Below are positions 1 through 64,000 of a stretch of 64,000 nucleotides of DNA, piece by piece. Numbering within the stretch: position 1 is the stretch's first letter; each line of letters opens with the position of its first letter. The position numbers and the translations under genes were made by a program. The notes under the pieces are model-generated. The model had not been told where the DNA came from and ran no database searches. It saw only the letters and a program-made list of their open reading frames with translations. This stretch comes from Cloacibacterium caeni (GTDB lineage Bacteria > Bacteroidota > Bacteroidia > Flavobacteriales > Weeksellaceae): positions 930,001 through 994,000 of the forward strand of contig NZ_OU015319.1 in NCBI RefSeq assembly GCF_907163125.1, written 5' to 3'.

Positions 1-1871
1 TTCCATTCTTCTAATTTTTCAAGAACTGAAGGTGTTTTTTCAATCGTAATCGGTTCTTGATTAATCGGTTCAGAAGTGTTTTCGATGATGATATGCTCTA
101 TTTTATGCTGAGATTCCATTTCAATCTGGGTAATGAATCTCGTTTTTTCTCCTGTATTTATGCCAGAACCGAGAGCATTGTAAAGCAAATAGATATTCTT
201 GGCATTCTGTAAAAATCGGTAAAAGTGATAGGCATAAATTCCATCATTTTCTAAGAAAGTATGCAGATTAAACTGTTTTCTTACATCAAACGGAAGATAA
301 GTATTTTGCGAATTTCCCAGTGGTAATTTTCCTTCATTGGCAGAAAGAAGAATAATGTTTTCAAAATTCAACAATCGTGTTTCCAAAAGTCCCATCAATT
401 GTAAACCTTCTAAAGGTTCTCCCACAAAATCTATTGATTCAGAGTTAATGAGTTGATTAATCAACACTTCCAGTGTTTCGATTTTTACTTGATATTGATA
501 TGGAGAAAGTTGATTTTTGATGATGACGAAACTCTTCTCAAAATGAGAAATGTTTTCATATTGGACATTGTCTATTTTATTGTATTTTAAATCTTTACAA
601 AAATCAATTAAAGTATTGAGTAAAGTTTCAGCGTCTTGTTTTTCAAACAAATTATAGAAAGAAAGTCCGTTCAATAATTCGCTTAATTGCTTTTTAGAAA
701 TGTAGACAATGTTTCTTTCTTCTAAGGTTGCAACGAAGTTTTTGATGATATTTTCGTCTTTAAAATTCTTTGGAAGTTCATCTAAAATCGGCAAAATATC
801 ATTGTAATAATACGAAGAAGCATTTTTTTCTAGTTGTTTATGAAGATGAAACAGTTTTTTCATCGCGTTTGAAAAAGCCAAATTTTTCAACGGAAAGCCC
901 ATTGTAATGTTTAGTTTTTCAACAGATGCGAGAGAATCTAACGTTGCAGGAAGTAAATTTTCATCCAATAAAACTACTGCAGTATTCTGATAATCAGAAT
1001 TTTCTGTGTGAATTTCTGAAAGAATTTCTGGCAAAACTTTGGTTTGAGCAATATTTCCTGAAACTTCATAAACTTTTATATTTTTTGGTTCAATGAATTC
1101 ATTTTCAATCCAGTTGAAATCTCTAGAATCATTAAATTCTTTCCAAGTTTTGTATTCGCGGAGAAATTTCCCTGCTTCTTGTCTTTCGTCATGGAAATAA
1201 TATTCATCTGCATGAAAGAAAATATCTGCTTTGTCCCATTGTAAAAGTGTTCTGACTAATTTTTCTTCAACGGGAGTAAATGCATTAAACCCAATAAAAA
1301 CGGCTCTAAGATTGAAATTTTTACAATAATTTTCTAAATTTTCTTTGGTGTAAAGATGAATCATTCCTGAAGTAGCCAATTGCTGTTCCTCTAATTTTTC
1401 TTGTAAAAAAGGAAGAAAAGCATTCATTTTTCTCCAAAAATTGAGATTTCTCTTTCTAGCGCCTTCTTCATCGCCCAGATTTTCGCCCCAGTTTTTGATG
1501 CGTTCTTCAGCGAGCATCCATTCCAGAATTTCTTTGTCGTTTCCATGGAATTTCAGCATATCATCCCAATCTTTTTGTAGTGTTGGGAACCATTTTAAAA
1601 ATGTGGCAAGATCTTCATCTTGATAAAGCTGAGTATAGGTTTGATAGGCAAAAAGCCAAAGTGCAATGCCTTTGATTTCTTGTTTTTGACTGATTTTATG
1701 CACCAATTCATCAATCGTAAAAAACTCTGGAAGAATACCATTATAATTGAGTTCTTTAAGAATTTCTTTGATGAAAACTACAGGTCTTTTTCCTGGAATT
1801 ACCAATGAAAAACCCGATAAATCTTTAGATTTATCAAGCAAATTGGTTATGGTTTTTTTTAGAAATTTCAT
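1..1871 (-). CDS. AddB-like PD-(D/E)XK nuclease/inactive helicase, 3' end outside window
   Basis: Reading the minus strand from an ATG at 1871 gives an uninterrupted frame of about 623 codons that runs off the window. The protein resembles the AddB/RexB-like subunit of Bacteroidota double-strand-break repair nucleases, which are usually about 900 residues; the nuclease domain would lie in the missing C-terminal part. Near the N-terminus, where a helicase would have a Walker A loop, the sequence reads LVIPGKRPVVF, with no GxGKS/T, as expected for an AddB-type inactive helicase fold. Motif-like stretches include RAVFIGFNAFTPVEEKLV and ENIILLSANEGKLPLG, the latter typical of AddB/RecC helicase-fold proteins. 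It starts 3 bases after the glutaminase stop, so the two are probably co-transcribed. Family call is from sequence character only; the catalytic half is not visible. Confidence 0.7.
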   Translation of the reverse strand, partial: MKFLKKTITNLLDKSKDLSGFSLVIPGKRPVVFIKEILKELNYNGILPEFFTIDELVHKISQKQEIKGIALWLFAYQTYTQLYQDEDLATFLKWFPTLQKDWDDMLKFHGNDKEILEWMLAEERIKNWGENLGDEEGARKRNLNFWRKMNAFLPFLQEKLEEQQLATSGMIHLYTKENLENYCKNFNLRAVFIGFNAFTPVEEKLVRTLLQWDKADIFFHADEYYFHDERQEAGKFLREYKTWKEFNDSRDFNWIENEFIEPKNIKVYEVSGNIAQTKVLPEILSEIHTENSDYQNTAVVLLDENLLPATLDSLASVEKLNITMGFPLKNLAFSNAMKKLFHLHKQLEKNASSYYYNDILPILDELPKNFKDENIIKNFVATLEERNIVYISKKQLSELLNGLSFYNLFEKQDAETLLNTLIDFCKDLKYNKIDNVQYENISHFEKSFVIIKNQLSPYQYQVKIETLEVLINQLINSESIDFVGEPLEGLQLMGLLETRLLNFENIILLSANEGKLPLGNSQNTYLPFDVRKQFNLHTFLENDGIYAYHFYRFLQNAKNIYLLYNALGSGINTGEKTRFITQIEMESQHKIEHIIIENTSEPINQEPITIEKTPSVLEKLEEW

Positions 1872-1873
1872 GC

Positions 1874-2785
1874 TTAAAAAATTGAAATTCCCAGTTTGGT
1901 TGTGAGCAGTTCCAGAGCATACATTCCTGCTTCTGAATTTCCTTTTTCATTTAATCTTGGGCTCCAAGTTGCCACCGAAAATTTTCTGGGTAGAACGGCT
2001 ACAATTGCACCGCCAATTCCACTTTTTCCGGGCAATCCTACTTTGTAAGCAAATTCTCCGGATTCATCATAAAAACCGCATGTTAACATTAATGCATTAA
2101 GTCTTTTTATCTGACTTTTATTTAAAATGGTTTTACCAGATTTGGTTTTTCCTTCGTTGGCCAAAAAATAAAAAGCGTGAGCTAATTCTTCGCAAGTCAT
2201 TTCTACAGAACACTGATGAAAATAAAAATCCAGAACGTCTTCTACCTTGTTTTCGATATTTCCAAATGATTTCAAAAAATTACCAAGCGCAAAATTTCTG
2301 TAGCCTGTTTGCTTTTCAGAAAGGGCAACTTTTTGGTTAAACTGAATGTTTTTTTTGCCTGAAATTTCTCTGATAAATTCTAAAAAATCTTCTTTTGGAT
2401 TTTTAAGATGAGACAGTAAAATGTCTGCAATAACTATTGCACCTGCATTTATAAAAGGATTTCTGGGAATTCCTTTTTCGTTTTCTAATTGCACCAAAGA
2501 ATTAAATGCGTTACCAGAAGGTTCTACATTTACACGCTGCCAAATTTTTTCGCCTAAAATAGAAAATGCCAAACACAGCGTGAAGACTTTTGAAACACTT
2601 TGTATAGAAATTTTTTCCTGAAAATCTCCTTTGCCAAATTCTGTTCCTTCATGTGTAGAAATGAAAATTCCAAACTTATCCGGACTGATATTTTTAAGTT
2701 CGGGTATAGAAGCCGATACTTCTCCTATTTTAGGAAATTCTTGGCTTTCTACATATATTTCTTTTATGGTTTTTTGGTAATTCAT
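1874..2785 (-). CDS. glsA: Glutaminase A
   Basis: 303 residues, the usual length of the serine-dependent glutaminase family (L-glutamine + H2O to L-glutamate + NH3, cytosolic). The catalytic SxxK pair of this beta-lactamase-like fold is visible as S63-V-S-K66. Other family blocks are NPFINAGAIV, the VEMTCEELAHAFYFLANEG stretch, and GLPGKSGIGGAIVAVLPRKF near the C-terminus. The ATG overlaps the stop of the upstream DUF922 gene by one base (TAATG), implying translational coupling, and the addB-like gene follows immediately. Confident family assignment. Confidence 0.93.
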   Translation of the reverse strand: MNYQKTIKEIYVESQEFPKIGEVSASIPELKNISPDKFGIFISTHEGTEFGKGDFQEKISIQSVSKVFTLCLAFSILGEKIWQRVNVEPSGNAFNSLVQLENEKGIPRNPFINAGAIVIADILLSHLKNPKEDFLEFIREISGKKNIQFNQKVALSEKQTGYRNFALGNFLKSFGNIENKVEDVLDFYFHQCSVEMTCEELAHAFYFLANEGKTKSGKTILNKSQIKRLNALMLTCGFYDESGEFAYKVGLPGKSGIGGAIVAVLPRKFSVATWSPRLNEKGNSEAGMYALELLTTKLGISIF

Positions 2786-3321
2786 TAGTTTTTATAGTGT
2801 TCTAGTTTTTTGAGTTGAGCTTTAATTTCTGCATCTAGCTCATTTTGTTTTTCTGCTTTAGTTCCTCGTTTGGTAATGTTATCATAATAGTTTTGATAAT
2901 CGAGAAATTCACCATACATTACCTGATAAATCAACTTAAATTTCAATTGGTAATCTTTCTCCGTTTTTACATTTTCTAGAAATTCTTTTCTCAGTTTTCT
3001 AGCGTAAATTTCGGCAATATCAAAATGGCCTTGTTCATGATTGATATTGAGATTTTTGGTTTTAATAGGATGTTTCCAAGATTTGCTTGGGTCAAAAGTA
3101 GCATCTATTCTCACCTTCATTTTATTATTGGCTTTGTCTTTAAAAGCGGTGTAACTTAGTCCACAAGAAGAATAACTGACAATGGTGCTGTCACTTTTCA
3201 TTTTGTTTTCTAGGGATTTAAAAAGGCTCCAATTAAGTTTTGTTCCTTCTTTCCAGACTAATTTTTGAGAAAAAACAGTTAAAAAACAAAACAATATAAT
3301 AAGACTGAGAATTTTCTTCAT
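2785..3321 (-). CDS. DUF922-like secreted predicted Zn-protease
   Basis: 178 residues with an N-terminal signal peptide (MKKILSLIILFCFLTVFS). A zinc-metalloprotease signature HEQGH (residues 95-99, HExxH) is followed by FDIAEIYARKL, the arrangement seen in DUF922 proteins, which are predicted Zn-dependent proteases of unknown substrate. The first part contains a short beta-rich segment with GLSYTAF. It lies between a lipoprotein gene (1-base gap) and glutaminase (1-base overlap), so it sits in a minus-strand transcript. Exported to the periplasm by inference from the signal peptide. Proteolytic activity is predicted, not shown. Confidence 0.72.
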   Translation of the reverse strand: MKKILSLIILFCFLTVFSQKLVWKEGTKLNWSLFKSLENKMKSDSTIVSYSSCGLSYTAFKDKANNKMKVRIDATFDPSKSWKHPIKTKNLNINHEQGHFDIAEIYARKLRKEFLENVKTEKDYQLKFKLIYQVMYGEFLDYQNYYDNITKRGTKAEKQNELDAEIKAQLKKLEHYKN

Positions 3322-3322
3322 A

Positions 3323-3739
3323 CTACTCTACTACAATTGTTTTCTCAATCCAAATGTTTTGGTTGCTGCTGTCTTTTCCGTTCCAAAATTTGAAACTGTA
3401 AATCCCTTTTTCTTCTGGTCTAAAGTTGAAACCATTTACTCCAACTCTTGTTGCTTGAGTACAAGTTCCGTTAATGGTGTAAGAATAAGCCACCACATTT
3501 CTTTCTAAACCATTTCTGATGTAATCATATCCAAAAAAATCATCACAAGCACTTGGATAAGTAGAATACGTTTTGATGGTTTGAATGGTGAAAACATCCA
3601 TCGTGTCTTGTGCAATTTTCACGCTGTCTATTTTGATGGCTTCAACATTTTGAATTTCATCTTCGTCATTTCTATCACAAGAAACAGCGATAAATCCAGC
3701 TAATAAAGTGATTACACTGAGGTTAAAAATTTTCTTCAT
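3323..3739 (-). CDS. Hypothetical lipoprotein
   Basis: 138 residues. The N-terminus MKKIFNLSVITLLAGFIAVSC followed by DRNDED is a lipoprotein signal with Cys at about position 21. The acidic stretch right after the Cys resembles the surface-export signal reported for Bacteroidota lipoproteins. The mature part is beta-rich, has two further cysteines (one in SACDDFFGYD, one in NGTCTQ), and looks like a small Ig-like or cell-surface domain (EEKGIYSFKFWNG). No family recognised. It starts 13 bases after rsmG ends and leads directly into the DUF922 gene. Confidence 0.7.
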   Translation of the reverse strand: MKKIFNLSVITLLAGFIAVSCDRNDEDEIQNVEAIKIDSVKIAQDTMDVFTIQTIKTYSTYPSACDDFFGYDYIRNGLERNVVAYSYTINGTCTQATRVGVNGFNFRPEEKGIYSFKFWNGKDSSNQNIWIEKTIVVE

Positions 3740-3751
3740 TGATTTAAGTTT

Positions 3752-4387
3752 TTATGAATTAAAATTTCCTTTGGATAAATATACTACTTTTTTAGTGTCA
3801 AAAAACTCTTCTTCGAATTGGTCTTTCAGATTGTAAATTTCACATTTTATTCCAGCAAGTTCTTCTCCTAAATCTCCACCTTTTAAGTATAAAACACCGT
3901 TGTGTTTTGGATTAAATTGTTCTTTTTCGAATTTTCCTTTTAACCAACGCAAGAAAACAGGCATTTGTGTAACTGCTCTGCTCACTACAAAATGGAATTT
4001 ATCTTTTATTTTTTCGGCTCTTTCGTGATAGGCTTTTACATTTTTTAATCCAAGACTTTCGGCAACTGCATTCACTACCGTAATTTTTTTACCAATAGAA
4101 TCTACCAAAGTAAATTCTACATTCGGAAATAAAATAGCCAGAGGAATTCCCGGAAAACCACCACCAGTTCCTATGTCTAGAACTTTGGTTCCATCTGCAA
4201 ATTCCATAATTTTTGCAATTCCCAATGAATGGAGAACGTGTCTTTCGTAAAATTCATCAATATCTTTTCTCGAAATCACGTTAATTTTTTCGTTCCAGTC
4301 TTTATAAAGCGTTTCAAGCTGTTGGAACTGAGATTTTTGTTGGTCTGTTAAATTGGGGAAATATTTTAAAATAATTTCTGAAGACAT
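3752..4387 (-). CDS. rsmG: 16S rRNA (guanine-527-N7)-methyltransferase
   Basis: 211 residues, normal for RsmG/GidB, which uses S-adenosylmethionine to methylate N7 of G527 in 16S rRNA. The SAM-binding motif I is clear (KVLDIGTGGGFPGIPLAILF, about residues 68-87), followed by FTLVDSIGKKITVV and the conserved SRAV block (HFVVSRAVTQMP). It begins the minus-strand run that continues into the lipoprotein, DUF922 and glutaminase genes. A perfect TAnnTTTG box lies 20 bases upstream, divergent from the aminotransferase promoter. Confidence 0.95.
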   Translation of the reverse strand: MSSEIILKYFPNLTDQQKSQFQQLETLYKDWNEKINVISRKDIDEFYERHVLHSLGIAKIMEFADGTKVLDIGTGGGFPGIPLAILFPNVEFTLVDSIGKKITVVNAVAESLGLKNVKAYHERAEKIKDKFHFVVSRAVTQMPVFLRWLKGKFEKEQFNPKHNGVLYLKGGDLGEELAGIKCEIYNLKDQFEEEFFDTKKVVYLSKGNFNS

Positions 4388-4406
4388 ATGCGTTTTAATA
4401 TTTCAA

Positions 4407-4414
4407 CAAAAATA
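4407..4414 (-). promoter_or_regulatory. -7 promoter element of rsmG
   Basis: On the minus strand the sequence is TATTTTTG, a perfect TAnnTTTG box, 20 bases before the rsmG start codon. No convincing -33 TTG was identified. Confidence 0.6.
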
Positions 4415-4458
4415 AAGAATTTATCGCGGAAATCTTTCGGAATTTATACTTTAAAATT

Positions 4459-4466
4459 TATCTTTG
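4459..4466 (+). promoter_or_regulatory. -7 promoter element of the aminotransferase gene
   Basis: TATCTTTG, a perfect Bacteroidota -7 box. It overlaps the TTG codon of a longer in-frame reading (4464), so the transcript would start around 4472 and the ATG at 4482 must be the start. Confidence 0.65.
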
Positions 4467-4481
4467 CTAAAAATCGTAAAA

Positions 4482-5681
4482 ATGAATAAACTGTCAGATA
4501 GATTAAACAGATTAAGTTATTCTCAAACTTTTGTAATGAGCAATAAAGCCCGTGAAATGAAAGCTGCGGGAATAGATGTGATTTCGTTAACTCTTGGTGA
4601 GCCAGATTTTGAGGTTCCTGCAAATATCAAACAAGCTGCTTTTGATGCTATTAATCAAAATTTCTCTCATTATTCGCCTGTTCCAGGATTTTTAGAATTG
4701 AGACAAGCGATTGCTAAAAAGTTGAAAAGAGATAATAATCTGGATTATAAGCCGACTCAAATTTGTGTTTCAAACGGTGCAAAACAGTCTATTCTCAATG
4801 TATTAGCTGCGGTAGTAAATGATGGTGACGAAGTTATTTTACCAGCTCCTTATTGGGTTTCTTATGACGAAATGGTTAAAATGATGGGCGGAACTTCTGT
4901 TTTTATTGAAACGAATATTGACACAGAGTTTAAAATGACTGCTGAACAACTAGAAGCAGCGATTACTCCAAAAACCAAAGTGATTCTTTATAGTTCGCCA
5001 TGTAATCCTTCTGGAAGTTATTATACGAAAGATGAATTAGAAAAAATAGCCAATGTAGTAGCAAAATATCCTTATGTAACCATTATTTCTGATGAAATCT
5101 ACGAATACATCAATTACGATGGAAAACACACTTCTATTGCAGAATTCCCACAAGTTTATGAACAAACTGCCGTAATCAACGGAATGTCTAAAGCATTTGC
5201 AATGACCGGTTGGAGAATTGGTTACAGTGCTTGTCCAGAATGGTTGGCAAAAGCTTGTGATAAGGTTCAAGGACAAATGACTTCTGGTGCGAATACAGTT
5301 GCGCAAAGAGCTTCGATTACAGGATTGGAAACAGATCCGAGTGAATATTATTTTATGGTAGAAAGTTTTGAAAAACGAAGAAATTTGGTTTTTGAATTGA
5401 TAAAAGATATTCCAGGATTTAAAGTTAATTTGCCAAAAGCAGCTTTCTACTTCTTCCCAGATATTTCTTATTACATCGGGAAAACCATTGACGGTGTTCT
5501 CATCAATAATTCTGATGATTTTGCGATGTTTTTATTAGAAAAAGCACATGTAGCTTGTGTAGGAGGCGTAAGTTTTGGTGATGCTAATTGTATCAGATTC
5601 TCTTATGCAGCTTCTGAAGAAGAATTAAAAGAAGCGATGAATAGAATTATAAAAGCTTTAACAGAAGCAGAAATTCATTAA
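4482..5681 (+). CDS. PLP-dependent aspartate/aromatic-type aminotransferase
   Basis: 399 residues from ATG 4482. This is a fold-type I aminotransferase of the aspartate aminotransferase subfamily Ib (cytosolic transfer of amino groups between an amino acid and 2-oxoglutarate). Visible signatures are SLTLGEPDFEVP near the N-terminus, ISDEIYEY, and the PLP-lysine motif NGMSKAFAMTGWRIGY. The frame stays open 18 bases further to a TTG at 4464, but that lies inside the promoter box, so the ATG is preferred. Monocistronic, with a hairpin terminator about 20 bases after the stop. Exact substrate cannot be read from the sequence. Confidence 0.9.
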   Translation: MNKLSDRLNRLSYSQTFVMSNKAREMKAAGIDVISLTLGEPDFEVPANIKQAAFDAINQNFSHYSPVPGFLELRQAIAKKLKRDNNLDYKPTQICVSNGAKQSILNVLAAVVNDGDEVILPAPYWVSYDEMVKMMGGTSVFIETNIDTEFKMTAEQLEAAITPKTKVILYSSPCNPSGSYYTKDELEKIANVVAKYPYVTIISDEIYEYINYDGKHTSIAEFPQVYEQTAVINGMSKAFAMTGWRIGYSACPEWLAKACDKVQGQMTSGANTVAQRASITGLETDPSEYYFMVESFEKRRNLVFELIKDIPGFKVNLPKAAFYFFPDISYYIGKTIDGVLINNSDDFAMFLLEKAHVACVGGVSFGDANCIRFSYAASEEELKEAMNRIIKALTEAEIH

Positions 5682-5702
5682 CAAATTTTTAAAAATATCT
5701 TT

Positions 5703-5740
5703 AAAATCTTCAGTCAAAAGCTGAAGATTTTTTGCTTTTT
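5703..5740 (+). terminator. Rho-independent terminator after aminotransferase
   Basis: The arms AATCTTCAG and CTGAAGATT enclose a short loop (TCAAAAG) and are followed by a T-rich tract. Confidence 0.8.
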
Positions 5741-5794
5741 AAGAGTCATAGAAAAAAATTATCGGTTTCTCATTTTAAAAATTTTAAAATTGAT

Positions 5795-5802
5795 TAATTT
5801 TG
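5795..5802 (+). promoter_or_regulatory. -7 promoter element of the peroxiredoxin gene
   Basis: TAATTTTG matches TAnnTTTG, 36 bases before the ATG at 5839. It also shows that a longer in-frame reading beginning at 5800 is not translated. Confidence 0.65.
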
Positions 5803-5838
5803 CAGTCTGAAAATATAATAGTAAAAAACAACAAAAAA

Positions 5839-6471
5839 ATGGCATTAGTAGGAAGAAAATTTCCAAATGTAACGGTAGACGCAATCTCTAAATCAGGAGA
5901 AAATTTAAGAATTAACGTTTTAGAAGAAGCAGTAAAAAATCAATCAAAAGTTCTATTATTTTGGTATCCAAAAGACTTTACTTTTGTTTGTCCAACAGAA
6001 TTACACGCTTTTCAAGCTGCTTTAGAAGAATTTAAAAACAGAAACACTATGGTTATTGGTGCTTCTTGTGACACAAACGAGGTACACTTCGCATGGTTAT
6101 CAACTCCAAAAAATATGGGAGGAATCGAAGGAGTGACTTATCCACTTTTAGCTGATACACACAGACAATTGGCTAATATTTTAGGAATTGTAGACCAAGA
6201 TTTCGAATATGATGAAGAAGGAAACGAAACTTTTTCTGGGTCTAACGTAACTTACAGAGCAACTTATTTAATTGATGAAGAAGGAAAAGTTTTCCACGAA
6301 AGTGTAAATGATATGCCTCTTGGAAGAAACGTAGCTGAATATTTAAGATTAATTGATGCTTACACTCACGTTCAAAAATACGGAGAAGTTTGTCCAGCAA
6401 ACTGGCAAGAAGGTAAAGCAGCAATGAATGCTAATAGAACTGCAACTGCTGAATATCTTAGCCAAAACTAA
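5839..6471 (+). CDS. 2-Cys peroxiredoxin (AhpC/TSA family)
   Basis: 210 residues from the ATG at 5839. Typical 2-Cys peroxiredoxin that reduces H2O2 and organic peroxides in the cytosol. The peroxidatic Cys is C51 in FVCPTE and the resolving Cys is C185 in GEVCPANW. Length and the long C-terminal arm (EGKAAMNANRTATAEYL) fit the Prx1/AhpC group, close to flavobacterial thioredoxin peroxidases. It has its own promoter box and terminator, so it is a single-gene unit. No ahpF lies next to it, so thioredoxin is the likelier reductant (inference). Confidence 0.93.
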   Translation: MALVGRKFPNVTVDAISKSGENLRINVLEEAVKNQSKVLLFWYPKDFTFVCPTELHAFQAALEEFKNRNTMVIGASCDTNEVHFAWLSTPKNMGGIEGVTYPLLADTHRQLANILGIVDQDFEYDEEGNETFSGSNVTYRATYLIDEEGKVFHESVNDMPLGRNVAEYLRLIDAYTHVQKYGEVCPANWQEGKAAMNANRTATAEYLSQN

Positions 6472-6494
6472 AATATTAAAGTACAATTAATACC

Positions 6495-6524
6495 AAAGCA
6501 GAACATTTTGTTCTGCTTTTTTTG
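6495..6524 (+). terminator. Rho-independent terminator after peroxiredoxin
   Basis: AAGCAGAACA and TGTTCTGCTT form a strong stem with a TTT loop and are followed by a T run. Confidence 0.85.
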
Positions 6525-6543
6525 TAAATTTACTTGATCAAAA

Positions 6544-7023
6544 ATGTATGAAATGACTAAAAATGTAAGGTTGCTTTCTCCTCAAAAAACAATAGCGCTT
6601 ATTGCTCACGACCATAAAAAAGATGAATTACTTGAATGGGTAAAAAAACACAGTGAAGTGATTCAACAACATCAATTAATTGCTACGGGAACCACGGGAA
6701 AATTGATAGAAAATGAATTGGGCGTTCCTGTTCACAGAGTAATGAGTGGCCCACTTGGTGGAGATCAACAACTCGGTGCAATGATTGCCGAAGGAAAAAT
6801 AGATATCGTTATTTTCTTTTGGGATCCTATGGAAGCGCAGCCTCATGATCCAGATGTAAAGGCTTTTTTAAGAATCTGTGCCGTTTGGAATATTATCGTA
6901 GCATGTGATGCCTCTACCGCAGATTTTATTCTAACTTCGCCTTTCATGCATACAGAATATGCTGTGGAAACTCCTGATTATAAAGTATATTTAAATAGAA
7001 ATATAGAAAAAGGAATTTCATAA
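6544..7023 (+). CDS. mgsA: Methylglyoxal synthase
   Basis: 159 residues (156 if the in-frame ATG at 6553 is used). Converts dihydroxyacetone phosphate to methylglyoxal plus phosphate, a bypass of lower glycolysis. Family signatures are [17 protein letters not shown], the phosphate-binding TGTTGKLIE, the catalytic block [17 protein letters not shown] with its Asp, and [18 protein letters not shown] near -7 box (TAAATTTA) at 6525 would place the transcript start very close to the first ATG, so the second ATG is a serious alternative. The stop codon abuts a terminator shared with the convergent lipoprotein gene. Confidence 0.93.
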
Positions 7024-7048
7024 AAAAAGCCCGAAAATTCGGGCTCTC
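7022..7048 (-). terminator. Terminator of the minus-strand YR-repeat lipoprotein gene
   Basis: AGCCCGAA and TTCGGGCT pair around a short AA loop. The T run lies on the minus strand and overlaps the stop codon of mgsA, so it may work in both directions. Confidence 0.75.
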
Positions 7049-7072
7049 ATTATCAATATTTAATCTCTGTTT

Positions 7073-7444
7073 TTATCGGTGATTCTTTTTGTGCTTGATT
7101 TTTCTTTTTTTGCCGTGTTCATCATAGTAATAACGATCATTCTTTTGTTGACCAGGCGCGAAAACTTTAGCAGATTTGGTTCCATAGACTTTTTTCATTT
7201 GTCCAGGAGGTAAATTTTGTGGTCTGTCATCTACAATGATTACCGTAGAAGAACCACTTCTGATTAAAACACCATTTCGGTAAACATCACCATTGGGTGC
7301 TCTATAAATTTCGCCTTGTCTGTAAACTCTACCATCTGGAGCTCTATAAACTCTTCCATTATCTCCGTAAACATTACTAGAACCACAAGAAACTACAGTT
7401 ATCGTGAGTGCTAAAGCGCCGAATATTTTAAATATATTTTTCAT
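7073..7444 (-). CDS. Small lipoprotein with repeated (R)AP(D/N)G(R/D)VYR motifs
   Basis: 123 residues. Lipoprotein signal MKNIFKIFGALALTITVVSC, then a short repeat region: GDNGRVYR, APDGRVYRQGEIYR, APNGDVYRNGVLIR, i.e. three or four copies of an (A)PxGxVYR unit. The C-terminal third is very basic and Tyr-rich (DRYYYDEHGKKRKIKHKKNHR). I do not recognise a named family; such YR-repeat lipoproteins occur in flavobacteria with unknown role. The gene stands alone between the mgsA terminator and a spacer carrying a 10-bp inverted repeat. Confidence 0.7.
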   Translation of the reverse strand: MKNIFKIFGALALTITVVSCGSSNVYGDNGRVYRAPDGRVYRQGEIYRAPNGDVYRNGVLIRSGSSTVIIVDDRPQNLPPGQMKKVYGTKSAKVFAPGQQKNDRYYYDEHGKKRKIKHKKNHR

Positions 7445-7449
7445 TTCTT

Positions 7450-7501
7450 TAAGATTTTGGGGTTGATACTTTCTTTAAAACAAAAGCTTTGCCAAAATCT
7501 T
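7450..7501. repeat. 10-bp inverted repeat upstream of the YR-repeat lipoprotein
   Basis: AAGATTTTGG at 7450-7459 is matched by CCAAAATCTT at 7492-7501, a perfect 10-bp arm with a 32-base spacer. It lies in the leader of the minus-strand lipoprotein gene and ends 6 bases from its ATG. It could fold in the leader mRNA and cover the ribosome site, or bind a dimeric regulator. Function is not known. Confidence 0.5.
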
Positions 7502-7526
7502 ATTTCTTATGAAAACTTTAACGTTT

Positions 7527-8018
7527 TTAGAATTTATGGGTTCTTCTTTCTAAAAGAATTACATCTCTCCAAACACCGTTCATTTCAGCGATTTTTTCTC
7601 TTATTCCAATGATTCTGAAGCCTAATTTTTCATGAATTTTAATACTCGCTACATTTTCTGGAAAAATCCCAGATTGTAAAGTCCAAAAATGATGTTCCTC
7701 GGTTTCTTCTATTAATTTATGGAGCAACATTTCGCCAAAACCTTTTCCTTGAACTGAATTATCGAGATAAATGCTGACTTCGGCAACACCTTTGAAGCAT
7801 ACTCTTGCAGAAACCGGTTGAATGGCAGCCCAACCTTGCACTACTCCATTTTCGTTTACCAAAACCAATCTACACAATTTGAAATATTTATTATCCCAAG
7901 CTTCCCAACTTGGCACATCTTTGTCAAAAGTAGCATTGCCGCCATCAATACCTTGTTTTAAAATTTCTAAAACTCTCGTCCCATCTTCTGGAAGCATTTC
8001 ACTGATTTGGTATTTCAT
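7527..8018 (-). CDS. GNAT-family N-acetyltransferase (phosphinothricin acetyltransferase-like)
   Basis: 163 residues, the size of the PAT/MddA subfamily, which acetylates small amines such as phosphinothricin or methionine sulfoximine using acetyl-CoA. The start contains MLPEDGTRVLEILKQGIDGGNATFD, as in that subfamily. The acetyl-CoA binding loop is VQGKGFGEMLLHKLIEE, and the late block SIKIHEKLGF-RIIG is also typical. It starts 43 bases after the uvrA stop on the same strand. The natural substrate cannot be told from sequence. Confidence 0.85.
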   Translation of the reverse strand: MKYQISEMLPEDGTRVLEILKQGIDGGNATFDKDVPSWEAWDNKYFKLCRLVLVNENGVVQGWAAIQPVSARVCFKGVAEVSIYLDNSVQGKGFGEMLLHKLIEETEEHHFWTLQSGIFPENVASIKIHEKLGFRIIGIREKIAEMNGVWRDVILLERRTHKF

Positions 8019-8061
8019 TTTTTATCTAAGATTAGGTTTATTTTATTTTAAAGATGAAATT

Positions 8062-10893
8062 TTATTCCATTTCCTTCTTCAAAAACTTCGCTGTCAAAGA
8101 TTTTTTTGATTTTATCAATTCTTCAGGAGTTCCCGTTGCGATGATTTCGCCACCGTGTTTTCCACCTTCTGGACCGATGTCTATAATGTGATCTGCTAAT
8201 TTAATGACATCTAAATTATGTTCAATAATAATAAAAGAATTGCCTAATTCTACCAACTGATTGATGGCTTCCATCAAGATTTTTACATCTTCAAAATGCA
8301 AACCTGTTGTAGGTTCATCCAGAATATAAAGCGTGTTTCCTGTTTGTTTTTTGGCAAGTTCTGTTGCTAGTTTTATACGTTGAGCTTCTCCTCCACTTAA
8401 CGTGGTAGATTGTTGTCCCAAAGTAATATATCCCAAACCAACATCCTGTAAAGTCTTCACTTTTGCATAAATTTTAGGAATCGGTTGGAAGAAATCTACC
8501 GCTTCATCTATCGTCATTTCCAACACATCAGAAATTGATTTTCCTTTGTAGCGAACTTCCAAAGTTTCTCTGTTGAAGCGCTTTCCGTTGCAAGTTTCAC
8601 AATGCACGTAAACATCTGGTAAAAAGTTCATTTCAATCACTTTTAAACCGCCACCTTGACACGTTTCGCATCTTCCACCTTTTACATTGAAAGAAAATCT
8701 TCCTGCTTTATAACCACGAATTTTAGATTCTGGCAATTCTGCAAAAAGATTTCTAATATCGGTGAACATTCCGGTGTAAGTTGCAGGATTAGAACGTGGT
8801 GTTCTTCCAATAGGAGTTTGGTCTACATCTACAATTTTGTCGATATTTTCGATACCTTCAAATTTTTTGTAAGGCAAAGGTTCTTGAACCGCTCTGTAAA
8901 AATGTTTGTTGAGAATTGGATAAAGCGTTCCGTTAATCAAAGAAGATTTTCCACTTCCTGAAATTCCTGTTACCACCACCAATTTTCCTAATGGAACTTC
9001 TAGGTTTACGTTTTTCAGGTTATTTCCTGTTGCGCCTTTTAGTTTTAGAAATTTTCCGTTTCCTTTTCTTCTTTCTTTAGGGATTTCTATGCTTCTTTTT
9101 CCCGTGAGATAATCTGCCGTGATTGTATTGGCTTTGATTAAATCTTTAGGTTTTCCTTGCCAAAGAATTTCACCGCCGTGTTTTCCAGCTCTAGGACCGA
9201 TATCTAGAACGTAATCGGCTTCTAAAATCATGTCTTTATCATGTTCTACTACGAGAACAGAATTGCCAATATCACGAAGATTTTTCAATGAATTGATGAG
9301 TCTTTCGTTGTCTCTTTGATGTAAGCCAATGCTTGGTTCATCTAAAATATACAATACATTTACGAGTTGAGAACCAATTTGCGTAGCGAGTCTAATTCTC
9401 TGAGATTCTCCACCAGAAAGCGTTCTAGAACTTCTACTCAAGCTCAAATAATCTAAGCCAACGTCTAATAAAAACTGCAATCTTGTTTCTATTTCTTTCA
9501 GAATTTCATTGGCAATGATTTTATTTTTTTCGCTGAATTTTTCTTTAACTTCATGTATCCAATCTTTTAAATCCAACAAACTCAAAGCATTGATTTCCGC
9601 AATATTTTTTCCATCAATTTTAAAAGCTAAACTGCTTTTTTGAAGTCTCGCTCCGTTACATTCTGGACAAGTTTCTTCGGTGGTGAATTGTCTTTCAAGC
9701 ACTACTGCGTCGTAGTTTTCTTTATCTTCAATTACTTGACTGAGATAAGGAACCAACCCTTCAAAATTGATTTTTATTTTCTTAGAAATTCCCGCGTATT
9801 TCAAGTCAGCAGTAAATTCTTTTTGGCACCCATAGTAAATATAATCTACAGCTTCACGAGGAATTTCATTGAAAGAAGTATTTAAGCCTAACCCGAAAAT
9901 TTCTAAAATATTTTTAATTTGAGTGAGAAGCCATTTGTTACCTTTCAAAACTTCTAGAGGCAATAAAGCGCCTTGATTGATAGAAAAATTAGGATTTTCT
10001 ACCAAAAATTCTTCATTGATTTTTTTGATGGTTCCGAGACCTTTACAAGTTGGGCAACTTCCCTTTGGTGAGTTGAAAGAAAACGTATTTGGCTCTGGAA
10101 TGGGCAACGCATTTCCGCTGTGTGCATCCATCAAATTTTTAGAAAAATATTGATAGTCTGTTGCGCCTAACTTCTGAACCATTACTACTCCATCTCCCAT
10201 TTGCAAAGCCGTTTTCAGAGATTTTGCCATTCTAGATTCTGTAGCGTTTTCGCCGATAATCCATCGGTCTATTACCACTTCTATATCGTGAGTTTTGTAA
10301 CGGTCTAACTTTAAATCGTATTCTATATCTTGCAATTCTCCATCAATTCTGGCTTGTGAATATCCTTTTTTAGCCAATTGCACAAAAAGTTCGTGATAAT
10401 GTCCTTTTCTAGAACGAATGACAGGAGCTAAAAGCAAAACTTTTTCGCCTTTATAATTTTCTTTGATGGTTTCTAGAATTTGTTCTTCTGTGTAGCTCAC
10501 CATTTTTTGACCAGTTTCCAAAGAATAAGCATCTGAAACTCTAGCGAAAAGCAAACGTAGAAAATCATACAATTCTGTCACGGTACCCACTGTAGAACGT
10601 GGATTTTTATTGGTAGTCTTTTGTTCGATGGCAATTACTGGAGAAAGTCCTTCGATTTTATCTACATCTGGACGCTCTAAACCGCCCAAAAACTGACGAG
10701 CATAGGCAGAAAAAGTTTCGATATAACGTCTTTGTCCTTCTGCAAAAATGGTGTCAAAAGCCAAAGAAGATTTCCCAGAACCAGAAAGTCCCGTAATGGT
10801 AACCAATTCATTTCTAGGTATTTTAACATTGATGTTTTTAAGATTGTGTTCTCTAGCTCCGTATATTTCGATGTATTCTTTTTCTGTACTCAT
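8062..10893 (-). CDS. uvrA: Excinuclease ABC subunit A
   Basis: 943 residues, full length for UvrA, the damage-recognition ATPase of nucleotide excision repair. Both ABC modules are complete: Walker A GLSGSGKSS near residue 38 and GISGSGKSS in the second half, two signature motifs LSGGESQRI and LSGGEAQRI, and two Walker B LDEPSIGLH and LDEPTTGLH. Zinc-finger cysteines are present in CPTC, CPEC and CETC-CETC. It has its own TAnnTTTG box; the GNAT gene follows on the same strand. Confidence 0.97.
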   Translation of the reverse strand: MSTEKEYIEIYGAREHNLKNINVKIPRNELVTITGLSGSGKSSLAFDTIFAEGQRRYIETFSAYARQFLGGLERPDVDKIEGLSPVIAIEQKTTNKNPRSTVGTVTELYDFLRLLFARVSDAYSLETGQKMVSYTEEQILETIKENYKGEKVLLLAPVIRSRKGHYHELFVQLAKKGYSQARIDGELQDIEYDLKLDRYKTHDIEVVIDRWIIGENATESRMAKSLKTALQMGDGVVMVQKLGATDYQYFSKNLMDAHSGNALPIPEPNTFSFNSPKGSCPTCKGLGTIKKINEEFLVENPNFSINQGALLPLEVLKGNKWLLTQIKNILEIFGLGLNTSFNEIPREAVDYIYYGCQKEFTADLKYAGISKKIKINFEGLVPYLSQVIEDKENYDAVVLERQFTTEETCPECNGARLQKSSLAFKIDGKNIAEINALSLLDLKDWIHEVKEKFSEKNKIIANEILKEIETRLQFLLDVGLDYLSLSRSSRTLSGGESQRIRLATQIGSQLVNVLYILDEPSIGLHQRDNERLINSLKNLRDIGNSVLVVEHDKDMILEADYVLDIGPRAGKHGGEILWQGKPKDLIKANTITADYLTGKRSIEIPKERRKGNGKFLKLKGATGNNLKNVNLEVPLGKLVVVTGISGSGKSSLINGTLYPILNKHFYRAVQEPLPYKKFEGIENIDKIVDVDQTPIGRTPRSNPATYTGMFTDIRNLFAELPESKIRGYKAGRFSFNVKGGRCETCQGGGLKVIEMNFLPDVYVHCETCNGKRFNRETLEVRYKGKSISDVLEMTIDEAVDFFQPIPKIYAKVKTLQDVGLGYITLGQQSTTLSGGEAQRIKLATELAKKQTGNTLYILDEPTTGLHFEDVKILMEAINQLVELGNSFIIIEHNLDVIKLADHIIDIGPEGGKHGGEIIATGTPEELIKSKKSLTAKFLKKEME

Positions 10894-10925
10894 AATGTCA
10901 ATCTCGTCAAAAAAATCAAGACTTA

Positions 10926-10933
10926 CAAAAATA
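10926..10933 (-). promoter_or_regulatory. -7 promoter element of uvrA
   Basis: TATTTTTG on the minus strand, a perfect TAnnTTTG match 33 bases before the uvrA ATG. No LexA-like palindrome was recognised around it. Confidence 0.6.
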
Positions 10934-10979
10934 CGGAATTATTCTCTGAAAAAGTTTATCAATCGTAAGATTTCCGCAT

Positions 10980-11010
10980 AAAAAAAGAACCTCAAATTTG
11001 AGGTTCTTGT
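10980..11010 (-). terminator. Terminator of the UMF1-type MFS gene
   Basis: AAGAACCTCAAATTTGAGGTTCTT is an almost loop-less palindrome followed on the minus strand by seven T residues. Confidence 0.8.
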
Positions 11011-11029
11011 GAATATATTTTCTAAAGAT

Positions 11030-12553
11030 TTACAAAGTTTCTTTGTCTGATATTTTGTTGAATTTCAAAAATCTAATGAAGAACAATCCTAATGCAAAGA
11101 AAACAGACATGGAAAGTGCTGCAAATCTCATTCCCGAAGTGGTAGGCAATTGGAATGAACATTCTTGTAAGAAGAACAATCTAATTGCATCATAATTGTC
11201 TATTAATAAAGCAAAAATAAATGTTCCTAAAATAATTGCAATTTTTTCTAACACATCATAAAAACTGAAATACGTAGTATTATCCATAGAATCTTTTGGT
11301 AAAAGTCTACTATACGTAGAACGAGACATAGACTGAATGCCTCCCATTACCAAACCGATGATGGCTGCAATTCCGTAAAATTGATACTCTACATTTGGAT
11401 TTTCTTTTTTGAGGAAATAAGCAGAAAGACAAGCAAAAATCCATAAAATAATAGTAATGCTAATCACATTTTTATTGCCTATTCTTTTGGATAATCTCGA
11501 GAAGAAAATAGCACCAATAATGGCTTCTATTTGAATCAATAACAAGGTCATAATTAGTTTTCCTTGGTCTAGGTTGATTTCACTCTTTCCAAATAATGTG
11601 GCCATTAGGAAAATGGTCTGCATTCCTACACTGTAAAAGAAGAAACTTGCTAAAAAATACTTGAGATTAGCGGTTCTAAATAATTGTTTACCAACTTTAT
11701 ACAATTCTCTAAAACTCTCTTTCACGATTTCAATGTAGAAGATAATATTGTCTTTCAGAACTTCTACAAAGCCACCATTACTTTTATGATTTTGGAAAAT
11801 ATTTTTTAGATTCAGCAATACTAAATCTTTTGGTAATTGGTCTTTTACTTCACCAAATTGAGGTAAATGTTTGAAGGTGTATTGAGAAAATCCAAACCAC
11901 CAAGCTCCTGTGAATAAGAATGAAATTCTAGTGTATAAAAGTGCTTCTTTTGGGGTGTCCGCAAAAAACATAATCAAAGCCAAACAAATCACCACTAAAA
12001 TTACTGAACCAATGTAACCATAAACGTAACCTTTTGCGGAAAGTGCATCTTGCTTATCTGGTGTAGCAATATCTGGCAAAAAGGAATTGTAGAAAACCAA
12101 ACTTCCCCAGAAACCTACACTCGCAGTAATACTGAAAAGCAATCCTAAGAAGACGTTATTCATATTGGTAAACATAGCCAATCCCATACAAGAAGTGGCT
12201 CCTAAATAAGCGAAAAATTGCAAGAAAGACTTTTTATTTCCAATGGTATCTGCTAAAGAGGATAAAATCGGCGAAAGAATAACCACAATCAAAAACGAAA
12301 TGGTAAGCGAATAGCCATAAACTGCATCTGGTTGATAATCTTTTCCGAAAATATTAATCATATTTCTCACTGGAACTTTTATCCATTTTCCTGTTTCGGT
12401 TACGTACTCGCTTTTTTCGTAAGCAGTAGTAATAATAGAATAATAAATAGGAAAAATGGTAGAGGTAATTACCAGTGAATAAACAGAATTCGCCCAATCG
12501 TAGAAAGCCCAAGCTTTCATAATTTTAGGGTTGTTTTTGATATTTTGTTTCAT
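11030..12553 (-). CDS. MFS transporter, UMF1 family
   Basis: 507 residues from the ATG at 12553, with about 12 predicted membrane segments. The N-terminus KAWAFYDWANSVYSLVITSTIFPIYY is the hallmark of the UMF1/Atg22-like MFS family, whose bacterial substrates are mostly undefined. Large soluble loops are seen after segment 1 (about 40 residues) and in the middle. The C-terminal block GGIQSMSRSTYSRLLPKD is also characteristic. A longer in-frame reading begins at 12601, but that extension overlaps the thiolase terminator and this gene's own promoter box, so 12553 is chosen. Confidence 0.85.
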   Translation of the reverse strand: MKQNIKNNPKIMKAWAFYDWANSVYSLVITSTIFPIYYSIITTAYEKSEYVTETGKWIKVPVRNMINIFGKDYQPDAVYGYSLTISFLIVVILSPILSSLADTIGNKKSFLQFFAYLGATSCMGLAMFTNMNNVFLGLLFSITASVGFWGSLVFYNSFLPDIATPDKQDALSAKGYVYGYIGSVILVVICLALIMFFADTPKEALLYTRISFLFTGAWWFGFSQYTFKHLPQFGEVKDQLPKDLVLLNLKNIFQNHKSNGGFVEVLKDNIIFYIEIVKESFRELYKVGKQLFRTANLKYFLASFFFYSVGMQTIFLMATLFGKSEINLDQGKLIMTLLLIQIEAIIGAIFFSRLSKRIGNKNVISITIILWIFACLSAYFLKKENPNVEYQFYGIAAIIGLVMGGIQSMSRSTYSRLLPKDSMDNTTYFSFYDVLEKIAIILGTFIFALLIDNYDAIRLFFLQECSFQLPTTSGMRFAALSMSVFFALGLFFIRFLKFNKISDKETL

Positions 12554-12583
12554 AGTTTTTTTCCGTAAAAGGGAATTATTACA

Positions 12584-12591
12584 CAAAAATA
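12584..12591 (-). promoter_or_regulatory. -7 promoter element of the UMF1-type MFS gene
   Basis: TATTTTTG on the minus strand, 30 bases before the ATG. It sits inside the T tract of the upstream thiolase terminator. Confidence 0.6.
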
Positions 12592-12638
12592 AAAAAACCA
12601 TTAAGAAATTGACTAAAAAATCAATAAATCTTAATGGT
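12585..12638 (-). terminator. Terminator of the acetyl-CoA acetyltransferase gene
   Basis: ACCATTAAGA and TCTTAATGGT form a 10-bp stem, extended inward by ATTGA/TCAAT, followed on the minus strand by a long T-rich tract. Confidence 0.8.
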
Positions 12639-12661
12639 TAATTATTTGTAAGATGAGAAAA

Positions 12662-13840
12662 TTATAAATTCTCAATCACAATTGCAGAAGCACCACCACC
12701 TCCATTACAGATTGCAGCAGCACCATATTTACCATTGTTTTGTTTTAAAACATTAATTAGAGTAACGATAATTCTTGCACCAGAACTTCCTAGAGGATGT
12801 CCTAATGAAACGGCACCACCATTTACATTTACCTTAGATTCGTCTAAACCTAAAATTTTATTGTTGGCTAAACCAACTACTGAAAAAGCTTCATTAAACT
12901 CGAAGAAATCAATATCAGAAACTTCTAAACCAGCTTTTTTAAGAGCGATTGGTAATGCTTTTGCAGGAGCTGTTGTAAACCATTCTGGTTCGTGTGCAGC
13001 ATCTGCATAAGAAACAATTTTTGCTAAAGGTTTTAACCCAAGTTCTTCCATTTTTTCTTTTGACATTAAAACCAATGCAGAAGCACCGTCATTTAATGGA
13101 GAAGCATTCGCAGCAGTTACTGTTCCATTTTCTTTTTGGAAAACAGTAGGCAAAGTTCCAATTCTGTCAAAATTTACATTTTTATATTCTTCGTCTTCTG
13201 CGAAAATAATAGGTTCTCCTTTTCTCTGTGGAATTTCTACAGGTACGATTTCCTCTTTAAATTTACCAGAAGCCCAAGCTTCTGCACTTCTTTTATAAGA
13301 CTGAATCGCGAAGTTGTCTTGGTCTTCTCTTGAGAATTCATATTCTGCTGCACATTTTTCTGCACAAACTCCCATGTGAACTTTATTGTAAACATCTGTT
13401 AAACCGTCAACTAACATTCCGTCTTGCATTTTTACATCTCCCAATTTTACAGCATTTCTCGCACTGTAATAATGCGGAACTTGGCTCATGTTTTCCATTC
13501 CACCCGCTACAATTACGTCTTGGTCGCCAGATTTAATAGATTGTGAAGCCATCATTACGGCTTTCATCCCAGAAGCACATACTTTATTGATTGTGGTAGA
13601 AGGTGTTTCGTTTGATAAACCAGCGCCTAATGCAGCTTGACGAGCAGGAGCTTGTCCTTCTCCAGCTTGTAAAACATTACCCATATAAACTTCTTGAACG
13701 TGTTTTGCATCAAGATTAATTTTGTCTAACGCTCCTTTTATGGCAATAGCACCTAATTTAGGGGCAGGAATGCTAGATAAACTTCCTAGAAAACTTCCCA
13801 TAGGTGTTCTTGCTGCTGAAACGATAAATACTTCTTTCAT
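12662..13840 (-). CDS. Acetyl-CoA C-acetyltransferase (thiolase)
   Basis: 392 residues from the ATG at 13840, the normal length for a biosynthetic-type thiolase. It interconverts two acetyl-CoA and acetoacetyl-CoA + CoA. The nucleophilic Cys is C88 in [11 protein letters not shown]; the His motif GHPLGSSG and the C-terminal Cys in CNGGGGAS are both present. A 14-codon upstream extension (to 13882) overlaps a promoter-like TAnTTTG and is rejected. In this window it complements the fadA-type thiolase at 30.9 kb and probably handles the last, C4, step of beta-oxidation or ketone metabolism (inference). Confidence 0.94.
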
Positions 13841-13887
13841 GATATTTAATAGAGATTTAAATTTTAAAATTCTTTTCGCCAAAGTAC

Positions 13888-13923
13888 AAAAAAAAACACA
13901 CTTTCTAAAAAGTGTGTTTTATG
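13888..13923 (-). terminator. Terminator of the nucleoside permease gene
   Basis: AAAACACACTTT and AAAGTGTGTTTT arms with a short loop, followed on the minus strand by a run of T. Confidence 0.8.
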
Positions 13924-13943
13924 TTTATAATCAATGATTTAGA

Positions 13944-15316
13944 TTAATGAGATACGTTTCCTATTGCTTCTGGATTGTGCTTGTGTTTAAACATCAAAGC
14001 GAAAAGTACAGCAATCACTAAAGCGTAAGCAGCGAAAGCTAACCAAATGTGTGGCCAATCTTTCATCGCAATCTCTTTAGTCAAAGTACCATTTACAATG
14101 GAAGAACCTTGTTTTCCTATGAATTCTACAAATTTAGAATTGTCTACTGTAGTATCTAAAAATCCAGCTAAAGAATCTGCGGTAGAGAATTTTTGAGTAA
14201 AGAATTTATCAATCGCCCAACCAGCTGAAACGCTTCCGATAATCGCTCCGAAACCATTGGTCATCATCATAAATAAACCTTGAGCTGATGAACGAATTTT
14301 AGAATTGGTATTGGTTTCTACGAAAAGTGAACCAGAAATATTGAAGAAATCAAACGCCATTCCGTAGATAATACATGATAAAATAATCATCCAAAGTCCT
14401 GAAGTAGGATTACCAAAACTGAATAAACCAAATCTTAAAACCCAAGCAAACATACTCATTAGCATTACGTTTTTGATTCCATATTTTCTTAAAAAGAAAG
14501 GAATAGCAAGGATAAATAATGTTTCAGAAACTTGAGAAATAGACATGATAATGTAGAATATTTCACTACGAATGAATCAGCGTATTTTGGAAAATTTTCG
14601 AATTCACTTAAAAATACATCTCCATAAGCATTGGTTAACTGTAAAGCACCTCCTAAAAACATAGAGAATATGAAGAAAAGAGCCATTTTGTAATTTCCAA
14701 AAAGTTTGAATGCGTTTAGACCTAAAACTTCTACTAATGAAGAGTCTTTAGAAATTAATTTTTGAGGTTTACAAGCAGGTAATGCAAATGAATATAAACC
14801 AAGTAAAACTGCTGCTGCACCTGCAATGTAAAATTGAAATTCTGAAGCTTTATTTCCAGATAAATTCGTAATCCACATCGCTACGATAAATCCAATTGTT
14901 CCCCAAACTCTAATCGGTGGGAAATCTTTTACCACGTCATAATTATTGTTTTTAAGAAGTGTATAAGAAATAGAGTTGGCTAGTGCAATAGTAGGCATGT
15001 AAAATACCATCGCTAAAAGCATCACTGCAAAAAATGTATCTGGTGTGGTTACTTGAGGTAAATAAAACAGAACCGCAGCGTATAAAATATGCAGAATTCC
15101 ATAAATTCTCTCAGCATTAATCCATCTATCTGCGATAATTCCTACTAAAGTAGGCATGAATACAGAAGCAATTCCCATAGTGCTAAAAACAGCGCCAAAC
15201 TTTGTTCCATCCCATTGTTTGGTTCCAAACCAATAATTAGCGATGGTGATTAGCCAAGCTCCCCAAACAAAAAATTGTAGAAAACTGAGCAGTGTCAATC
15301 TAAATTTAATATTCAT
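13944..15316 (-). pseudogene. Nucleoside:H+ symporter-like MFS permease (NupG/XapB type), frameshifted
   Basis: Two overlapping frames encode the two halves of one MFS permease. The N-terminal half (14489-15316) begins MNIKFRLTLLSFLQFFVWGAWL and runs to residue ~253 (DSFVVKYST). The C-terminal half (13944-14546) continues with MSISQVSETLFILAIPFFLRKYGI. Adding one A (minus strand) between the codons for Thr and Leu near 14552 restores a continuous STIIMSISQVSE. Together they give about 455 residues and 12 membrane segments, the usual size for nucleoside permeases. There is no further damage, so this is either a recent inactivating deletion or a sequencing error. Confidence 0.82.
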
Positions 15317-15335
15317 AAGTAGTAATTTTTTCTTT

Positions 15336-15354
15336 TACGGTATTTTAGACCGTT
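15336..15354. promoter_or_regulatory. Possible operator upstream of the nucleoside permease
   Basis: The imperfect dyad TACGGTATTTTAGACCGTTA has ACGGT/ACCGT arms and ends 20 bases before the permease ATG. There is no T tract on the minus strand, so it is not a terminator. A regulator site is a guess. Confidence 0.3.
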
Positions 15355-15395
15355 AAGTGTTTTCAGAGTTTATTATTTAATTTTAATTTTTAGCG

Positions 15396-15995
15396 CTAGT
15401 CAATTTTTTTATTTCGTCTTTTGAGTTCTTCTTGGATTTCCATAGCGGTATCATAATCTTCTTCTCTCACTGCATCGTCTAATAAAATTTGTAATTCTTC
15501 TGTGCTGAGTTTTTTAAGGTCAGAAGTTTCACTTTCTGAAGCAGTTTCAGGTTCTGGCAATTCATTGTTATTGTCAATTTCTAGAAGAATTCCAGCTTCG
15601 TTCAATACTTGTTCTGTAGTATAGATTGGAGCATCAAAACGTACTGCCATTGCTACGGCATCAGAAGTTCTGGCATCTAAAATAAGTTCTTCTCCGTTTT
15701 CTGTATTTTTAAAATTGAGATTAGAGAAGAAAACGCCGTCAATAATTTGATAAATAATTACCGATTCTAGAGTGTAATGCGTAGAATTTACAAATTTGGT
15801 AAATAAATCATGCGTGAGTGGACGAGGTGGTCGCAAGTCTTTTTCTAAACCTAAAGAAATAGATTGAGCCTCAAAATTACCAATTACTACAGGTAGTTTT
15901 ACGCCAGTTTCTTCATGTTCCAGAAGCAGTGCATAAGCTCCAGATTGAGTTTGGCTATAAGATATTCCGCGTATGATTAGTTGTTTATAATCCAT
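15396..15995 (-). CDS. Bifunctional nuclease (DUF151) domain protein with C-terminal UVR motif
   Basis: 199 residues. Residues 1-140 match the DUF151/BFN domain (start YKQLIIRGISYSQTQSGAYALLLEH; ILDARTSDAVAMAVRFDAPIYTTEQVL), related to plant and mycobacterial bifunctional nucleases. An acidic linker is followed by a UvrB/UvrC-type motif near the C-terminus (LQILLDDAVREEDYDTAMEIQEELKRR spans the helix pair). The fusion DUF151-UVR is common in Bacteroidota. A perfect promoter box lies only 5 bases before the start codon, so the mRNA has essentially no leader. Cytosolic; substrate unknown. Confidence 0.87.
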   Translation of the reverse strand: MDYKQLIIRGISYSQTQSGAYALLLEHEETGVKLPVVIGNFEAQSISLGLEKDLRPPRPLTHDLFTKFVNSTHYTLESVIIYQIIDGVFFSNLNFKNTENGEELILDARTSDAVAMAVRFDAPIYTTEQVLNEAGILLEIDNNNELPEPETASESETSDLKKLSTEELQILLDDAVREEDYDTAMEIQEELKRRNKKID

Positions 15996-16000
15996 GAATA

Positions 16001-16008
16001 CAAATATA
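16001..16008 (-). promoter_or_regulatory. -7 promoter element of the DUF151 gene
   Basis: TATATTTG on the minus strand ends 5 bases before the ATG at 15995, implying a transcript start at or inside the start codon. Confidence 0.55.
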
Positions 16009-16168
16009 CTTTAATTTTTAAAATTTAACATTTGATATTTAAAATTTTATCACTGCCATCAGATGATTTATTTCACAAGTTTTGATGATAAAATTGATTT
16101 TGCTTTTTATATAATGAGAAATTCAATTATTCTTCAAAAGAAATAAAAAATTTTGGCTTCTGCAACGA

Positions 16169-16198
16169 CAAAAAAATCCGAGATAAAAATCTCGGATT
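16169..16198 (-). terminator. Terminator after etfA
   Basis: AATCCGAGAT and ATCTCGGATT arms with a short AAA loop, T run on the minus strand. Confidence 0.85.
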
Positions 16199-16222
16199 GA
16201 TATTTTTAAAAAGGATGATGTT

Positions 16223-17170
16223 TTAGTGTCCTTTTAATGCTTTAATTTTTTCTGTAAGTGCAGGAATAATTTGGAAAGCATCTCCTACTACTCCATAATC
16301 AGCAGATTTAAAGAATGGCGCTTCTGCATCATTATTAATCACTACGATGGTTTTAGAAGAGTTTACACCAGCCAAGTGCTGAATAGCACCAGAAATACCT
16401 ACTGCTATGTATAAATTAGGAGCGATGGCTTTACCGGTTTGTCCTACGTGTTCTGAGTGAGATCTCCAACCGATATCAGAAACTGGTTTAGAACAAGCAG
16501 TAGCTGCACCTAAAACATTAGCTAATTCTTCAATCATTCCCCAGTTTTCAGGGCCTTTCATTCCTCTACCTGCAGAAACTACTACTTCTGCTTCTTTAAG
16601 GTCTAATTTTCCTGAAGATTTTTCTTGGTTCACCACAGTAAGACCTTCTGCAGAAACAGAAACTTCTTTTACTTCTTCAGAACCTGCTACTGGATTTTCT
16701 TTTACTCCAAAAGAGTTTTGAGAAACAGTAACCACTACATTTTCGCCATGAGCTTTAGCATCCATAAAAGCTTTTCCAGAGAAAGATTTTCTCTTCGCTT
16801 CGAATGGAGAAACAGCAACTGGAGCAGAAACTACATTGGTTAATAATGAAGCGTTTTTAATCACAGCAAGCATAGGAGCTACAGAACTAGCATCTGTAGA
16901 ATGCGGGAAAACTACCACTCCATCTACTACAGTAGCAAGAGCTTCTGCATAAGCTTTTGGGTTGAAACTTTTAAGTGCGTCACTTTTTAGAGTAACCACT
17001 TTAGAAGCTCCGTATTTGTAAAGAACATCTGCAGCATCTGTAGGATTAATGCTTACCGCTACTACATCAGTTCCAGACATATCTGCAACTGTTTTTGCGT
17101 AAGAAACAGCTTCTAGAGCCGCTTTTTTATATGCTCCTGAAATATTTTCGGTATATACAAAAATTGACAT
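16223..17170 (-). CDS. etfA: Electron transfer flavoprotein subunit alpha
   Basis: 315 residues, standard for EtfA. With EtfB it forms the FAD-containing heterodimer that accepts electrons from acyl-CoA dehydrogenases. The C-terminal FAD domain shows SAGRGMKGPENWG, a PVSDIGWRSHSEHVGQTGKAI stretch and YIAVGISGAIQHLAG. It follows etfB after an 85-base spacer with low-complexity repeats and ends at a strong terminator. Several acyl-CoA dehydrogenases are in this window, and the same operator palindrome precedes both etfB and the fad operon. Confidence 0.96.
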   Translation of the reverse strand: MSIFVYTENISGAYKKAALEAVSYAKTVADMSGTDVVAVSINPTDAADVLYKYGASKVVTLKSDALKSFNPKAYAEALATVVDGVVVFPHSTDASSVAPMLAVIKNASLLTNVVSAPVAVSPFEAKRKSFSGKAFMDAKAHGENVVVTVSQNSFGVKENPVAGSEEVKEVSVSAEGLTVVNQEKSSGKLDLKEAEVVVSAGRGMKGPENWGMIEELANVLGAATACSKPVSDIGWRSHSEHVGQTGKAIAPNLYIAVGISGAIQHLAGVNSSKTIVVINNDAEAPFFKSADYGVVGDAFQIIPALTEKIKALKGH

Positions 17171-17245
17171 AATTTAAAAAGATTTGAGATTTGAGATTTA
17201 AGATTTGAGATTTTTTGAATTTCAAATTTCAAATTTCAAATGGAT
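17171..17245. repeat. Low-complexity direct and inverted repeats between etfB and etfA
   Basis: About four copies of (A)GATTTGA/GATTTAA are followed by three copies of the 7-base unit ATTTCAA, which is close to the reverse complement of the first set. The RNA could form a long A/T-rich stem between the two ETF genes and set their relative expression. Probably a slippage-derived repeat; such GATTTGAGATTT strings are a known intergenic style in flavobacteria. Confidence 0.6.
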
Positions 17246-17255
17246 TAATAATTTG

Positions 17256-18002
17256 TTAAATAACTTTTGCTTCTTCGTGAAGTAATCTTACCAATTCATC
17301 TAGATTATCCGCAGAAACTAGTTTTACTTGAGCTCTTGCCTGAACAGCATCAAAAGATACTGCACTTACTTTAACATCTGTTTCAGTTGGTTCTTTTACG
17401 GTTAAAGGTTTAGTTCTAGCAGACATAATTCCTCTCATGTTAGGAATGATAAGGTCTTTTTCTTCTACCATACCTTTTTGACCAGCGATTACAGCAGGAA
17501 TTTTTACAGTTAAAGTTTCTTTTCCTCCTTCAATTTCTCTTACTGCAGTAGCTTCTGCACCGTTTACTTCTAAACCTACGCAAGCGTTTACGAAAGGTCT
17601 ATTAAGTAATTGAGCAATCATTGCTGGAACTGCAGCACCATTATAATCAATAGATTCTTTACCGCAAAGTACCAAGTCATAACCACCTTCTTCTACAATT
17701 TTTGCCAATTCTTTAGCTACGGTAATGCTGTCTTTTGGTTCAGCGTTTACTCTTATTGCGTCATTTGCACCAATAGCAAGAGCTTTTCTCATTACAGCTT
17801 CAGTAGCAGCGTCACCTACAGTAGCGATGGTCACTGTAGCGCCTTGAGATTCTTGTAATTTTACAGCTTTTGTAAGAGCAAATTCGTCGTAAGGATTAAT
17901 TACCCACTGAATTCCGTTTTTGTCAAAAGCAGATTTATCTGCAGTAAAGTTAATTTTAGAAGTAGTATCTGGAACACTACTAATACAAACTAATATTTTC
18001 AT
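17256..18002 (-). CDS. etfB: Electron transfer flavoprotein subunit beta
   Basis: 248 residues, standard for EtfB, the AMP-binding partner of EtfA. Family features are MKILVCISSVPDTTSKI at the start, the INPYDEFALTKAVKLQE block, and VLCGKESIDYNGAAVPAMIAQLL. First gene of an etfB-etfA operon. The 5' region is long and carries a 14-bp perfect palindrome shared with the marR-fad promoter region, so expression is probably tuned together with beta-oxidation. Confidence 0.96.
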   Translation of the reverse strand: MKILVCISSVPDTTSKINFTADKSAFDKNGIQWVINPYDEFALTKAVKLQESQGATVTIATVGDAATEAVMRKALAIGANDAIRVNAEPKDSITVAKELAKIVEEGGYDLVLCGKESIDYNGAAVPAMIAQLLNRPFVNACVGLEVNGAEATAVREIEGGKETLTVKIPAVIAGQKGMVEEKDLIIPNMRGIMSARTKPLTVKEPTETDVKVSAVSFDAVQARAQVKLVSADNLDELVRLLHEEAKVI

Positions 18003-18137
18003 ATGTAGAATTTTATTGTTTTTTTTAGGTCAAATGCAATCGCTCATTCATCATTATAATTAGTTTTGGTAATCACGGCGATTTCATAAGGTTCAATTTT
18101 TCTTATTTGATTGTTTGCTAATTTAAATAAAAATATA

Positions 18138-18151
18138 TTATGCATGCATAA
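18138..18151. promoter_or_regulatory. MarR-type operator upstream of etfB
   Basis: TTATGCATGCATAA is a perfect 14-bp palindrome. Its arms TATGC/GCATA with a 2-base centre are the same as the two sites flanking the marR promoter at 27.8 kb. A degenerate second copy (TTATGCATTGAA on the minus strand, 18170-18182) overlaps the likely -7 box. Inference: a site for the MarR protein of this window. Confidence 0.6.
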
Positions 18152-18179
18152 TACTCTAAAAATATTTATATTCAATGCA

Positions 18180-18187
18180 TAAATATA
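18180..18187 (-). promoter_or_regulatory. Possible -7 element of etfBA
   Basis: TATATTTA on the minus strand, a one-base mismatch to TAnnTTTG. It would place the operator about 25 bases downstream of transcription start, consistent with a roadblock repressor. The leader would be about 170 bases, which is long, so a second promoter closer to etfB is possible. Confidence 0.35.
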
Positions 18188-18324
18188 CAATAATTGCCTG
18201 AAATAAAGGAAATTTTGAGATTTTATTTCGGAAATAATTTTTGAAATCATTAAAAATTACCACAAATTAATGGTTTTTTCTTTCCCAAAAATGTGGAGTT
18301 AATTCTCAATTTTTAAGCAGAAAT

Positions 18325-18356
18325 AAAAAATCCTCAATCTTTTCGACTGAGGATTA
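18325..18356 (-). terminator. Terminator after the M20 dipeptidase gene
   Basis: On the minus strand, AATCCTCAGTC and GATTGAGGATT pair (one G-T) and are followed by a T run. Confidence 0.8.
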
Positions 18357-18365
18357 ACTTAAAAT

Positions 18366-19748
18366 TTATTGTTGAGTATAAAATTCAAAGAAATATGGAA
18401 TACTTTCTATTCCTTTGTAGAAATTATACAATCCGTAGTGTTCATTTGGCGAGTGAATCGCATCAGAATCTAAACCGAAGCCCATTAAAACTGATTTTGC
18501 TCCCAAAATTTTCTCAAAAAGAGAAGTAATAGGAATACTTCCGCCACTTCTATATGGTAAAACTTCTTTACCAAAGGCTTTTTCCATAGCTTTTTTAGCC
18601 GCTTGGAATTCTTTAGTATTGCTCTGTAAAACGTAAGGCTTTCCACCGTGATGAGGAGTAACTTTTACCTTAACAGAAGCGGGAGCTATTTTTTCAAAAT
18701 ATTTCGTGAATTTTTCAGTAATTTCTTCGTCTGTTTGATAAGGAACCAATCTCATAGAAATTTTAGCAAATGCTTTACTAGGAATCACGGTTTTAGCGCC
18801 TTCACCTGTGTAACCTCCCCAAATTCCGTTTACATCAAGAGTTGGTCTTATAGAAGTTCTCTCTAAGGTAGTGTAACCTGTCTCACCTTCTACTCCGCTT
18901 AAACCAATTGATTTTTTGAATTCTTCTGGATTGTCTTTTAATTTATTCATTTCTGCTCTGTCTTCCGCAGAAACGATTTCTACATTATCATAAAAACCAT
19001 CTATGGTAATTCTTCCTTCTTCATCATGAAGTTTAGCAATCATTTCTGCTAAAACATTAATTGGGTTAGGAACAGCACCACCATATAATCCTGAGTGTAA
19101 ATCTCTGTTCGGACCTTCTACTTCTACTTCCATATAACTTAAACCTCTAAGACCAGTCGTCACAGTCGGTTGTTCGTTAGAATAAATATGAGTATCTGAA
19201 ATTAAGATGACATCACAAGAAAGTTTTTCTTTATTTTCTTCTAAAAATCCAGCTAAACTTACAGAACCTACTTCTTCTTCTCCTTCAATAATGAATTTAA
19301 TATTACAAGGTAGAGAATTGGTTTTCATCATGGCTTCAAAAGCTTTTACGTGCATAAAGAATTGGCCTTTATCATCTGCACTTCCTCTTGCAAAAATCGC
19401 ACCTTCTGGATGAAGTTCTGTCTTTTTAACCACAGGTTCAAATGGTCCGCTTTCCCATAATTCTAATGGATCTGCAGGTTGTACATCATAGTGACCATAA
19501 ACCAAAACGGTTGGTAATTCTGGATTGATGATTTTTTCACCATAAACCACAGGATAACCTTTGGTTTCGCAGATTTCTACTTGATCTGCTCCTGCATTGG
19601 CAAGGTGTTTTGCCACAGCATCAGCACAATTGAGCACATCTTGATTGTAAGCTGGGTCTGCAGAAATAGAAGCAATCTTCAATAATTCTATCAATTCGTC
19701 TAGAAAACGTTGCTTGTTTTGTTGGATATAACTTTGTGTGTCCGACAT
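18366..19748 (-). CDS. M20-family dipeptidase
   Basis: 460 residues, typical for the M20/CNDP-like branch of zinc dipeptidases. Metal-ligand motifs are visible: YGHYDVQPADPLELW (His and Asp), ARGSADDKGQF (bridging Asp), EGEEEVGS (Glu-Glu), and a late His in DAIHSPNEHYGL. The central dimerisation domain runs from about residue 190 to 340. No signal peptide, so cytosolic. Single gene with a near -7 box TATATTTA at 19765-19772 and its own terminator. Confidence 0.92.
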   Translation of the reverse strand: MSDTQSYIQQNKQRFLDELIELLKIASISADPAYNQDVLNCADAVAKHLANAGADQVEICETKGYPVVYGEKIINPELPTVLVYGHYDVQPADPLELWESGPFEPVVKKTELHPEGAIFARGSADDKGQFFMHVKAFEAMMKTNSLPCNIKFIIEGEEEVGSVSLAGFLEENKEKLSCDVILISDTHIYSNEQPTVTTGLRGLSYMEVEVEGPNRDLHSGLYGGAVPNPINVLAEMIAKLHDEEGRITIDGFYDNVEIVSAEDRAEMNKLKDNPEEFKKSIGLSGVEGETGYTTLERTSIRPTLDVNGIWGGYTGEGAKTVIPSKAFAKISMRLVPYQTDEEITEKFTKYFEKIAPASVKVKVTPHHGGKPYVLQSNTKEFQAAKKAMEKAFGKEVLPYRSGGSIPITSLFEKILGAKSVLMGFGLDSDAIHSPNEHYGLYNFYKGIESIPYFFEFYTQQ

Positions 19749-19771
19749 TGTTTTAAAATTTTAGTAAATAT

Positions 19772-19799
19772 AAAAAATGTCTCGCAATCGCAAGACATC
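19772..19799 (-). terminator. Terminator after the 72-residue lipoprotein gene
   Basis: ATGTCTTGCGATTGCGAGACAT on the minus strand is a tight hairpin followed by six T residues. Confidence 0.82.
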
Positions 19800-19820
19800 T
19801 ATTTTGTATGAGAAAATATC

Positions 19821-20039
19821 TTATTTTTTAGCAGTGCTATCTACCTTAGCTTCTGCAGCAGCTGGTTGTTCTACAGTAGCAGAGTCAGTTTTTTCTTTGT
19901 AAGTAGGCGCTTCAGCATTTTCATCGTCATATCTTACTACATCTTCAGTTTTTTTCAAAACTCCCTTGTTTCCTCCTTCAGGTAAACCACAAGAAACTAA
20001 AAAAGACGCTGCAGCTACAGCAAATACCAATTTTTTCAT
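19821..20039 (-). CDS. Small hypothetical lipoprotein
   Basis: 72 residues from the ATG at 20039. The signal MKKLVFAVAAASFLVSC places the lipid-carrying Cys at 17. The mature part is short, charged and low-complexity (EQPAAAEAKVDSTAKK), so probably disordered. A perfect promoter box at 20069-20076 rules out the longer open frame that begins at 20096. No family recognised; membrane-anchored peptide of unknown role. Confidence 0.65.
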   Translation of the reverse strand: MKKLVFAVAAASFLVSCGLPEGGNKGVLKKTEDVVRYDDENAEAPTYKEKTDSATVEQPAAAEAKVDSTAKK

Positions 20040-20068
20040 ATCTAAATTATTACGTTTATAAATTTTTC

Positions 20069-20076
20069 CAAAAGTA
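20069..20076 (-). promoter_or_regulatory. -7 promoter element of the small lipoprotein gene
   Basis: TACTTTTG on the minus strand matches TAnnTTTG, 29 bases before the ATG at 20039. Confidence 0.6.
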
Positions 20077-20116
20077 AGAAATATTGAGTTTACCACAAAA
20101 AAAACTTAAAATTTTC

Positions 20117-21265
20117 TTAATCAAGAAGTTTTCCTACTAGGAAATGATTACCAGAAAGAGATTTTACCGCGATAAGGTATTGGTTTCCGCCGTCTTTTAT
20201 TTTGTATTTTTTCTTGATCTCTTCAGGTTTTAAAGGAAAATTTTTGGTGATGATATTAAATTGTTCACCCTTTTTTATCGCTTTTGAATTGATTTCTTCA
20301 GTTTCAAAAATTCTTCCTGGGAAATGTTCTATCTTTTCTTCGGAAGTATAAATATGTGTGTTCTGATGTAATTTTATCAAACCAAATTTCTCTGAAACTA
20401 AATTAAAAGCTCCAGATTTTAATACAGAATTATTTGGAATGTAAATGTATTTTTTAGGAGCTGAAAATTCTGATTGACAGTTTTTTTCATCATCTAAATT
20501 AAAGTGAAATTCAGGTTCTGTAGATTGTAAATTTATGCAATAAATTTCTGGCCTATTTTCTTTTTTCTTGAGATAAACCAAAACTTCTTTTACTTCATTT
20601 TTGACCGCAATAATCCATATTTTATAAATATTTTTGAGCGAAGCAACCAAATGCTGAATATCAATCAGCGGTGACAGTTTTATTAAAATTTCAGGTGAAA
20701 TGTCACTTAATTGCTCTTGAATTTCAATAATATTAGGCGACAAATCCTCCAAAAGAAATACTTTTCTGTTATGGTTATCTCTTCTTGCAGGATCTAGATA
20801 AATTAAATCGAATTTTTCTTTATTGTTTGTGAGAAAATCTTCTAATTTTTTGTTGATGAAATTCGCTTTTCTTCCGAGAACTTCCCAATTGTGTTTTACG
20901 ATGTCTAAAAGCTCTGCATTCTGCTCTATTAAAGTAATTTCTTCAAAATTCTGAGAAATAAAATAAGCGTCAATTCCAAAACCACACGTTAAATCAATGA
21001 ATTTTCTTCCTTTAAAAAACTGTTTTTTGAAGTCTGCGGTATCTTGTGATGAAGCCTGTTCTAAATTAAGATTGGGCGGAAAAATAATGTTTTCTTGATT
21101 CAAAAAAGGAAACTTTTTTTCAGCTACTTTTCTACCTTTGATTTGCTGAACCAATTCTTGCATAGAAACCTCTGGAAATGGAGATTTTTTCAATAACAAA
21201 GAATGCAAATCTGTGTTTAGATTTGCATTGATATATTTTTGTATTTCTTTTGTTAATAGTTTCAC
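20117..21265 (-). CDS. Class I SAM-dependent methyltransferase with THUMP-like domain
   Basis: 382 residues from a GTG start at 21265. The central Rossmann methyltransferase domain shows motif I FIDLTCGFGIDAYFIS and motif IV FDLIYLDPARRDNH; the DPARR signature is characteristic of a conserved bacterial family related to RNA methyltransferases. The C-terminal 80 residues (from about YKIKDGGNQYLIAV) resemble the THUMP-like domain, which suggests an RNA substrate, although the actual target is unknown. It starts 3 bases after the 142-residue hypothetical gene stops, so the two are probably co-transcribed with the mutase-like gene. Confidence 0.83.
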   Translation of the reverse strand: MKLLTKEIQKYINANLNTDLHSLLLKKSPFPEVSMQELVQQIKGRKVAEKKFPFLNQENIIFPPNLNLEQASSQDTADFKKQFFKGRKFIDLTCGFGIDAYFISQNFEEITLIEQNAELLDIVKHNWEVLGRKANFINKKLEDFLTNNKEKFDLIYLDPARRDNHNRKVFLLEDLSPNIIEIQEQLSDISPEILIKLSPLIDIQHLVASLKNIYKIWIIAVKNEVKEVLVYLKKKENRPEIYCINLQSTEPEFHFNLDDEKNCQSEFSAPKKYIYIPNNSVLKSGAFNLVSEKFGLIKLHQNTHIYTSEEKIEHFPGRIFETEEINSKAIKKGEQFNIITKNFPLKPEEIKKKYKIKDGGNQYLIAVKSLSGNHFLVGKLLD

Positions 21266-21268
21266 AGA

Positions 21269-21697
21269 TTAAATATTTTCTGCAATCCATATAAACTCTT
21301 TATTATTATAAGGATTCCATTCATTTAGAGATTTTCCTAACTTATTTAATGAAGCAGGCTTTGTTTTAATTACAAATTCTGAATTTTCAACATCTGCAAA
21401 CTCTTTATTATTTGAAATTTTAATATGAATTGCGGAATTACCGTTTGCTTCATAACACAAAACTTTAAATAAAAAATGATAAGCCCAAGTTTTTGAATCC
21501 TCTCCAATTTCAAAAATTATTTCATCAGAAATTGATTTTGGAAAACCAATCAATTTATTACTGAAGTCATTAAAAACATCAGAATAACCATAAAATTCAG
21601 AAATTATAGAACAATTATGATTAGATATTTCTATTTTAAATTTATAGAAATCATCTTCATCGTCATGAAGAGGAAATATTCTTATTTTCTGTTCCAT
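21269..21697 (-). CDS. Hypothetical protein, mutase-methyltransferase spacer gene
   Basis: 142 residues from ATG 21697; the open frame extends three codons to a TTG at 21706 inside the previous gene. It is acidic, without a signal peptide or membrane segment. Visible features are a beta-rich N-terminus (IRIFPLHDDEDDFYKFKIEI) and repeated aromatic/acidic patches. No family recognised. The start lies one base past the mutase-like stop and 3 bases separate its own stop from the methyltransferase, so it is tightly embedded in this operon. Confidence 0.7.
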   Translation of the reverse strand: MEQKIRIFPLHDDEDDFYKFKIEISNHNCSIISEFYGYSDVFNDFSNKLIGFPKSISDEIIFEIGEDSKTWAYHFLFKVLCYEANGNSAIHIKISNNKEFADVENSEFVIKTKPASLNKLGKSLNEWNPYNNKEFIWIAENI

Positions 21698-21698
21698 T

Positions 21699-22856
21699 TT
21701 ATTCAAACATTTCAGCCCATCTTACTGGTTTTATTTCCTGAGCGTTATAAAGTTGTTCTACAGATTTAGTTTTTTCTAGTTTTGGGTAAAGATTTACACC
21801 AATGAGTTTTATTTTACCTTCTTCTACCCAATTTTGTTCTGCAATTGCTTGTTGATAGATCATTTCAGCAATTTTTCCAGATTTTAGATTTTCAACAAAA
21901 CCACCAGAATTTTCGATTTCTAAGAATAATTTCCAAGCGTTTTCTGCGAATTGATGGGTAATTTCTTCAATATAATAACTTCCGTTGGCAGCATCGTCAA
22001 AGACATTAATAATACTTTCGTATGCTAAAACAATTTGTTGTTTAAATGAAATTTCCTCTGAAAGTGAATTGGAATTTTGTACTTTAAAATCATTGCTATA
22101 AACCGCATCAGAACCAGCAATCATGGCTGCAGAAAGCTCTAAAGTAGAACGAATAAGGTTATTTTCTTCGTCGTTTTTAGCTTTATTTCTTAGCGAAGTT
22201 TCTGTGAAAATGTAAGGAATGCTGTCTAGTCCGAATTCTTTAGAAAGTTGATTGAAAAGGATTTTAAATGCTCTGATTTTTGCAATTTCAAAGAAATAAT
22301 TCCCGCCTACTGCAAATTTGAAAACCAATTTTTCTAAAATTTCAGCCCCAAAAACTTCTGCTAAGTCTTTTGCTTTTGCTAATGCTAAAGCCAATTGTTG
22401 CGTGATAGAAGCTCCAGCATTTTGATAGAAAGTAATATCTACCGCAATATTTCTTTTGAAATTTTTAGACAATAATTCCTCCGCTAATTTTGTGTTGATT
22501 TCTTGATTTTCAAAAACATCTATCAAAGAAATATATTGATTATCATCTGCAAGAGAAATGTGTCCTGCCAAATCTTTGTTGGCTACGAAAAGTGTTTTTT
22601 CAGTCAAATGTTCTACATTATGCTCTAGTAAAAACGCATAAGCATGCTCTTCTAAATTATCTTGATATTTTGCGACCAAATGCGTAGATTCTTCTACTTT
22701 TGGCAGGTTTTTTAAGATAAAATCAGTGTCGGCATAATAAGGTTTTACAGAAATGCCTTCCAAGTTTTCTTTGGTAAGAACGGCATAAATATCTTCTATT
22801 TTCAATTGTTTTTTGACCAGATTTTCCCAATCCTGAAGGGTAACTTGAGCAAACAT
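21699..22856 (-). CDS. Methylmalonyl-CoA mutase small (beta) subunit-like protein
   Basis: 385 residues resembling the N-terminal TIM-barrel part of the methylmalonyl-CoA mutase beta chain. Recognisable stretches are LQDWENLVKKQL near the start, FQNAGASITQQLALALA, and a late ITHQFAENAWKLFLEIENSGGF. It has no C-terminal cobalamin-binding domain (no DxHxxG). The large catalytic subunit that should pair with it is not in this window, although in many Bacteroidota it lies next door. The beta subunit itself is non-catalytic. It leads a transcript with the 142-residue gene and the methyltransferase. Confidence 0.78.
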   Translation of the reverse strand: MFAQVTLQDWENLVKKQLKIEDIYAVLTKENLEGISVKPYYADTDFILKNLPKVEESTHLVAKYQDNLEEHAYAFLLEHNVEHLTEKTLFVANKDLAGHISLADDNQYISLIDVFENQEINTKLAEELLSKNFKRNIAVDITFYQNAGASITQQLALALAKAKDLAEVFGAEILEKLVFKFAVGGNYFFEIAKIRAFKILFNQLSKEFGLDSIPYIFTETSLRNKAKNDEENNLIRSTLELSAAMIAGSDAVYSNDFKVQNSNSLSEEISFKQQIVLAYESIINVFDDAANGSYYIEEITHQFAENAWKLFLEIENSGGFVENLKSGKIAEMIYQQAIAEQNWVEEGKIKLIGVNLYPKLEKTKSVEQLYNAQEIKPVRWAEMFE

Positions 22857-22919
22857 AATGTATGGTTTTTTGTTTTATGTTCAAATGTTTTTCAACATTC
22901 GAAATTCAAGATAATTTGT

Positions 22920-23279
22920 TTATTCTTCTTCTTTTTGTTTTATGGCAGAACTGTCTACCACGAGAATGAAAATTTCTTCATTTTTCTTTTTCATAAAATA
23001 ATTTTCTCGCGCAAACTTTTCTTTTTCTGCTTTGTTATTCATGAGCTTTTTATAGAAAGCATCATTTTTATGATATTCTGACTTGTAATACGAGAGTTGT
23101 TCTTCGTATTTGTCTATTTCTTTGTTTAAATCTTTGATGACTAACCAAGATGTGGAATCAAAAAAAATCATCCATACCAAAAAAAGAAAAATGGTAATGA
23201 AATATTTATTGAGAAGGTATTTCTGCACGAAACGCCAACTCGGAGATTTTTTCTGAATATCTTTAATTAGTTCCTTCAT
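22920..23279 (-). CDS. DivIC/FtsB-type septum formation initiator
   Basis: 119 residues. A basic cytoplasmic tail (KDIQKKSPSWRFVQKYLLNK) precedes one membrane segment (YFITIFLFLVWMIFF), followed by a periplasmic coiled coil (DLNKEIDKYEEQLSYYKSEYHK) and the FtsB-like ending KFARENYFMKKKNEEIF. Such bitopic proteins join FtsL and FtsQ in the divisome. Its ATG overlaps the udk stop (TAATG), so translation is coupled. Confidence 0.85.
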   Translation of the reverse strand: MKELIKDIQKKSPSWRFVQKYLLNKYFITIFLFLVWMIFFDSTSWLVIKDLNKEIDKYEEQLSYYKSEYHKNDAFYKKLMNNKAEKEKFARENYFMKKKNEEIFILVVDSSAIKQKEEE

Positions 23280-23896
23280 TAATAGGCTTTTTTAAGAGAG
23301 TTGTTAATGACTGTAGAAAGAAAATCAATAGCTACAGAATTTTTTCTCATGTTAGGAACAATAAGGTCTGCTTCGTTTTTAGAAGGTTCTATAAACTCTT
23401 GATGCATCGGTTTCAGCGTAGTTTGATAACGGTGAAGAACTTCGTGTAAATCTCTACCGCGCTCTTGTGTGTCACGCTTAATTCTTCTGATTAATCTTTC
23501 GTCTGAATCTGCATGTACAAATACTTTAAGATCGAATTCCTTTAAAAGTTCCTGATTGGTCAAAACCAGAATTCCTTCTACAATTAAAACGTTTTTAGGC
23601 TCTACAGTAACATGGTCTCCCGTTCTAGAATGCGTTACGAAAGAATACAAAGGTTGTTCTATGTTTTCTCCTCTTTTAAGTGCTTTTACATGTTTTACCA
23701 ATAATTCAAAATCGATTGATTTTGGATGGTCATAATTCAGCGCTTCTCTTTCTGAGAGTGATAATTGGTGATTATCATGGTAATAATTGTCTTGAGATAG
23801 TACATTTACACCTTCTGCATTCAATTGTTGCAAAATATTATTCACTACGGTGGTTTTACCAGAACCAGTTCCACCTGCAATACCTATTACTAACAT
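23279..23896 (-). CDS. udk: Uridine kinase
   Basis: 205 residues, standard length. Phosphorylates uridine and cytidine with ATP or GTP in pyrimidine salvage. The P-loop is GIAGGTGSGKTTVVNNIL at residues 5-22. Other conserved blocks are SQDNYYHD, NYDHPKSIDFELL and RDTQERGRDL. First gene of a udk-divIC unit with a perfect promoter box at 23914-23921. Interesting only in that it sits 9 kb from a broken nucleoside permease, which would feed it. Confidence 0.95.
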   Translation of the reverse strand: MLVIGIAGGTGSGKTTVVNNILQQLNAEGVNVLSQDNYYHDNHQLSLSEREALNYDHPKSIDFELLVKHVKALKRGENIEQPLYSFVTHSRTGDHVTVEPKNVLIVEGILVLTNQELLKEFDLKVFVHADSDERLIRRIKRDTQERGRDLHEVLHRYQTTLKPMHQEFIEPSKNEADLIVPNMRKNSVAIDFLSTVINNSLKKAY

Positions 23897-23913
23897 TAAA
23901 AATATATTTTTTA

Positions 23914-23921
23914 CAAATTTA
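23914..23921 (-). promoter_or_regulatory. -7 promoter element of udk-divIC
   Basis: TAAATTTG on the minus strand, a perfect TAnnTTTG box 17 bases before the udk ATG. Confidence 0.6.
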
Positions 23922-23974
23922 GCTAAATTCCTAAATAATTGGTTGATTGATGCGTTCTTTTTTGGTCTGAAACC

Positions 23975-24610
23975 TTATTTTTTCAGATGTTCTTCTTCAT
24001 TTGAAATTCCAAAAATATAATATACTACAGCCTGTACTCTTGCGAGAAATTCTCTAAAGTGATTTCTGTAATAACTCTGATATTTAGTAACATCTTGGGC
24101 ATCAAATCCTAATGCGTTCATGCCAATATTTCTTGCAAAAAATAAAGCTCTAAGGTTATGAAATCCTTGTGAAACAATGATTACGTTTTTTTGTTTGTAT
24201 TCATTTTTGCATCTTAGAATACTTTCGCGAGTGTTAAAACCTTTTGGGTCTTCTAGAATAATGTTTTCGGGAACGCCACCTTGGTAAATCAAGAAATTTT
24301 TCATGGCTTTTGGTTCGTTATAGCCTTTACTTTTTTCGCCACTTACAATGATTTTTTTGATTTTTCCATGATGATAAAGCAGCGCAGTGGCATCCATTCT
24401 AGAAATAAAATAAGGATTGGCATTTCCTGCCATCGTTTTTGGAGAAGTTCCCAGAACCAGTGCTACTTCTCTTGGCGGAATTTTAGAAATTTTAGTATAC
24501 GTTCTTCCTTCGGTGAGAGAAAATACCCAGAAGTTTGCCAATATCATCAGCAAAAATCCTAGTTCTATCAACAAGAAAAATTTTTTAAATATGTCTAAAA
24601 TGATTCTCAA
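23975..24610 (-). CDS. SanA/YdcF-like DUF218 membrane protein
   Basis: 211 residues from a TTG start at 24610. The only nearby in-frame ATG (residue 22) would cut the single N-terminal membrane helix (FFLLIELGFLLMILANFWVF). The periplasmic DUF218 domain has VALVLGTSPKTMAGN, IIVSGEKSKGYNEP, and GFNTRESILRC, with IIVSQGFHNLRALFFARNIG further on, as in SanA, which affects envelope barrier function and vancomycin sensitivity in enterobacteria. The promoter box sits 26 bases upstream. Molecular function of the family is uncertain. Confidence 0.85.
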   Translation of the reverse strand: MRIILDIFKKFFLLIELGFLLMILANFWVFSLTEGRTYTKISKIPPREVALVLGTSPKTMAGNANPYFISRMDATALLYHHGKIKKIIVSGEKSKGYNEPKAMKNFLIYQGGVPENIILEDPKGFNTRESILRCKNEYKQKNVIIVSQGFHNLRALFFARNIGMNALGFDAQDVTKYQSYYRNHFREFLARVQAVVYYIFGISNEEEHLKK

Positions 24611-24636
24611 TAAAATAATTCTAAATTCGTTGGTAA

Positions 24637-24644
24637 CAAATATA
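24637..24644 (-). promoter_or_regulatory. -7 promoter element of the sanA-like gene
   Basis: TATATTTG on the minus strand. It is divergent from an identical box for the TlpA-like gene 24 bases away. Confidence 0.6.
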
Positions 24645-24668
24645 TCAAAAGAAGCATTTTGATTTTAT

Positions 24669-24676
24669 TATATTTG
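24669..24676 (+). promoter_or_regulatory. -7 promoter element of the TlpA-like gene
   Basis: TATATTTG, a perfect TAnnTTTG box 51 bases before the ATG at 24728. Confidence 0.6.
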
Positions 24677-24727
24677 TAAAATCGACTCAATAATCAATTC
24701 CATAACAAAAATAAACAATTAATATTT

Positions 24728-25282
24728 ATGAAAAAATTAATCTTTTCCACACTTATATTAACCGCACTATTTTCTTGTAAAAAGAACGAAACTCCAGACC
24801 AATTAACAGAAGAAACAACCACTGAAACAGTAGATAGTTCAGCTGTAACTCCTGCTAATGCTTTGCCTGAAGTAAATCAAGAACAATTAAAAGCAATGGT
24901 TGCACCACAAAAAAATGACACCATTTATGTAACCAATTTCTTTGCAACTTGGTGTGGACCTTGTATGAAAGAGATTCCGCATTTCAAAGAAAAAATGGAA
25001 GAACTAAAAGGAAAACCAGTGAAATTTACCTTTGTAAGTGTAGATGCTAAAGAAGATTGGAACACCGCTGTAAGTGATTTTGCGGATGAATACAATATCA
25101 GAAAAAATGTAGTTCTTTTTGATGCTTCTATGATTGCACCAGATTATTTCACTACTATTACCAAGACTTGGGACGGTGGTTCTATTCCTTTTACCGTGAT
25201 TAAAAAAGGTGATAAAGAAATAGAAACAGTAGGAATGATGAGCAAAGAAGATTTAGATGCAAAACTGAATTCTTTTAAATAA
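24728..25282 (+). CDS. TlpA-like thioredoxin-fold lipoprotein
   Basis: 184 residues. Lipoprotein signal MKKLIFSTLILTALFSC, a Thr/Glu-rich linker (TEETTTETVDSSAVTP), then a thioredoxin domain from about residue 60. The redox motif is WCGPC in ATWCGPCMKEIPHFKEKM, and the cis-Pro is in GGSIPFTV. Members of this family reduce disulfides or deliver electrons to cytochrome-c and other periplasmic proteins. It carries its own promoter and is separated from the following ABC transporter by a large imperfect hairpin. Confidence 0.88.
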   Translation: MKKLIFSTLILTALFSCKKNETPDQLTEETTTETVDSSAVTPANALPEVNQEQLKAMVAPQKNDTIYVTNFFATWCGPCMKEIPHFKEKMEELKGKPVKFTFVSVDAKEDWNTAVSDFADEYNIRKNVVLFDASMIAPDYFTTITKTWDGGSIPFTVIKKGDKEIETVGMMSKEDLDAKLNSFK

Positions 25283-25286
25283 AATA

Positions 25287-25375
25287 TTTCTCTCGCAGAT
25301 GGGGCTGATTAAGCAGATGTATAGACTCAAAAAAATCTGCAAAAATTTGCAAAATCAGCGAGAGTTTTCTTTTTC
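25287..25375. repeat. Imperfect inverted repeat after the TlpA-like gene
   Basis: CTCTCGC...CTGATT..GCAGAT on the left is mirrored by ATCTGC...AAATCAGCGAGAG on the right, giving a roughly 80-base hairpin. The CGCAGATT words recur in the next spacer at 26400-26425. This resembles intergenic repeat remnants common in flavobacteria. It may also end transcription of the upstream gene. Confidence 0.6.
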
Positions 25376-25391
25376 ATAGATTTTTTTAAAT

Positions 25392-25399
25392 TAAATTTG
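25392..25399 (+). promoter_or_regulatory. -7 promoter element of the FecCD-type importer
   Basis: TAAATTTG, a perfect box 21 bases before the GTG start at 25421. No Fur-box-like 19-bp dyad was recognised here. Confidence 0.6.
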
Positions 25400-25420
25400 T
25401 GAAGTTTTTAAATAAAATCT

Positions 25421-26392
25421 GTGAACAATAAAACCTTCCAAACCATTCTTATTTTCCTGTTTTCATTGGTGGTGATTACGATTCTCATCAATTTAAATAT
25501 AGGCTTTATAAAACTAGGTTTAGCAGATTTTTTTGATGGCAATGCTCAGAACTCACAAATTGCAGAACTCAGAATGAATCGTGTTTTAGCGATGTTTCTA
25601 GCAGGCGTTTCTATTCCTACTTCTGGATTTCTTTTGCAAGAATATTTTCAAAATCCTTTAGCAGGACCTTCGGTTCTTGGGATAACTTCTGTTGCGAGTT
25701 TAAGCGTAGCCTTTTACATCTTTTTTTCTCAAGATTTTACTTTACCAGAATTTTTGCAAAATGGTTTCATCAGTATTTCTGCAATTCTTGGAAGCCTTTT
25801 TCTGATGAGTATTTTATTGATTTTTTCTAGAAAATTTCAAGATAAATCATATCTGATTATTTTTGGTTTCTTGGTTTCTGCTTTAGCTGGAGCAGTAGTT
25901 TCTATCTTACAATTATATGCAGAAAATCAAAGTCTGAAAAACTATATTTTATGGAGTTTTGGTGCAAATAATCAGGTGACCAGAAATCAACTTTGGGTGC
26001 TATTCATTGTAGTATTAGTTGGTTTGTTTTTAAGTTTCAAAAGCATAAAACCGCTCATCGGGAATAGTTTAGGAAATCAATATGCTAAAAGTTTAGGGGT
26101 AAATTTAGAGCAACTGAAATATTTTGTCATCATTGCTTCTTCCCTACTTTCTGCTTCTGTTACAGCGTTTTTAGGGCCTATTTTGTTTATAGGAATCGTA
26201 GTTCCTCATTTTAGCAGAATGATTTATTCGCCTGCGAAATTGTGGCAACAGTGGATTTTGAACATGATTCTGGGAGTTTTTATTATGGAGTTTTTCTCTA
26301 TTATTTCAGAGATTTCTCAATTCCCAATTAATGTCATTACGAGTTTGTTTGGAGTACCTGTAATTCTGATGATGATTTTGAAGAAAAAATAA
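25421..26392 (+). CDS. FecCD/BtuC-family ABC importer permease
   Basis: 323 residues from a GTG start, about 9-10 membrane segments. Family signatures: ELRMNRVLAMFLAGVSIPTSGFLLQEYFQNPLAGPSVLG spans segments 2-3, ILWSFGANNQVT in the middle, and the ATPase-contact loop GPILFIGIVVPHFSRM near the C-terminus. This family moves ferric siderophores, haem or cobalamin across the inner membrane. No periplasmic binding protein or TonB receptor is encoded nearby, so the ligand cannot be told. The ATPase is two genes downstream. Confidence 0.9.
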   Translation: MNNKTFQTILIFLFSLVVITILINLNIGFIKLGLADFFDGNAQNSQIAELRMNRVLAMFLAGVSIPTSGFLLQEYFQNPLAGPSVLGITSVASLSVAFYIFFSQDFTLPEFLQNGFISISAILGSLFLMSILLIFSRKFQDKSYLIIFGFLVSALAGAVVSILQLYAENQSLKNYILWSFGANNQVTRNQLWVLFIVVLVGLFLSFKSIKPLIGNSLGNQYAKSLGVNLEQLKYFVIIASSLLSASVTAFLGPILFIGIVVPHFSRMIYSPAKLWQQWILNMILGVFIMEFFSIISEISQFPINVITSLFGVPVILMMILKKK

Positions 26393-26427
26393 ATGAATAA
26401 TTTTCCCGCAGATTTCGCAGATTTTAT

Positions 26428-26760
26428 ATGAATAAAAATATATCTTTAAAAAAAATAATTATTGCAAATATCTCATTATTTATAATAAGTTTTTTGTTGA
26501 TGAAATTTTCAGATTTTTATAGGTTAAATAAAGAATGTCATTGGATTTATCAATATGCTCATATTTGGTGGATGTTTTTTGCCCTTCCTATTTCTATGAT
26601 TTCATCATTAATTTTACCTATTTTATATTTTAAAAAATTTGGTTTAAATGTTTTATGGATTTTATTGGGTATAACACCTATTATATTATTTATCACTATA
26701 CCTTATCAAATTGAAAGAATACATTCTGTTCTTAAAAATATTTGGACAGTAATCAACTAA
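26428..26760 (+). CDS. Hypothetical membrane protein inside the ABC importer operon
   Basis: 110 residues with three predicted membrane segments (IIIANISLFIISFLLMKF, IWWMFFALPISMISSLILPI, and LLGITPIILFITIPY). Start is ATG; a short A-rich leader and the word CGCAGATTTCGCAGATTTT lie just before it. No family recognised. It is positioned between the permease and the ATPase of an ABC importer and is in the same direction, with 35-base and 31-base spacers. It could be a late insertion into the operon or an accessory membrane subunit. Confidence 0.7.
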   Translation: MNKNISLKKIIIANISLFIISFLLMKFSDFYRLNKECHWIYQYAHIWWMFFALPISMISSLILPILYFKKFGLNVLWILLGITPIILFITIPYQIERIHSVLKNIWTVIN

Positions 26761-26791
26761 TAATTTGCGAAATCTGAGGGAAACAAAAATT

Positions 26792-27715
26792 ATGTTTTTA
26801 CAAATAAAAAATACAACAATTGGTTACCAAAAACCTCTTATTTCAGAGGTTAATGCGTCATTGGATTACGGTGATGTTTGTTTGCTGATTGGTAATAATG
26901 GTGTAGGTAAAACTACATTAATTAAGTCAATTCTCAATCAAATTCCAACTTTGAATGGAGAAATTTTCATCAACAAAAAATCAAATAAAAAACTTACAGA
27001 TAAAGAAATTGCAGAACAAATAGCAGTGGTTTTTGCAAAATCTCAAATTCCCGCAAATTACACCACAGAAGATTTAATTTCCCTTGGAAAATTCATTCAT
27101 TTGCCTTTTTATTATCAGTTAGAAATTGAAGATATAGAACATGTCAACAGCATTATTTCTCAGTTAAAGCTGGAAGAATATAGAAATATTCAGTTGCAGA
27201 AATTGTCAGATGGAAATCTTCAAAAAGCCTTTATTGGAAGAGCTTTAGCACAGAATTCTCCTATGATTGTTTTAGATGAACCTACAACTCATTTAGACGA
27301 AGAAAATAAAATAATCATCTTAAAATTGTTGAGAGATTTGGCTAAAAACCACAATAAAATCATTCTTTTTTCTTCTCACGATTGGCGATTGGCTAAAGAA
27401 TTTTCAGATAAAATTTGGTTTATTAATGACCAAAATCTCCAAGAAGGTTTGGCAGAAGACATTCTTTTGAAGAATGATTTATTGACCAATCCTCGACTTT
27501 TTACCATCAATGAAGACTTTGTTTCACCTGAAATTATAGCTCCATTTTTAGAAAAAGAAATGTTGTACTCTGCTTTGCAAAAAAACTTTAAAAGAGACCT
27601 TTCTGGTTTTAAAATAGAATTTCAGGGTGCATTTTGGGAGATTTTTTACCAAAACATCAGGTTTTCTTGTCAATCTATTGACGAAATACTGATATCAATT
27701 AGAAATTGCTTATAA
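26792..27715 (+). CDS. FecE/BtuD-type ABC importer ATPase
   Basis: 307 residues from the ATG at 26792 (the open frame begins at a TTG at 26765). Walker A LIGNNGVGKTTLIKS, Walker B MIVLDEPTTHLD and an H-loop in ILFSSHDWRL are intact. The signature motif reads LSDGNLQKA in place of LSGGQ; LSDG variants are usual in Bacteroidota members. The C-terminal ~80 residues after the ATPase core (from NPRLFTINEDF) are an extension not found in short FecE proteins. It energises the permease encoded at 25.4 kb. Confidence 0.9.
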   Translation: MFLQIKNTTIGYQKPLISEVNASLDYGDVCLLIGNNGVGKTTLIKSILNQIPTLNGEIFINKKSNKKLTDKEIAEQIAVVFAKSQIPANYTTEDLISLGKFIHLPFYYQLEIEDIEHVNSIISQLKLEEYRNIQLQKLSDGNLQKAFIGRALAQNSPMIVLDEPTTHLDEENKIIILKLLRDLAKNHNKIILFSSHDWRLAKEFSDKIWFINDQNLQEGLAEDILLKNDLLTNPRLFTINEDFVSPEIIAPFLEKEMLYSALQKNFKRDLSGFKIEFQGAFWEIFYQNIRFSCQSIDEILISIRNCL

Positions 27716-27823
27716 TCAGCGTTTTTCGTTTGAAATTTCTCATTTTCAATTTCATTCTATTATTCTCTGCATAATAAATAATTATCACATAATCAATAAG
27801 TTATCTGTTTGTAATAAAAAATG

Positions 27824-27837
27824 CTATGCACGCATAG
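27824..27837. promoter_or_regulatory. MarR operator 1 (upstream of marR-fadNAE promoter)
   Basis: CTATGC-AC-GCATAG has perfect 6-bp arms. It lies just upstream of the -7 box, over the -20 to -30 region, where bound repressor would exclude RNA polymerase. Confidence 0.65.
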
Positions 27838-27846
27838 TATTTTTTT

Positions 27847-27854
27847 TATATTTG
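27847..27854 (+). promoter_or_regulatory. -7 promoter element of marR-fadNAE
   Basis: TATATTTG, a perfect TAnnTTTG box between the two operators, 26 bases before the marR ATG. Confidence 0.65.
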
Positions 27855-27855
27855 C

Positions 27856-27867
27856 TATGCACGCATA
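27856..27867. promoter_or_regulatory. MarR operator 2 (overlaps transcription start)
   Basis: TATGC-AC-GCATA, perfect 5-bp arms around the same AC centre as operator 1; the outer G/C and T/A pairs extend it. Its centre is 31 bases, about three helical turns, from that of operator 1. Confidence 0.65.
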
Positions 27868-27880
27868 ACATTTTTTAAAA

Positions 27881-28333
27881 ATGGAAACTAAGACTAAAGA
27901 GAAAGTAGAAAATGTAGACTTAATGCTTAAATCAGTTTGGTTGGCAGTGAGTAAAATGTACTCCGAACAAGCTTCTATGCATAATTCTACTGCTGTACAA
28001 GCTTTAACACTACTTAAAATCGATCCTAAAGAAGGAACAAGAAGTACCAATCTTGGTCCTAAAATGGCTATTGAGCCCACTTCTTTGACTAGAATTATCA
28101 AACTTTTAGAAGATAATGGTTATATCTACAAAGAAAAAACAACTTCTGATAAAAGAGAAGTAATTATTAAACTTACAGACAAAGGACTTAAATCTAGAAA
28201 CCTTTCAAAAGAGGTAGTTGTAGGATTTAATAAAAAAGTAGTAGAAAAAATAGACCCAGAGAAATTTTCTGTTTTTAAAGAAGTCATGGGAGAGATTTTG
28301 AAAATTGCTAATGATATGAACAATAAAAAATAA
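27881..28333 (+). CDS. MarR-family transcriptional regulator of fatty-acid degradation
   Basis: 150 residues, the usual MarR length, with a winged helix (IEPTSLTRIIKLLEDNGYIYKE holds the recognition helix; TTSDKREVIIKLTDKGLK the wing). First gene of the marR-fadN-fadA-fadE run, 13 bases before fadN. Two palindromes embrace its promoter, so it is probably autoregulated; an acyl-CoA is the obvious candidate inducer (inference). The same palindrome before etfB suggests a wider regulon. Confidence 0.88.
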   Translation: METKTKEKVENVDLMLKSVWLAVSKMYSEQASMHNSTAVQALTLLKIDPKEGTRSTNLGPKMAIEPTSLTRIIKLLEDNGYIYKEKTTSDKREVIIKLTDKGLKSRNLSKEVVVGFNKKVVEKIDPEKFSVFKEVMGEILKIANDMNNKK

Positions 28334-28346
28334 ACCTATATTTATA

Positions 28347-30740
28347 ATGAAAAGACGAATTAAACACGTTACAGTTCTTGGTTCAGGAATTATGGGAAGC
28401 GGAATTGCTGCGCACTTTGCAAACATTGGCGTAGAAGTTCTCCTTCTTGATATTGTTCCGTTTGAATTAACAGAAGCTGAACAGAAAAAAGGTCTTACCA
28501 AAGAAGACAAAGCAGTACGAAACAGAATTGCTACAGAAAGTTTGGCTAAATTAGTAAAAGCCAGCCCTGCTCTACTTTATAAAAAAGAGTTTGCAGAAAG
28601 AATCTCTGTAGGAAATTTTGATGATGATTTGCAAAAAATCAAAAATACAGATTGGATTATCGAGGTGGTAGTAGAAAGATTAGACATTAAAAAGTCTGTT
28701 TACGAAAAAATCGAACAATTCCGTAAACCTGGAACTTTGGTGTCTTCTAATACTTCTGGTATTCCTATTAATATGTTGGTAGAAGGCAGAAGTGATGATT
28801 TCAAAAAATATTTTGCAGGAACGCACTTCTTTAACCCGGTAAGATATTTACCGCTTTTAGAAATTATTCCTACCAATGATACCGATGCTGAAATCGTGAA
28901 ATTCTACATGGAATATGGCGCTAAATTCTTAGGAAAAACTACGGTTTTAGCAAAAGATACCCCAGCGTTCATCGCAAACAGAATTGGAGTTTTTTCTATG
29001 ATGAATTTACTTCACAATGTAAAATCTATTGGTCTTAATGTAACTGAAGTTGATAAATTAACAGGTCCAGTTATTGGTAGACCTAAATCTGCAACTTTCA
29101 GAACAGCAGACGTGGTAGGTTTAGATACTTTGGTTCACGTAGCAAACGGTGTTCACGCTTCTGGTGTAGAAGATGAGCAATTCAAAGGAACTTTTGTTTT
29201 GCCAGATTACATCAATATGATGATGGAAAACAAATGGTTAGGTTCTAAAACGGAACAAGGTTTCTACAAAAAAGTGAAAAATGCTGATGGAAAATCAGAA
29301 ATTCACGGTCTTAATTTAGATTCTTATCAATACGAAAATCAAGGAAAAGCAAATTTTGCAACGCTTGAACTCACTAAAAATATTGATAAACCAATTGACA
29401 GATTCAAAGTTTTAATTGGTGGAAAAGACAAAGCAGGCGAATTGTACAGAAAATCTCTGGGAGCTCTTTTCGCTTATGTTTCTCACAAAATTCCTGAAAT
29501 TTCAGACGAGCTTTACAAAGTAGATGATGCGATGAAAGCTGGTTTCGGTTGGGAAAACGGACCTTTCGAAATTTGGGATGCTGTAGGTGTTCAAAAAGGC
29601 ATTGAATTGGCTACAGAAGCAGGTTTTACCGTTTCAGAATGGGTAAAATCCGTAGAATCATTCTACAAAGTAAATGAAGAAGGACAAAGTATTTTCTTCG
29701 ACAAAAATTCTGGAAATTACAACAATATTCCTGGTCAAGAAGCTTTCATCATTCTTGATAATATCAGAAAAAATAAAACATTGTGGAGCAATTCTGGTTC
29801 TGCAATCCAAGATTTAGGAGACGGAATCATCAACTTTGAGATTCGTTCAAAAATGAATTCTCTTGGTGGTGAAGTTCTAGATGGTTTAAACAGAGCTATC
29901 GACTTAGCAGAAAAAGAATACGACGGTTTAGTAATCGGAAATCAAGCAGCTAATTTCTCTGTTGGAGCAAATTTAGCGATGATTTTGATGATGGCAATCG
30001 AGCAGGATTGGGATGATTTGAATATGGCAATTGCTTACTTCCAAAAATCGATGATGAGAGTTCGCTACTCTTCTGTTCCTGTTGTAGTTGCTCCTCACGG
30101 ATTAACTTTGGGTGGTGGTTGCGAAATGACCATGCATGCTGATAAAGTAGTTGCTGCTGCAGAAACTTACATCGGTTTAGTAGAAACTGGAGTGGGTGTA
30201 ATTCCTGGTGGTGGTGGTACTAAAGAATTCGCTTTGAGAACTTCTAAAGAATTCGCTGCTGATGATGTTAAAAACAATAGAATGCGAGAAGCTTTTATGA
30301 ATATCGCAATGGGTAAAGTTGCAACTTCTGCTCACGAAGCTTATGATATGGGAATTCTTCAAAATCACAAAGATATCGTGGTGGTAAACAAAAACCGTCA
30401 AATTGCTGAAGCGAAGAAAGTAGCTAAATTAATGGCAGAACAAGGTTATACTCAACCAATTCAACAGAAAGTAAAAGTTCTTGGGCAAGGTGCATTAGGT
30501 ATGTTCTATGTAGGAACTGACCAAATGTTAACTGGAAATTACATTTCTGAACACGATAAGAAAATAGCAGATAAATTGGCTTATGTAATGGTTGGTGGTA
30601 ATCTTTCTGAACCAACTGTAGTTACAGAACAATATTTATTGAATCTTGAAAGAGAAGCATTCTTACAATTGTGTGGTGAAAGAAAAACACTTGAGAGAAT
30701 TCAGTTTATGTTACAAAAAGGTAAACCGCTAAGAAACTAA
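28347..30740 (+). CDS. fadN: 3-hydroxyacyl-CoA dehydrogenase/enoyl-CoA hydratase, FadN type
   Basis: 797 residues. The domain order is dehydrogenase first and hydratase last, the reverse of E. coli FadB and the same as Bacillus FadN (about 790 residues). N-terminal NAD-binding loop VLGSGIMGSGIAAHFANIG (residues 9-27), the dehydrogenase block AKDTPAFIANRIGVFSM, then a C-terminal crotonase domain with GNQAANFSVGANLAMIL and GLVETGVGVIPGGGGTKEF. Catalyses hydration of enoyl-CoA and oxidation of 3-hydroxyacyl-CoA. Gene order marR-fadN-fadA-fadE mirrors the fadNAE operon of Bacillus. Confidence 0.93.
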   Translation: MKRRIKHVTVLGSGIMGSGIAAHFANIGVEVLLLDIVPFELTEAEQKKGLTKEDKAVRNRIATESLAKLVKASPALLYKKEFAERISVGNFDDDLQKIKNTDWIIEVVVERLDIKKSVYEKIEQFRKPGTLVSSNTSGIPINMLVEGRSDDFKKYFAGTHFFNPVRYLPLLEIIPTNDTDAEIVKFYMEYGAKFLGKTTVLAKDTPAFIANRIGVFSMMNLLHNVKSIGLNVTEVDKLTGPVIGRPKSATFRTADVVGLDTLVHVANGVHASGVEDEQFKGTFVLPDYINMMMENKWLGSKTEQGFYKKVKNADGKSEIHGLNLDSYQYENQGKANFATLELTKNIDKPIDRFKVLIGGKDKAGELYRKSLGALFAYVSHKIPEISDELYKVDDAMKAGFGWENGPFEIWDAVGVQKGIELATEAGFTVSEWVKSVESFYKVNEEGQSIFFDKNSGNYNNIPGQEAFIILDNIRKNKTLWSNSGSAIQDLGDGIINFEIRSKMNSLGGEVLDGLNRAIDLAEKEYDGLVIGNQAANFSVGANLAMILMMAIEQDWDDLNMAIAYFQKSMMRVRYSSVPVVVAPHGLTLGGGCEMTMHADKVVAAAETYIGLVETGVGVIPGGGGTKEFALRTSKEFAADDVKNNRMREAFMNIAMGKVATSAHEAYDMGILQNHKDIVVVNKNRQIAEAKKVAKLMAEQGYTQPIQQKVKVLGQGALGMFYVGTDQMLTGNYISEHDKKIADKLAYVMVGGNLSEPTVVTEQYLLNLEREAFLQLCGERKTLERIQFMLQKGKPLRN

Positions 30741-30763
30741 AAATATTAAAAATCAAGTTTTGA

Positions 30764-30849
30764 GCCACGAAGTGGCGAAATAAAATAGCATCGGGTAAAG
30801 CCCGATGAAATTAAAAGCCATAAATAAAAATGCCACGAAGTGGCGAAAT
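30764..30849. repeat. Three short hairpins, two identical, between fadN and fadA
   Basis: GCCACGAAGTGGCGAAAT occurs twice (30764-30781 and 30832-30849), each a GCCAC/GTGGC hairpin with a GAA loop. Between them lies CATCGGG-TAAAG-CCCGATG (30789-30807). The copies sit in the 131-base spacer of a co-directional operon and lack a following T tract, so they are REP-like elements or mRNA-stabilising hairpins, not terminators. Confidence 0.7.
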
Positions 30850-30871
30850 CAAAATTTAAAATTTAAAAAAT

Positions 30872-32056
30872 ATGTCAAATAAAACAGCATATATAGTAGC
30901 AGGTTACAGAACAGCGGTTGGTAAAGCTCCGAAAGGAAGTTTAAGATTTACCAGACCAGATGTAATGGCTGCAAAAGTTATAGAAAAATTGATGGCAGAT
31001 TTGCCACAATTAGATAAAGATAGAATCGACGATTTAATCGTTGGTAACGCAATGCCAGAAGCAGAACAAGGCTTAAACGTGGCACGTCTCATTTCTTTAA
31101 TGGGATTAAATACCGATAAAGTTCCAGGAGTTACCGTAAATAGATATTGTGCATCTGGTTCTGAAGCGATTGCGATTGCTTCTGCTAAAATTCAAGCAGG
31201 AATGGCAGATTGTATTATTGCAGGAGGTGCAGAAAGTATGTCTTTCATTCCAATGGGCGGTTATAAACCAGTTCCAGAAAGTCATTATGCTAAATCTAAC
31301 CCAGATTATTATTGGGGAATGGGTTATACTGCAGAAGAAGTTGCTAAGCAATATAAAATTACAAGAGAAGAACAAGACCAGTTTGCTTTTGAATCTCATC
31401 AAAAAGCTTTGAAAGCTATTGCTGAAGGAAAATTTGCAAAACAAATCGTTCCAATTCCTGTAGAATATAATTTCTTAGATGAAAATCAAAAAGTTCAAAC
31501 CAAAAAATTTGATTTCTCAGTAGACGAAGGTCCTAGAGCAGACACTTCTGTTGAAGGTTTGGCAAAATTAAGACCTGTTTTCGCAGCTGGAGGTTCTGTT
31601 ACCGCAGGAAACTCTTCTCAAATGTCTGATGGTGCTGCTTTCGTAGTAGTAATGTCAGAAGAAATGGTAAAAGAATTAAACCTTGAGCCAATTGCAAGAT
31701 TAGTTTCTTATGCAGCTGTTGGTTTAGAGCCAAGAATTATGGGAGTTGGACCAATTTACGCCATTCCAAAAGCGTTAAAACAAGCTGGGCTTTCTCTTCA
31801 AGATATTGGTTTAATTGAATTGAACGAAGCATTTGCTTCTCAATCCGTTGCGATTAAAAAAGAATTGGATTTAAATCCAGAAATTTTAAATGTAAATGGT
31901 GGAGCTATCGCTCTTGGTCACCCTCTAGGTTGTACAGGAACTAAATTGACGGTTCAACTTCTTGACGAAATGAAATTAAGAGGCGTGAAATACGGAATGG
32001 TTTCAATGTGTGTAGGAACAGGACAAGGCGCAGCTTCTGTAATTGAACTATTGTAA
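30872..32056 (+). CDS. fadA: 3-ketoacyl-CoA thiolase (acetyl-CoA acyltransferase)
   Basis: 394 residues. Cleaves 3-ketoacyl-CoA to acetyl-CoA and a shortened acyl-CoA. Nucleophile C93 is in NRYCASGSEA; the other active-site motifs are GHPLGCTG (His) and SMCVGTGQGA (Cys). It belongs to the FadA/FadI degradative group, unlike the biosynthetic-type enzyme at 12.7 kb. Separated from fadN by 131 bases of hairpins and followed by fadE after 21 bases. Confidence 0.94.
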   Translation: MSNKTAYIVAGYRTAVGKAPKGSLRFTRPDVMAAKVIEKLMADLPQLDKDRIDDLIVGNAMPEAEQGLNVARLISLMGLNTDKVPGVTVNRYCASGSEAIAIASAKIQAGMADCIIAGGAESMSFIPMGGYKPVPESHYAKSNPDYYWGMGYTAEEVAKQYKITREEQDQFAFESHQKALKAIAEGKFAKQIVPIPVEYNFLDENQKVQTKKFDFSVDEGPRADTSVEGLAKLRPVFAAGGSVTAGNSSQMSDGAAFVVVMSEEMVKELNLEPIARLVSYAAVGLEPRIMGVGPIYAIPKALKQAGLSLQDIGLIELNEAFASQSVAIKKELDLNPEILNVNGGAIALGHPLGCTGTKLTVQLLDEMKLRGVKYGMVSMCVGTGQGAASVIELL

Positions 32057-32077
32057 AATAAAAAATTAATATATAAT

Positions 32078-33853
32078 ATGAGCACATTAAAAGGAGGAGA
32101 ATTCCTAATAAAAGAAATAGAAGCTAAGAATATCTTCACGATGGAAGATTTTTCTGAGGAACAAAAAATGCTTCGCGACTCTGCAAGAGAATTTATTGAC
32201 AAAGTTGTAGTTCCTAACAAAGAGCGTTTCGAGAAAAAAGACTACGCATTCACTGAAGAGTGTATGAAACAAATCGGTGAAATGGGATTCTTAGGAATCG
32301 CAGTTCCTGAAAATTATGGCGGACTTGGTTTAGGTTTCGTTTCAACAATGATTGCTTGTGATTACATTTCTGGCGCAACTGGTTCATTGGCAACTGCTTA
32401 TGGAGCACACACTGGAATTGGCACGCTTCCTATCCTATTGTACGGAACTGAAGAACAAAAACAAAAATATTTACCAGATTTAGCAGCTGGAACTAAATTC
32501 GGAGCATACTGTTTAACTGAGCCAGATGCTGGTTCTGATGCAAACTCTGGAAAAACAAAAGCTAAATTGTCTGAAGATGGTAAACATTATATCATTAACG
32601 GACAAAAAATGTGGATTTCTAACGCAGGTTTCGCAGATACATTCACATTCTTTGCTAAAATTGATGATGATAAAAATATCACTGGTTTTGTAGTAAACAG
32701 AAGTGAATTAGAAAATCCTGAAAGCCTTACTTTCGGTGAAGAAGAGCACAAATTAGGGATTAGAGCTTCTTCTACTCGTCAGGTTTTCTTTAATGATATG
32801 AAAGTTCCTGTAGAATGTCTTTTAGGTGAAAGAAACAATGGTTTCAAAATCGCTTTAAATGCATTAAATGTAGGTAGAATTAAATTGGCTGCTGCTTGTT
32901 TAGATGCACAGAGAAGAATTTTCAACCTTTCTGTAAACTATGCGAACGAAAGAAAACAGTTCAATACTCCTATTTCTACTTTCGGAGCCATTAGAAAAAA
33001 ATTAGCGGAAATGGCTACTGCTACTTTCGTTTCAGAAGCTGGTTCTTATAGAGCGGCTCAAGATATTCAAGATAAAATTGATGCTTTAGTTGCAGGTGGA
33101 ATGTCTCACCAAGAAGCAGAATTAAAAGGTGTGGAAGAATTTGCGGTAGAATGTTCTATCCTAAAAGTTTATGTTTCAGACATCGCTCAAAAAGCAGCAG
33201 ATGAAGGAATTCAGATTTTTGGAGGTATGGGATTCTCTGAAGATACACCAATGGAAGCAGCGTGGAGAGATGCTAGAATTTCTAGAATTTATGAAGGTAC
33301 AAACGAAATCAACAGACTTCTTTCTGTAGGAATGTTGGTGAAGAGAGCTTTCAAAGGCGAAATCGATTTAATGTCTCCTGCAATGGCAGTTGGTAAAGAA
33401 TTAATGGGCATTCCTTCTTTTGAAACGCCTGATTATTCAGAATTTATGTCAGAAGAAAAAGCAATCATCGCTAATCTTAAGAAAGTATTCTTAATGGTTT
33501 CTGGTGCTGCACTTCAGAAATACATGATGGAGATTGAAAAGCAACAACACTTGTTAATCAATGCTTCAGAAATCTTGAACCAAATTTACATGGCAGAATC
33601 TGCAATTCTAAGAGTTGAGAAAAACTTCGGTCCAGATTCTATAGAAGCAGCAATGGCACAATTAAACCTTTACAAAGCAGTAGAAGCTGTAATTGCAGCT
33701 GCTAAAGAAGGAATTGTTTCTTTTGCTGATGGAGATGAGCAAAGAATGATGCTTTCTGGTTTAAGAAGATTTACAAAATATACCAATCAGCCAAACGTAA
33801 TCGCGTTAACTGAGAAAATTGCTAAGCATTTTGTAGAGAAAAATTCTTACTAA
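32078..33853 (+). CDS. fadE: Acyl-CoA dehydrogenase, long FadE type
   Basis: 591 residues, about 200 more than ordinary acyl-CoA dehydrogenases and equal to Bacillus FadE (about 594). The start MSTLKGGEFLIKE matches the KGGxFLI opening of that group. The FAD/acyl-CoA binding core shows CLTEPDAGSDANSGKTKA and WISNAGFADTFTFFAK, and the catalytic region RIYEGTNEINRLL carries the base Glu. The extra C-terminal ~170 residues are helical, as in VLCAD. First oxidation of beta-oxidation; electrons pass to EtfAB. Confidence 0.94.
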   Translation: MSTLKGGEFLIKEIEAKNIFTMEDFSEEQKMLRDSAREFIDKVVVPNKERFEKKDYAFTEECMKQIGEMGFLGIAVPENYGGLGLGFVSTMIACDYISGATGSLATAYGAHTGIGTLPILLYGTEEQKQKYLPDLAAGTKFGAYCLTEPDAGSDANSGKTKAKLSEDGKHYIINGQKMWISNAGFADTFTFFAKIDDDKNITGFVVNRSELENPESLTFGEEEHKLGIRASSTRQVFFNDMKVPVECLLGERNNGFKIALNALNVGRIKLAAACLDAQRRIFNLSVNYANERKQFNTPISTFGAIRKKLAEMATATFVSEAGSYRAAQDIQDKIDALVAGGMSHQEAELKGVEEFAVECSILKVYVSDIAQKAADEGIQIFGGMGFSEDTPMEAAWRDARISRIYEGTNEINRLLSVGMLVKRAFKGEIDLMSPAMAVGKELMGIPSFETPDYSEFMSEEKAIIANLKKVFLMVSGAALQKYMMEIEKQQHLLINASEILNQIYMAESAILRVEKNFGPDSIEAAMAQLNLYKAVEAVIAAAKEGIVSFADGDEQRMMLSGLRRFTKYTNQPNVIALTEKIAKHFVEKNSY

Positions 33854-33876
33854 AATTTGTTAATTCAACTATACTT

Positions 33877-33911
33877 AAAAACCGCTTCAAATTTTTGAGG
33901 CGGTTTTTTGT
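33877..33911 (+). terminator. Terminator of the fadNAE operon
   Basis: AAACCGC and GCGGTTT arms (with inner CAAA/TTTG pairing) followed by TTTTTTG. Confidence 0.82.
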
Positions 33912-33915
33912 TTAT

Positions 33916-34860
33916 TTAAGAAACGATTTTATATTCTGAAAATAAGTTTCGTTGATAATTTTTCGGAGTAATACCTTCAAAAGTTTTAAAGGTTTTGATG
34001 AGGTGATTGGTGTCAGAAAAACCAGTAGCAAAAGCTACTTCTTTGATGCTTTGGTTTTCTTTGAGCAATTCTTTAGCACGTTTTATTCTTTGCTGAAGAA
34101 TATATTCATTGGGTGATGTTCCGAGTTCGTATTTAAAAAGTTTAAAGAAATTAGATTTACTTACGAAAGCCAATTTTGCCAAATGTTCAATACTTAATTT
34201 TTGATTCAGATTGTTTTTAATATAATCTATGATAAAAGCCAATCGGTTTGAAGTTTTCAGGGTTTTGTAATCGTTTTCAATGAGTTTTCCTGCTTGAGTT
34301 TGCATCAGTCTTACCAACAATTCTTTCAGTGCTAAATCTGCCATAATATCCTTATTCATGTTATCTTCCATGGCAATTCTCATCAGATTATTGGTTGCAG
34401 AAGCAAGTGGCAAACTGTTGAACAGATAAAATTCATTGCTAGAAATTCTCCAGCAAGTGCTTTCGTCTACTTTCATCAATTTGGTATTGAGATAATGCAA
34501 AGATTCTTCTACAAAATCTGGACTGAAACTTAATGCAATACATTGTGAAGGAGTTTCGTCTGCCTCTGGAAAATCGATGACCATTGTTTCACCAGGAGAA
34601 ACTAAAACCGTTTCACCAGGAAAATAATCAAAATACTCAGATTTATTTTCCAATTTCATGTGCTTTTTCCCTCGTAACATCGCTGTAAAAGTCAAATCAT
34701 TAAACTTTAGTTTAACATCTTCTGTCTTCTTGTGCGTTTCATACAAAGAAAATTCACAATTATTTAAGGTGAAAGTAGTCTTGTTTTCTATTATATTTTG
34801 TAATTGCTCATGTCCCGTTAATTCAGGGGTATAGAGCAAATGTTTGTCTTCTCGTATCAT
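33916..34860 (-). CDS. AraC-family transcriptional regulator
   Basis: 314 residues. The N-terminal half is an AraC-type sensor domain with a cupin-like segment (YFPGETVLVSPGETMVIDFPEAD). The C-terminal ~100 residues hold both helix-turn-helix units (LSIEHLAKLAFVSKSNFFKLF and SIKEVAFATGFSDTNHLIKTF) and the closing GITPKNYQ. Divergent from the aldehyde dehydrogenase gene over a 195-base spacer, the same arrangement as AraC-type activators of alcohol/aldehyde oxidation in other bacteria, so it probably regulates that gene. Confidence 0.9.
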   Translation of the reverse strand: MIREDKHLLYTPELTGHEQLQNIIENKTTFTLNNCEFSLYETHKKTEDVKLKFNDLTFTAMLRGKKHMKLENKSEYFDYFPGETVLVSPGETMVIDFPEADETPSQCIALSFSPDFVEESLHYLNTKLMKVDESTCWRISSNEFYLFNSLPLASATNNLMRIAMEDNMNKDIMADLALKELLVRLMQTQAGKLIENDYKTLKTSNRLAFIIDYIKNNLNQKLSIEHLAKLAFVSKSNFFKLFKYELGTSPNEYILQQRIKRAKELLKENQSIKEVAFATGFSDTNHLIKTFKTFEGITPKNYQRNLFSEYKIVS

Positions 34861-34900
34861 AAACTATGAATGATATTTTTGATAAAATAATCAATTTGGC

Positions 34901-34908
34901 TAAATATA
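34901..34908 (-). promoter_or_regulatory. Probable -7 element of the araC-like gene
   Basis: TATATTTA on the minus strand, one base off TAnnTTTG, 40 bases before the ATG. Confidence 0.4.
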
Positions 34909-34999
34909 TAATAATTTTTCAATCAAACAAGACTTATATTAAAGTATTATAATCAATATTTTCAAAACACTATTATACTATCATTTGAGACGATTTTAC

Positions 35000-35015
35000 C
35001 ATGACATTTGTCATG
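35000..35015. promoter_or_regulatory. Palindrome in the araC/aldehyde dehydrogenase spacer
   Basis: CATGACA-TT-TGTCATG has perfect 7-bp arms. It is centred about 48 bases before the aldehyde dehydrogenase ATG, near the expected -35 region of its promoter. A dimeric regulator site is likely; AraC proteins often prefer direct repeats, so another regulator is possible. Confidence 0.5.
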
Positions 35016-35055
35016 TTTAAGATAATTTGGCTGAAAATTAAAAATTCAACAAATT

Positions 35056-36561
35056 ATGTCAACACACATCAATCGTCCGGTTTTAAAAGAGAAATACGAC
35101 AATTACATTAATGGAAAATGGACTGCTCCTTCTACAGGACAGTATTTCGAAGTGCTTTCTCCACTTGATGGAAAAGTTATGGCAAAAGCAGCACATTCTG
35201 CGAAACAAGACATAGAAATGGCTGTAGATGCAGCATCTGAAGCTTTCAAAACATGGAGCGAAACTTCTGCTACAGAACGCAGCATTATTTTGAATAAAAT
35301 TGCGGATAGAATTGAGGAAAATCTACCTTATATCGCTGCAGTAGAAACCGTAGATAATGGTAAAGCCATTAGAGAAACTATGGCGGCAGATTTACCTTTG
35401 GCAGTAGACCATTTCAGATATTTTTCTAGTGTAATAAGAGCTGAAGAAGGTTCTATTTCTGAATTAGACAAAGACACCGTTTCAATTATCGTACACGAAC
35501 CTATCGGTGTAATTGCACAAATTATTCCTTGGAACTTCCCTATTCTTATGGCGGTTTGGAAACTAGCTCCTGCTCTAGCTGCTGGAAACTGCGTAGTCTT
35601 GAAACCAGCAGAAAGTACGCCTGTTTCTATTATGGTTTTAATGGAGCTAATTGAAGATTTACTTCCTGCAGGTGTGGTGAATATTGTCAATGGTTTCGGC
35701 GCTGAGTTAGGAAGAACTTTAGTAACCAATCCAAAAGTGTCTAAAGCAGCGTTTACAGGTTCTACAGCTACGGGTAGAATGGTAATGCAATATGCTACAG
35801 AAAATATTATTCCAGTGACTTTAGAATTAGGAGGTAAATCTCCTAACATCTTCTTCCCTTCTGTGATGGATGCAGATGACGAATTTTTTGACAAAGCCAT
35901 TGAAGGAGCGGTATTATTTGCTTTAAATCAAGGTGAAATCTGTACTTGTCCTTCTAGATTATTGGTTCATGAATCTATTGCTGATAAATTCTTAGAAAGA
36001 GTGGTAGAAAGAACTAAAGCCATCAAAACAGGAAATCCTCTTGACCCAACCGTAATGATGGGTGCTCAAGCTTCACAAATTCAAAAAGATAAAATTCTTT
36101 CTTATATCAAATTAGGCAAAGAAGAAGGTGCAGAATTGCTTTGCGGTGGAGAAGTTAATCATCTAGGTGGAGATTTAGAAGGTGGTTATTACATTCAGCC
36201 AACCATTTTTAAAGGGCACAACAAAATGAGAATCTTCCAAGAAGAGATTTTCGGGCCAGTGTTAGCAGTAACTACTTTTAAATCTACAGAAGAAGCGATA
36301 GAAATTGCGAACGATACTATGTATGGACTTGGAGCTGGAGTTTGGACGAGAGATGCACATGAATTATACAGAGTTCCTAGAGCGATAAAAGCAGGTAGAG
36401 TTTGGGTGAACCAATATCACGCATATCCAGCTGGCGCACCTTTTGGAGGTTACAAACAATCTGGTATTGGTAGAGAAAACCACAAAATGATGCTTGATCA
36501 TTACAGACAATCAAAAAACATGTTGATTTCTTACAACAAAAATAAACTAGGATTTTTCTAA
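35056..36561 (+). CDS. NAD-dependent aldehyde dehydrogenase (AldB/ExaC-like)
   Basis: 501 residues. Oxidises aldehydes to acids with NAD. The Rossmann contact region [23 protein letters not shown], the general base E257 in LELGGKSPN and the nucleophile C296 in [11 protein letters not shown] are all present; the ICTCPSR form is characteristic of the AldB/ExaC acetaldehyde-type branch. A terminator follows, then a DUF779 gene, the usual neighbour of this branch. Regulated probably by the divergent AraC protein. Confidence 0.93.
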
Positions 36562-36582
36562 ATCATTTGTGTTTTAAACTTT

Positions 36583-36613
36583 AAGGAATGTTGTTCATCA
36601 GCATTCCTTTTTT
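36583..36613 (+). terminator. Terminator between aldehyde dehydrogenase and DUF779
   Basis: AAGGAATG and CATTCCTT arms with a TTGTTCATCAG-type loop, followed by a T run. Confidence 0.75.
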
Positions 36614-36621
36614 TATCTTTA
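36614..36621 (+). promoter_or_regulatory. Possible -7 element of the DUF779 gene
   Basis: TATCTTTA, one mismatch to TAnnTTTG, directly after the terminator T run and 15 bases before the ATG. Confidence 0.35.
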
Positions 36622-36636
36622 TTAAAATTAAAAATT

Positions 36637-37080
36637 ATGGTAAAAAGGTTAGACGTAACAGAAAAAGCGTTGGAAGTCATTAAAACGCTAAAAGAAAAAC
36701 ACGGTGATTTAATGTTTTACCAAGCTGGGGGTTGCTGCGAAGGAACCCAACCTCAATGTTTTGAAAAAGGAGATTTCTACGTAAGAACAAATGATGCCAT
36801 GATTGGTTTGGTAGATGGTTTTGAATTTTGGATTGATAGAGATTTATTTGAATACTGGAAATTTTCGCATTTCACGTTAGATGTTACAGACGGTTTCGGA
36901 CCAGGCGGTTTTTCTCTAGAAACACCATTAGGAAAGACTTTTAAAATTATTTACAGGCTTTTTACTGAAGAAGAATTAAAAGATTTAGAGCCTGTAAAAA
37001 AGAATGGAATAATTTTAATCAAAAGTCTTACTAGAATCTTGGAGAAGTTGAGCCAGTTCTTTCATTTCAGCATCGGTTAA
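36637..37080 (+). CDS. DUF779 protein, aldehyde dehydrogenase partner
   Basis: 147 residues. The conserved DUF779 block is clear: [22 protein letters not shown] with its cysteines, then [17 protein letters not shown] and [13 protein letters not shown]. Such genes almost always follow AldB/ExaC-type aldehyde dehydrogenases; the role is unknown. It is about 20 residues longer than usual: after [11 protein letters not shown] the tail overlaps the convergent rluF gene by 66 bases (37015-37080), so the last part of the frame was probably gained by loss of an earlier stop. Confidence 0.88.
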
Positions 37081-37734
37081 ATCTCTCCATTTTCCTATGG
37101 GCAAATCCAGTTTGATGTTCATGATTCTAATGCGCTTCAGTTTTTTTACTTCGTAGCCTAGATATTCGCACATTCTACGGATTTGTCTGTTAAGCCCTTG
37201 TGTAAGTACAATTCTAAATTGCAGTGTGTCAATTTGTTCTACTTCGCATTTTTTGGTTACGGTGTCTAAAATCGGAACACCATTGCGCATTTTTTCTAGA
37301 AATTTTGGGGTGATCGGCTTGTCTACACGTACAATGTATTCTTTTTCGTGGTTGTTTCTGGCACGTAAAATTTTATTCACAATATCACCGTCAGAAGTCA
37401 ATAAAATAAGACCTTCACTAGGTTTATCAAGTCTACCGATGGGGAAAATTCTTTTCGGGTGATTGATGTAATCTACGATGTTATTTTTCTCACGTTTGGT
37501 ATCTGTGGTACAAACAATTCCGATGGGTTTATTAAAGGCGATATAAACGTGTTTTTCTTCTGTTTTTTTGATGTTTTTGCCATCTACGCAAATTTCATCA
37601 GCATCAGAAACTTTAGTTCCTAATTCTGGCTTTTTGCCATTGATGGTAATTCTTCCTTGTTCCAAAAGTTTATCGGCTTCTCTTCTCGAACAAAAACCTA
37701 CTTCTGATAAATATTTATTGATACGCCTTTCCAC
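37015..37734 (-). CDS. rluF: 23S rRNA pseudouridine(2604) synthase
   Basis: 239 residues from a GTG start. The N-terminal S4 RNA-binding domain ([20 protein letters not shown]) is followed by the RsuA/RluF-type catalytic domain: [18 protein letters not shown] carries the catalytic Asp, and [14 protein letters not shown] and [17 protein letters not shown] follow. The [12 protein letters not shown] form points to RluF. It is last in the ftsX-DUF3098-uppP-truB-OMP-rluF run and its 3' end overlaps the convergent DUF779 gene. Confidence 0.9.
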
Positions 37735-37748
37735 AAATTTTAATTTTT

Positions 37749-38303
37749 TTATTCTTCTCTCACTTTATTGGAGTGAAAAGTAATTCCAAGATTTAAACCA
37801 ATATAAAAGTTACTCTTTAGTCCATCTCCGAAATTCATGCTGTGATTTTCCAGAAAAAAGGAGTAATAATAATTCATTCTCACATTGATGGGGTTTTGGT
37901 CACCAATGCCTAAAGTATATACTCTGGCTTTTCTTACATCACTTTTAGTAAGGGCAAATCCTGCATTGAGATAGATATATCCAGAATCTGATGTATTGTC
38001 TAAATAAATTTTTGGCTGAACCAGAAAGTACAAATTATGGATATTGTCATAAATGTAATTGTATCGAAAACCAGCGCCTAAACCTATTCTATGAATCGGT
38101 TGAAAACCAATAACAGAAGTGATTCCAGCATTGGCATTAAAATCTACATTGTTATCTTCATTGACGATGTCTGCAACTGCTTTTGCCAATCCATAGGCAA
38201 CTTGTCCATCTGTACTCCAATAAATTCCTTGATTAAGATTTCCTTTTTGCTGAGAATATCCTAAAAAACTAATAAAAATGAATAAAAAGTAATAGTTTTT
38301 CAT
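37749..38303 (-). CDS. Small outer-membrane beta-barrel-like protein
   Basis: 184 residues with a signal peptide ([18 protein letters not shown]). The mature part alternates hydrophobic and polar residues in short strands ([41 protein letters not shown]), typical of an eight-strand barrel, and ends in a charged tail (NKVREE) instead of the usual aromatic residue. No family recognised. It lies 2 bases before truB on the chromosome and 14 after rluF starts, so it belongs to that operon. Confidence 0.7.
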
Positions 38304-38305
38304 GG

Positions 38306-39004
38306 TTAGAAATTTTCAAATCTAAACTCATTTTCCAAAATTTCTGTGTGTGCATTTTCTACATGGTACTCTCCTATTTTGGTTCTTCTGAGTTGAGTAA
38401 GATAAGCACCAACTCCTAAACTTTGACCAATATCGTGAGCCAAACTTCTGATGTAAGTTCCTTTGCTGCAACCTACGGTAAAAGTGACAAAAGGAAGATG
38501 AATTTCGATGTTATTGAGATAATGAATGGTCGTTTTTCTAGATTTCATTTCTACTTCTTGACCAGCTCTTGCTAAATCATAAGCGCGGTTTCCATCTATT
38601 TTTATGGCTGAAAAAACAGGCGGTTTTTGCTCAATTTCTCCTACAAATTTTGCCAAAGTTTCTTTGATGAAATCTTCTGAAATGTGTGAATAATCAGTGT
38701 GAAGGATTTCTGGTTTTTCGGTGTCATAAGATTCGGTTTGTACGCCAATTTTAATTTCGGCGATGTATTCTTTTGGTGCATCTTGAATTTCTGGAATTTT
38801 CTTGGTGAATTTTCCGGTGCATACAATCAATAAGCCTGTTGCTCTAGGATCCAGCGTTCCAGCATGACCGATTTTAAATTTTTTAGGAAGATGGAACTCT
38901 CTTTTGAGTTTGTACTTCAATTTATTAACAGCCTGAAAACTGGTCCAATCCAAAGGCTTGTCTACCAAAAGTATTTGTCCGTTTAAAAAATCTTCTGCGT
39001 TCAA
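38306..39004 (-). CDS. truB: tRNA pseudouridine(55) synthase
   Basis: 232 residues. The start codon is TTG at 39004 (NAEDFLNGQILLVDKPLDWTS); no in-frame ATG precedes the conserved region. Catalytic Asp sits in GHAGTLDPRATGLL, followed by AGQEVEMKSR and CSKGTYIRSLAHDIG, the RNA-contact motifs of TruB. Modifies U55 in tRNA T-loops. Co-directional with uppP, 21 bases downstream of it. Confidence 0.94.
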   Translation of the reverse strand: MNAEDFLNGQILLVDKPLDWTSFQAVNKLKYKLKREFHLPKKFKIGHAGTLDPRATGLLIVCTGKFTKKIPEIQDAPKEYIAEIKIGVQTESYDTEKPEILHTDYSHISEDFIKETLAKFVGEIEQKPPVFSAIKIDGNRAYDLARAGQEVEMKSRKTTIHYLNNIEIHLPFVTFTVGCSKGTYIRSLAHDIGQSLGVGAYLTQLRRTKIGEYHVENAHTEILENEFRFENF

Positions 39005-39025
39005 TGTAAAAAGTATAAAATAAAA

Positions 39026-39841
39026 TTATTTTACCCAACCAAAATAAATCAGCAATAAAATCCCTGCGATAATTCTATACCAACCCCAAGGTTTGAAGCC
39101 GTATTTGGTCAAAACACCAATGAAAAACTTAATCGCAATAACTGCTACTACAAATGCTACTAAATTCCCCACAAAAAAACTCATCGTGTTTTCTGGAGTC
39201 GCAAAAATCATTTCGTAACCTTTTTGCTCAACTCCATTATGATTCCAATCTTTTACAAAAATTGAATAAAAGGTAACCGCTAACATGGTAGGAACTGCCA
39301 AAAAGAATGAAAACTCTGCAGCTGCTTTTCTGGTAAGGTTTTGTTGCATCCCACCAATAATAGAAGCCGCACTTCTACTCGTTCCTGGCATCATCGCTAG
39401 ACATTGCCAAAAACCAATCGTTAGTGCTTTTTTGAAAGTAATATCTTTTTCATCATCTATCGTATGTTTGGTGAAAATCTGATCGATAAATAGTAAAATG
39501 ACACCACCCAAAATCAGAACAACTGCAATGGGAATTGGTTTTTCTAATACCGTTTCTATTTTATCATCAAATAATTTTCCTAGAACCAAAGCTGGTAAAA
39601 CAGCAACTGCCAATTTTAAATAGAATTTGATGTTTTTAAAATCAAAAAATTTCTTCCAATACAAAAAGACTACCGCCAAAATAGCTCCAAACTGAATAGA
39701 AACTTGAAACATTTTAACAAATTCATCTTCTTGAATTCCAAAAAATGAACTCGTGAAAATCATGTGTGCGGTAGAAGAAACGGGTAAATATTCGGTAAGT
39801 CCTTCTATGATTGCAATGATAATTGCTCTGATTAAATCCAT
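39026..39841 (-). CDS. uppP: Undecaprenyl-diphosphate phosphatase
   Basis: 271 residues from the ATG at 39841; a 14-codon upstream extension overlaps the terminator of the preceding gene. Recycles the peptidoglycan lipid carrier by removing one phosphate from undecaprenyl diphosphate. Both BacA consensus regions are present: EGLTEYLPVSSTAHMI and PGTSRSAASIIGG. About eight membrane segments. Usual length for the family is 265-280. Confidence 0.95.
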   Translation of the reverse strand: MDLIRAIIIAIIEGLTEYLPVSSTAHMIFTSSFFGIQEDEFVKMFQVSIQFGAILAVVFLYWKKFFDFKNIKFYLKLAVAVLPALVLGKLFDDKIETVLEKPIPIAVVLILGGVILLFIDQIFTKHTIDDEKDITFKKALTIGFWQCLAMMPGTSRSAASIIGGMQQNLTRKAAAEFSFFLAVPTMLAVTFYSIFVKDWNHNGVEQKGYEMIFATPENTMSFFVGNLVAFVVAVIAIKFFIGVLTKYGFKPWGWYRIIAGILLLIYFGWVK

Positions 39842-39857
39842 AAACTGTATTGTGATA

Positions 39858-39900
39858 AAAAAATTAAAAGATTCAAATACCAATTCAAATCTTTTAATTC
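39858..39900 (-). terminator. Terminator after the DUF3098 gene
   Basis: AAAAGATTTGAATT and AATTTGAATCTTTT-like arms (one bulge) are followed on the minus strand by a T tract. Confidence 0.65.
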
Positions 39901-39919
39901 TTTAGTTTTTAAAATGTTT

Positions 39920-40195
39920 TTATTTGTTTCTTTTAAGAATCGCGAAAACCTGAACTACAAATCCCGCAATTACCAATAACGGCGCTATTCTGATTCTTCT
40001 GATGGAGAAAATGTCTTCATTCCAAGCATTAGGATCTAGTTTTCCGTCGACTGTATTAGCATCTGGACCGAGCATTAAAAGAAATCCTGCTAAAATTAAA
40101 GCCAATCCTACCAACATGAGTTGATAGTTTTTTCTGCCAAAATAAAAAGGATTGTGCTGGGATTCAGACTTTTCTATAGTTTGTTTTTTAGACAT
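39920..40195 (-). CDS. DUF3098 small membrane protein
   Basis: 91 residues with two membrane segments (YQLMLVGLALILAGFLLML and IAPLLVIAGFVVQVFAIL) and a conserved middle PDANTVDGKLDPNAWNEDIFSIRR. This is the DUF3098 family, found nearly only in Bacteroidota and commonly next to ftsX and uppP, as here. Function unknown; the context suggests the cell envelope or division. Confidence 0.9.
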   Translation of the reverse strand: MSKKQTIEKSESQHNPFYFGRKNYQLMLVGLALILAGFLLMLGPDANTVDGKLDPNAWNEDIFSIRRIRIAPLLVIAGFVVQVFAILKRNK

Positions 40196-40207
40196 TTTTA
40201 AAATTTT

Positions 40208-41107
40208 CTATGAGTAATATAAATCATCTACGCTAGATGCTAAGAATCTCCAAGTTGCAAAAACTGTACTGATGACGGTAATAAGAATTCCCACTCCAAA
40301 TACGATTGCAACTAACCAAATGTATTGATTGGTATCTTGTACAAATGGAGTTCCGATTTCACTGGTAAAGAAATACCAACCTGTAAATAAAGCTGTTAAA
40401 CCAATAATAGCACCGATAATTCCTAAAATGACTGCTTCTTTTACAAATGGTTTAAGGATGAATCTGCGTTTTGCACCTACCAATTGCATGGTTTTGATAA
40501 TGAAACGTTTAGAGAATATTTTTAAACGGATAGAGTTGTTAATCAACACCATTGCTACGATTAAGAATAAGATAGAAAATGCTAAAATCCAAGTCAAAAT
40601 TCTATTGAGGTTATTGTAAACTTCAATCGTCAATTTACTGTCGTTTTTCACTTCTTTTACCCCTTCTACTTCATTCAGTTTTTTTACAACATCATTTATT
40701 TTTGCAGGATCTACGTATTCTGGTTTCAAAGTAACTTCCACAGATGGTGGGAAAATATCTCCTTCAAAAAGAGCGTCTGTTTCTATACCCAATTGTTTTT
40801 TAGCAAGTTCAGTAGCTTCTTGCTTAGAAATAAATTTAGCTTTTTTCACAAAAGGCTGTAATTTTATTCTTTCGTAAGTTAATTTTTGCAACTGCTCTGC
40901 TTTCGCAGAATCTCTAGGGTCTATATAATCATCAAAATAAGCTTCTACCACCAATTGCTCTTTGATATAATCTGAATATTTTTGAGCATTTATCAATATC
41001 AACCCAAAAAGTCCTACTAAAAATAATACCAATGCAATACTAATGGATACGGTAATGTTGCTAGAACGGAGCCTTTTCTTGTTTAAATCTTCTGCTAATT
41101 TTGCCAT
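40208..41107 (-). CDS. ftsX: Cell division protein FtsX
   Basis: 299 residues from the ATG at 41107. The frame remains open a further 61 codons, but that extension runs across the divergent rsmA start and is not credible. One N-terminal membrane segment (SIALVLFLVGLFGLILINA), an extracytoplasmic domain with the family lysine-rich KQEATELAKKQLG, then three membrane segments (ILTWILAFSILFLIVAMVL; EAVILGIIGAIIGLTALFTG; IWLVAIVFGVGILITVIST). Partner of the FtsE ATPase in activating cell-wall hydrolases; ftsE is not next to it. Confidence 0.92.
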   Translation of the reverse strand: MAKLAEDLNKKRLRSSNITVSISIALVLFLVGLFGLILINAQKYSDYIKEQLVVEAYFDDYIDPRDSAKAEQLQKLTYERIKLQPFVKKAKFISKQEATELAKKQLGIETDALFEGDIFPPSVEVTLKPEYVDPAKINDVVKKLNEVEGVKEVKNDSKLTIEVYNNLNRILTWILAFSILFLIVAMVLINNSIRLKIFSKRFIIKTMQLVGAKRRFILKPFVKEAVILGIIGAIIGLTALFTGWYFFTSEIGTPFVQDTNQYIWLVAIVFGVGILITVISTVFATWRFLASSVDDLYYS

Positions 41108-41196
41108 CAATAAAAAATTTTCTGCTAAAATAGAAAAAAAACTCCGAAATTTGCCCCTGAACAAACACAAAACTGTGTTAAAAAATCTTAAAAATT

Positions 41197-41970
41197 TTGA
41201 ACGTAAAAGCAAAAAAACATCTTGGTCAGCATTTTTTAACTGATGAAAATATTGCCAAAAAAATTGTAGAAGGTCTTGACTTTCAACCATATCAATATGT
41301 ATTAGAAGTAGGTCCTGGAACTGGTGTTTTAACCAAATATCTCCTAGAAAAACCTACCGAAACTTACGTTGCAGAAATAGACACAGAATCCATAGAATAT
41401 CTGAAATTACATTTTCAAAAACTTGAAAATAAACATTTTACAGGTGATTTTCTCAAGATTAATTTAAATGATATTTTCTCTGGAGAAGTAGCGATAATTG
41501 GCAATTTTCCTTACAATATTTCGTCTCAGATTCTTTTTAAGATTATAGAAAATTATCAACAGATTCCAGAAATGGTGGGAATGTTCCAAAAGGAAGTGGC
41601 AGAACGTACCGCAGCGGTTCCCAGAACCAAAGATTATGGAATTTTGTCAGTTTTGGTTCAAGCGTATTATGATGTGAAATATCTCTTTACCGTTCACGAA
41701 AACGTTTTTAATCCACCTCCAAAAGTAAAATCTGGAGTCATCAAACTTACCAGAAACAGAAAAGAAGGTTTGGAAGGAAATGAAATTCTTTTCAAACAAA
41801 TTGTAAAAACAGGTTTTGGCCAAAGAAGAAAAAAACTGAGCAATGCACTGAAATCTCTAGATATTCCAGAAGTGTTAAAATCTCATGCTTTTATGGATAA
41901 ACGTGCAGAAGAACTGAGTGTAGAAGATTTTATCAACTTCACTCAAGAATGGAAAGCTGCAAAAAATTAA
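41197..41970 (+). CDS. rsmA: 16S rRNA (adenine1518/1519-N6)-dimethyltransferase
   Basis: 257 residues from a TTG start at 41197 (NVKAKKHLGQHFLTD); the next in-frame ATG is well inside the conserved domain, so TTG is needed. Motif I VLEVGPGTGVLTKYL, then the catalytic NFPYNISSQILFKI (motif IV NxPY). Dimethylates two adjacent adenines in 16S rRNA helix 45. Divergent from ftsX over 89 bases; ends 4 bases inside the convergent DUF1003-like gene. Confidence 0.95.
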   Translation: MNVKAKKHLGQHFLTDENIAKKIVEGLDFQPYQYVLEVGPGTGVLTKYLLEKPTETYVAEIDTESIEYLKLHFQKLENKHFTGDFLKINLNDIFSGEVAIIGNFPYNISSQILFKIIENYQQIPEMVGMFQKEVAERTAAVPRTKDYGILSVLVQAYYDVKYLFTVHENVFNPPPKVKSGVIKLTRNRKEGLEGNEILFKQIVKTGFGQRRKKLSNALKSLDIPEVLKSHAFMDKRAEELSVEDFINFTQEWKAAKN

Positions 41971-42494
41971 TTAAAATCTTTCTGTATCAAATCTTCAAGT
42001 TTTGCTTGTAAATCGTGAATTTTCGCTTTTAATTCCTTGATTTCTTGCTTGTTATTAGAAACGTTGCTCTTGAGAATTACTTTTTGAGCTTTTTCTTTGT
42101 GTTCATCTTCGTCTTCATCATCAGCAATTTCGTCGATGTCTTCTTGAATTTCGTCGATGTCTTCCTGGATTTCATCGATGTCTTCTTGGATTTCATCAAT
42201 GTCTTCCTGAATTTCGTTTACATCTTCCTTAATCACTTCTATGTGTTTATTGCTTTTGTTGACAGACATTTGAATGAAAATAGACAAGTAAATGGCTTCT
42301 AAAGACACAATCGTAGTGAGAACCAAAAGCATTTCTTCGAAATCTACAACTTTAAATAGCGGAAGTAAAAAACTGGTGATAAATAGTAAAGTGTGAAAGA
42401 CCAATGAAGCGGTAGAACCAATCCAACTGATAACGCTGTCTGCCATTTTATCGAGCATCGTACTATTTTCTGTTTTAAGTTCTCTAAACTTCAT
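41967..42494 (-). CDS. DUF1003-like membrane protein with EIQEDID repeats
   Basis: 175 residues. Two membrane helices near the N-terminus (STASLVFHTLLFITSFLLPL and EMLLVLTTIVSLEAIYLSIFI) follow the layout of DUF1003 proteins. Then comes a tandem heptad EIQEDID repeated four times at about 95-122, an acidic stretch (DDEDEDEH), and a C-terminal coiled coil (EIKELKAKIHDLQAKLEDL). The 7-residue period is that of a coiled coil, so the protein probably oligomerises. Membrane-anchored, role unknown. Promoter box at 42512. Confidence 0.75.
   Translation of the reverse strand: MKFRELKTENSTMLDKMADSVISWIGSTASLVFHTLLFITSFLLPLFKVVDFEEMLLVLTTIVSLEAIYLSIFIQMSVNKSNKHIEVIKEDVNEIQEDIDEIQEDIDEIQEDIDEIQEDIDEIADDEDEDEHKEKAQKVILKSNVSNNKQEIKELKAKIHDLQAKLEDLIQKDFN
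42129..42218. repeat. 21-bp tandem repeats in the DUF1003-like gene
   Basis: Four and a bit copies of a 21-base unit such as ATTTCATCGATGTCTTCTTG (plus strand). Copies differ mostly at third codon positions, so the amino-acid repeat is kept while the DNA has drifted. Confidence 0.85.
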
Positions 42495-42511
42495 TTTGCT
42501 TAATTTTCTGA

Positions 42512-42519
42512 CAAAATTA
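42512..42519 (-). promoter_or_regulatory. -7 promoter element of the DUF1003-like gene
   Basis: TAATTTTG on the minus strand, perfect TAnnTTTG, 17 bases before the ATG. Confidence 0.58.
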
Positions 42520-42585
42520 CGATTAAAAATCGACTAAAATTTGACTTTAATGATTATTAATGCGAATTTTTGAACTCTTATTTTG

Positions 42586-42593
42586 TATTTTTG
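42586..42593 (+). promoter_or_regulatory. -7 promoter element of mgtE
   Basis: TATTTTTG, perfect TAnnTTTG. It decides the start: transcription begins near 42600, so the GTG at 42628 is used, not the TTG at 42583. Confidence 0.62.
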
Positions 42594-42627
42594 CAAAAAT
42601 TCTAACTTTTTATCCCAATTAATTTCT

Positions 42628-43977
42628 GTGATTGAAGAGCAAAAAATATCGCACACCTTACAGTTTCTCATCGAGGAAAGAAATGTAAAAGCTGTTTCTG
42701 AAGCCATTTCGGAAGTAGAAGCGGTAGATATTGCCAATATTTTTGAAATTCTAGAAGAAGAAGATCAAAAATTTCTTTACGAAATTATGGATAATGAGCG
42801 CTCTGCAGAAGTACTACTCTACATAGACGAAGACGAACGTAAAAAATTCCTGAGAAACTTCTCTACCAAAGAGATTGCAGATAATATCATCAACGAAATT
42901 GATTCCGATGATGCAGCAGATATTATTGCGGAATTACCTGAATATCAACAAGATGAAATTATTCAGCACTTAAATGACGAGGAGCACGCACAGAATATTG
43001 TAGAACTTTTGCGTTATGATGAAGATGTTGCAGGTGGTTTGATGGCAACCGAATTGGTAAAAGTGAATCAAAATCTTTCTATCATTTCTGCAGTCAAAGA
43101 AATGCGTAAACAAGCCGAAGAAATGGAAGAAGTCTACTCTATTTATGTAGTAGATGATTCCGAAAAATTACTGGGTTTGTTAAGTCTTAAAAAATTATTA
43201 ACCACTTCATCTTCTACTAGAGTTTCAGATGTTTATAACTCTAAAATTCAATTCGTTAAAGATACAGAATCTGCTGAAGAAGTTGCGCGTTTTATGCAAA
43301 AATATGACTTGTTCGAAGTCCCTGTTGTGGATAAATTAGGAAAATTAGTCGGAAGAATTACCGTGGATGATGTTATCGACTTTATTACAGAAGAAGCAGA
43401 AAAAGATTACCAGTTAGCATCGGGGATTTCTCAAGACGTTGACTCTAGTGATACCATTTTTCATTTAACCAAAGCGAGATTACCTTGGCTATTCATTGGA
43501 ATGGTAGGTGGTTTAATTGGTTCTAGAGTGTTACAAAGCAATCAAAATGCGATGCACGACATTCCTGCATTGATGTTTTTCGTGCCGCTGATTGCGGCAA
43601 CTGCGGGAAATATTGGAGTACAAGCTTCGGCGATTATCGTACAAGGTTTAGCGAATAATACTTTAGGAAAAGATACTTTTAAAACTTTATTCAAAGAAGT
43701 AAGCGTTTCTGCAGCTTCAGGAATGATACTTTCTTTAATTATTTTTGGATTCAATTTATTGATTAACCATAATGATTTGATGGTTTCTGTCACCATTTCT
43801 ATCTCTCTTTTAGCAGTAATTATGGTAGCGGCGATTATTGGAACCATTGTTCCTATTGTTCTGGAGAAAAATAAAATAGACCCCGCAATTGCTACAGGTC
43901 CGTTTATCACCACTTCTAATGATATTTTAGGCGTGTTAATCTACTTTGCCATCGCAAAAGCACTCCTCCACATTTAG
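42628..43977 (+). CDS. mgtE: Magnesium transporter MgtE
   Basis: 449 residues from the GTG at 42628, exactly the usual MgtE length. N-terminal helical N domain (VSEAISEVEAVDIANIFEIL, DSDDAADIIAELPEYQQDEII), two CBS domains (AGGLMATELVKVNQNLSIIS; SKIQFVKDTESAEEVARFM), a plug helix and five membrane segments with the family signature TAGNIGVQASAIIVQGLA and the conserved FITTSNDILGVLIYF. Mg2+ channel gated by its own cytosolic Mg2+ sites. No M-box riboswitch is visible in the very short leader. Confidence 0.95.
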   Translation: MIEEQKISHTLQFLIEERNVKAVSEAISEVEAVDIANIFEILEEEDQKFLYEIMDNERSAEVLLYIDEDERKKFLRNFSTKEIADNIINEIDSDDAADIIAELPEYQQDEIIQHLNDEEHAQNIVELLRYDEDVAGGLMATELVKVNQNLSIISAVKEMRKQAEEMEEVYSIYVVDDSEKLLGLLSLKKLLTTSSSTRVSDVYNSKIQFVKDTESAEEVARFMQKYDLFEVPVVDKLGKLVGRITVDDVIDFITEEAEKDYQLASGISQDVDSSDTIFHLTKARLPWLFIGMVGGLIGSRVLQSNQNAMHDIPALMFFVPLIAATAGNIGVQASAIIVQGLANNTLGKDTFKTLFKEVSVSAASGMILSLIIFGFNLLINHNDLMVSVTISISLLAVIMVAAIIGTIVPIVLEKNKIDPAIATGPFITTSNDILGVLIYFAIAKALLHI

Positions 43978-43986
43978 AAAAATTTT

Positions 43987-44757
43987 TTATAATAACTCAT
44001 TAGAAACGCCAATTCCGAAAAGCGCATAATCGTATACAGCAGGATCTTGTGGATTGTATTTTCTGATGATTTGGTCGAGTTCTTCTACGGCTTTCCAATC
44101 GTTTTGAGGTCTTTGTAAAATTCCTAATTTTCTAGAAATATTCGCAGTGTGCACATCTAATGGAATGGATAAATATTGAGGAGAAAGGTTTTTCCAAATG
44201 CCAAAATCTACGCCTTTTTTATCTTGACGAACCATCCATCGCAGAAACATCACCAATCTCTTAGAAGCAGAATTTTTATAAGGCGAACTTACATGTTTAT
44301 GGCTTCTGTGCGGAATTTCTCCTAAAAAACGAGTTCTAAATCTTTCGATAGCGTGATAATAATTTTCTTCGTGTTCTTTTAAAAGAAATAACTGCTCTAA
44401 ACTTTCAAATTCAATGTAAACGCTTTTTAAATTCAATATAAATTGTTGAAAATCTTCGCCAGAAAAAGTTCTGTGAACGGCTTTGTTTTCTAATTTTTTG
44501 AAATCTTTTTGGGTAACATTCATCACGAAATCGTAAGGAGAATTTCCCATAAAATCGATGATTTTTTGAGCAGATGTAATGATGGATTTTCTATTTCCCC
44601 ATGCAATGGTAGCCGCAAAAAATCCTGAAATTTCTATGTCTTGTTTCAAAGAAAACTGATGCGGAATAGAAATAGGGTCTAATTCAATAAAATCTACATG
44701 ATTGTATTGTTCGGCTTTTTGGTTGAGAAATTCAAAGATTTCTTGCTCGTTCATCAT
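43987..44757 (-). CDS. TIGR02757 family protein
   Basis: 256 residues from ATG 44757 (ATG 44754 also fits); an 11-codon extension would need a TTG. The body matches the TIGR02757 family of conserved proteins of unknown function, seen in Bacteroidota and spirochaetes, with EISGFFAATIAWGNRKSII near the start and SASKRLVMFLRWMVRQDKKGVDFGIW and a final DPAVYDYALFGIGVS. The helical core with HTANISRKLGIL resembles helix-hairpin-helix DNA glycosylases, but no catalytic residues can be assigned. Confidence 0.8.
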   Translation of the reverse strand: MMNEQEIFEFLNQKAEQYNHVDFIELDPISIPHQFSLKQDIEISGFFAATIAWGNRKSIITSAQKIIDFMGNSPYDFVMNVTQKDFKKLENKAVHRTFSGEDFQQFILNLKSVYIEFESLEQLFLLKEHEENYYHAIERFRTRFLGEIPHRSHKHVSSPYKNSASKRLVMFLRWMVRQDKKGVDFGIWKNLSPQYLSIPLDVHTANISRKLGILQRPQNDWKAVEELDQIIRKYNPQDPAVYDYALFGIGVSNELL

Positions 44758-44858
44758 AATTTGTGGGATGATGGATGTTTGATGTTTCAAATTTTGCAGA
44801 CTGATTATAGTTAAACTTTAACTGCGAGATAAAAATGATAAATCAAAAATCGTAAATC

Positions 44859-45773
44859 TTAAATTTTAACGGCTTCCAATTGCTTCGGAAGATAAGTTTC
44901 AGGGAAAATTTCACACGCTTCATTGAGAAAAACCGATAAATCATTGTAGCGATTAGAAAAATGACCTAAAATCAATTTTTTAACATTGGCTTTTCTGGCA
45001 ATTTTAGCAGCTTCTAGAGCAGTAGAATGACCGGTATAATCTGCCATTTTCTTTAAATCATGTAAAAAAGTTGCTTCGTGATACAAAACATCTACATTTT
45101 TAATAATAGGAATAATGCTCTCTAAATATCGAGTATCACTACAAAAAGCATAAGAAACAGAAGGTTCTGCAGGTTTCGTTAAATTTTCATTTTTGAGAAT
45201 ATAACCATCGCTCAACTGAATATTTTTGCCACGTTTTAAATTGTGATAATCACAGATTTCAATTTCAGGATATTTAGAAATTTCCTGCATATTGAGGTGT
45301 CTTTCTTTTGGTTTTTCCTTAAAAAGATAGCCGTTACAGTAAATTCTATGGTCTAACGGAATAGTGAAAACCTCTACTCGATTATCCTCAAAATCTTTTT
45401 CTGATTTTTTAGAAGAAAGTTCATGGAAAACCACTTCGAAGCCTTGGTGCGTTTCGGTAATTCTAAAAATAGTTTCCATCATTTCTTTAATTCCTTTCGG
45501 ACCGTACACATGAAGTGGAGTTTCTCTACCCAAAAGTCTAAAACTAGAAATCAATCCCGGCAAACCAAAAACATGGTCACCATGAAGATGCGAGATAAAA
45601 ATGTGATTAATTTTAGAAAATTTGGCTTTAGCTTTTCTCAATTGAACTTGTGTTCCTTCGCCGCAATCGATGAGGAAACAACGCTCTTCCATTTCTAGAA
45701 ATTGCGCAGTAGGTGCAGATTTCACGGTAGGAATTGCTGAGTTATAGCCGAGAATTGTTAAATAGGTGCTCAA
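44859..45773 (-). CDS. rnz: Ribonuclease Z
   Basis: 304 residues from a TTG start. Metallo-beta-lactamase fold; matures the 3' end of tRNA precursors. The zinc motif HLHGDH is in FISHLHGDHVFGLPGL, with LIDCGEGTQVQLRKA before it and YHEATFLHDL, HSTALEAAKIARKANVKKLILGHFS later. Length and motif order are those of the short (bacterial) RNase Z. No in-frame ATG is available nearby. Confidence 0.93.
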   Translation of the reverse strand: MSTYLTILGYNSAIPTVKSAPTAQFLEMEERCFLIDCGEGTQVQLRKAKAKFSKINHIFISHLHGDHVFGLPGLISSFRLLGRETPLHVYGPKGIKEMMETIFRITETHQGFEVVFHELSSKKSEKDFEDNRVEVFTIPLDHRIYCNGYLFKEKPKERHLNMQEISKYPEIEICDYHNLKRGKNIQLSDGYILKNENLTKPAEPSVSYAFCSDTRYLESIIPIIKNVDVLYHEATFLHDLKKMADYTGHSTALEAAKIARKANVKKLILGHFSNRYNDLSVFLNEACEIFPETYLPKQLEAVKI

Positions 45774-45879
45774 AATGCTTAAATGATGATTTTTAGAGGT
45801 TTAAAGTCTGCAAATTTCGTGAAAATTATTCTAATAGCAAAAGTTATAATGGTTTATAAATCTTTTAATTTTGCAATTT

Positions 45880-46449
45880 CTACTTTTCTAAAAATGCAAG
45901 AAATTTATCTAAAGCATTTTTGCGGTGACTCATGGCATTTTTTTGTTCTGCAGGCATATCTGCAAAAGAAATTTCATGATTTTTGGGAATGAAAATCGGG
46001 TCATAACCGAAACCTTTGTTTCCACTTCTTTCGGTGCTTAAATCACCATAAACTCTACCTTCAAAGTATTCTGCTCCATGTTCGTTGTACAAGCATAAAA
46101 CGGTGATGAAATAAGCTTCTCTATCATTTTTGTCTTGCATTTCTTCTAAAACTTTGGTCATATTTTTGTCAAAATCATGATTCCCTGCGTAACGTGCCGA
46201 GTAAATTCCCGGTCTTCCATCAAGTACAGGAACCACCAATCCAGAATCGTCTCCTAAACTGGGCTTTCCAGTTTTTTCGAAGCAGAACTTGGCTTTAATC
46301 AAAGCATTTTCATGGAAAGATTTTCCGTCTTCTATAATTTCGTCGTGAATATGATAATCAGTAAGTGAAGTAATGTGGTATTTTTCGCCTAAAATCTGTT
46401 GAATTTCTTCTTTCTTGTGTAAGTTGTGCGTGGCAACGAGGATTTCCAT
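45880..46449 (-). CDS. rdgB: Non-canonical purine NTP pyrophosphatase (Ham1/RdgB)
   Basis: 189 residues. Hydrolyses dITP, ITP and XTP to monophosphates, keeping damaged purines out of nucleic acids. Signatures are LVATHNLHKKEEIQQIL at the start, GDDSGLVVPVLDGRPGIYSARYAG, GNKGFGYDPIFIP, and the final MSHRKNALDKF. Separated from rnz by 106 bases; a near -7 box (TATATTTA) lies at 46460-46467. Confidence 0.93.
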   Translation of the reverse strand: MEILVATHNLHKKEEIQQILGEKYHITSLTDYHIHDEIIEDGKSFHENALIKAKFCFEKTGKPSLGDDSGLVVPVLDGRPGIYSARYAGNHDFDKNMTKVLEEMQDKNDREAYFITVLCLYNEHGAEYFEGRVYGDLSTERSGNKGFGYDPIFIPKNHEISFADMPAEQKNAMSHRKNALDKFLAFLEK

Positions 46450-46495
46450 TATGTAATATTAAATATAAGATTTATAATTTTTAAATTTTTAGCGC

Positions 46496-47335
46496 TTATT
46501 CTCTGTAATAAATTCTATTTCGGTACATGAATAAATAATAAGAAACAGATAAAAGTACAATTCCTACAATAAGACCATAATATTCTGGTAGATGTAAGTT
46601 TTCAGTCACGCTTTCTGAATTTCCATTCAGTAATAAATAGGCAGAAATAAAATTATTAAAAGCATGTAATAAAATGGGCATTAATAAGGATTTAGTCTTG
46701 TAATAAACTACGCCTAAAACCAATCCTAATAAAAATGCATTGACTGTTTGCCAAGGATTAAGATGAAAAATTCCAAAGGCTAAAGCTGAAAAAATAATCG
46801 CTTTTGCTGGTTTTACACCTTTATTAATCAATCCTTTTTGAATGATACCTCTAAAGAGAATTTCTTCTAAAAAGGGTGCAAAAAGAACCGTAAGAAGATA
46901 AATTCCCGCAGTATCTGTAGCGATAGTGCTAAAAGCATCAGACATTTGATCGTACAAAGGACCAAAAAACTCTCCTTCAATAGGAATTTTTGAAACTAAA
47001 AACTCAGAAACCAACATCATTCCCAGCATCATAGGAAAAATCATGAGATAAACATGAAAAGGTCTGGTTTGCATGTTAAAATTGAGTTTTTTTCCTTGAC
47101 TTTTCATCACAAAAACATCAAAACCTATAATCGGAAAAAGCACTGTACAGAGATAGCTCACGATAAAAAATACCATACTGTTTTGGATTTCTGCATAACT
47201 TTGTTTAAGTATAAAGTAAGCAAAAAGCGTATACATGCCTAAAACCATGATTCCAATAAATAGTCCAGCAAATAATGCTGCCGCCGCTTTGAAATCAAAA
47301 ATATAATTTCTGTATTTTGTATTGTCTATACTCAT
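46496..47335 (-). CDS. CPBP intramembrane metalloprotease
   Basis: 279 residues, about eight membrane segments. The CPBP (Rce1/CAAX-like) active-site motifs are all present: APFLEEILFRGIIQKG (EExxxR), FGIFHLNPWQ and LLHAFNNFISA (HxxxN). Substrates of bacterial members are mostly unknown; some protect producers against bacteriocins or act on small peptides. It has both parts of a Bacteroidota promoter upstream (see 47403). Confidence 0.88.
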   Translation of the reverse strand: MSIDNTKYRNYIFDFKAAAALFAGLFIGIMVLGMYTLFAYFILKQSYAEIQNSMVFFIVSYLCTVLFPIIGFDVFVMKSQGKKLNFNMQTRPFHVYLMIFPMMLGMMLVSEFLVSKIPIEGEFFGPLYDQMSDAFSTIATDTAGIYLLTVLFAPFLEEILFRGIIQKGLINKGVKPAKAIIFSALAFGIFHLNPWQTVNAFLLGLVLGVVYYKTKSLLMPILLHAFNNFISAYLLLNGNSESVTENLHLPEYYGLIVGIVLLSVSYYLFMYRNRIYYRE

Positions 47336-47402
47336 AAATGGTGATAAGTTGATGGGTGTTCAAAAAAAATCTAAAGAAAAATTTCTAAAAACTTATTTTG
47401 TT

Positions 47403-47431
47403 CAAAGATAGAAAAATGAGGGAAGCTACAA
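47403..47431 (-). promoter_or_regulatory. Complete -33/-7 promoter of the CPBP protease gene
   Basis: On the minus strand TTG at 47429-47431 and TATCTTTG at 47403-47410, with 18 bases between. This is the best-spaced -33/-7 pair I found in the window. Confidence 0.65.
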
Positions 47432-47446
47432 GTAGGAAGCTGAAAG

Positions 47447-47853
47447 TTTTTGCGCCTTTGCGTTGAAATACATCTATCATTTGTTTTACAAAAGAATTTT
47501 TAACGCAAAGACGCAATATTTATATTAAAAAAATAGAAAGAAAATAAGACGCAAGAAAATCAAAGATTTTCAAAACAAATAAAGACGAAGTCTTTTTGCG
47601 TCTTAAAAACATAATCAATTCATAGATATATTTTGTGACCTTGCTTTGAAATATATCTATCATTTGTTTTACAAAAGAATTTTTAACGCAAAGACGCAAT
47701 ATTTATATTAAAAAAATAGAAATAAAATAAGAAGCAAGAAAATCAAAGATTTTCAAAACAAATAAAGACGAAGTCTTTTCGCGTCTTAAAAAACATAATC
47801 AATTCATAGATATATTTTGCGCCTTGGCGTGGAAATACATCTATCATTTTCAA
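47447..47853. repeat. Tandem direct repeat, 183-base unit, 2.2 copies
   Basis: Copy 1 is about 47447-47629, copy 2 about 47630-47813, then a third stops after about 40 bases (about 47814-47853). Copies 1 and 2 differ at only a handful of positions. Each copy contains nested inverted repeats: TTGCGCCTTTGCGTT against AACGCAAAGACGCAA, AAGACGCAA against TTGCGTCTT, GAAAATCAAAGATTTTC and AAGACGAAGTCTT. There are no open frames. The folded unit could be a non-autonomous palindromic element or a structured RNA. Confidence 0.85.
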
Positions 47854-47896
47854 ATCTCAATAAAAATCACGATTTTTGCAACTTCAAAATTTAGAA

Positions 47897-49492
47897 ATGA
47901 GTTTATTACAAGAAATATCAAAACGTAAAACTTTCGGGATTATCTCTCACCCAGATGCTGGAAAAACTACTTTGACGGAGAAATTACTTCTTTTCGGAGG
48001 AGCAATTCAGGAAGCAGGTGCTGTAAAATCAAATAAAATTAAAAAAGGGGCAACTTCCGACTTTATGGAAATCGAAAGACAAAGAGGGATTTCGGTAGCA
48101 ACTTCGGTTTTAGCATTTGAATACAAAGGAAAGAAAATCAACATTCTCGATACACCTGGTCACAAAGATTTTGCGGAAGATACTTATAGAACGCTTACTG
48201 CGGTAGATTCTGTAATTGTAGTAATAGACGTAGCAAAAGGTGTGGAAGAGCAAACTGAAAAACTCGTAGAAGTTTGTAGAATGCGTAAAATCCCAATGTT
48301 GGTTTTCATCAACAAACTCGATAGAGAAGGAAAAGATGCATTTGATTTGCTGGATGAAGTTGAACAAAAATTAGGTTTAAAAGTAGTTCCGCTTTCGCTT
48401 CCGATTGGGATGGGAAGTGATTTCCAAGGAATTTATAATATTTGGGAGAAAAACATTCAGTTATTTCTTGAAGAAAAGAAACAAAAAGTAGGTGAAACCA
48501 TCGTCATCAATGATATCAATGACAGTTCGGTAGATGAAATCATCGGTGAAAAAGCTGCAGCTACTTTAAGAGATGAACTAGAACTCATAGAGTCTGTTTA
48601 TCCAGAATTCGATAGAGAACAATATCTTACTGGTGAACAACAACCGGTGTTTTTTGGTTCAGCTTTGAATAATTTTGGGGTAAGAGAATTGTTGGATGCT
48701 TTTGTAGAAATTGCACCAATGCCTCAACCCAAAGAATCTGACCTTAGATTGGTAAAACCAGAAGAGAAAAATTTTACAGGTTTTGTCTTTAAAATTCACG
48801 CCAATATGGATCCGAAACACCGTGATAGATTGGCTTTCGTGAAAATTGTTTCGGGAACTTTTAAGAGAAATGAAAACTATCTTCTAGTAAGAGAAGGTAA
48901 AAAAATGAAGTTTTCTTCGCCAAATGCTTTCTTTGCAGACAAAAAAGAAGTGGTAGACGAAAGTTTCCCTGGAGATATTGTAGGTTTACACGATACTGGA
49001 AGTTTCAGAATTGGAGATACTTTAACTGCTGGAGAAAAATTACAGTTCAAAGGAATCCCGAGTTTCTCACCAGAACATTTCCGTTATATCAATAATGATG
49101 ATCCATTAAAAGCAAAACAATTGGCGAAAGGTATAGACCAATTAATGGATGAAGGTGTGGCGCAGTTGTTTACATTAGAAATGAACGGCAGAAAAATTAT
49201 TGGAACTGTGGGTGCGCTTCAGTACGAAGTAATCCAATACAGATTAGAGCATGAATATGGCGCAAAATGTACGTATGAACCTATCGGAATTCATAAAGCG
49301 TGTTGGATAGAAGCCGACGAAAAATCTGATGAATTCAAAGAATTTGCAAGATTAAAACAGCGTTTTATGGCAAGAGATAATCATGGTCAGTTGGTGTTTT
49401 TAGCAGATTCTGCTTTCACGATTCACATGACTCAAGAAAAATTCCCGAATGTGAAATTACACTTCATCAGTGAATGGAATCATGCAAAATAA
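47897..49492 (+). CDS. prfC: Peptide chain release factor 3
   Basis: 531 residues from the ATG at 47897; a seven-codon extension (to 47876) lacks support. GTPase that recycles RF1/RF2 after termination. G1 SHPDAGKTTLTEKLL, the switch region MEIERQRGISVATSVL, G3 DTPGH, and G4 NKLD identify a translational GTPase, and the C-terminal domain with GALQYEVIQYRLEHEYG is RF3-specific. A terminator follows 30 bases after the stop. Confidence 0.94.
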   Translation: MSLLQEISKRKTFGIISHPDAGKTTLTEKLLLFGGAIQEAGAVKSNKIKKGATSDFMEIERQRGISVATSVLAFEYKGKKINILDTPGHKDFAEDTYRTLTAVDSVIVVIDVAKGVEEQTEKLVEVCRMRKIPMLVFINKLDREGKDAFDLLDEVEQKLGLKVVPLSLPIGMGSDFQGIYNIWEKNIQLFLEEKKQKVGETIVINDINDSSVDEIIGEKAAATLRDELELIESVYPEFDREQYLTGEQQPVFFGSALNNFGVRELLDAFVEIAPMPQPKESDLRLVKPEEKNFTGFVFKIHANMDPKHRDRLAFVKIVSGTFKRNENYLLVREGKKMKFSSPNAFFADKKEVVDESFPGDIVGLHDTGSFRIGDTLTAGEKLQFKGIPSFSPEHFRYINNDDPLKAKQLAKGIDQLMDEGVAQLFTLEMNGRKIIGTVGALQYEVIQYRLEHEYGAKCTYEPIGIHKACWIEADEKSDEFKEFARLKQRFMARDNHGQLVFLADSAFTIHMTQEKFPNVKLHFISEWNHAK

Positions 49493-49521
49493 TTTTAAAT
49501 TATAGATTTTAGATTATAAAT

Positions 49522-49551
49522 GAATCTTCAAGGAAACTTGGAGATTTTTTT
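49522..49551 (+). terminator. Terminator of prfC
   Basis: AATCTTCAAG-GAAA-CTTGGAGATT (two G-T pairs) followed by a T run. Confidence 0.75.
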
Positions 49552-49646
49552 GTAAAAATTTTGAAAATTATTTTACAATTCATTGATTTTCATGATTTTA
49601 ATGTAAATACGATTTTTTACCTATTTTTAGGGAACATTTTTTGTAT

Positions 49647-49654
49647 TAAGTTTG
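49647..49654 (+). promoter_or_regulatory. -7 promoter element of the DUF4349 gene
   Basis: TAAGTTTG, perfect TAnnTTTG, 20 bases before the ATG at 49675; rules out the longer frame that starts at 49561. Confidence 0.6.
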
Positions 49655-49674
49655 GCATCAACAAAACTATTAAA

Positions 49675-50841
49675 ATGAAGAAAACAATTTTTAGTCTTTT
49701 TACTGCTACTCTATTATTGGTGGCTTGTAATAAAACCGATATTCAACAAACGGCTGATTCCTTTAAAACAGCAGATAGCCTTTTTAACCAAGCAAAAGAA
49801 AGTTATCAAACCCTCGATTCTATTTCTAAAATCGTCAATGATTCTAACAGTACCGTAGGAAAAGTAATCCTTCCAGAAATCAATAAGCATAAAGAAATCA
49901 TAGAAGACGCCATTAAAAAAGGAAATGTAAACATAGATTCCCTCAACAAGGAATTTAAAAAGTTAGATAACAAAAGCCAACAAGCACAAGACATTAGAAA
50001 AGCGATTGATTCAGCGAATAATGCCATAAAAAGTGGCGACAACGCTGCTTTAGTTATTGCTGAAACGGCCAATAAAATCTTGAAGCAAACTTCTAAAAAT
50101 AATACACAAAATCAACCAGAACCTGAGGTTCAAAATCAAAATCAAGCTCAGAATCAACCTATTCCTCAGCGTGAACTCTACCCTATTTCGAAAACAACGA
50201 GATTGCAAGTTTCGGTAGAAGATTTGGCTGCTGCAAAAGCCCTGTTAAATCAAGAATTGAGCACTTATAATGCAGATATTATCACAGAAAATTATACCGA
50301 AAACGAAGGAATTGCCAAACAATATTTGACCGTAAAAGTACCATTGAGTAATTTCAATGAATTGGTGAATAAAATGAGCAGTCTGGGAAATGTAGAATCT
50401 AAAAACACAGAAGTAGAAGGCAATGATTATGTAGGAAGCCAAATGTGCGATGTGGAACTCACTTTGGTAGACAATACTCCAGAAACCAATAATGCAGAGG
50501 ATTTAAACATTCTGAATGATGAACAAAAAGACGAAACTTTCGGGGATAAATCTTCTAATGCATTTATGAAAGGATTTGCGGTTTTGGGTGGATTATTTTT
50601 AGCGCTTATTCCGTTTTGGCCAATATTTTTAATCGGCGGAATTGTTTGGTATTTCGTGGTAAAAAGAAATAAGAAAAAACGCGAAGAAGAATTCCAAAGA
50701 CAATTGGCTTTAGAAAGAGAAAAAATAAAAGCAGCGGAAGCATTAAAACCATCAGCAGAAACGCCTCAAAATGCACAACCAACAAATGCTGAGGAAAATA
50801 AAAACGATGACGATATTTCTAAATATATGCCGAAAGAGTAA
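49675..50841 (+). CDS. DUF4349 lipoprotein
   Basis: 388 residues from the ATG at 49675. Lipoprotein signal MKKTIFSLFTATLLLVAC. A helical, coiled-coil-prone segment (DSLNKEFKKLDNKSQQAQDI) and a Gln/Asn-rich linker precede the DUF4349 domain (LQVSVEDLAAAKALLNQELSTYNADIITE; TVKVPLSNFNELVNKMSSLG). A single membrane helix follows near the C-terminus (AVLGGLFLALIPFWPIFLIGGIVWYF), then a basic cytosolic tail (KRNKKKREEEFQRQ). DUF4349 proteins are membrane-anchored and their function is unknown. Single-gene unit. Confidence 0.85.
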   Translation: MKKTIFSLFTATLLLVACNKTDIQQTADSFKTADSLFNQAKESYQTLDSISKIVNDSNSTVGKVILPEINKHKEIIEDAIKKGNVNIDSLNKEFKKLDNKSQQAQDIRKAIDSANNAIKSGDNAALVIAETANKILKQTSKNNTQNQPEPEVQNQNQAQNQPIPQRELYPISKTTRLQVSVEDLAAAKALLNQELSTYNADIITENYTENEGIAKQYLTVKVPLSNFNELVNKMSSLGNVESKNTEVEGNDYVGSQMCDVELTLVDNTPETNNAEDLNILNDEQKDETFGDKSSNAFMKGFAVLGGLFLALIPFWPIFLIGGIVWYFVVKRNKKKREEEFQRQLALEREKIKAAEALKPSAETPQNAQPTNAEENKNDDDISKYMPKE

Positions 50842-50904
50842 AATTTATTGAGTTCACAATTTATTTACATATTTTCACATTTATGTAATCCCAATTAAAC
50901 ATAA

Positions 50905-50965
50905 AGTTTGTCATTCCGAAGGAATCTAAATTTTCTTTGTTGAGATGCTTCCAGCATGACAAACT
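50905..50965. repeat. Palindromic intergenic repeat (TTTGTCATTCCGAAGGAATC type)
   Basis: The terminal inverted repeat AGTTTGTCAT / ATGACAAACT encloses TTCCGAAGGAATC and GATGCTTCCAGCATG sub-hairpins. About 61 bases, no coding capacity. This is a common style of short palindromic repeat in Bacteroidota intergenic DNA; here a single copy in the window. Confidence 0.7.
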
Positions 50966-51046
50966 ATGTGTGTATTTTTTAAATTTTTTGATTAGCAGAT
51001 TTAAATTTTACATGAATTTATCTTATACCCTCTAAAAATTTATAAC

Positions 51047-51078
51047 AAAATCCTCCAGAATGTTCTGAAGGGTTTTTT
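51047..51078 (+). terminator. Weak terminator after the DUF4349 gene
   Basis: CCT-C-CAGAA and TTCTG-A-AGG arms around TG, followed by GTTTTTTAG. It is about 200 bases beyond the DUF4349 stop. Confidence 0.5.
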
Positions 51079-51313
51079 AGTTAATAAGTATCATAATATA
51101 AACCACAATAATTACGGCTAGAGGAAATAAAGAGAGATAAAACTCACCTTTGCCTTTTTTATAAGCAAAAAAAGAGCTGATAATTGAAGAAATAATAAAT
51201 AATGGAAATATTATTTCTATTGTGAGATGTTTTCTCAGAATAAAATATATAAAAATCGGAATTAATAAAATTCCTTTATAAAAATATTCATTATTAAAGA
51301 TAGATTTATTCAT
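51077..51313 (-). CDS. Small hypothetical membrane protein
   Basis: 78 residues with three hydrophobic segments (GILLIPIFIYFIL, IIFPLFIISSIISSFF and LSLFPLAVIIVVYIMILI). No family recognised. It begins 15 bases after the DUF2891 gene ends on the same strand, so it may be translated from the same mRNA. Short length and composition make it plausible but not certain. Confidence 0.5.
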   Translation of the reverse strand: MNKSIFNNEYFYKGILLIPIFIYFILRKHLTIEIIFPLFIISSIISSFFAYKKGKGEFYLSLFPLAVIIVVYIMILIN

Positions 51314-51328
51314 TATTTTAAAATTAAA

Positions 51329-52393
51329 TTACTTACTCAAAGCATACACCGCAAAACTAGCCAACCAATGGTCGCCACCATAATTTCCTTTAAAAACCAA
51401 TGGTAAAGCATTTTCTAAAAATTTAGCGGAAGTTTCCTCGAAATGCTTTTTGTGTCGGTGATTTTTAGGTAAAACTTGAGCAATATTTTTCATACACCAA
51501 CTTCTAGTAAAACTTAAACCAACCAAATGAACGGTTTGATAATCATTAATATCCGAAATTACAGGAATCTGTGAAATATTCTCAATACTTCTCTTTTCGT
51601 AGAATTTATTAAACCATTTTACATATTCATCTTGCGGAAGAATTCTGGTCATCAAATCAGCGATTTCTAAACTTGGCGAGAAGAAATCACTTCCGTCTGG
51701 TTCCAGATATGCAGGCGTTTTTTCGTCTTTTAGATAGAAATATTTTGCTTTTTCGATGAGTTGGTTTTCAAAATCTTTTTCGCCAACCGTTCTTGCCCAA
51801 TCTATGGCAAAACTTAGTGCAAATGCAGTGTTGGGATGAACTCCTGTTCTATTGGGATACGTTTGTTTCGGTAAATATTCTTTCCACAATTTTACGATTT
51901 CATCAGTGAGAGGTTTTAAATTTTGATGCCAAATTTTCGCTTGTGGATTTTCCCAACTCGCCAATTCTGCATCTAATTGAAGCAACCAAGCCCAACCGTA
52001 AGTTCTCTCAAAACCTTTAGCTACTTGATATTTACTGAAATATTCTGCTTCGGCTTTTATTTTATCGGCTTGAAAAGAACCTTCCAAAATTTTTACAATT
52101 TCTTCTTTATTTTTGAGAAAAGGTTTGTCTTTGAGTAGTTTTACGAGCATCCAATGTCCATGAACTGATGAATGCCAGTCAAAACAGCCATAAAAACTAG
52201 GGTGTAATTCTTTGGGAGTCAGTTTTACATCTATTTCATTATTGATAACATGTGCGGTTTTATTGGGGTATTCTTGATTGATGCAATGCACTGGTTTTTC
52301 AGATAATTGAAATGCGATTTCATCAGTAAGCGTGGGAACTTGCGCTGAAAGATTCAAGGAAAACAAAACGACTAAAAGACTTAATTTTTTCAT
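51329..52393 (-). CDS. DUF2891 family exported protein
   Basis: 354 residues from ATG 52393 with signal peptide MKKLSLLVVLFSLNLSA; the 30-codon upstream extension overlaps the terminator of the acyl-CoA dehydrogenase. DUF2891 blocks: HPSFYGCFDWHSSVHGHWMLVK near residue 70, RTYGWAWLLQLDAEL, and a closing GGDHWLASFAVYAL. Members have an all-helical (alpha/alpha) toroid typical of glycoside-active proteins, but no activity is established. Periplasmic by inference. Confidence 0.85.
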   Translation of the reverse strand: MKKLSLLVVLFSLNLSAQVPTLTDEIAFQLSEKPVHCINQEYPNKTAHVINNEIDVKLTPKELHPSFYGCFDWHSSVHGHWMLVKLLKDKPFLKNKEEIVKILEGSFQADKIKAEAEYFSKYQVAKGFERTYGWAWLLQLDAELASWENPQAKIWHQNLKPLTDEIVKLWKEYLPKQTYPNRTGVHPNTAFALSFAIDWARTVGEKDFENQLIEKAKYFYLKDEKTPAYLEPDGSDFFSPSLEIADLMTRILPQDEYVKWFNKFYEKRSIENISQIPVISDINDYQTVHLVGLSFTRSWCMKNIAQVLPKNHRHKKHFEETSAKFLENALPLVFKGNYGGDHWLASFAVYALSK

Positions 52394-52428
52394 TGAATAA
52401 ATGTATAAAAATTTAATAAATAGGAAAA

Positions 52429-52461
52429 CAAAAAGTCGAACAATTGCTTGTCCGACTTTCA
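52429..52461 (-). terminator. Terminator of the short acyl-CoA dehydrogenase gene
   Basis: AAAGTCGGACAA and TTGTTCGACTTT arms (one G-T) around GCAA, followed by a T-rich tract on the minus strand. Confidence 0.8.
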
Positions 52462-52483
52462 TATTTTGAAAAGAATTTGCCAA

Positions 52484-53626
52484 TTATTTTTTAGCAATAC
52501 TTCTAGAAATTACAATTTTCTGAATTTCTGAAGTTCCTTCGTAAATCTGAGTGATTTTAGCATCACGCATCATTCTTTCTACGTGATATTCTTTTACATA
52601 ACCATAACCACCGTGAACTTGTACTGCTTCAATGGTAGTATCCATCGCTACTTGAGAAGCGTATAGTTTTGCCATTGCTCCAGATTCTGAAATATCTAGA
52701 CCTGCATCTTTTTCAGCAGCAGCTTTGTAACAAAGCATTCTTGCCGCCATAATATTCACGTGCATATCTGCTAATTTGAAAGCAATTGCTTGGTGATTGA
52801 TGATTTCTGTACCGAAAGCTTTTCTTTCTTTAGCATATTTTAGCGCCAATTCATAAGCTCCAGAAGCAATACCTAAAGCTTGAGAAGCAATACCAATTCT
52901 ACCACCATTCAAAACAGCCATGGCAAAATTGAAACCAAATCCATCTTCACCAATTCTGTTTTCCTTAGGAACTTTTACATCGGTAAACATTAATGAATGT
53001 GTATCAGAACCTCTGATTCCTAATTTTTCTTCTTTTTTACCAATTACGAAACCTTCCCAACCTTTTTCTACGATGAAAGCATTGATTCCTTTGTGTTTTT
53101 TCTCCACATCAGTTTGTGCAATCACAATATAATATTGAGCGTTTCCACCATTGGTAATCCAGTTTTTAGTACCGTTTAATAGATAGTGGTCTCCCATATC
53201 TATTGCAGTTGTTTTTTGAGAAGTAGCATCAGAACCAGCTTCTGGCTCAGAAAGTGCAAATGCACCGATGACTTCACCTTTTGCTAAAGGAACTAAATAC
53301 TTTTGTTTTTGTTCTTCAGAAGCGAATTTTTCTAGACCAGCACAAACCAAAGAATTGTTTACTGACATCACTACGGCTGCAGAAGCGTCTACTTTAGCAA
53401 TTTCTTCCATTGCCAAAACATAAGAAACACTATCCATTCCTGCTCCACCGTATTTTTGGTCTACCATCATTCCTAGGAATCCTAATTCTCCCATTTTCTT
53501 TACTTGTTCATAAGGAAACTTCTGTTCGTTATCTCTTTCTATTACGCCAGGCAAAAGTTCAGTCTGCGCGAAATCTCTCGCTGCTTGCTGAATCATCAGT
53601 TGTTCTTCTGTTAAATTAAAATCCAT
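52484..53626 (-). CDS. Acyl-CoA dehydrogenase, short/branched-chain type
   Basis: 380 residues from the ATG at 53626. Standard-length acyl-CoA dehydrogenase (FAD; electrons to EtfAB). Blocks: FALSEPEAGSDATSQKT, LNGTKNWITNGGNAQYYIV, and the catalytic region MRDAKITQIYEGTSEIQK, where the Glu of YEGTSE is the base, as in butyryl/short-chain enzymes. Divergent from fadD; a near -7 box TATATTTA lies at 53651-53658. It would act on chains too short for FadE (inference). Confidence 0.93.
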   Translation of the reverse strand: MDFNLTEEQLMIQQAARDFAQTELLPGVIERDNEQKFPYEQVKKMGELGFLGMMVDQKYGGAGMDSVSYVLAMEEIAKVDASAAVVMSVNNSLVCAGLEKFASEEQKQKYLVPLAKGEVIGAFALSEPEAGSDATSQKTTAIDMGDHYLLNGTKNWITNGGNAQYYIVIAQTDVEKKHKGINAFIVEKGWEGFVIGKKEEKLGIRGSDTHSLMFTDVKVPKENRIGEDGFGFNFAMAVLNGGRIGIASQALGIASGAYELALKYAKERKAFGTEIINHQAIAFKLADMHVNIMAARMLCYKAAAEKDAGLDISESGAMAKLYASQVAMDTTIEAVQVHGGYGYVKEYHVERMMRDAKITQIYEGTSEIQKIVISRSIAKK

Positions 53627-53650
53627 TTTTTGTATTAAAATTAATTGCCG

Positions 53651-53658
53651 TAAATATA
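53651..53658 (-). promoter_or_regulatory. Probable -7 element of the short acyl-CoA dehydrogenase gene
   Basis: TATATTTA on the minus strand, one mismatch, 24 bases before the ATG. No MarR palindrome lies here. Confidence 0.4.
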
Positions 53659-53718
53659 CATTTTTTAAGAATTTCAATGAAAATTGATATTAACTATTTG
53701 TTAATTAAGAAAAAGTAT

Positions 53719-53726
53719 TATTTTTA
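53719..53726 (+). promoter_or_regulatory. Probable -7 element of fadD
   Basis: TATTTTTA, one mismatch to TAnnTTTG, 22 bases before the ATG at 53749. Confidence 0.4.
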
Positions 53727-53748
53727 CAAAAATCAAAAACCGTAAAGT

Positions 53749-55518
53749 ATGTCAGTTACAAGATTGTTTGACTTTGCTCATCATGCGCTATACAAGTTCC
53801 CAAAAGAGGATGCTTTGGTGACCAAATATAATGGAGTTTGGACAAAAACTTCTACAAAAGAATACGTAAGTCAAGGAAACAAAATTTCCAGAGGACTGTT
53901 AAAATTAGGGATTAAACCGGGAGATAAAATCGGGCTAATTTCTACCAATAACCGCACAGAATGGCACATTATGGATTTGGGAATTTTGCAAATTGGTGCA
54001 ATAGATGTTCCGGTATATCCTACCATTTCTGTAGAAGATTATATCTATATCTTTAATAATGCGGAAATAAAATATGTTTTTGTTTCAGATAAAGATTTGT
54101 ACGAAAAATTACTTCAAGTAAAACCTCAGGTAGAAAGTTTGAAAGGAATTTTTACCTTTGATGAAATTCCTGGAGCTGCAAACTGGAAGGAAGTACTCGA
54201 TTTGGGAGAAAATGAAGACAATCAACAAGAAGTAGAAGACATTGCTAAAACGATTCAACCAGATGATTTAGCGACTTTAATTTATACTTCTGGAACTACT
54301 GGTAGACCAAAAGGCGTAATGCTAACTCATAAAAATATTGTAGCAAACGTTACAGCTTGTGCACCTATAATTACAGATGTAACCAAAGGATTAGATGAGC
54401 TGAAAAGTTTAAGCTTTCTCCCTATTTGTCATATTTTTGAAAGAATGTTGTACTATCTTTATGTAAGCAATGGTTTCTCTATCTATTTTGCAGAAAGTAT
54501 AGATAAAGTAGGTGAAAACGTAAAAGAGGTAAAGCCTCAGATTATGACTGTTGTGCCACGTTTGATAGAAAAAGTGTACGACAAAATTGTAGACAAAGGA
54601 GCTGCAGCTGGTGGTTTAAAAACCAAAATTTTCTATTGGGCATTGTCATTGCTTGAAAATTATGACATGAAGAAACCTAAATCTCTAAAACACAGAATTG
54701 CAGATAAATTAGTGTTCTCTAAATGGAGAGAAGGTTTAGGCGGCAATATTATCACTTTAGTAAGTGGTTCTGCTGCTCTGTCTACCAAACTGAATAGAAG
54801 TTTCCAAGGTGCGGGAATTCCTATTTTAGAAGGATATGGGCTTACCGAAACTTCACCAGTAATTGCGGTAAACTCTTTCGAAAGAGTGAAAATAGGAACC
54901 GTAGGTCATGTTTTAGATAATTTAGATGTAAAAATCCAAGCAGATGGAGAAATCACCGTAAAAGGACCTTCTGTTTTCCAAGGATATTATAAAGACGAGG
55001 AAAAAACCAAAGAAGCATTTACAGAAGATGGTTACTTTATGACGGGAGACATCGGTCATATAGATGCAGAAGGTTTCTTACACATTACAGACCGTAAAAA
55101 AGAAATGTTCAAAACTTCTGGAGGTAAATATGTTGCGCCTCAGGTTTTAGAAAATTTAGCGAAAGGTTCTAAATTTATCGAACAAATTATGGTAGTAGGT
55201 GACGGCGAAAAAATGCCGTGCGCATTAGTACAGCCAGACTATGCATTTGCAAAACTTTGGGCAGAGAGAAAACATCTTAAAATAGGTAAAACTCCAGAAG
55301 AAATGGCGAATTCTCCTGAGCTAAAAGCAAGAATTATGAAAGATATTAATTTGCTGAATGCTACTTTAGGAAAATGGGAGCAAATCAAGAAAATAGAGCT
55401 TACTCCTACGCTCTGGACGATTGAAGATGGATTGCTTACTCCAACAATGAAATTAAAACGTAAAGCAGTAAAAGAAAAATTCTTCAATCTTTACGAAAAA
55501 TTATACGACAGAGCATAA
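53749..55518 (+). CDS. fadD: Long-chain fatty acid-CoA ligase
   Basis: 589 residues. Activates fatty acids to acyl-CoA via acyl-AMP. The AMP-binding motif is LIYTSGTTGRPKGVMLTH; the downstream motifs EGYGLTETSPVIAVN and GYFMTGDIGHIDAEG (with DRKKEMFKTSGGKYVAP) are complete. Length and the RLIEKVYDKIVDKGAAAGGLK segment place it in the FadD15/FACS subgroup common in Bacteroidota. Divergent from an acyl-CoA dehydrogenase; ends at a strong terminator. Confidence 0.93.
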   Translation: MSVTRLFDFAHHALYKFPKEDALVTKYNGVWTKTSTKEYVSQGNKISRGLLKLGIKPGDKIGLISTNNRTEWHIMDLGILQIGAIDVPVYPTISVEDYIYIFNNAEIKYVFVSDKDLYEKLLQVKPQVESLKGIFTFDEIPGAANWKEVLDLGENEDNQQEVEDIAKTIQPDDLATLIYTSGTTGRPKGVMLTHKNIVANVTACAPIITDVTKGLDELKSLSFLPICHIFERMLYYLYVSNGFSIYFAESIDKVGENVKEVKPQIMTVVPRLIEKVYDKIVDKGAAAGGLKTKIFYWALSLLENYDMKKPKSLKHRIADKLVFSKWREGLGGNIITLVSGSAALSTKLNRSFQGAGIPILEGYGLTETSPVIAVNSFERVKIGTVGHVLDNLDVKIQADGEITVKGPSVFQGYYKDEEKTKEAFTEDGYFMTGDIGHIDAEGFLHITDRKKEMFKTSGGKYVAPQVLENLAKGSKFIEQIMVVGDGEKMPCALVQPDYAFAKLWAERKHLKIGKTPEEMANSPELKARIMKDINLLNATLGKWEQIKKIELTPTLWTIEDGLLTPTMKLKRKAVKEKFFNLYEKLYDRA

Positions 55519-55526
55519 ATCAAAAT

Positions 55527-55557
55527 AGACCTCCCATTTTAGGAGGTCTTTTTTTAG
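55527..55557 (+). terminator. Terminator of fadD
   Basis: AGACCTCC and GGAGGTCT arms with a short loop and a following T run; the last bases overlap the stop of the convergent DUF2147 gene. Confidence 0.87.
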
Positions 55558-55997
55558 GCTACTTTTTTAAAAGATATAGATTTTCCGATCCATTCTACCT
55601 TCCAGAAACCGCGAACTTTTAAGATTCCATTTTGAAGCAACTTGGCACAAGAACTCCAATATCTTCCACTAGAAGCGTCATAAATTTTCCCATTAACCCA
55701 TTCTTTTTTCTGAGCATCATAGCGCAATCCATCTAAAATTTCCATGCCTAGAATTTTTCTATTTCTCAATGCAGGGTTGGGATTATTCGTATCTAAAGAT
55801 AAATGCATAGGCGTTTTGCTTTCGCTTAAAAGATGATTAAACCAAAGAACTTTGGCTTTAAATTGATTATTGACTTTATATACTTCTACTTTTACACTAT
55901 TATCTGTGCTCATCCAAGTTCCCAAAAGATCATCAGGATTGGTAGCACTCAAATTTCCGAAAATAAGAAATAAAAAAATAAATAATATTCTGCTCAT
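55554..55997 (-). CDS. DUF2147 exported protein
   Basis: 147 residues with a signal peptide (MSRILFIFLFLIFGNLSA). The DUF2147 domain fills the rest: DLLGTWMSTDNSVKVEVYK, then the NPNPALRNRKILGMEIL block, GKIYDASSGRYWSSCAKL and KVRGFWKVEWIGKS. These are small lipocalin-like beta-barrel proteins of the envelope with unknown ligand. Its stop lies within the fadD terminator. Confidence 0.87.
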   Translation of the reverse strand: MSRILFIFLFLIFGNLSATNPDDLLGTWMSTDNSVKVEVYKVNNQFKAKVLWFNHLLSESKTPMHLSLDTNNPNPALRNRKILGMEILDGLRYDAQKKEWVNGKIYDASSGRYWSSCAKLLQNGILKVRGFWKVEWIGKSISFKKVA

Positions 55998-56113
55998 GAC
56001 TTTATATTTTTAAGGTGATGGTGTTGTTTTTAATTTTTTGTAAAGATGTAAAAGTCAAGGGTAAAAATATTTACAGAATTTTGAAGAGGATTTTCAAAAT
56101 TTTTAGACAAAAG

Positions 56114-56143
56114 AAAAACCTCAATTTCTTGAGGTTTGCATTA
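56114..56143 (-). terminator. Terminator of the holin-like gene
   Basis: AAACCTCAA and TTGAGGTTT around GAAA, T-rich tail on the minus strand. Confidence 0.78.
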
Positions 56144-56162
56144 TATTTAAAATGAAATGAAT

Positions 56163-56507
56163 TTATTCTTTGCTGATAAAGATGCTTTCTAAAACAGAAG
56201 TGATGATAGATAAAGCCACACTGAAAATAAGTGCCCACCAAAAACCATCTATCTGAATGCCGTCTGTAAAATGGTCTGCCAAAAGTATTATGATGGCATT
56301 AATGACCAAAGCAAATAATCCTAAAGTTAAAAGCGTAATCGGAAAAGAAAATAAATGCAAAATAGGTTTTACAAATAAATTCAAAAGACCTAATACAATA
56401 GCAAAAATAATCGCTGCAGAGAAAGTAGTAACGTGTACTCCACTGAGAACATTGGGCAATAAATAAGCCACAACTGCGGTAATGATAAGTTTAATAATAG
56501 TGTTCAT
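56163..56507 (-). CDS. Four-helix membrane protein (phage holin family 4/YvlD type)
   Basis: 114 residues with four close membrane segments (IIKLIITAVVAYLLPNVL; TTFSAAIIFAIVLGLLNLFV; FPITLLTLGLFALVINAIIILL; GFWWALIFSVALSIITSVL). This is the YvlD/mycobacterial 4-TM family that databases call phage holin; there are no phage genes near, so it is a chromosomal envelope protein of unknown role. Near -7 box TACTTTTA at 56521. Confidence 0.85.
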   Translation of the reverse strand: MNTIIKLIITAVVAYLLPNVLSGVHVTTFSAAIIFAIVLGLLNLFVKPILHLFSFPITLLTLGLFALVINAIIILLADHFTDGIQIDGFWWALIFSVALSIITSVLESIFISKE

Positions 56508-56535
56508 AATTTGGTATTTATAAAAGTAAATTTAG

Positions 56536-56928
56536 TTATTTTTTTGAAATTTTACGATTTATTTTTACTTCTTTTATTTCAGAAATGAGCCATTCTTCTA
56601 ACTGAATAATGAAGTGATTTCTCACCAAAACCATTTTGCAGATATAAATCATCGCTCCAAAAACAAAAGCGAGAATCAATGAGAGCCATCCCAAACTCGT
56701 AGAAATGTTCCAGCGCTGTTCATCAGTAAGCACAAGATGTAATTTTTGGGCCACTGTATCTAAAAATATTTTATAATGAAGCATGCTTTCGAGCAAAAGT
56801 CCAATGCCCAAGAGTAAAAAGACCAGTGCAAACAGCCAAGATATTCCCCAAACAATGAAGATAAAATAAGTGTTTCCAGAAACAGAAGGTTGCTGGTCTA
56901 AAATGCTTTGTAGTTGTTTGATTTTCAT
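56536..56928 (-). CDS. Hypothetical two-helix membrane protein
   Basis: 130 residues; membrane segments ISWLFALVFLLLGIGLLLES and WLSLILAFVFGAMIYICKMV, a soluble loop between them (KIFLDTVAQKLHLVLTDEQRWN), and a basic C-terminus (KEVKINRKISKK). No family recognised. It lies in a minus-strand run between a lipoprotein gene (12-base gap) and the holin-like gene (28 bases). Confidence 0.65.
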   Translation of the reverse strand: MKIKQLQSILDQQPSVSGNTYFIFIVWGISWLFALVFLLLGIGLLLESMLHYKIFLDTVAQKLHLVLTDEQRWNISTSLGWLSLILAFVFGAMIYICKMVLVRNHFIIQLEEWLISEIKEVKINRKISKK

Positions 56929-56940
56929 ATATTTTGAAAA

Positions 56941-57405
56941 TTATCGGTAATTAAATAAGATAGGTGTATTTTTTGGAACGTCAAACTCATAGAGTTCTTG
57001 AGTTTTTGCATTGTAAAATAGCCATTGAAATGTTTTCATATTGGTATTTCCCATTGTAAAAAGGCCAATTTGGGTATAAAGTACGCCTTCCCAATCGGTT
57101 TCTTCTACAGAATAGCCCAGCTTCGCTTCAGGATTTTTAAGTTGAAATTGTACGCCAGTTTGGTTATTTTTATCCAGATAATATTCAACCAATTTAGCAA
57201 TTCTTTTTTGGTAAGGATCACTATAAACAGTGCGATCACGCTTCATTTTAAAGAGTTGTTTATCAAAAACGGTATAACTCAAAACCTGACCATTTTTTTG
57301 GAGAATAGTATCTGTTTTAATTCGTTCTGATACTTTTTCAGAGGATTTATTTTGGCAAGAAACCAAAAATGAAATGAGTACTACAAAAGATAAAAAAGCT
57401 TTCAT
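56941..57405 (-). CDS. Hypothetical lipoprotein
   Basis: 154 residues. Lipoprotein signal MKAFLSFVVLISFLVSC; the remaining part is a charged alpha/beta domain (SERIKTDTILQKNGQVLSYTVF; FTMGNTNMKTFQWLFYNAKTQ). No family recognised. First of three small envelope genes on the minus strand; a near -7 box TACCTTTA is at 57416-57423. Confidence 0.68.
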   Translation of the reverse strand: MKAFLSFVVLISFLVSCQNKSSEKVSERIKTDTILQKNGQVLSYTVFDKQLFKMKRDRTVYSDPYQKRIAKLVEYYLDKNNQTGVQFQLKNPEAKLGYSVEETDWEGVLYTQIGLFTMGNTNMKTFQWLFYNAKTQELYEFDVPKNTPILFNYR

Positions 57406-57773
57406 TTTTTTCTATTAAAGGTAAGGAAAATTTAGATTTATGTTTTTAGTTTTGATTAATTTTATTTCAATTTAGATTTTAGCGCACAATCTTTCTTTGC
57501 AAAAGAAAACCCATCTTACAATAACCTTGCAACACAAGTATTCGTAAGAGGGCGATGGAGTTTTTAAAAGTTATTTAAACGAGTAATAAATTAGTAGTAT
57601 CAAATCTTTTTTATATAAGAAAAATCTAAGATATCTCGGATTTGCAATCTTTGACATTTCATTTTATTAAAACGAAAAAAAGCAAATTTTCAAATCATCA
57701 CTTCATAACTATATAACCTATTTCATATTTTGCAGATTTGAAAAAACAATATTTGTTTTATTTTCAATGCTAT
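57406..57773. other. Intergenic region, no gene seen
   Basis: 368 AT-rich bases between the envelope genes and the accessory region. Apart from the promoter-like TACCTTTA at 57416-57423 I see only short imperfect inverted repeats (for example AAATCTAAGATATCTCGGATTT at 57625-57646, printed here as a 22-base span with ends AAATC/GATTT). No tRNA fold, repeat array or open frame of note. Confidence 0.6.
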
Positions 57774-58448
57774 TTACGAGGTTATAAAACTCCATACTTG
57801 ACCAACGGACACATTAGAGTGATTATCTTTTGCTATAATTTTCCAATAATATTTTGTGTTGGCTACTAATTCTTTAAACTTATAATTAGTTGATGTAAGA
57901 TTTGATTCTGTTAACCTTAAATTGTTAATATCTGTACCTAAATAGAGATCATAAGTAAGAGGATCATTGTCTAAATCTTCACACTTCCAACTCACAGAAT
58001 TATCAACTATAGTACTTCCAAGTGTAGGACTTATAAGTTCTGGAGCAAATGGGGTATGATTTGTTATGGCTAAAGATTCTGTTTGAAACTGAAAAGTACT
58101 GCTCATCATAGAATTTTGAGGGCCTATAGTTTCCACTTTCCATTTATACAATATTCCTTTTTCAAGATTATTAAATGAATAGTTTGTATTTGACGTAGAT
58201 TCTGTATAAACAGTAGTTTCTTTACCGTTCTCTACTTTATTTACGGTTAAGTTGTAACTGGTTGCATTTGTTACGCTTTTCCAAGAGAATGTAATAGGCA
58301 TTTCCATACAGATTTGTTTATCAGATGGTAGCAGTAAAGTGGTAGCTGTTACTAATTTTTTGGGAGTATTTTCTTCTCTATTATCGCTACAAGCTACTAA
58401 GAAAAAAAGACAAAAAAATATAATAATTATAGAAGTATTGTTTTTCAT
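57774..58448 (-). CDS. Lipoprotein with two fibronectin type III-like domains
   Basis: 224 residues. Lipoprotein signal MKNNTSIIIIFFCLFFLVAC followed by an acidic stretch (SDNREEN) that suits surface display. Two FN3-like domains: ITFSWKSVTNATSYNLTV to YKWKVETIGPQN, and PELISPTLGSTIVDNSVSWK to YYWKIIAKDNHSNVSVG. Its ATG overlaps the Kelch gene stop by 4 bases (58445-58448), so the two are made together and probably function together at the cell surface. Ligand unknown. Confidence 0.8.
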   Translation of the reverse strand: MKNNTSIIIIFFCLFFLVACSDNREENTPKKLVTATTLLLPSDKQICMEMPITFSWKSVTNATSYNLTVNKVENGKETTVYTESTSNTNYSFNNLEKGILYKWKVETIGPQNSMMSSTFQFQTESLAITNHTPFAPELISPTLGSTIVDNSVSWKCEDLDNDPLTYDLYLGTDINNLRLTESNLTSTNYKFKELVANTKYYWKIIAKDNHSNVSVGQVWSFITS

Positions 58449-61400
58449 TGCTTAATAATTTTTTTAGTCATTTTTCTATTTTCGGATTCCAACACTAGAA
58501 GGTATGTCCCTGAAGGTTGTTTTTTGATAGAAATAGTTTTGGAGTGATTTTCTTTGATATCATCTTCCATAATCAGTTGACCATTTTGTGAGTATAGAGC
58601 TAGGTGTACCTTTTCATTTAAATGGTTAACAATATTTATCAAATCACTCGTAGGATTTGGAAATATTACGATATCATTTTGGGTAGTAATTAATTCTTTA
58701 ATAATTTTCCCTTCACATGATTTGGACGATTCTAATACAATATTATCTGCAAAATTATCTAGAATTAAATCATAGCTTCCTTTACTGTAAACCGTAATAT
58801 TTTTTTTTCCATAAGTAATGGTAAAAGGTGCTGTACCTGACTGTATCTGAACTTTAGCAAGCCTTCCAGATAGTTCAATTTTTCCCTTTAAATTTTCAGG
58901 TTTTCCGATATTTACTACATAACAATACTGCGTATCATTTGATAATTTAATGCATAGATTATATGTGCCGCCATTCAGGTTATTGAGCGTGACAGATGAA
59001 TTAAAAGACACCCAATTACTTCCATTTAATGAATAGCTGTAAGTATAATTTTCTTTAGAAGTAATTAATATTGCTCCATTATTTTTGGTATCACAAGTTT
59101 CATCTTGTGCAGTAACAGTAAATAAATTAGGTGCGTAATTATTAAAATTTATTCGCCAAACATCATTATATAAATCACCTCCGAAGAAATATAAGTTTCC
59201 TAACTGATCATTCCAAGTTGCAGAATTATACCTATGAGGAGGAAGATTTGTGGGCGAAGAAACATTTATTTGACCATAATTTTTTGGTAATGAAGATTTA
59301 GGACCATACATCCAAGTCCAATTATTTGTATTAATATTATATCTCCATAAATCTAGTTTAGAATAGCTGTCCTTTCCTCCCAAAAACCATAAGTCACCAT
59401 TTTTTCCAGTCCATGTAAATGCATTGGCTCTGTTTCCCGGAAAATTAGTGTCGTTTTCTACTCCAATATTTCCATAATTAAGAGCCGTAAAAGGTATTGA
59501 ACTCCTTACTTTCGTCCATGTATTATTATTGGTTTGATATTTCCACATAATACCAAAAAAATAATACCAAAAATTTTTATTTTCATCTTGCCATCCTATG
59601 CCGCTTTCTTCCTTGGCAATAGGATAATCTTTACTGTTGGTGCTGTTGATTATTTTATCTCCACTTAACCAAACCCATTGATTAAGTGTTATATCATATT
59701 TCCATACATCATTTAGATAACCTCTTTGAGAAGACTTCTCATCAAAGCCATAGCCGCCATAGAGATAAAAATTTCCTTCTTGGTCTACCCAACTCTTGCC
59801 ATCTCTTCTCGCTCCAGGAATATTAGTAATAGAAGAAACGCCTAACGTTCCATAATTAGCAAATGGTTCATCATTTTTTTGTTTGCCCCCTTTCCATACC
59901 CAATTATTAGTTTTTCTGTTATACATCCATAAGTCCTGATGCAATTGATTATCAAAGCTGCCATAATTACCGCCAAAAAGCCATAGATTTCCATTTTTAT
60001 CTATCCATGAAAACGCTTCATTACGAGATCCTGGAGAATTTCTCTTGTCTTCAACATTTAACACCCCATAATCTAAAGAATTATAATTAGAAAAATTGTA
60101 GAAAGAAAAATAGTTTCCTTTAATCCATTGCCATTTTTTTTGAGAAATATCAAACTTCCATAAATCATCTGATCGATACACATATAGGGAAAATCCTTTA
60201 TGGAATGAACCTAGAACCCCATAAAGCCAAAGATTTCCATCTTCATCAGTCCATTTAGCGCCAAAATCTAAGGTTCCGCCTGGTGTATTTTCACTTTCTA
60301 ATAGTCCTGCAAGCTTTTGATAGGTATTTTTATTAACAGAATTAATGTTACTATCTACACCTTTAATCCAAACCCAATTGTTGGTTTGGATATTGTACTT
60401 CCATATAGCATCAATGTTTTTACTACCTTTAAACTGATACAAGTTCCCGTCATTTCCAATCCAACAAGCTGATCCATTAATAGTTCCTGGAAAGTTTTTT
60501 GGATCTTCTACATTTATTGTTCCATAAATTGGTTTTTTATCATCATCGGTAATAATTTTTTTTTGTTTCATTACAGCCCATGAATTTGTAGATATTCTGT
60601 ATCTCCACATGTATTGATTTACAAATATCCAAAAATCACCGCTATTATCTACCCAATGATTAGGTTTTGGATTGTCCAAACTCCAGTCTAATGTATTGGG
60701 TAAATTATTTGGATCTTCTACTCCAATGTCACTTACAATACTTTCTTTACTAGTTAGACTACCTTTTAACCAAGTCCATTGTCCAGTATTCATATTAAGC
60801 TTCCAAAGATCATTTAATAAATAATATTGAGATTTACCATTAAAAAAACCTCCATAAATATATATGTTACCTTGAGAATCTTTAAATGAACATGAACCAT
60901 ACCTTGCACCTGGTGAGTTTAATGAATGCTCCTGACCTAATGTATTATAATTACCAGTAGCATTAGGTTGATCACTTCCTCCAATCCAACTCCACATCTT
61001 CGTAGAAATATTATATTTCCATAATGTATCATATTCTACAGTATTAGATCTATTACTAAGGCCTGTTCTTCCTCCAAAAAGATATAGGTTCCCTTGTTCA
61101 TCGGTCCAAGTTGTTGTATTAATTAAAGCAGGAGGTATATTTGCAATGTCTTCTACGCCTTTCGTTCCAAAATGCCCAGCTCCATCATTAGTAGGTTCAG
61201 ATATTTTAATCCAATTATTGGTTGCAATATTAAATTTCCAGAAATCATTGCTCGCTGTTAAAGAGCTAGTAATCCCTCCAAATTTATATAAATTATTATT
61301 TGAAGTCCAAAATGAAGATAGTGAAACTCCAGAAGGCATATTGCGATAACTCTCTACGTTGATTCCTTTATCAAAACCGTCAGAATCATTATAAGGTCTG

Positions 61401-61681
61401 CCTTTTTTAAACGTAAAATTATTGTTTTGCTTATTGTAGCTCCATAATATACTGCTATAGCTACCCTCACTGTATCCGCCAAACATCCAAAATAATCCCT
61501 CTTTGTCTACTACATAAGACATATCTCTTTGAATACCTGGCCAGTTTTCATCAGAGTCTAGTCCATATAAACCAATTTCTGCAGTTTGTTCAGTTTGATT
61601 TGTACCTTGAATCCAAGTAAAATTTATGTTTTGAGAATAAAGTAATGTACTTAATAAGAGAAAAAATAAACTTTTTTTCAT
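58445..61681 (-). CDS. Large secreted Kelch-type beta-propeller protein with T9SS sorting domain
   Basis: 1078 residues. Signal peptide MKKSLFFLLLSTLLYS, then about 12 repeats of ~70 residues, each containing a variant of W-D-x-x-GNLY(L/I)FGG followed by DLWKYNI-x-TNxWxW. That suggests one long or two stacked Kelch propellers (6-7 blades each). A linker with a SprB-type repeat (CDTKNNGAILITSKENYTYSYS) follows, and the C-terminal ~75 residues (IVIFPNPTSDLINI to GTYLLVLESENRKMTKKI) are a type A T9SS sorting domain. Exported through the Por/type IX system and probably surface-bound or released. Function is not assignable. Confidence 0.85.
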   Translation of the reverse strand: MKKSLFFLLLSTLLYSQNINFTWIQGTNQTEQTAEIGLYGLDSDENWPGIQRDMSYVVDKEGLFWMFGGYSEGSYSSILWSYNKQNNNFTFKKGRPYNDSDGFDKGINVESYRNMPSGVSLSSFWTSNNNLYKFGGITSSLTASNDFWKFNIATNNWIKISEPTNDGAGHFGTKGVEDIANIPPALINTTTWTDEQGNLYLFGGRTGLSNRSNTVEYDTLWKYNISTKMWSWIGGSDQPNATGNYNTLGQEHSLNSPGARYGSCSFKDSQGNIYIYGGFFNGKSQYYLLNDLWKLNMNTGQWTWLKGSLTSKESIVSDIGVEDPNNLPNTLDWSLDNPKPNHWVDNSGDFWIFVNQYMWRYRISTNSWAVMKQKKIITDDDKKPIYGTINVEDPKNFPGTINGSACWIGNDGNLYQFKGSKNIDAIWKYNIQTNNWVWIKGVDSNINSVNKNTYQKLAGLLESENTPGGTLDFGAKWTDEDGNLWLYGVLGSFHKGFSLYVYRSDDLWKFDISQKKWQWIKGNYFSFYNFSNYNSLDYGVLNVEDKRNSPGSRNEAFSWIDKNGNLWLFGGNYGSFDNQLHQDLWMYNRKTNNWVWKGGKQKNDEPFANYGTLGVSSITNIPGARRDGKSWVDQEGNFYLYGGYGFDEKSSQRGYLNDVWKYDITLNQWVWLSGDKIINSTNSKDYPIAKEESGIGWQDENKNFWYYFFGIMWKYQTNNNTWTKVRSSIPFTALNYGNIGVENDTNFPGNRANAFTWTGKNGDLWFLGGKDSYSKLDLWRYNINTNNWTWMYGPKSSLPKNYGQINVSSPTNLPPHRYNSATWNDQLGNLYFFGGDLYNDVWRINFNNYAPNLFTVTAQDETCDTKNNGAILITSKENYTYSYSLNGSNWVSFNSSVTLNNLNGGTYNLCIKLSNDTQYCYVVNIGKPENLKGKIELSGRLAKVQIQSGTAPFTITYGKKNITVYSKGSYDLILDNFADNIVLESSKSCEGKIIKELITTQNDIVIFPNPTSDLINIVNHLNEKVHLALYSQNGQLIMEDDIKENHSKTISIKKQPSGTYLLVLESENRKMTKKIIKQ

Positions 61682-61839
61682 TCAGATAAGGTTATTAGTT
61701 AAAGTCATGCTAAAATAAAAAAATAATTTTTATTCTATTGATGATTTTTATTATGCTACTGATGAGTAATTTTATTACTTTCCGATACAGAAACTTTCTC
61801 TTTACTGGTTGTGGGTGTTTATGAATTTTTAGTATCCAA
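61682..61839. other. Spacer between Kelch gene and unfoldase operon
   Basis: 158 AT-rich bases. I see no perfect -7 box for the Kelch gene and no clear terminator for the AAA+ gene; the two transcripts may run together. Confidence 0.45.
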
Positions 61840-63039
61840 TTAATAATCTATCTCTAAATTTTCATCGTTATCTATAACCGTTTGAGTAATATATTCAACA
61901 AATTTATCCTTTATTTCTTTATTCAAATCACGCATATTTTTGAATTTTGAAACTTCTATTTTACTAACTAAATTATCGTGAGTATCATTTGGAAATTCTA
62001 AATTAAATTTCGTTTCAAATTTATTCATTATTTCCCCTAATCTGTATCTAACAAATTTATCCTTATCGTTATTAAATAATAAACTAAAATGTACTTTATA
62101 ATTAAATCTTGAACGTAATTCTGGAGAAATAACCTTTTTAAAATTCTCTTTAGAGATATTTGAAGTAAAAATAATTGTGTAACCATTCAAATCAATTTCT
62201 TCCCCTTGAGAATTTGTCATTTTACCATTCTCAAGAACTTCTAAAAAATAATTGAATACAGCCGTATCTCCTTTTTCAAATTCATCAATTAGAATTAATC
62301 CAACATCAGATTCTTTCACTTTCTCAAATAATTCTCCTGTTTCACTTCCTACATATCCTCGAGGACTTCCAATTAAAGAGTTTAAAGCATCTTTACTACT
62401 ATAATTTCCAAAATTAATCTTAGCAAGTTTGTTTTTACCTTTTAGGCATTTTTGGAGAACTCTTGCTATTTCGGTTTTACCAACTCCAGAATCTCCCAAT
62501 ACAAACAATGATAAAATTTTATGCTCTCCTAAAGCATTGAATATATTAAACACATTAACTAATTTAAAAAAATCATCTTTAAATTTTTGATGTCCGTATA
62601 ATCTACCATTGAATTCATTCCAAAAATTTTTTAATTCATCCCCTTTTAGATCAATAATTTTTTTCTTTATAAAGGATTTACCAACCCCTATATTTGGTTT
62701 ATTATCTTTCGGTAACTCAATTTCTAAATCTTCAAATTCATCGAAGCAATATCTTAATTCGTATGTTAAAACCTCTTCATATTTTACATCTGCAATAAAT
62801 ATTGTTTCATCTGAAAAAAATGGTAATAGTTGTTCAAGTTGAAACGAAAGATTATCATTTTTAAAAGCAAATGTTAAGGAAGATAAATCTATAATCTCAC
62901 TTTGATAATCAAAATTTTCTAATATATCGTTAGAATTCAAATATTTAGTTATACTATTTATAATATAACCTTTATTAGTCATCATACTTTTATAAGTAGA
63001 AAATTCTTCTTTATGAAAAAAAATAAGTTTCTTACCCAT
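61840..63039 (-). CDS. Single-module HSP100 (ClpB D2-like) AAA+ unfoldase with novel N-domain
   Basis: 399 residues. Residues 1-135 are an alpha/beta domain I do not recognise. The AAA+ module (about 145-390) matches the D2 module of ClpB: YGHQKF, Walker A GDSGVGKT at 182-189, a pore loop SPRGYVGSETG (Tyr229) identical in layout to the ClpB GYVG substrate loop, Walker B LILIDEFEKGD at 248-258, sensor-1 TSN at 292-294, arginine finger PELRSRF at 306-312 and a sensor-2 arginine near 370. All catalytic and substrate-threading residues are present, so it should be an ATP-driven protein unfoldase. There is no first AAA module, no M domain and no ClpP loop. Overlaps the upstream gene by 8 bases. 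Confidence 0.78.
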   Translation of the reverse strand: MGKKLIFFHKEEFSTYKSMMTNKGYIINSITKYLNSNDILENFDYQSEIIDLSSLTFAFKNDNLSFQLEQLLPFFSDETIFIADVKYEEVLTYELRYCFDEFEDLEIELPKDNKPNIGVGKSFIKKKIIDLKGDELKNFWNEFNGRLYGHQKFKDDFFKLVNVFNIFNALGEHKILSLFVLGDSGVGKTEIARVLQKCLKGKNKLAKINFGNYSSKDALNSLIGSPRGYVGSETGELFEKVKESDVGLILIDEFEKGDTAVFNYFLEVLENGKMTNSQGEEIDLNGYTIIFTSNISKENFKKVISPELRSRFNYKVHFSLLFNNDKDKFVRYRLGEIMNKFETKFNLEFPNDTHDNLVSKIEVSKFKNMRDLNKEIKDKFVEYITQTVIDNDENLEIDY

Positions 63040-63913
63040 TATTCACTTCTTGAGGAATATTAACATTTTGAACTATAGCTAACAAATCAATATAATGGTA
63101 ATCTTTTTCATCATCACTGGAAACAAATGGATAAAGATTCTGATTTACATTTGATTCAGTATATTGACTTTCCTGAATTTCATCATCAGTTGAATTAGTC
63201 GTATTCAGATTTTGTAAACTTCCAAGTTCCTGAAAAAATTGGAATGAATTCCTCAAAGTGTTGATTTTGATTTTACCTTTATACAATCCTACTAATGAAA
63301 CTTTTCCTATAAATAAATCATCTACACTATATGAACTTTCAAATTCACTTTCAAAAGATAACGGTATCTTTACTAAAATCTCCTCAATACTATTTTTAAT
63401 TTTACCTTTCATTTTATATGCGTAATCCTTAAGCATAGAATTAAATAAATTGTTTATATCAAATCCTTCTGCTCCAGGTATAGCCATACCTTTAAAACCT
63501 CCATTAGAAAATAATTTTACCGTTCTCAATTCTGCATCATTTTCCAATGATAAATTAACATCATCTACGATTACCAATTCTCCCTCATCAGTGTTTTCAA
63601 AATCAGTTATATTTTTACTCTTTTCTATTATCTCATTTAATATTATTGATTTTGTCGTTTTAATTTCAAATGTTTCTAAAACCTTTTTTGAATCAGAATT
63701 ATTTGATTTTACACCTCCCTCAATCTCTCCACTAAATAACGTTAGAAATTTAGCTCCTAACTTAGTTTTAAGTTCCTTTTCATTACCCTTTTCAATATGA
63801 TTTTCAATTTCTCCTCCGATGGAAATAATGTTACTCAACATCATTTTTATTTCATAGACCTTTGCGAAATTGATATAATAAATATTAAAGATTTTATTTA
63901 ATTGGTTGTTCAT
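63032..63913 (-). CDS. Uncharacterised partner of the AAA+ unfoldase (DUF6414-like)
   Basis: 293 residues, cytosolic, no signal or membrane segment. The opening NIYYINFAKVYEIKMMLSN resembles the first strand-helix of DUF6414 proteins, and the middle (DEGELVIVDDVNLSL) and the FESSYSVDDLFIGKVSLVGLYKG block also fit that layout. I hold this as a weak match, not a call. After residue 230 comes an acidic Asn/Gln-rich linker (NTTNSTDDEIQESQ) and a short folded tail. It is the first gene of a two-gene unit; its stop overlaps the AAA+ start by 8 bases, so the products are likely made in fixed ratio. Confidence 0.65.
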   Translation of the reverse strand: MNNQLNKIFNIYYINFAKVYEIKMMLSNIISIGGEIENHIEKGNEKELKTKLGAKFLTLFSGEIEGGVKSNNSDSKKVLETFEIKTTKSIILNEIIEKSKNITDFENTDEGELVIVDDVNLSLENDAELRTVKLFSNGGFKGMAIPGAEGFDINNLFNSMLKDYAYKMKGKIKNSIEEILVKIPLSFESEFESSYSVDDLFIGKVSLVGLYKGKIKINTLRNSFQFFQELGSLQNLNTTNSTDDEIQESQYTESNVNQNLYPFVSSDDEKDYHYIDLLAIVQNVNIPQEVNNG

Positions 63914-63935
63914 TATTATTAATTTTACATTCCTA

Positions 63936-63943
63936 CAAATTTA
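63936..63943 (-). promoter_or_regulatory. -7 promoter element of the unfoldase operon
   Basis: TAAATTTG on the minus strand, a perfect TAnnTTTG box 22 bases before the ATG at 63913. It shows that the pair is its own transcription unit. Confidence 0.6.
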
Positions 63944-63947
63944 ACTA

Positions 63948-63976
63948 AAAAAGTCCTCTTTAGTAAAGAAGACTTT
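63948..63976 (-). terminator. Terminator of a minus-strand gene lying beyond the window
   Basis: AAGTCTTCTTT and AAAGAGGACTT pair around ACT (one mismatch) on the minus strand, followed by a T run that abuts the unfoldase promoter. Confidence 0.7.
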
Positions 63977-64000
63977 TCCACAATCATCATAAAATCAACA

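Follow-up and report, generated by a model that had tools for sequence, protein, structure and literature searches.

Dodola consists of DolA, a DUF6414 protein, and DolB, a ClpB-like ATPase, and PDC systems are putative defence candidates. Dodola confers broad protection against streptococcal phages by an unknown mechanism; at a non-native chromosomal locus it delays growth, and its knockout abolishes the delay (PMC12322248). Its ATPase has been read from an AlphaFold model as an alpha/beta N-domain, an alpha/beta middle and a helical C-domain, and its partner gave only weak hits to DNA- or RNA-binding proteins (PMC11514479, in which the labels DolA and DolB are apparently swapped in the relevant passage). 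According to a recent survey, single-gene PDC systems originate from a guilt-by-embedding approach (PMC12988326). PDC-M37 has been handled as an unpublished candidate, and in one case the same proteins were called both PDC-M37 and Dodola (PMC11811056). We found no report of phage blocking by any PDC-M37 member, the paper just cited treating it as a candidate.

Here we describe a gene pair in a window of 64,000 nucleotides from Cloacibacterium caeni (contig NZ_OU015319.1, positions 930,001 to 994,000); window coordinates are counted from its first letter. The initial annotation had described this pair as a self-contained two-gene unit that encodes a ClpB-D2-like unfoldase with a new N-domain and an unrecognised partner. 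Both genes lie on the minus strand, the partner first and the ATPase second, among the following features:

61840..63039, minus strand: ATPase, PDC-M37B, 399 aa (open reading frame list and PADLOC)
62716..63039, minus strand: alpha/beta N-domain of the ATPase, aa 1-108 (structure model)
Between the N-domain and the AAA+ module of the ATPase: linker
aa ~125-392 of the ATPase, minus strand: single HSP100-D2-type AAA+ module (Pfam AAA_2, structure alignment)
63032..63913, minus strand: partner, PDC-M37A, 293 aa (open reading frame list and PADLOC)
63032..63039, minus strand: 8-base overlap of both frames (direct open reading frame coordinates)
63936..63943, minus strand: putative Bacteroidota-type -7 box TAAATTTG (direct reading, fits TAnnTTTG)
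63946..63980, minus strand: terminator-like hairpin 5' of the unit (1 found, 0.2 expected)
61776..61792, plus strand: attachment-like site TACTTTCCGATACAGAA, a copy of the mnmE 3' end that bounds the element carrying the pair

The positions of both frames and their overlap agree exactly with the initial annotation, and the overlap likely couples translation of the ATPase to that of the partner. The -7 consensus of Bacteroidota is TAnnTTTG, and TAAATTTG stands 22 nt upstream of the partner ATG. One terminator-like hairpin occurs upstream on the same strand, where shuffling gives an expectation of 0.2, and this hairpin would insulate the two genes. Given the putative box and the hairpin, the unit looks independently transcribed, as had been proposed, and the description of a self-contained unit with its own promoter box and upstream terminator is supported.

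The partner turned out to be recognisable. Using the PDC-M37 models of PADLOC-DB 2.0, we matched the ATPase to PDC-M37B (E 1.5e-151, 503 bits; residues 1-387 on model positions 1-386 of 390) and the partner to PDC-M37A (E 6.6e-111, 368 bits; residues 6-286 on model positions 2-274 of 277). These full-length matches led us to reject the reading of an unrecognised partner. Gene order and adjacency are likewise those of PDC-M37, with no essential difference, and by sequence the window pair is a member of this catalogued candidate class, not a new system. What we add is the link between PDC-M37A and DolA, a contrast in pore loops, a fusion, a duplication of the N-domain, and placement at the edge of an integrative conjugative element (ICE), with defence and toxin-antitoxin genes in a sister strain.

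To the five loci found earlier (Priestia, Halobacillus and Listeria plasmids, and one Bacteroidota genome), scanning 84,980 species genomes with an alignment of the partner added 35, for a total of 40 related loci, which belong to Bacteroidota and Bacillota. The ATPase gene lies directly 3' of the partner gene, or is fused to it, in 39 of the 40, with gaps of -62 to +73 bp, a recurrence far beyond chance. The exception (L022) has no ATPase gene, and at the C-terminus its partner frame no longer follows the rest of the family. In Flavobacterium covae (L032), one fused frame of 674 aa matches both PDC-M37 models in series; such a fusion was seen once. Pairwise identities of the partner and of the ATPase are correlated (r 0.96 over 36 loci and 0.90 over the 27 Bacteroidota loci), a correlation to which shared ancestry contributes. 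Together, adjacency and correlated identities argue for a functional pair; the pairing itself is well supported, and the partner appears as dedicated as the initial annotation had supposed.

The spread of the pair is sporadic: it occurs in 2 of 395 Bacteroidota genomes, this one included, and is absent from all six congeners. Neither viral contigs nor 50,697 phage records contained a relative, and we rejected a phage-borne module on that ground. We also rejected a constant third component, as no third gene recurs beside the pair at the 40 loci. On two Priestia plasmids (L009 and L010, 10023-11504), the gene that follows the pair is intact in one (492 aa) and split into two frames in the other. 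Separately, the PDC-M37A model has matches in the Methanocaldococcus jannaschii control genome, which suggests an archaeal relative.

The ATPase has the complete D2 motor that had been ascribed to it. Its AAA+ module matches Pfam AAA_2 (E 3e-27), and this module is the only part of the pair that Pfam, NCBIfam and PHROGs recognise. The AlphaFold model (pLDDT 85) places this part on ClpB D2 (4fcv_A) with a Z of 22.1 and an rmsd of 2.9 over 254 residues. Walker A (GDSGVGKTE), the pore loop (SPRGYVGS), Walker B (LILIDEFEK), sensor 1 (TSN) and the arginine-finger region (SPELRSRF) are all present. These parts are kept among relatives: in 39 ATPases, Walker B reads DEFEK in every one, and the pore loop has GY in 38 and GF in one. 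We found neither a D1 nor an M domain in the ATPase, and no IGF/LGF motif within its AAA region, consistent with the absences noted earlier. With one P-loop in 399 aa and no such motif, the protein is predicted to work as a motor of one ring, and no dock for ClpP is recognisable in it.

The N-domain (residues 1-108) is non-standard, as had been claimed: no Pfam Clp_N family matches it at E<=10, and the AlphaFold model predicts alternating strands and helices, not an all-helical fold. On these grounds we rejected a Clp_N identity. A PDB sequence search with the N-domain profile gave a best E of 1.1. In the whole-model alignment, N-domain residues fall loosely on the alpha/beta core of ClpC D1 (rmsd ~10 A); this may be no more than a common three-layer arrangement, and we make no case for a relic D1. 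The N-domain outpaces the motor in divergence (mean identity 0.28 versus 0.57). It is present as a tandem duplicate in three loci (L035-L037, with an internal match of E 6e-13 in L035) and apparently, by eye, in L046 too. As a duplicable and fast-evolving module, it would be expected to serve in recognition.

The partner gave no significant match in Pfam, NCBIfam, PHROGs or the PDB; Pfam Tad5, at E 0.057, fell below the cut-off, and the partner profile was uninformative when searched against PDB sequences. We recognised no toxin domain or catalytic motif in it. Its structure model (pLDDT 65, better at residues 81-130, 161-220 and 271-283) has a helical N-terminal part and a C-terminal beta-domain with an OB-like look. 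In a structural comparison, the best 50 rows were all proteins with OB-type domains, among them AsnRS/AspRS anticodon-binding domains, RPA, CST and MCM N-domains. Their Z scores of 6.1-7.5 (rmsd 2.6-7.6 over 79-120 residues) all lie below 8, and by the tool's own yardstick the likeness may be only a common arrangement. Foldseek with the same model gave a best E of 0.14. We regard the OB-like reading of the C-terminal domain as tentative, and nucleic-acid binding by the partner as a lead suggested by the model, not a result. At one locus (L026, 6606-8870), the partner is in one frame with an upstream protein of 464 aa that starts MVKIYIDWNVMSQ; this protein looks PIN-like by eye, and the frame may be a natural effector fusion. 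It has no Pfam match and no relative at the other loci, and we rejected it as a constant third component.

The neighbourhoods of the relatives are rich in defence genes. The initial annotation had proposed scoring them: the 143 genes flanking the relatives (two on each side) match 319 PADLOC models at 1e-10, versus 6 models for 69 control genes from the window and its continuation; given the redundancy of the models and a control taken from a single region of a single genome, this is an indication and not an enrichment statistic. Methyltransferases of types I and II rank among the most frequent matches in the flanks, as do specificity subunits and other PDC families, and Fic is also represented. 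These defence neighbours in common may stem partly from shared mobile elements. In L029, L034 and L021, the pair is bordered by genes of the type I restriction methyltransferase and specificity types, and in L029 it apparently lies between them.

In the window, 47 bp separate the pair from TACTTTCCGATACAGAA. Further copies of this 17-mer lie at G000:C1:1081625-1081641 and 1103450-1103466, each with one mismatch to TACTTTCCGATACAGAA or to its TACTTC form, and the copy at 1,103,450 is the 3' end of mnmE (...NIFSKFCIGK, stop). A tyrosine integrase, RteC and a conjugative-transposon TraN gene are found between the copy at 61776 and that at 1,081,625. The pair would thus be cargo at the edge of a roughly 90-kb conjugative element targeted to mnmE, and the array of attachment-like sites appears to mark elements integrated in tandem, one of about 90 kb and one of about 22 kb. 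In the sister genome G005, DNA to the left of TACTTTCCGATACAGAA is 99.7% identical, compared with ~95.6% for the backbone, and the identity stops at the site. Beyond the same site, G005 carries AbiEi/AbiEii and HipAB (L063, 9745-14622) where the window has PDC-M37. An accessory-type neighbourhood, as initially proposed, is borne out by both the element edge and the flanks of the relatives. To the left of the site, 57774-61681 encodes a 1078-aa protein of kelch-like repeats whose C-terminus carries a sorting-like tail, and a 224-aa lipoprotein-like product; this region shows the same 99.7% identity to G005 over a ~95.6% backbone, and was therefore recently transferred.

We conclude that the pair is probably a two-gene anti-phage module of the PDC-M37 type, whose motor would remodel either the partner or a target that the partner marks. 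The defence role is well supported, and we infer the activity against phage itself. In such a module, M37B would assemble into a single-ring AAA+ hexamer whose GYVG pore loops grip a polypeptide and pull it through. M37A would be its obligate adaptor or substrate, in direct contact with the motor by docking on the N-domain. An infection signal, perhaps nucleic acid or nucleoprotein, would be bound by the C-terminal beta-domain of M37A, upon which the motor would remodel M37A or the object marked by it, and phage production, or the cell, would be halted. In favour of this conclusion we count the full-length PADLOC matches, the motor identity with its intact motifs and pore loop, the non-Clp N-domain, the order and adjacency in 39 of 40 loci, the co-variation and the fusion. 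We also count the homology of the motor to DolB, the remote homology of the partner to DolA, the broad protection that Dodola gives against phages, the defence-rich flanks, AbiE and HipAB in G005, the mobility and the sporadic spread. Against it stand the low confidence of the partner model, the OB-type rows below a Z of 8, the lack of a direct match of the partner to DolA or DUF6414, and the single fusion. A narrower version strikes us as rather doubtful: that the module acts on phage by threading, with a single-ring HSP100-D2 unfoldase, without a protease, working on one dedicated OB-like partner as the sensor of nucleic acid or nucleoprotein from the phage.

Among the three roles that the initial annotation had put forward, context clearly speaks most for phage defence, and nothing points to surface-protein handling. 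The third, toxin control, is the main rival and differs from the anti-phage module only in the role of the partner, which would be a latent toxic effector that the AAA+ protein restrains or activates by remodelling, in an abortive-infection or element-maintenance toxin-antitoxin unit. An overlapping gene pair on a mobile element would fit this, as would the AbiE and HipAB toxin-antitoxin systems at the same spot in G005 and the growth delay caused by Dodola at a foreign locus and relieved by knockout (PMC12322248). However, the partner has no recognised toxin domain or catalytic motif, and it diverges in step with the motor, whereas many toxins swap between modules. The 464-aa domain that shares a reading frame with the L026 partner further suggests that any effector may be a distinct part, and on balance we consider toxin control unlikely.

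Two readings without an anti-phage role fare worse. That the motor keeps its substrate-threading parts, and that the unit has an apparent promoter of its own and resides on mobile elements and plasmids, would suit a chaperone or disaggregase dedicated to a protein of the element or of the host. Yet no constant third gene accompanies the pair at the 40 loci, the neighbours vary but are rich in defence genes, and the homologous Dodola is anti-phage, all of which make such a chaperone highly unlikely. Still less probable is a mobile-element regulator that governs how the ICE or rival elements excise, transfer or are excluded, and not phage infection; the attachment-like site so close to the pair speaks for it, but the relatives sit in unrelated settings (restriction-modification loci, plasmids, beside thrC).

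Compared with the HSP100/Clp proteins, PDC-M37B shares the D2-type AAA+ fold and the motor motifs of the D2 rings of ClpB, ClpC and ClpA, but has one ring instead of two and is without Clp_N, M domain and ClpP loop; it scores 102.5 bits with the full-length ClpB model of NCBIfam, below the cut-off of 1232. The comparison with Dodola is closer. In both systems the two genes overlap or abut and are arranged in the same order, and PDC-M37B shares the domain plan reported for the Dodola ATPase (PMC11514479). DolB is homologous in its AAA+ motor (hhalign E 1.9e-25), and the PADLOC DolB model matches the window ATPase at E 6.2e-28 (model positions 118-373 of 375). The N-domains compare at E 0.026, which leaves their kinship unproven.

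The initial annotation had rated any DUF6414 resemblance of the partner as weak at best, whereas a real remote relationship to DolA emerges through the Bacillota homologues. Neither the DolA model nor DUF6414 (PF19952) matches the window partner, and PF19952 does not match the two Bacillota PDC-M37A homologues tested. The DolA model nevertheless matches Bacillota PDC-M37A homologues collinearly at E 2e-6 (model positions 40-251 of 258) and at E 2e-5 in whole-genome searches. Bacillota PDC-M37A aligned to DolA with hhalign at E 6.9e-5 (probability 63%), and a wider PDC-M37A set gave a weak profile-profile value of 0.0059. Because these model and profile matches come with a homologous motor downstream, we accept PDC-M37A as very probably a remote homologue of DolA. 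PDC-M37 would then be a distant sister of Dodola, with motors that are clearly homologous by sequence.

The two differ in the pore loop. PDC-M37B keeps the aromatic pair (GSPRGYVGS in the window), whereas the corresponding region of DolB is of the FGxxHxxxSLAKDL type and lacks GY in all eight aligned sequences (two of them identical), an absence noted here that lies outside the published definition of Dodola. If both systems work alike, threading may be dispensable in Dodola, or the clades may have diverged in mode. Should the threading reading hold, systems of this kind would have two branches: PDC-M37, which retains the classical aromatic pore loop, and Dodola, which has lost it. As a sister clade whose pore loop is intact and which includes both a natural fusion of partner and motor and duplications of the N-domain, PDC-M37 makes the need for substrate threading in defence by such AAA+ systems testable, and the tie of this candidate to the proven Dodola raises the prior that it is a genuine system.
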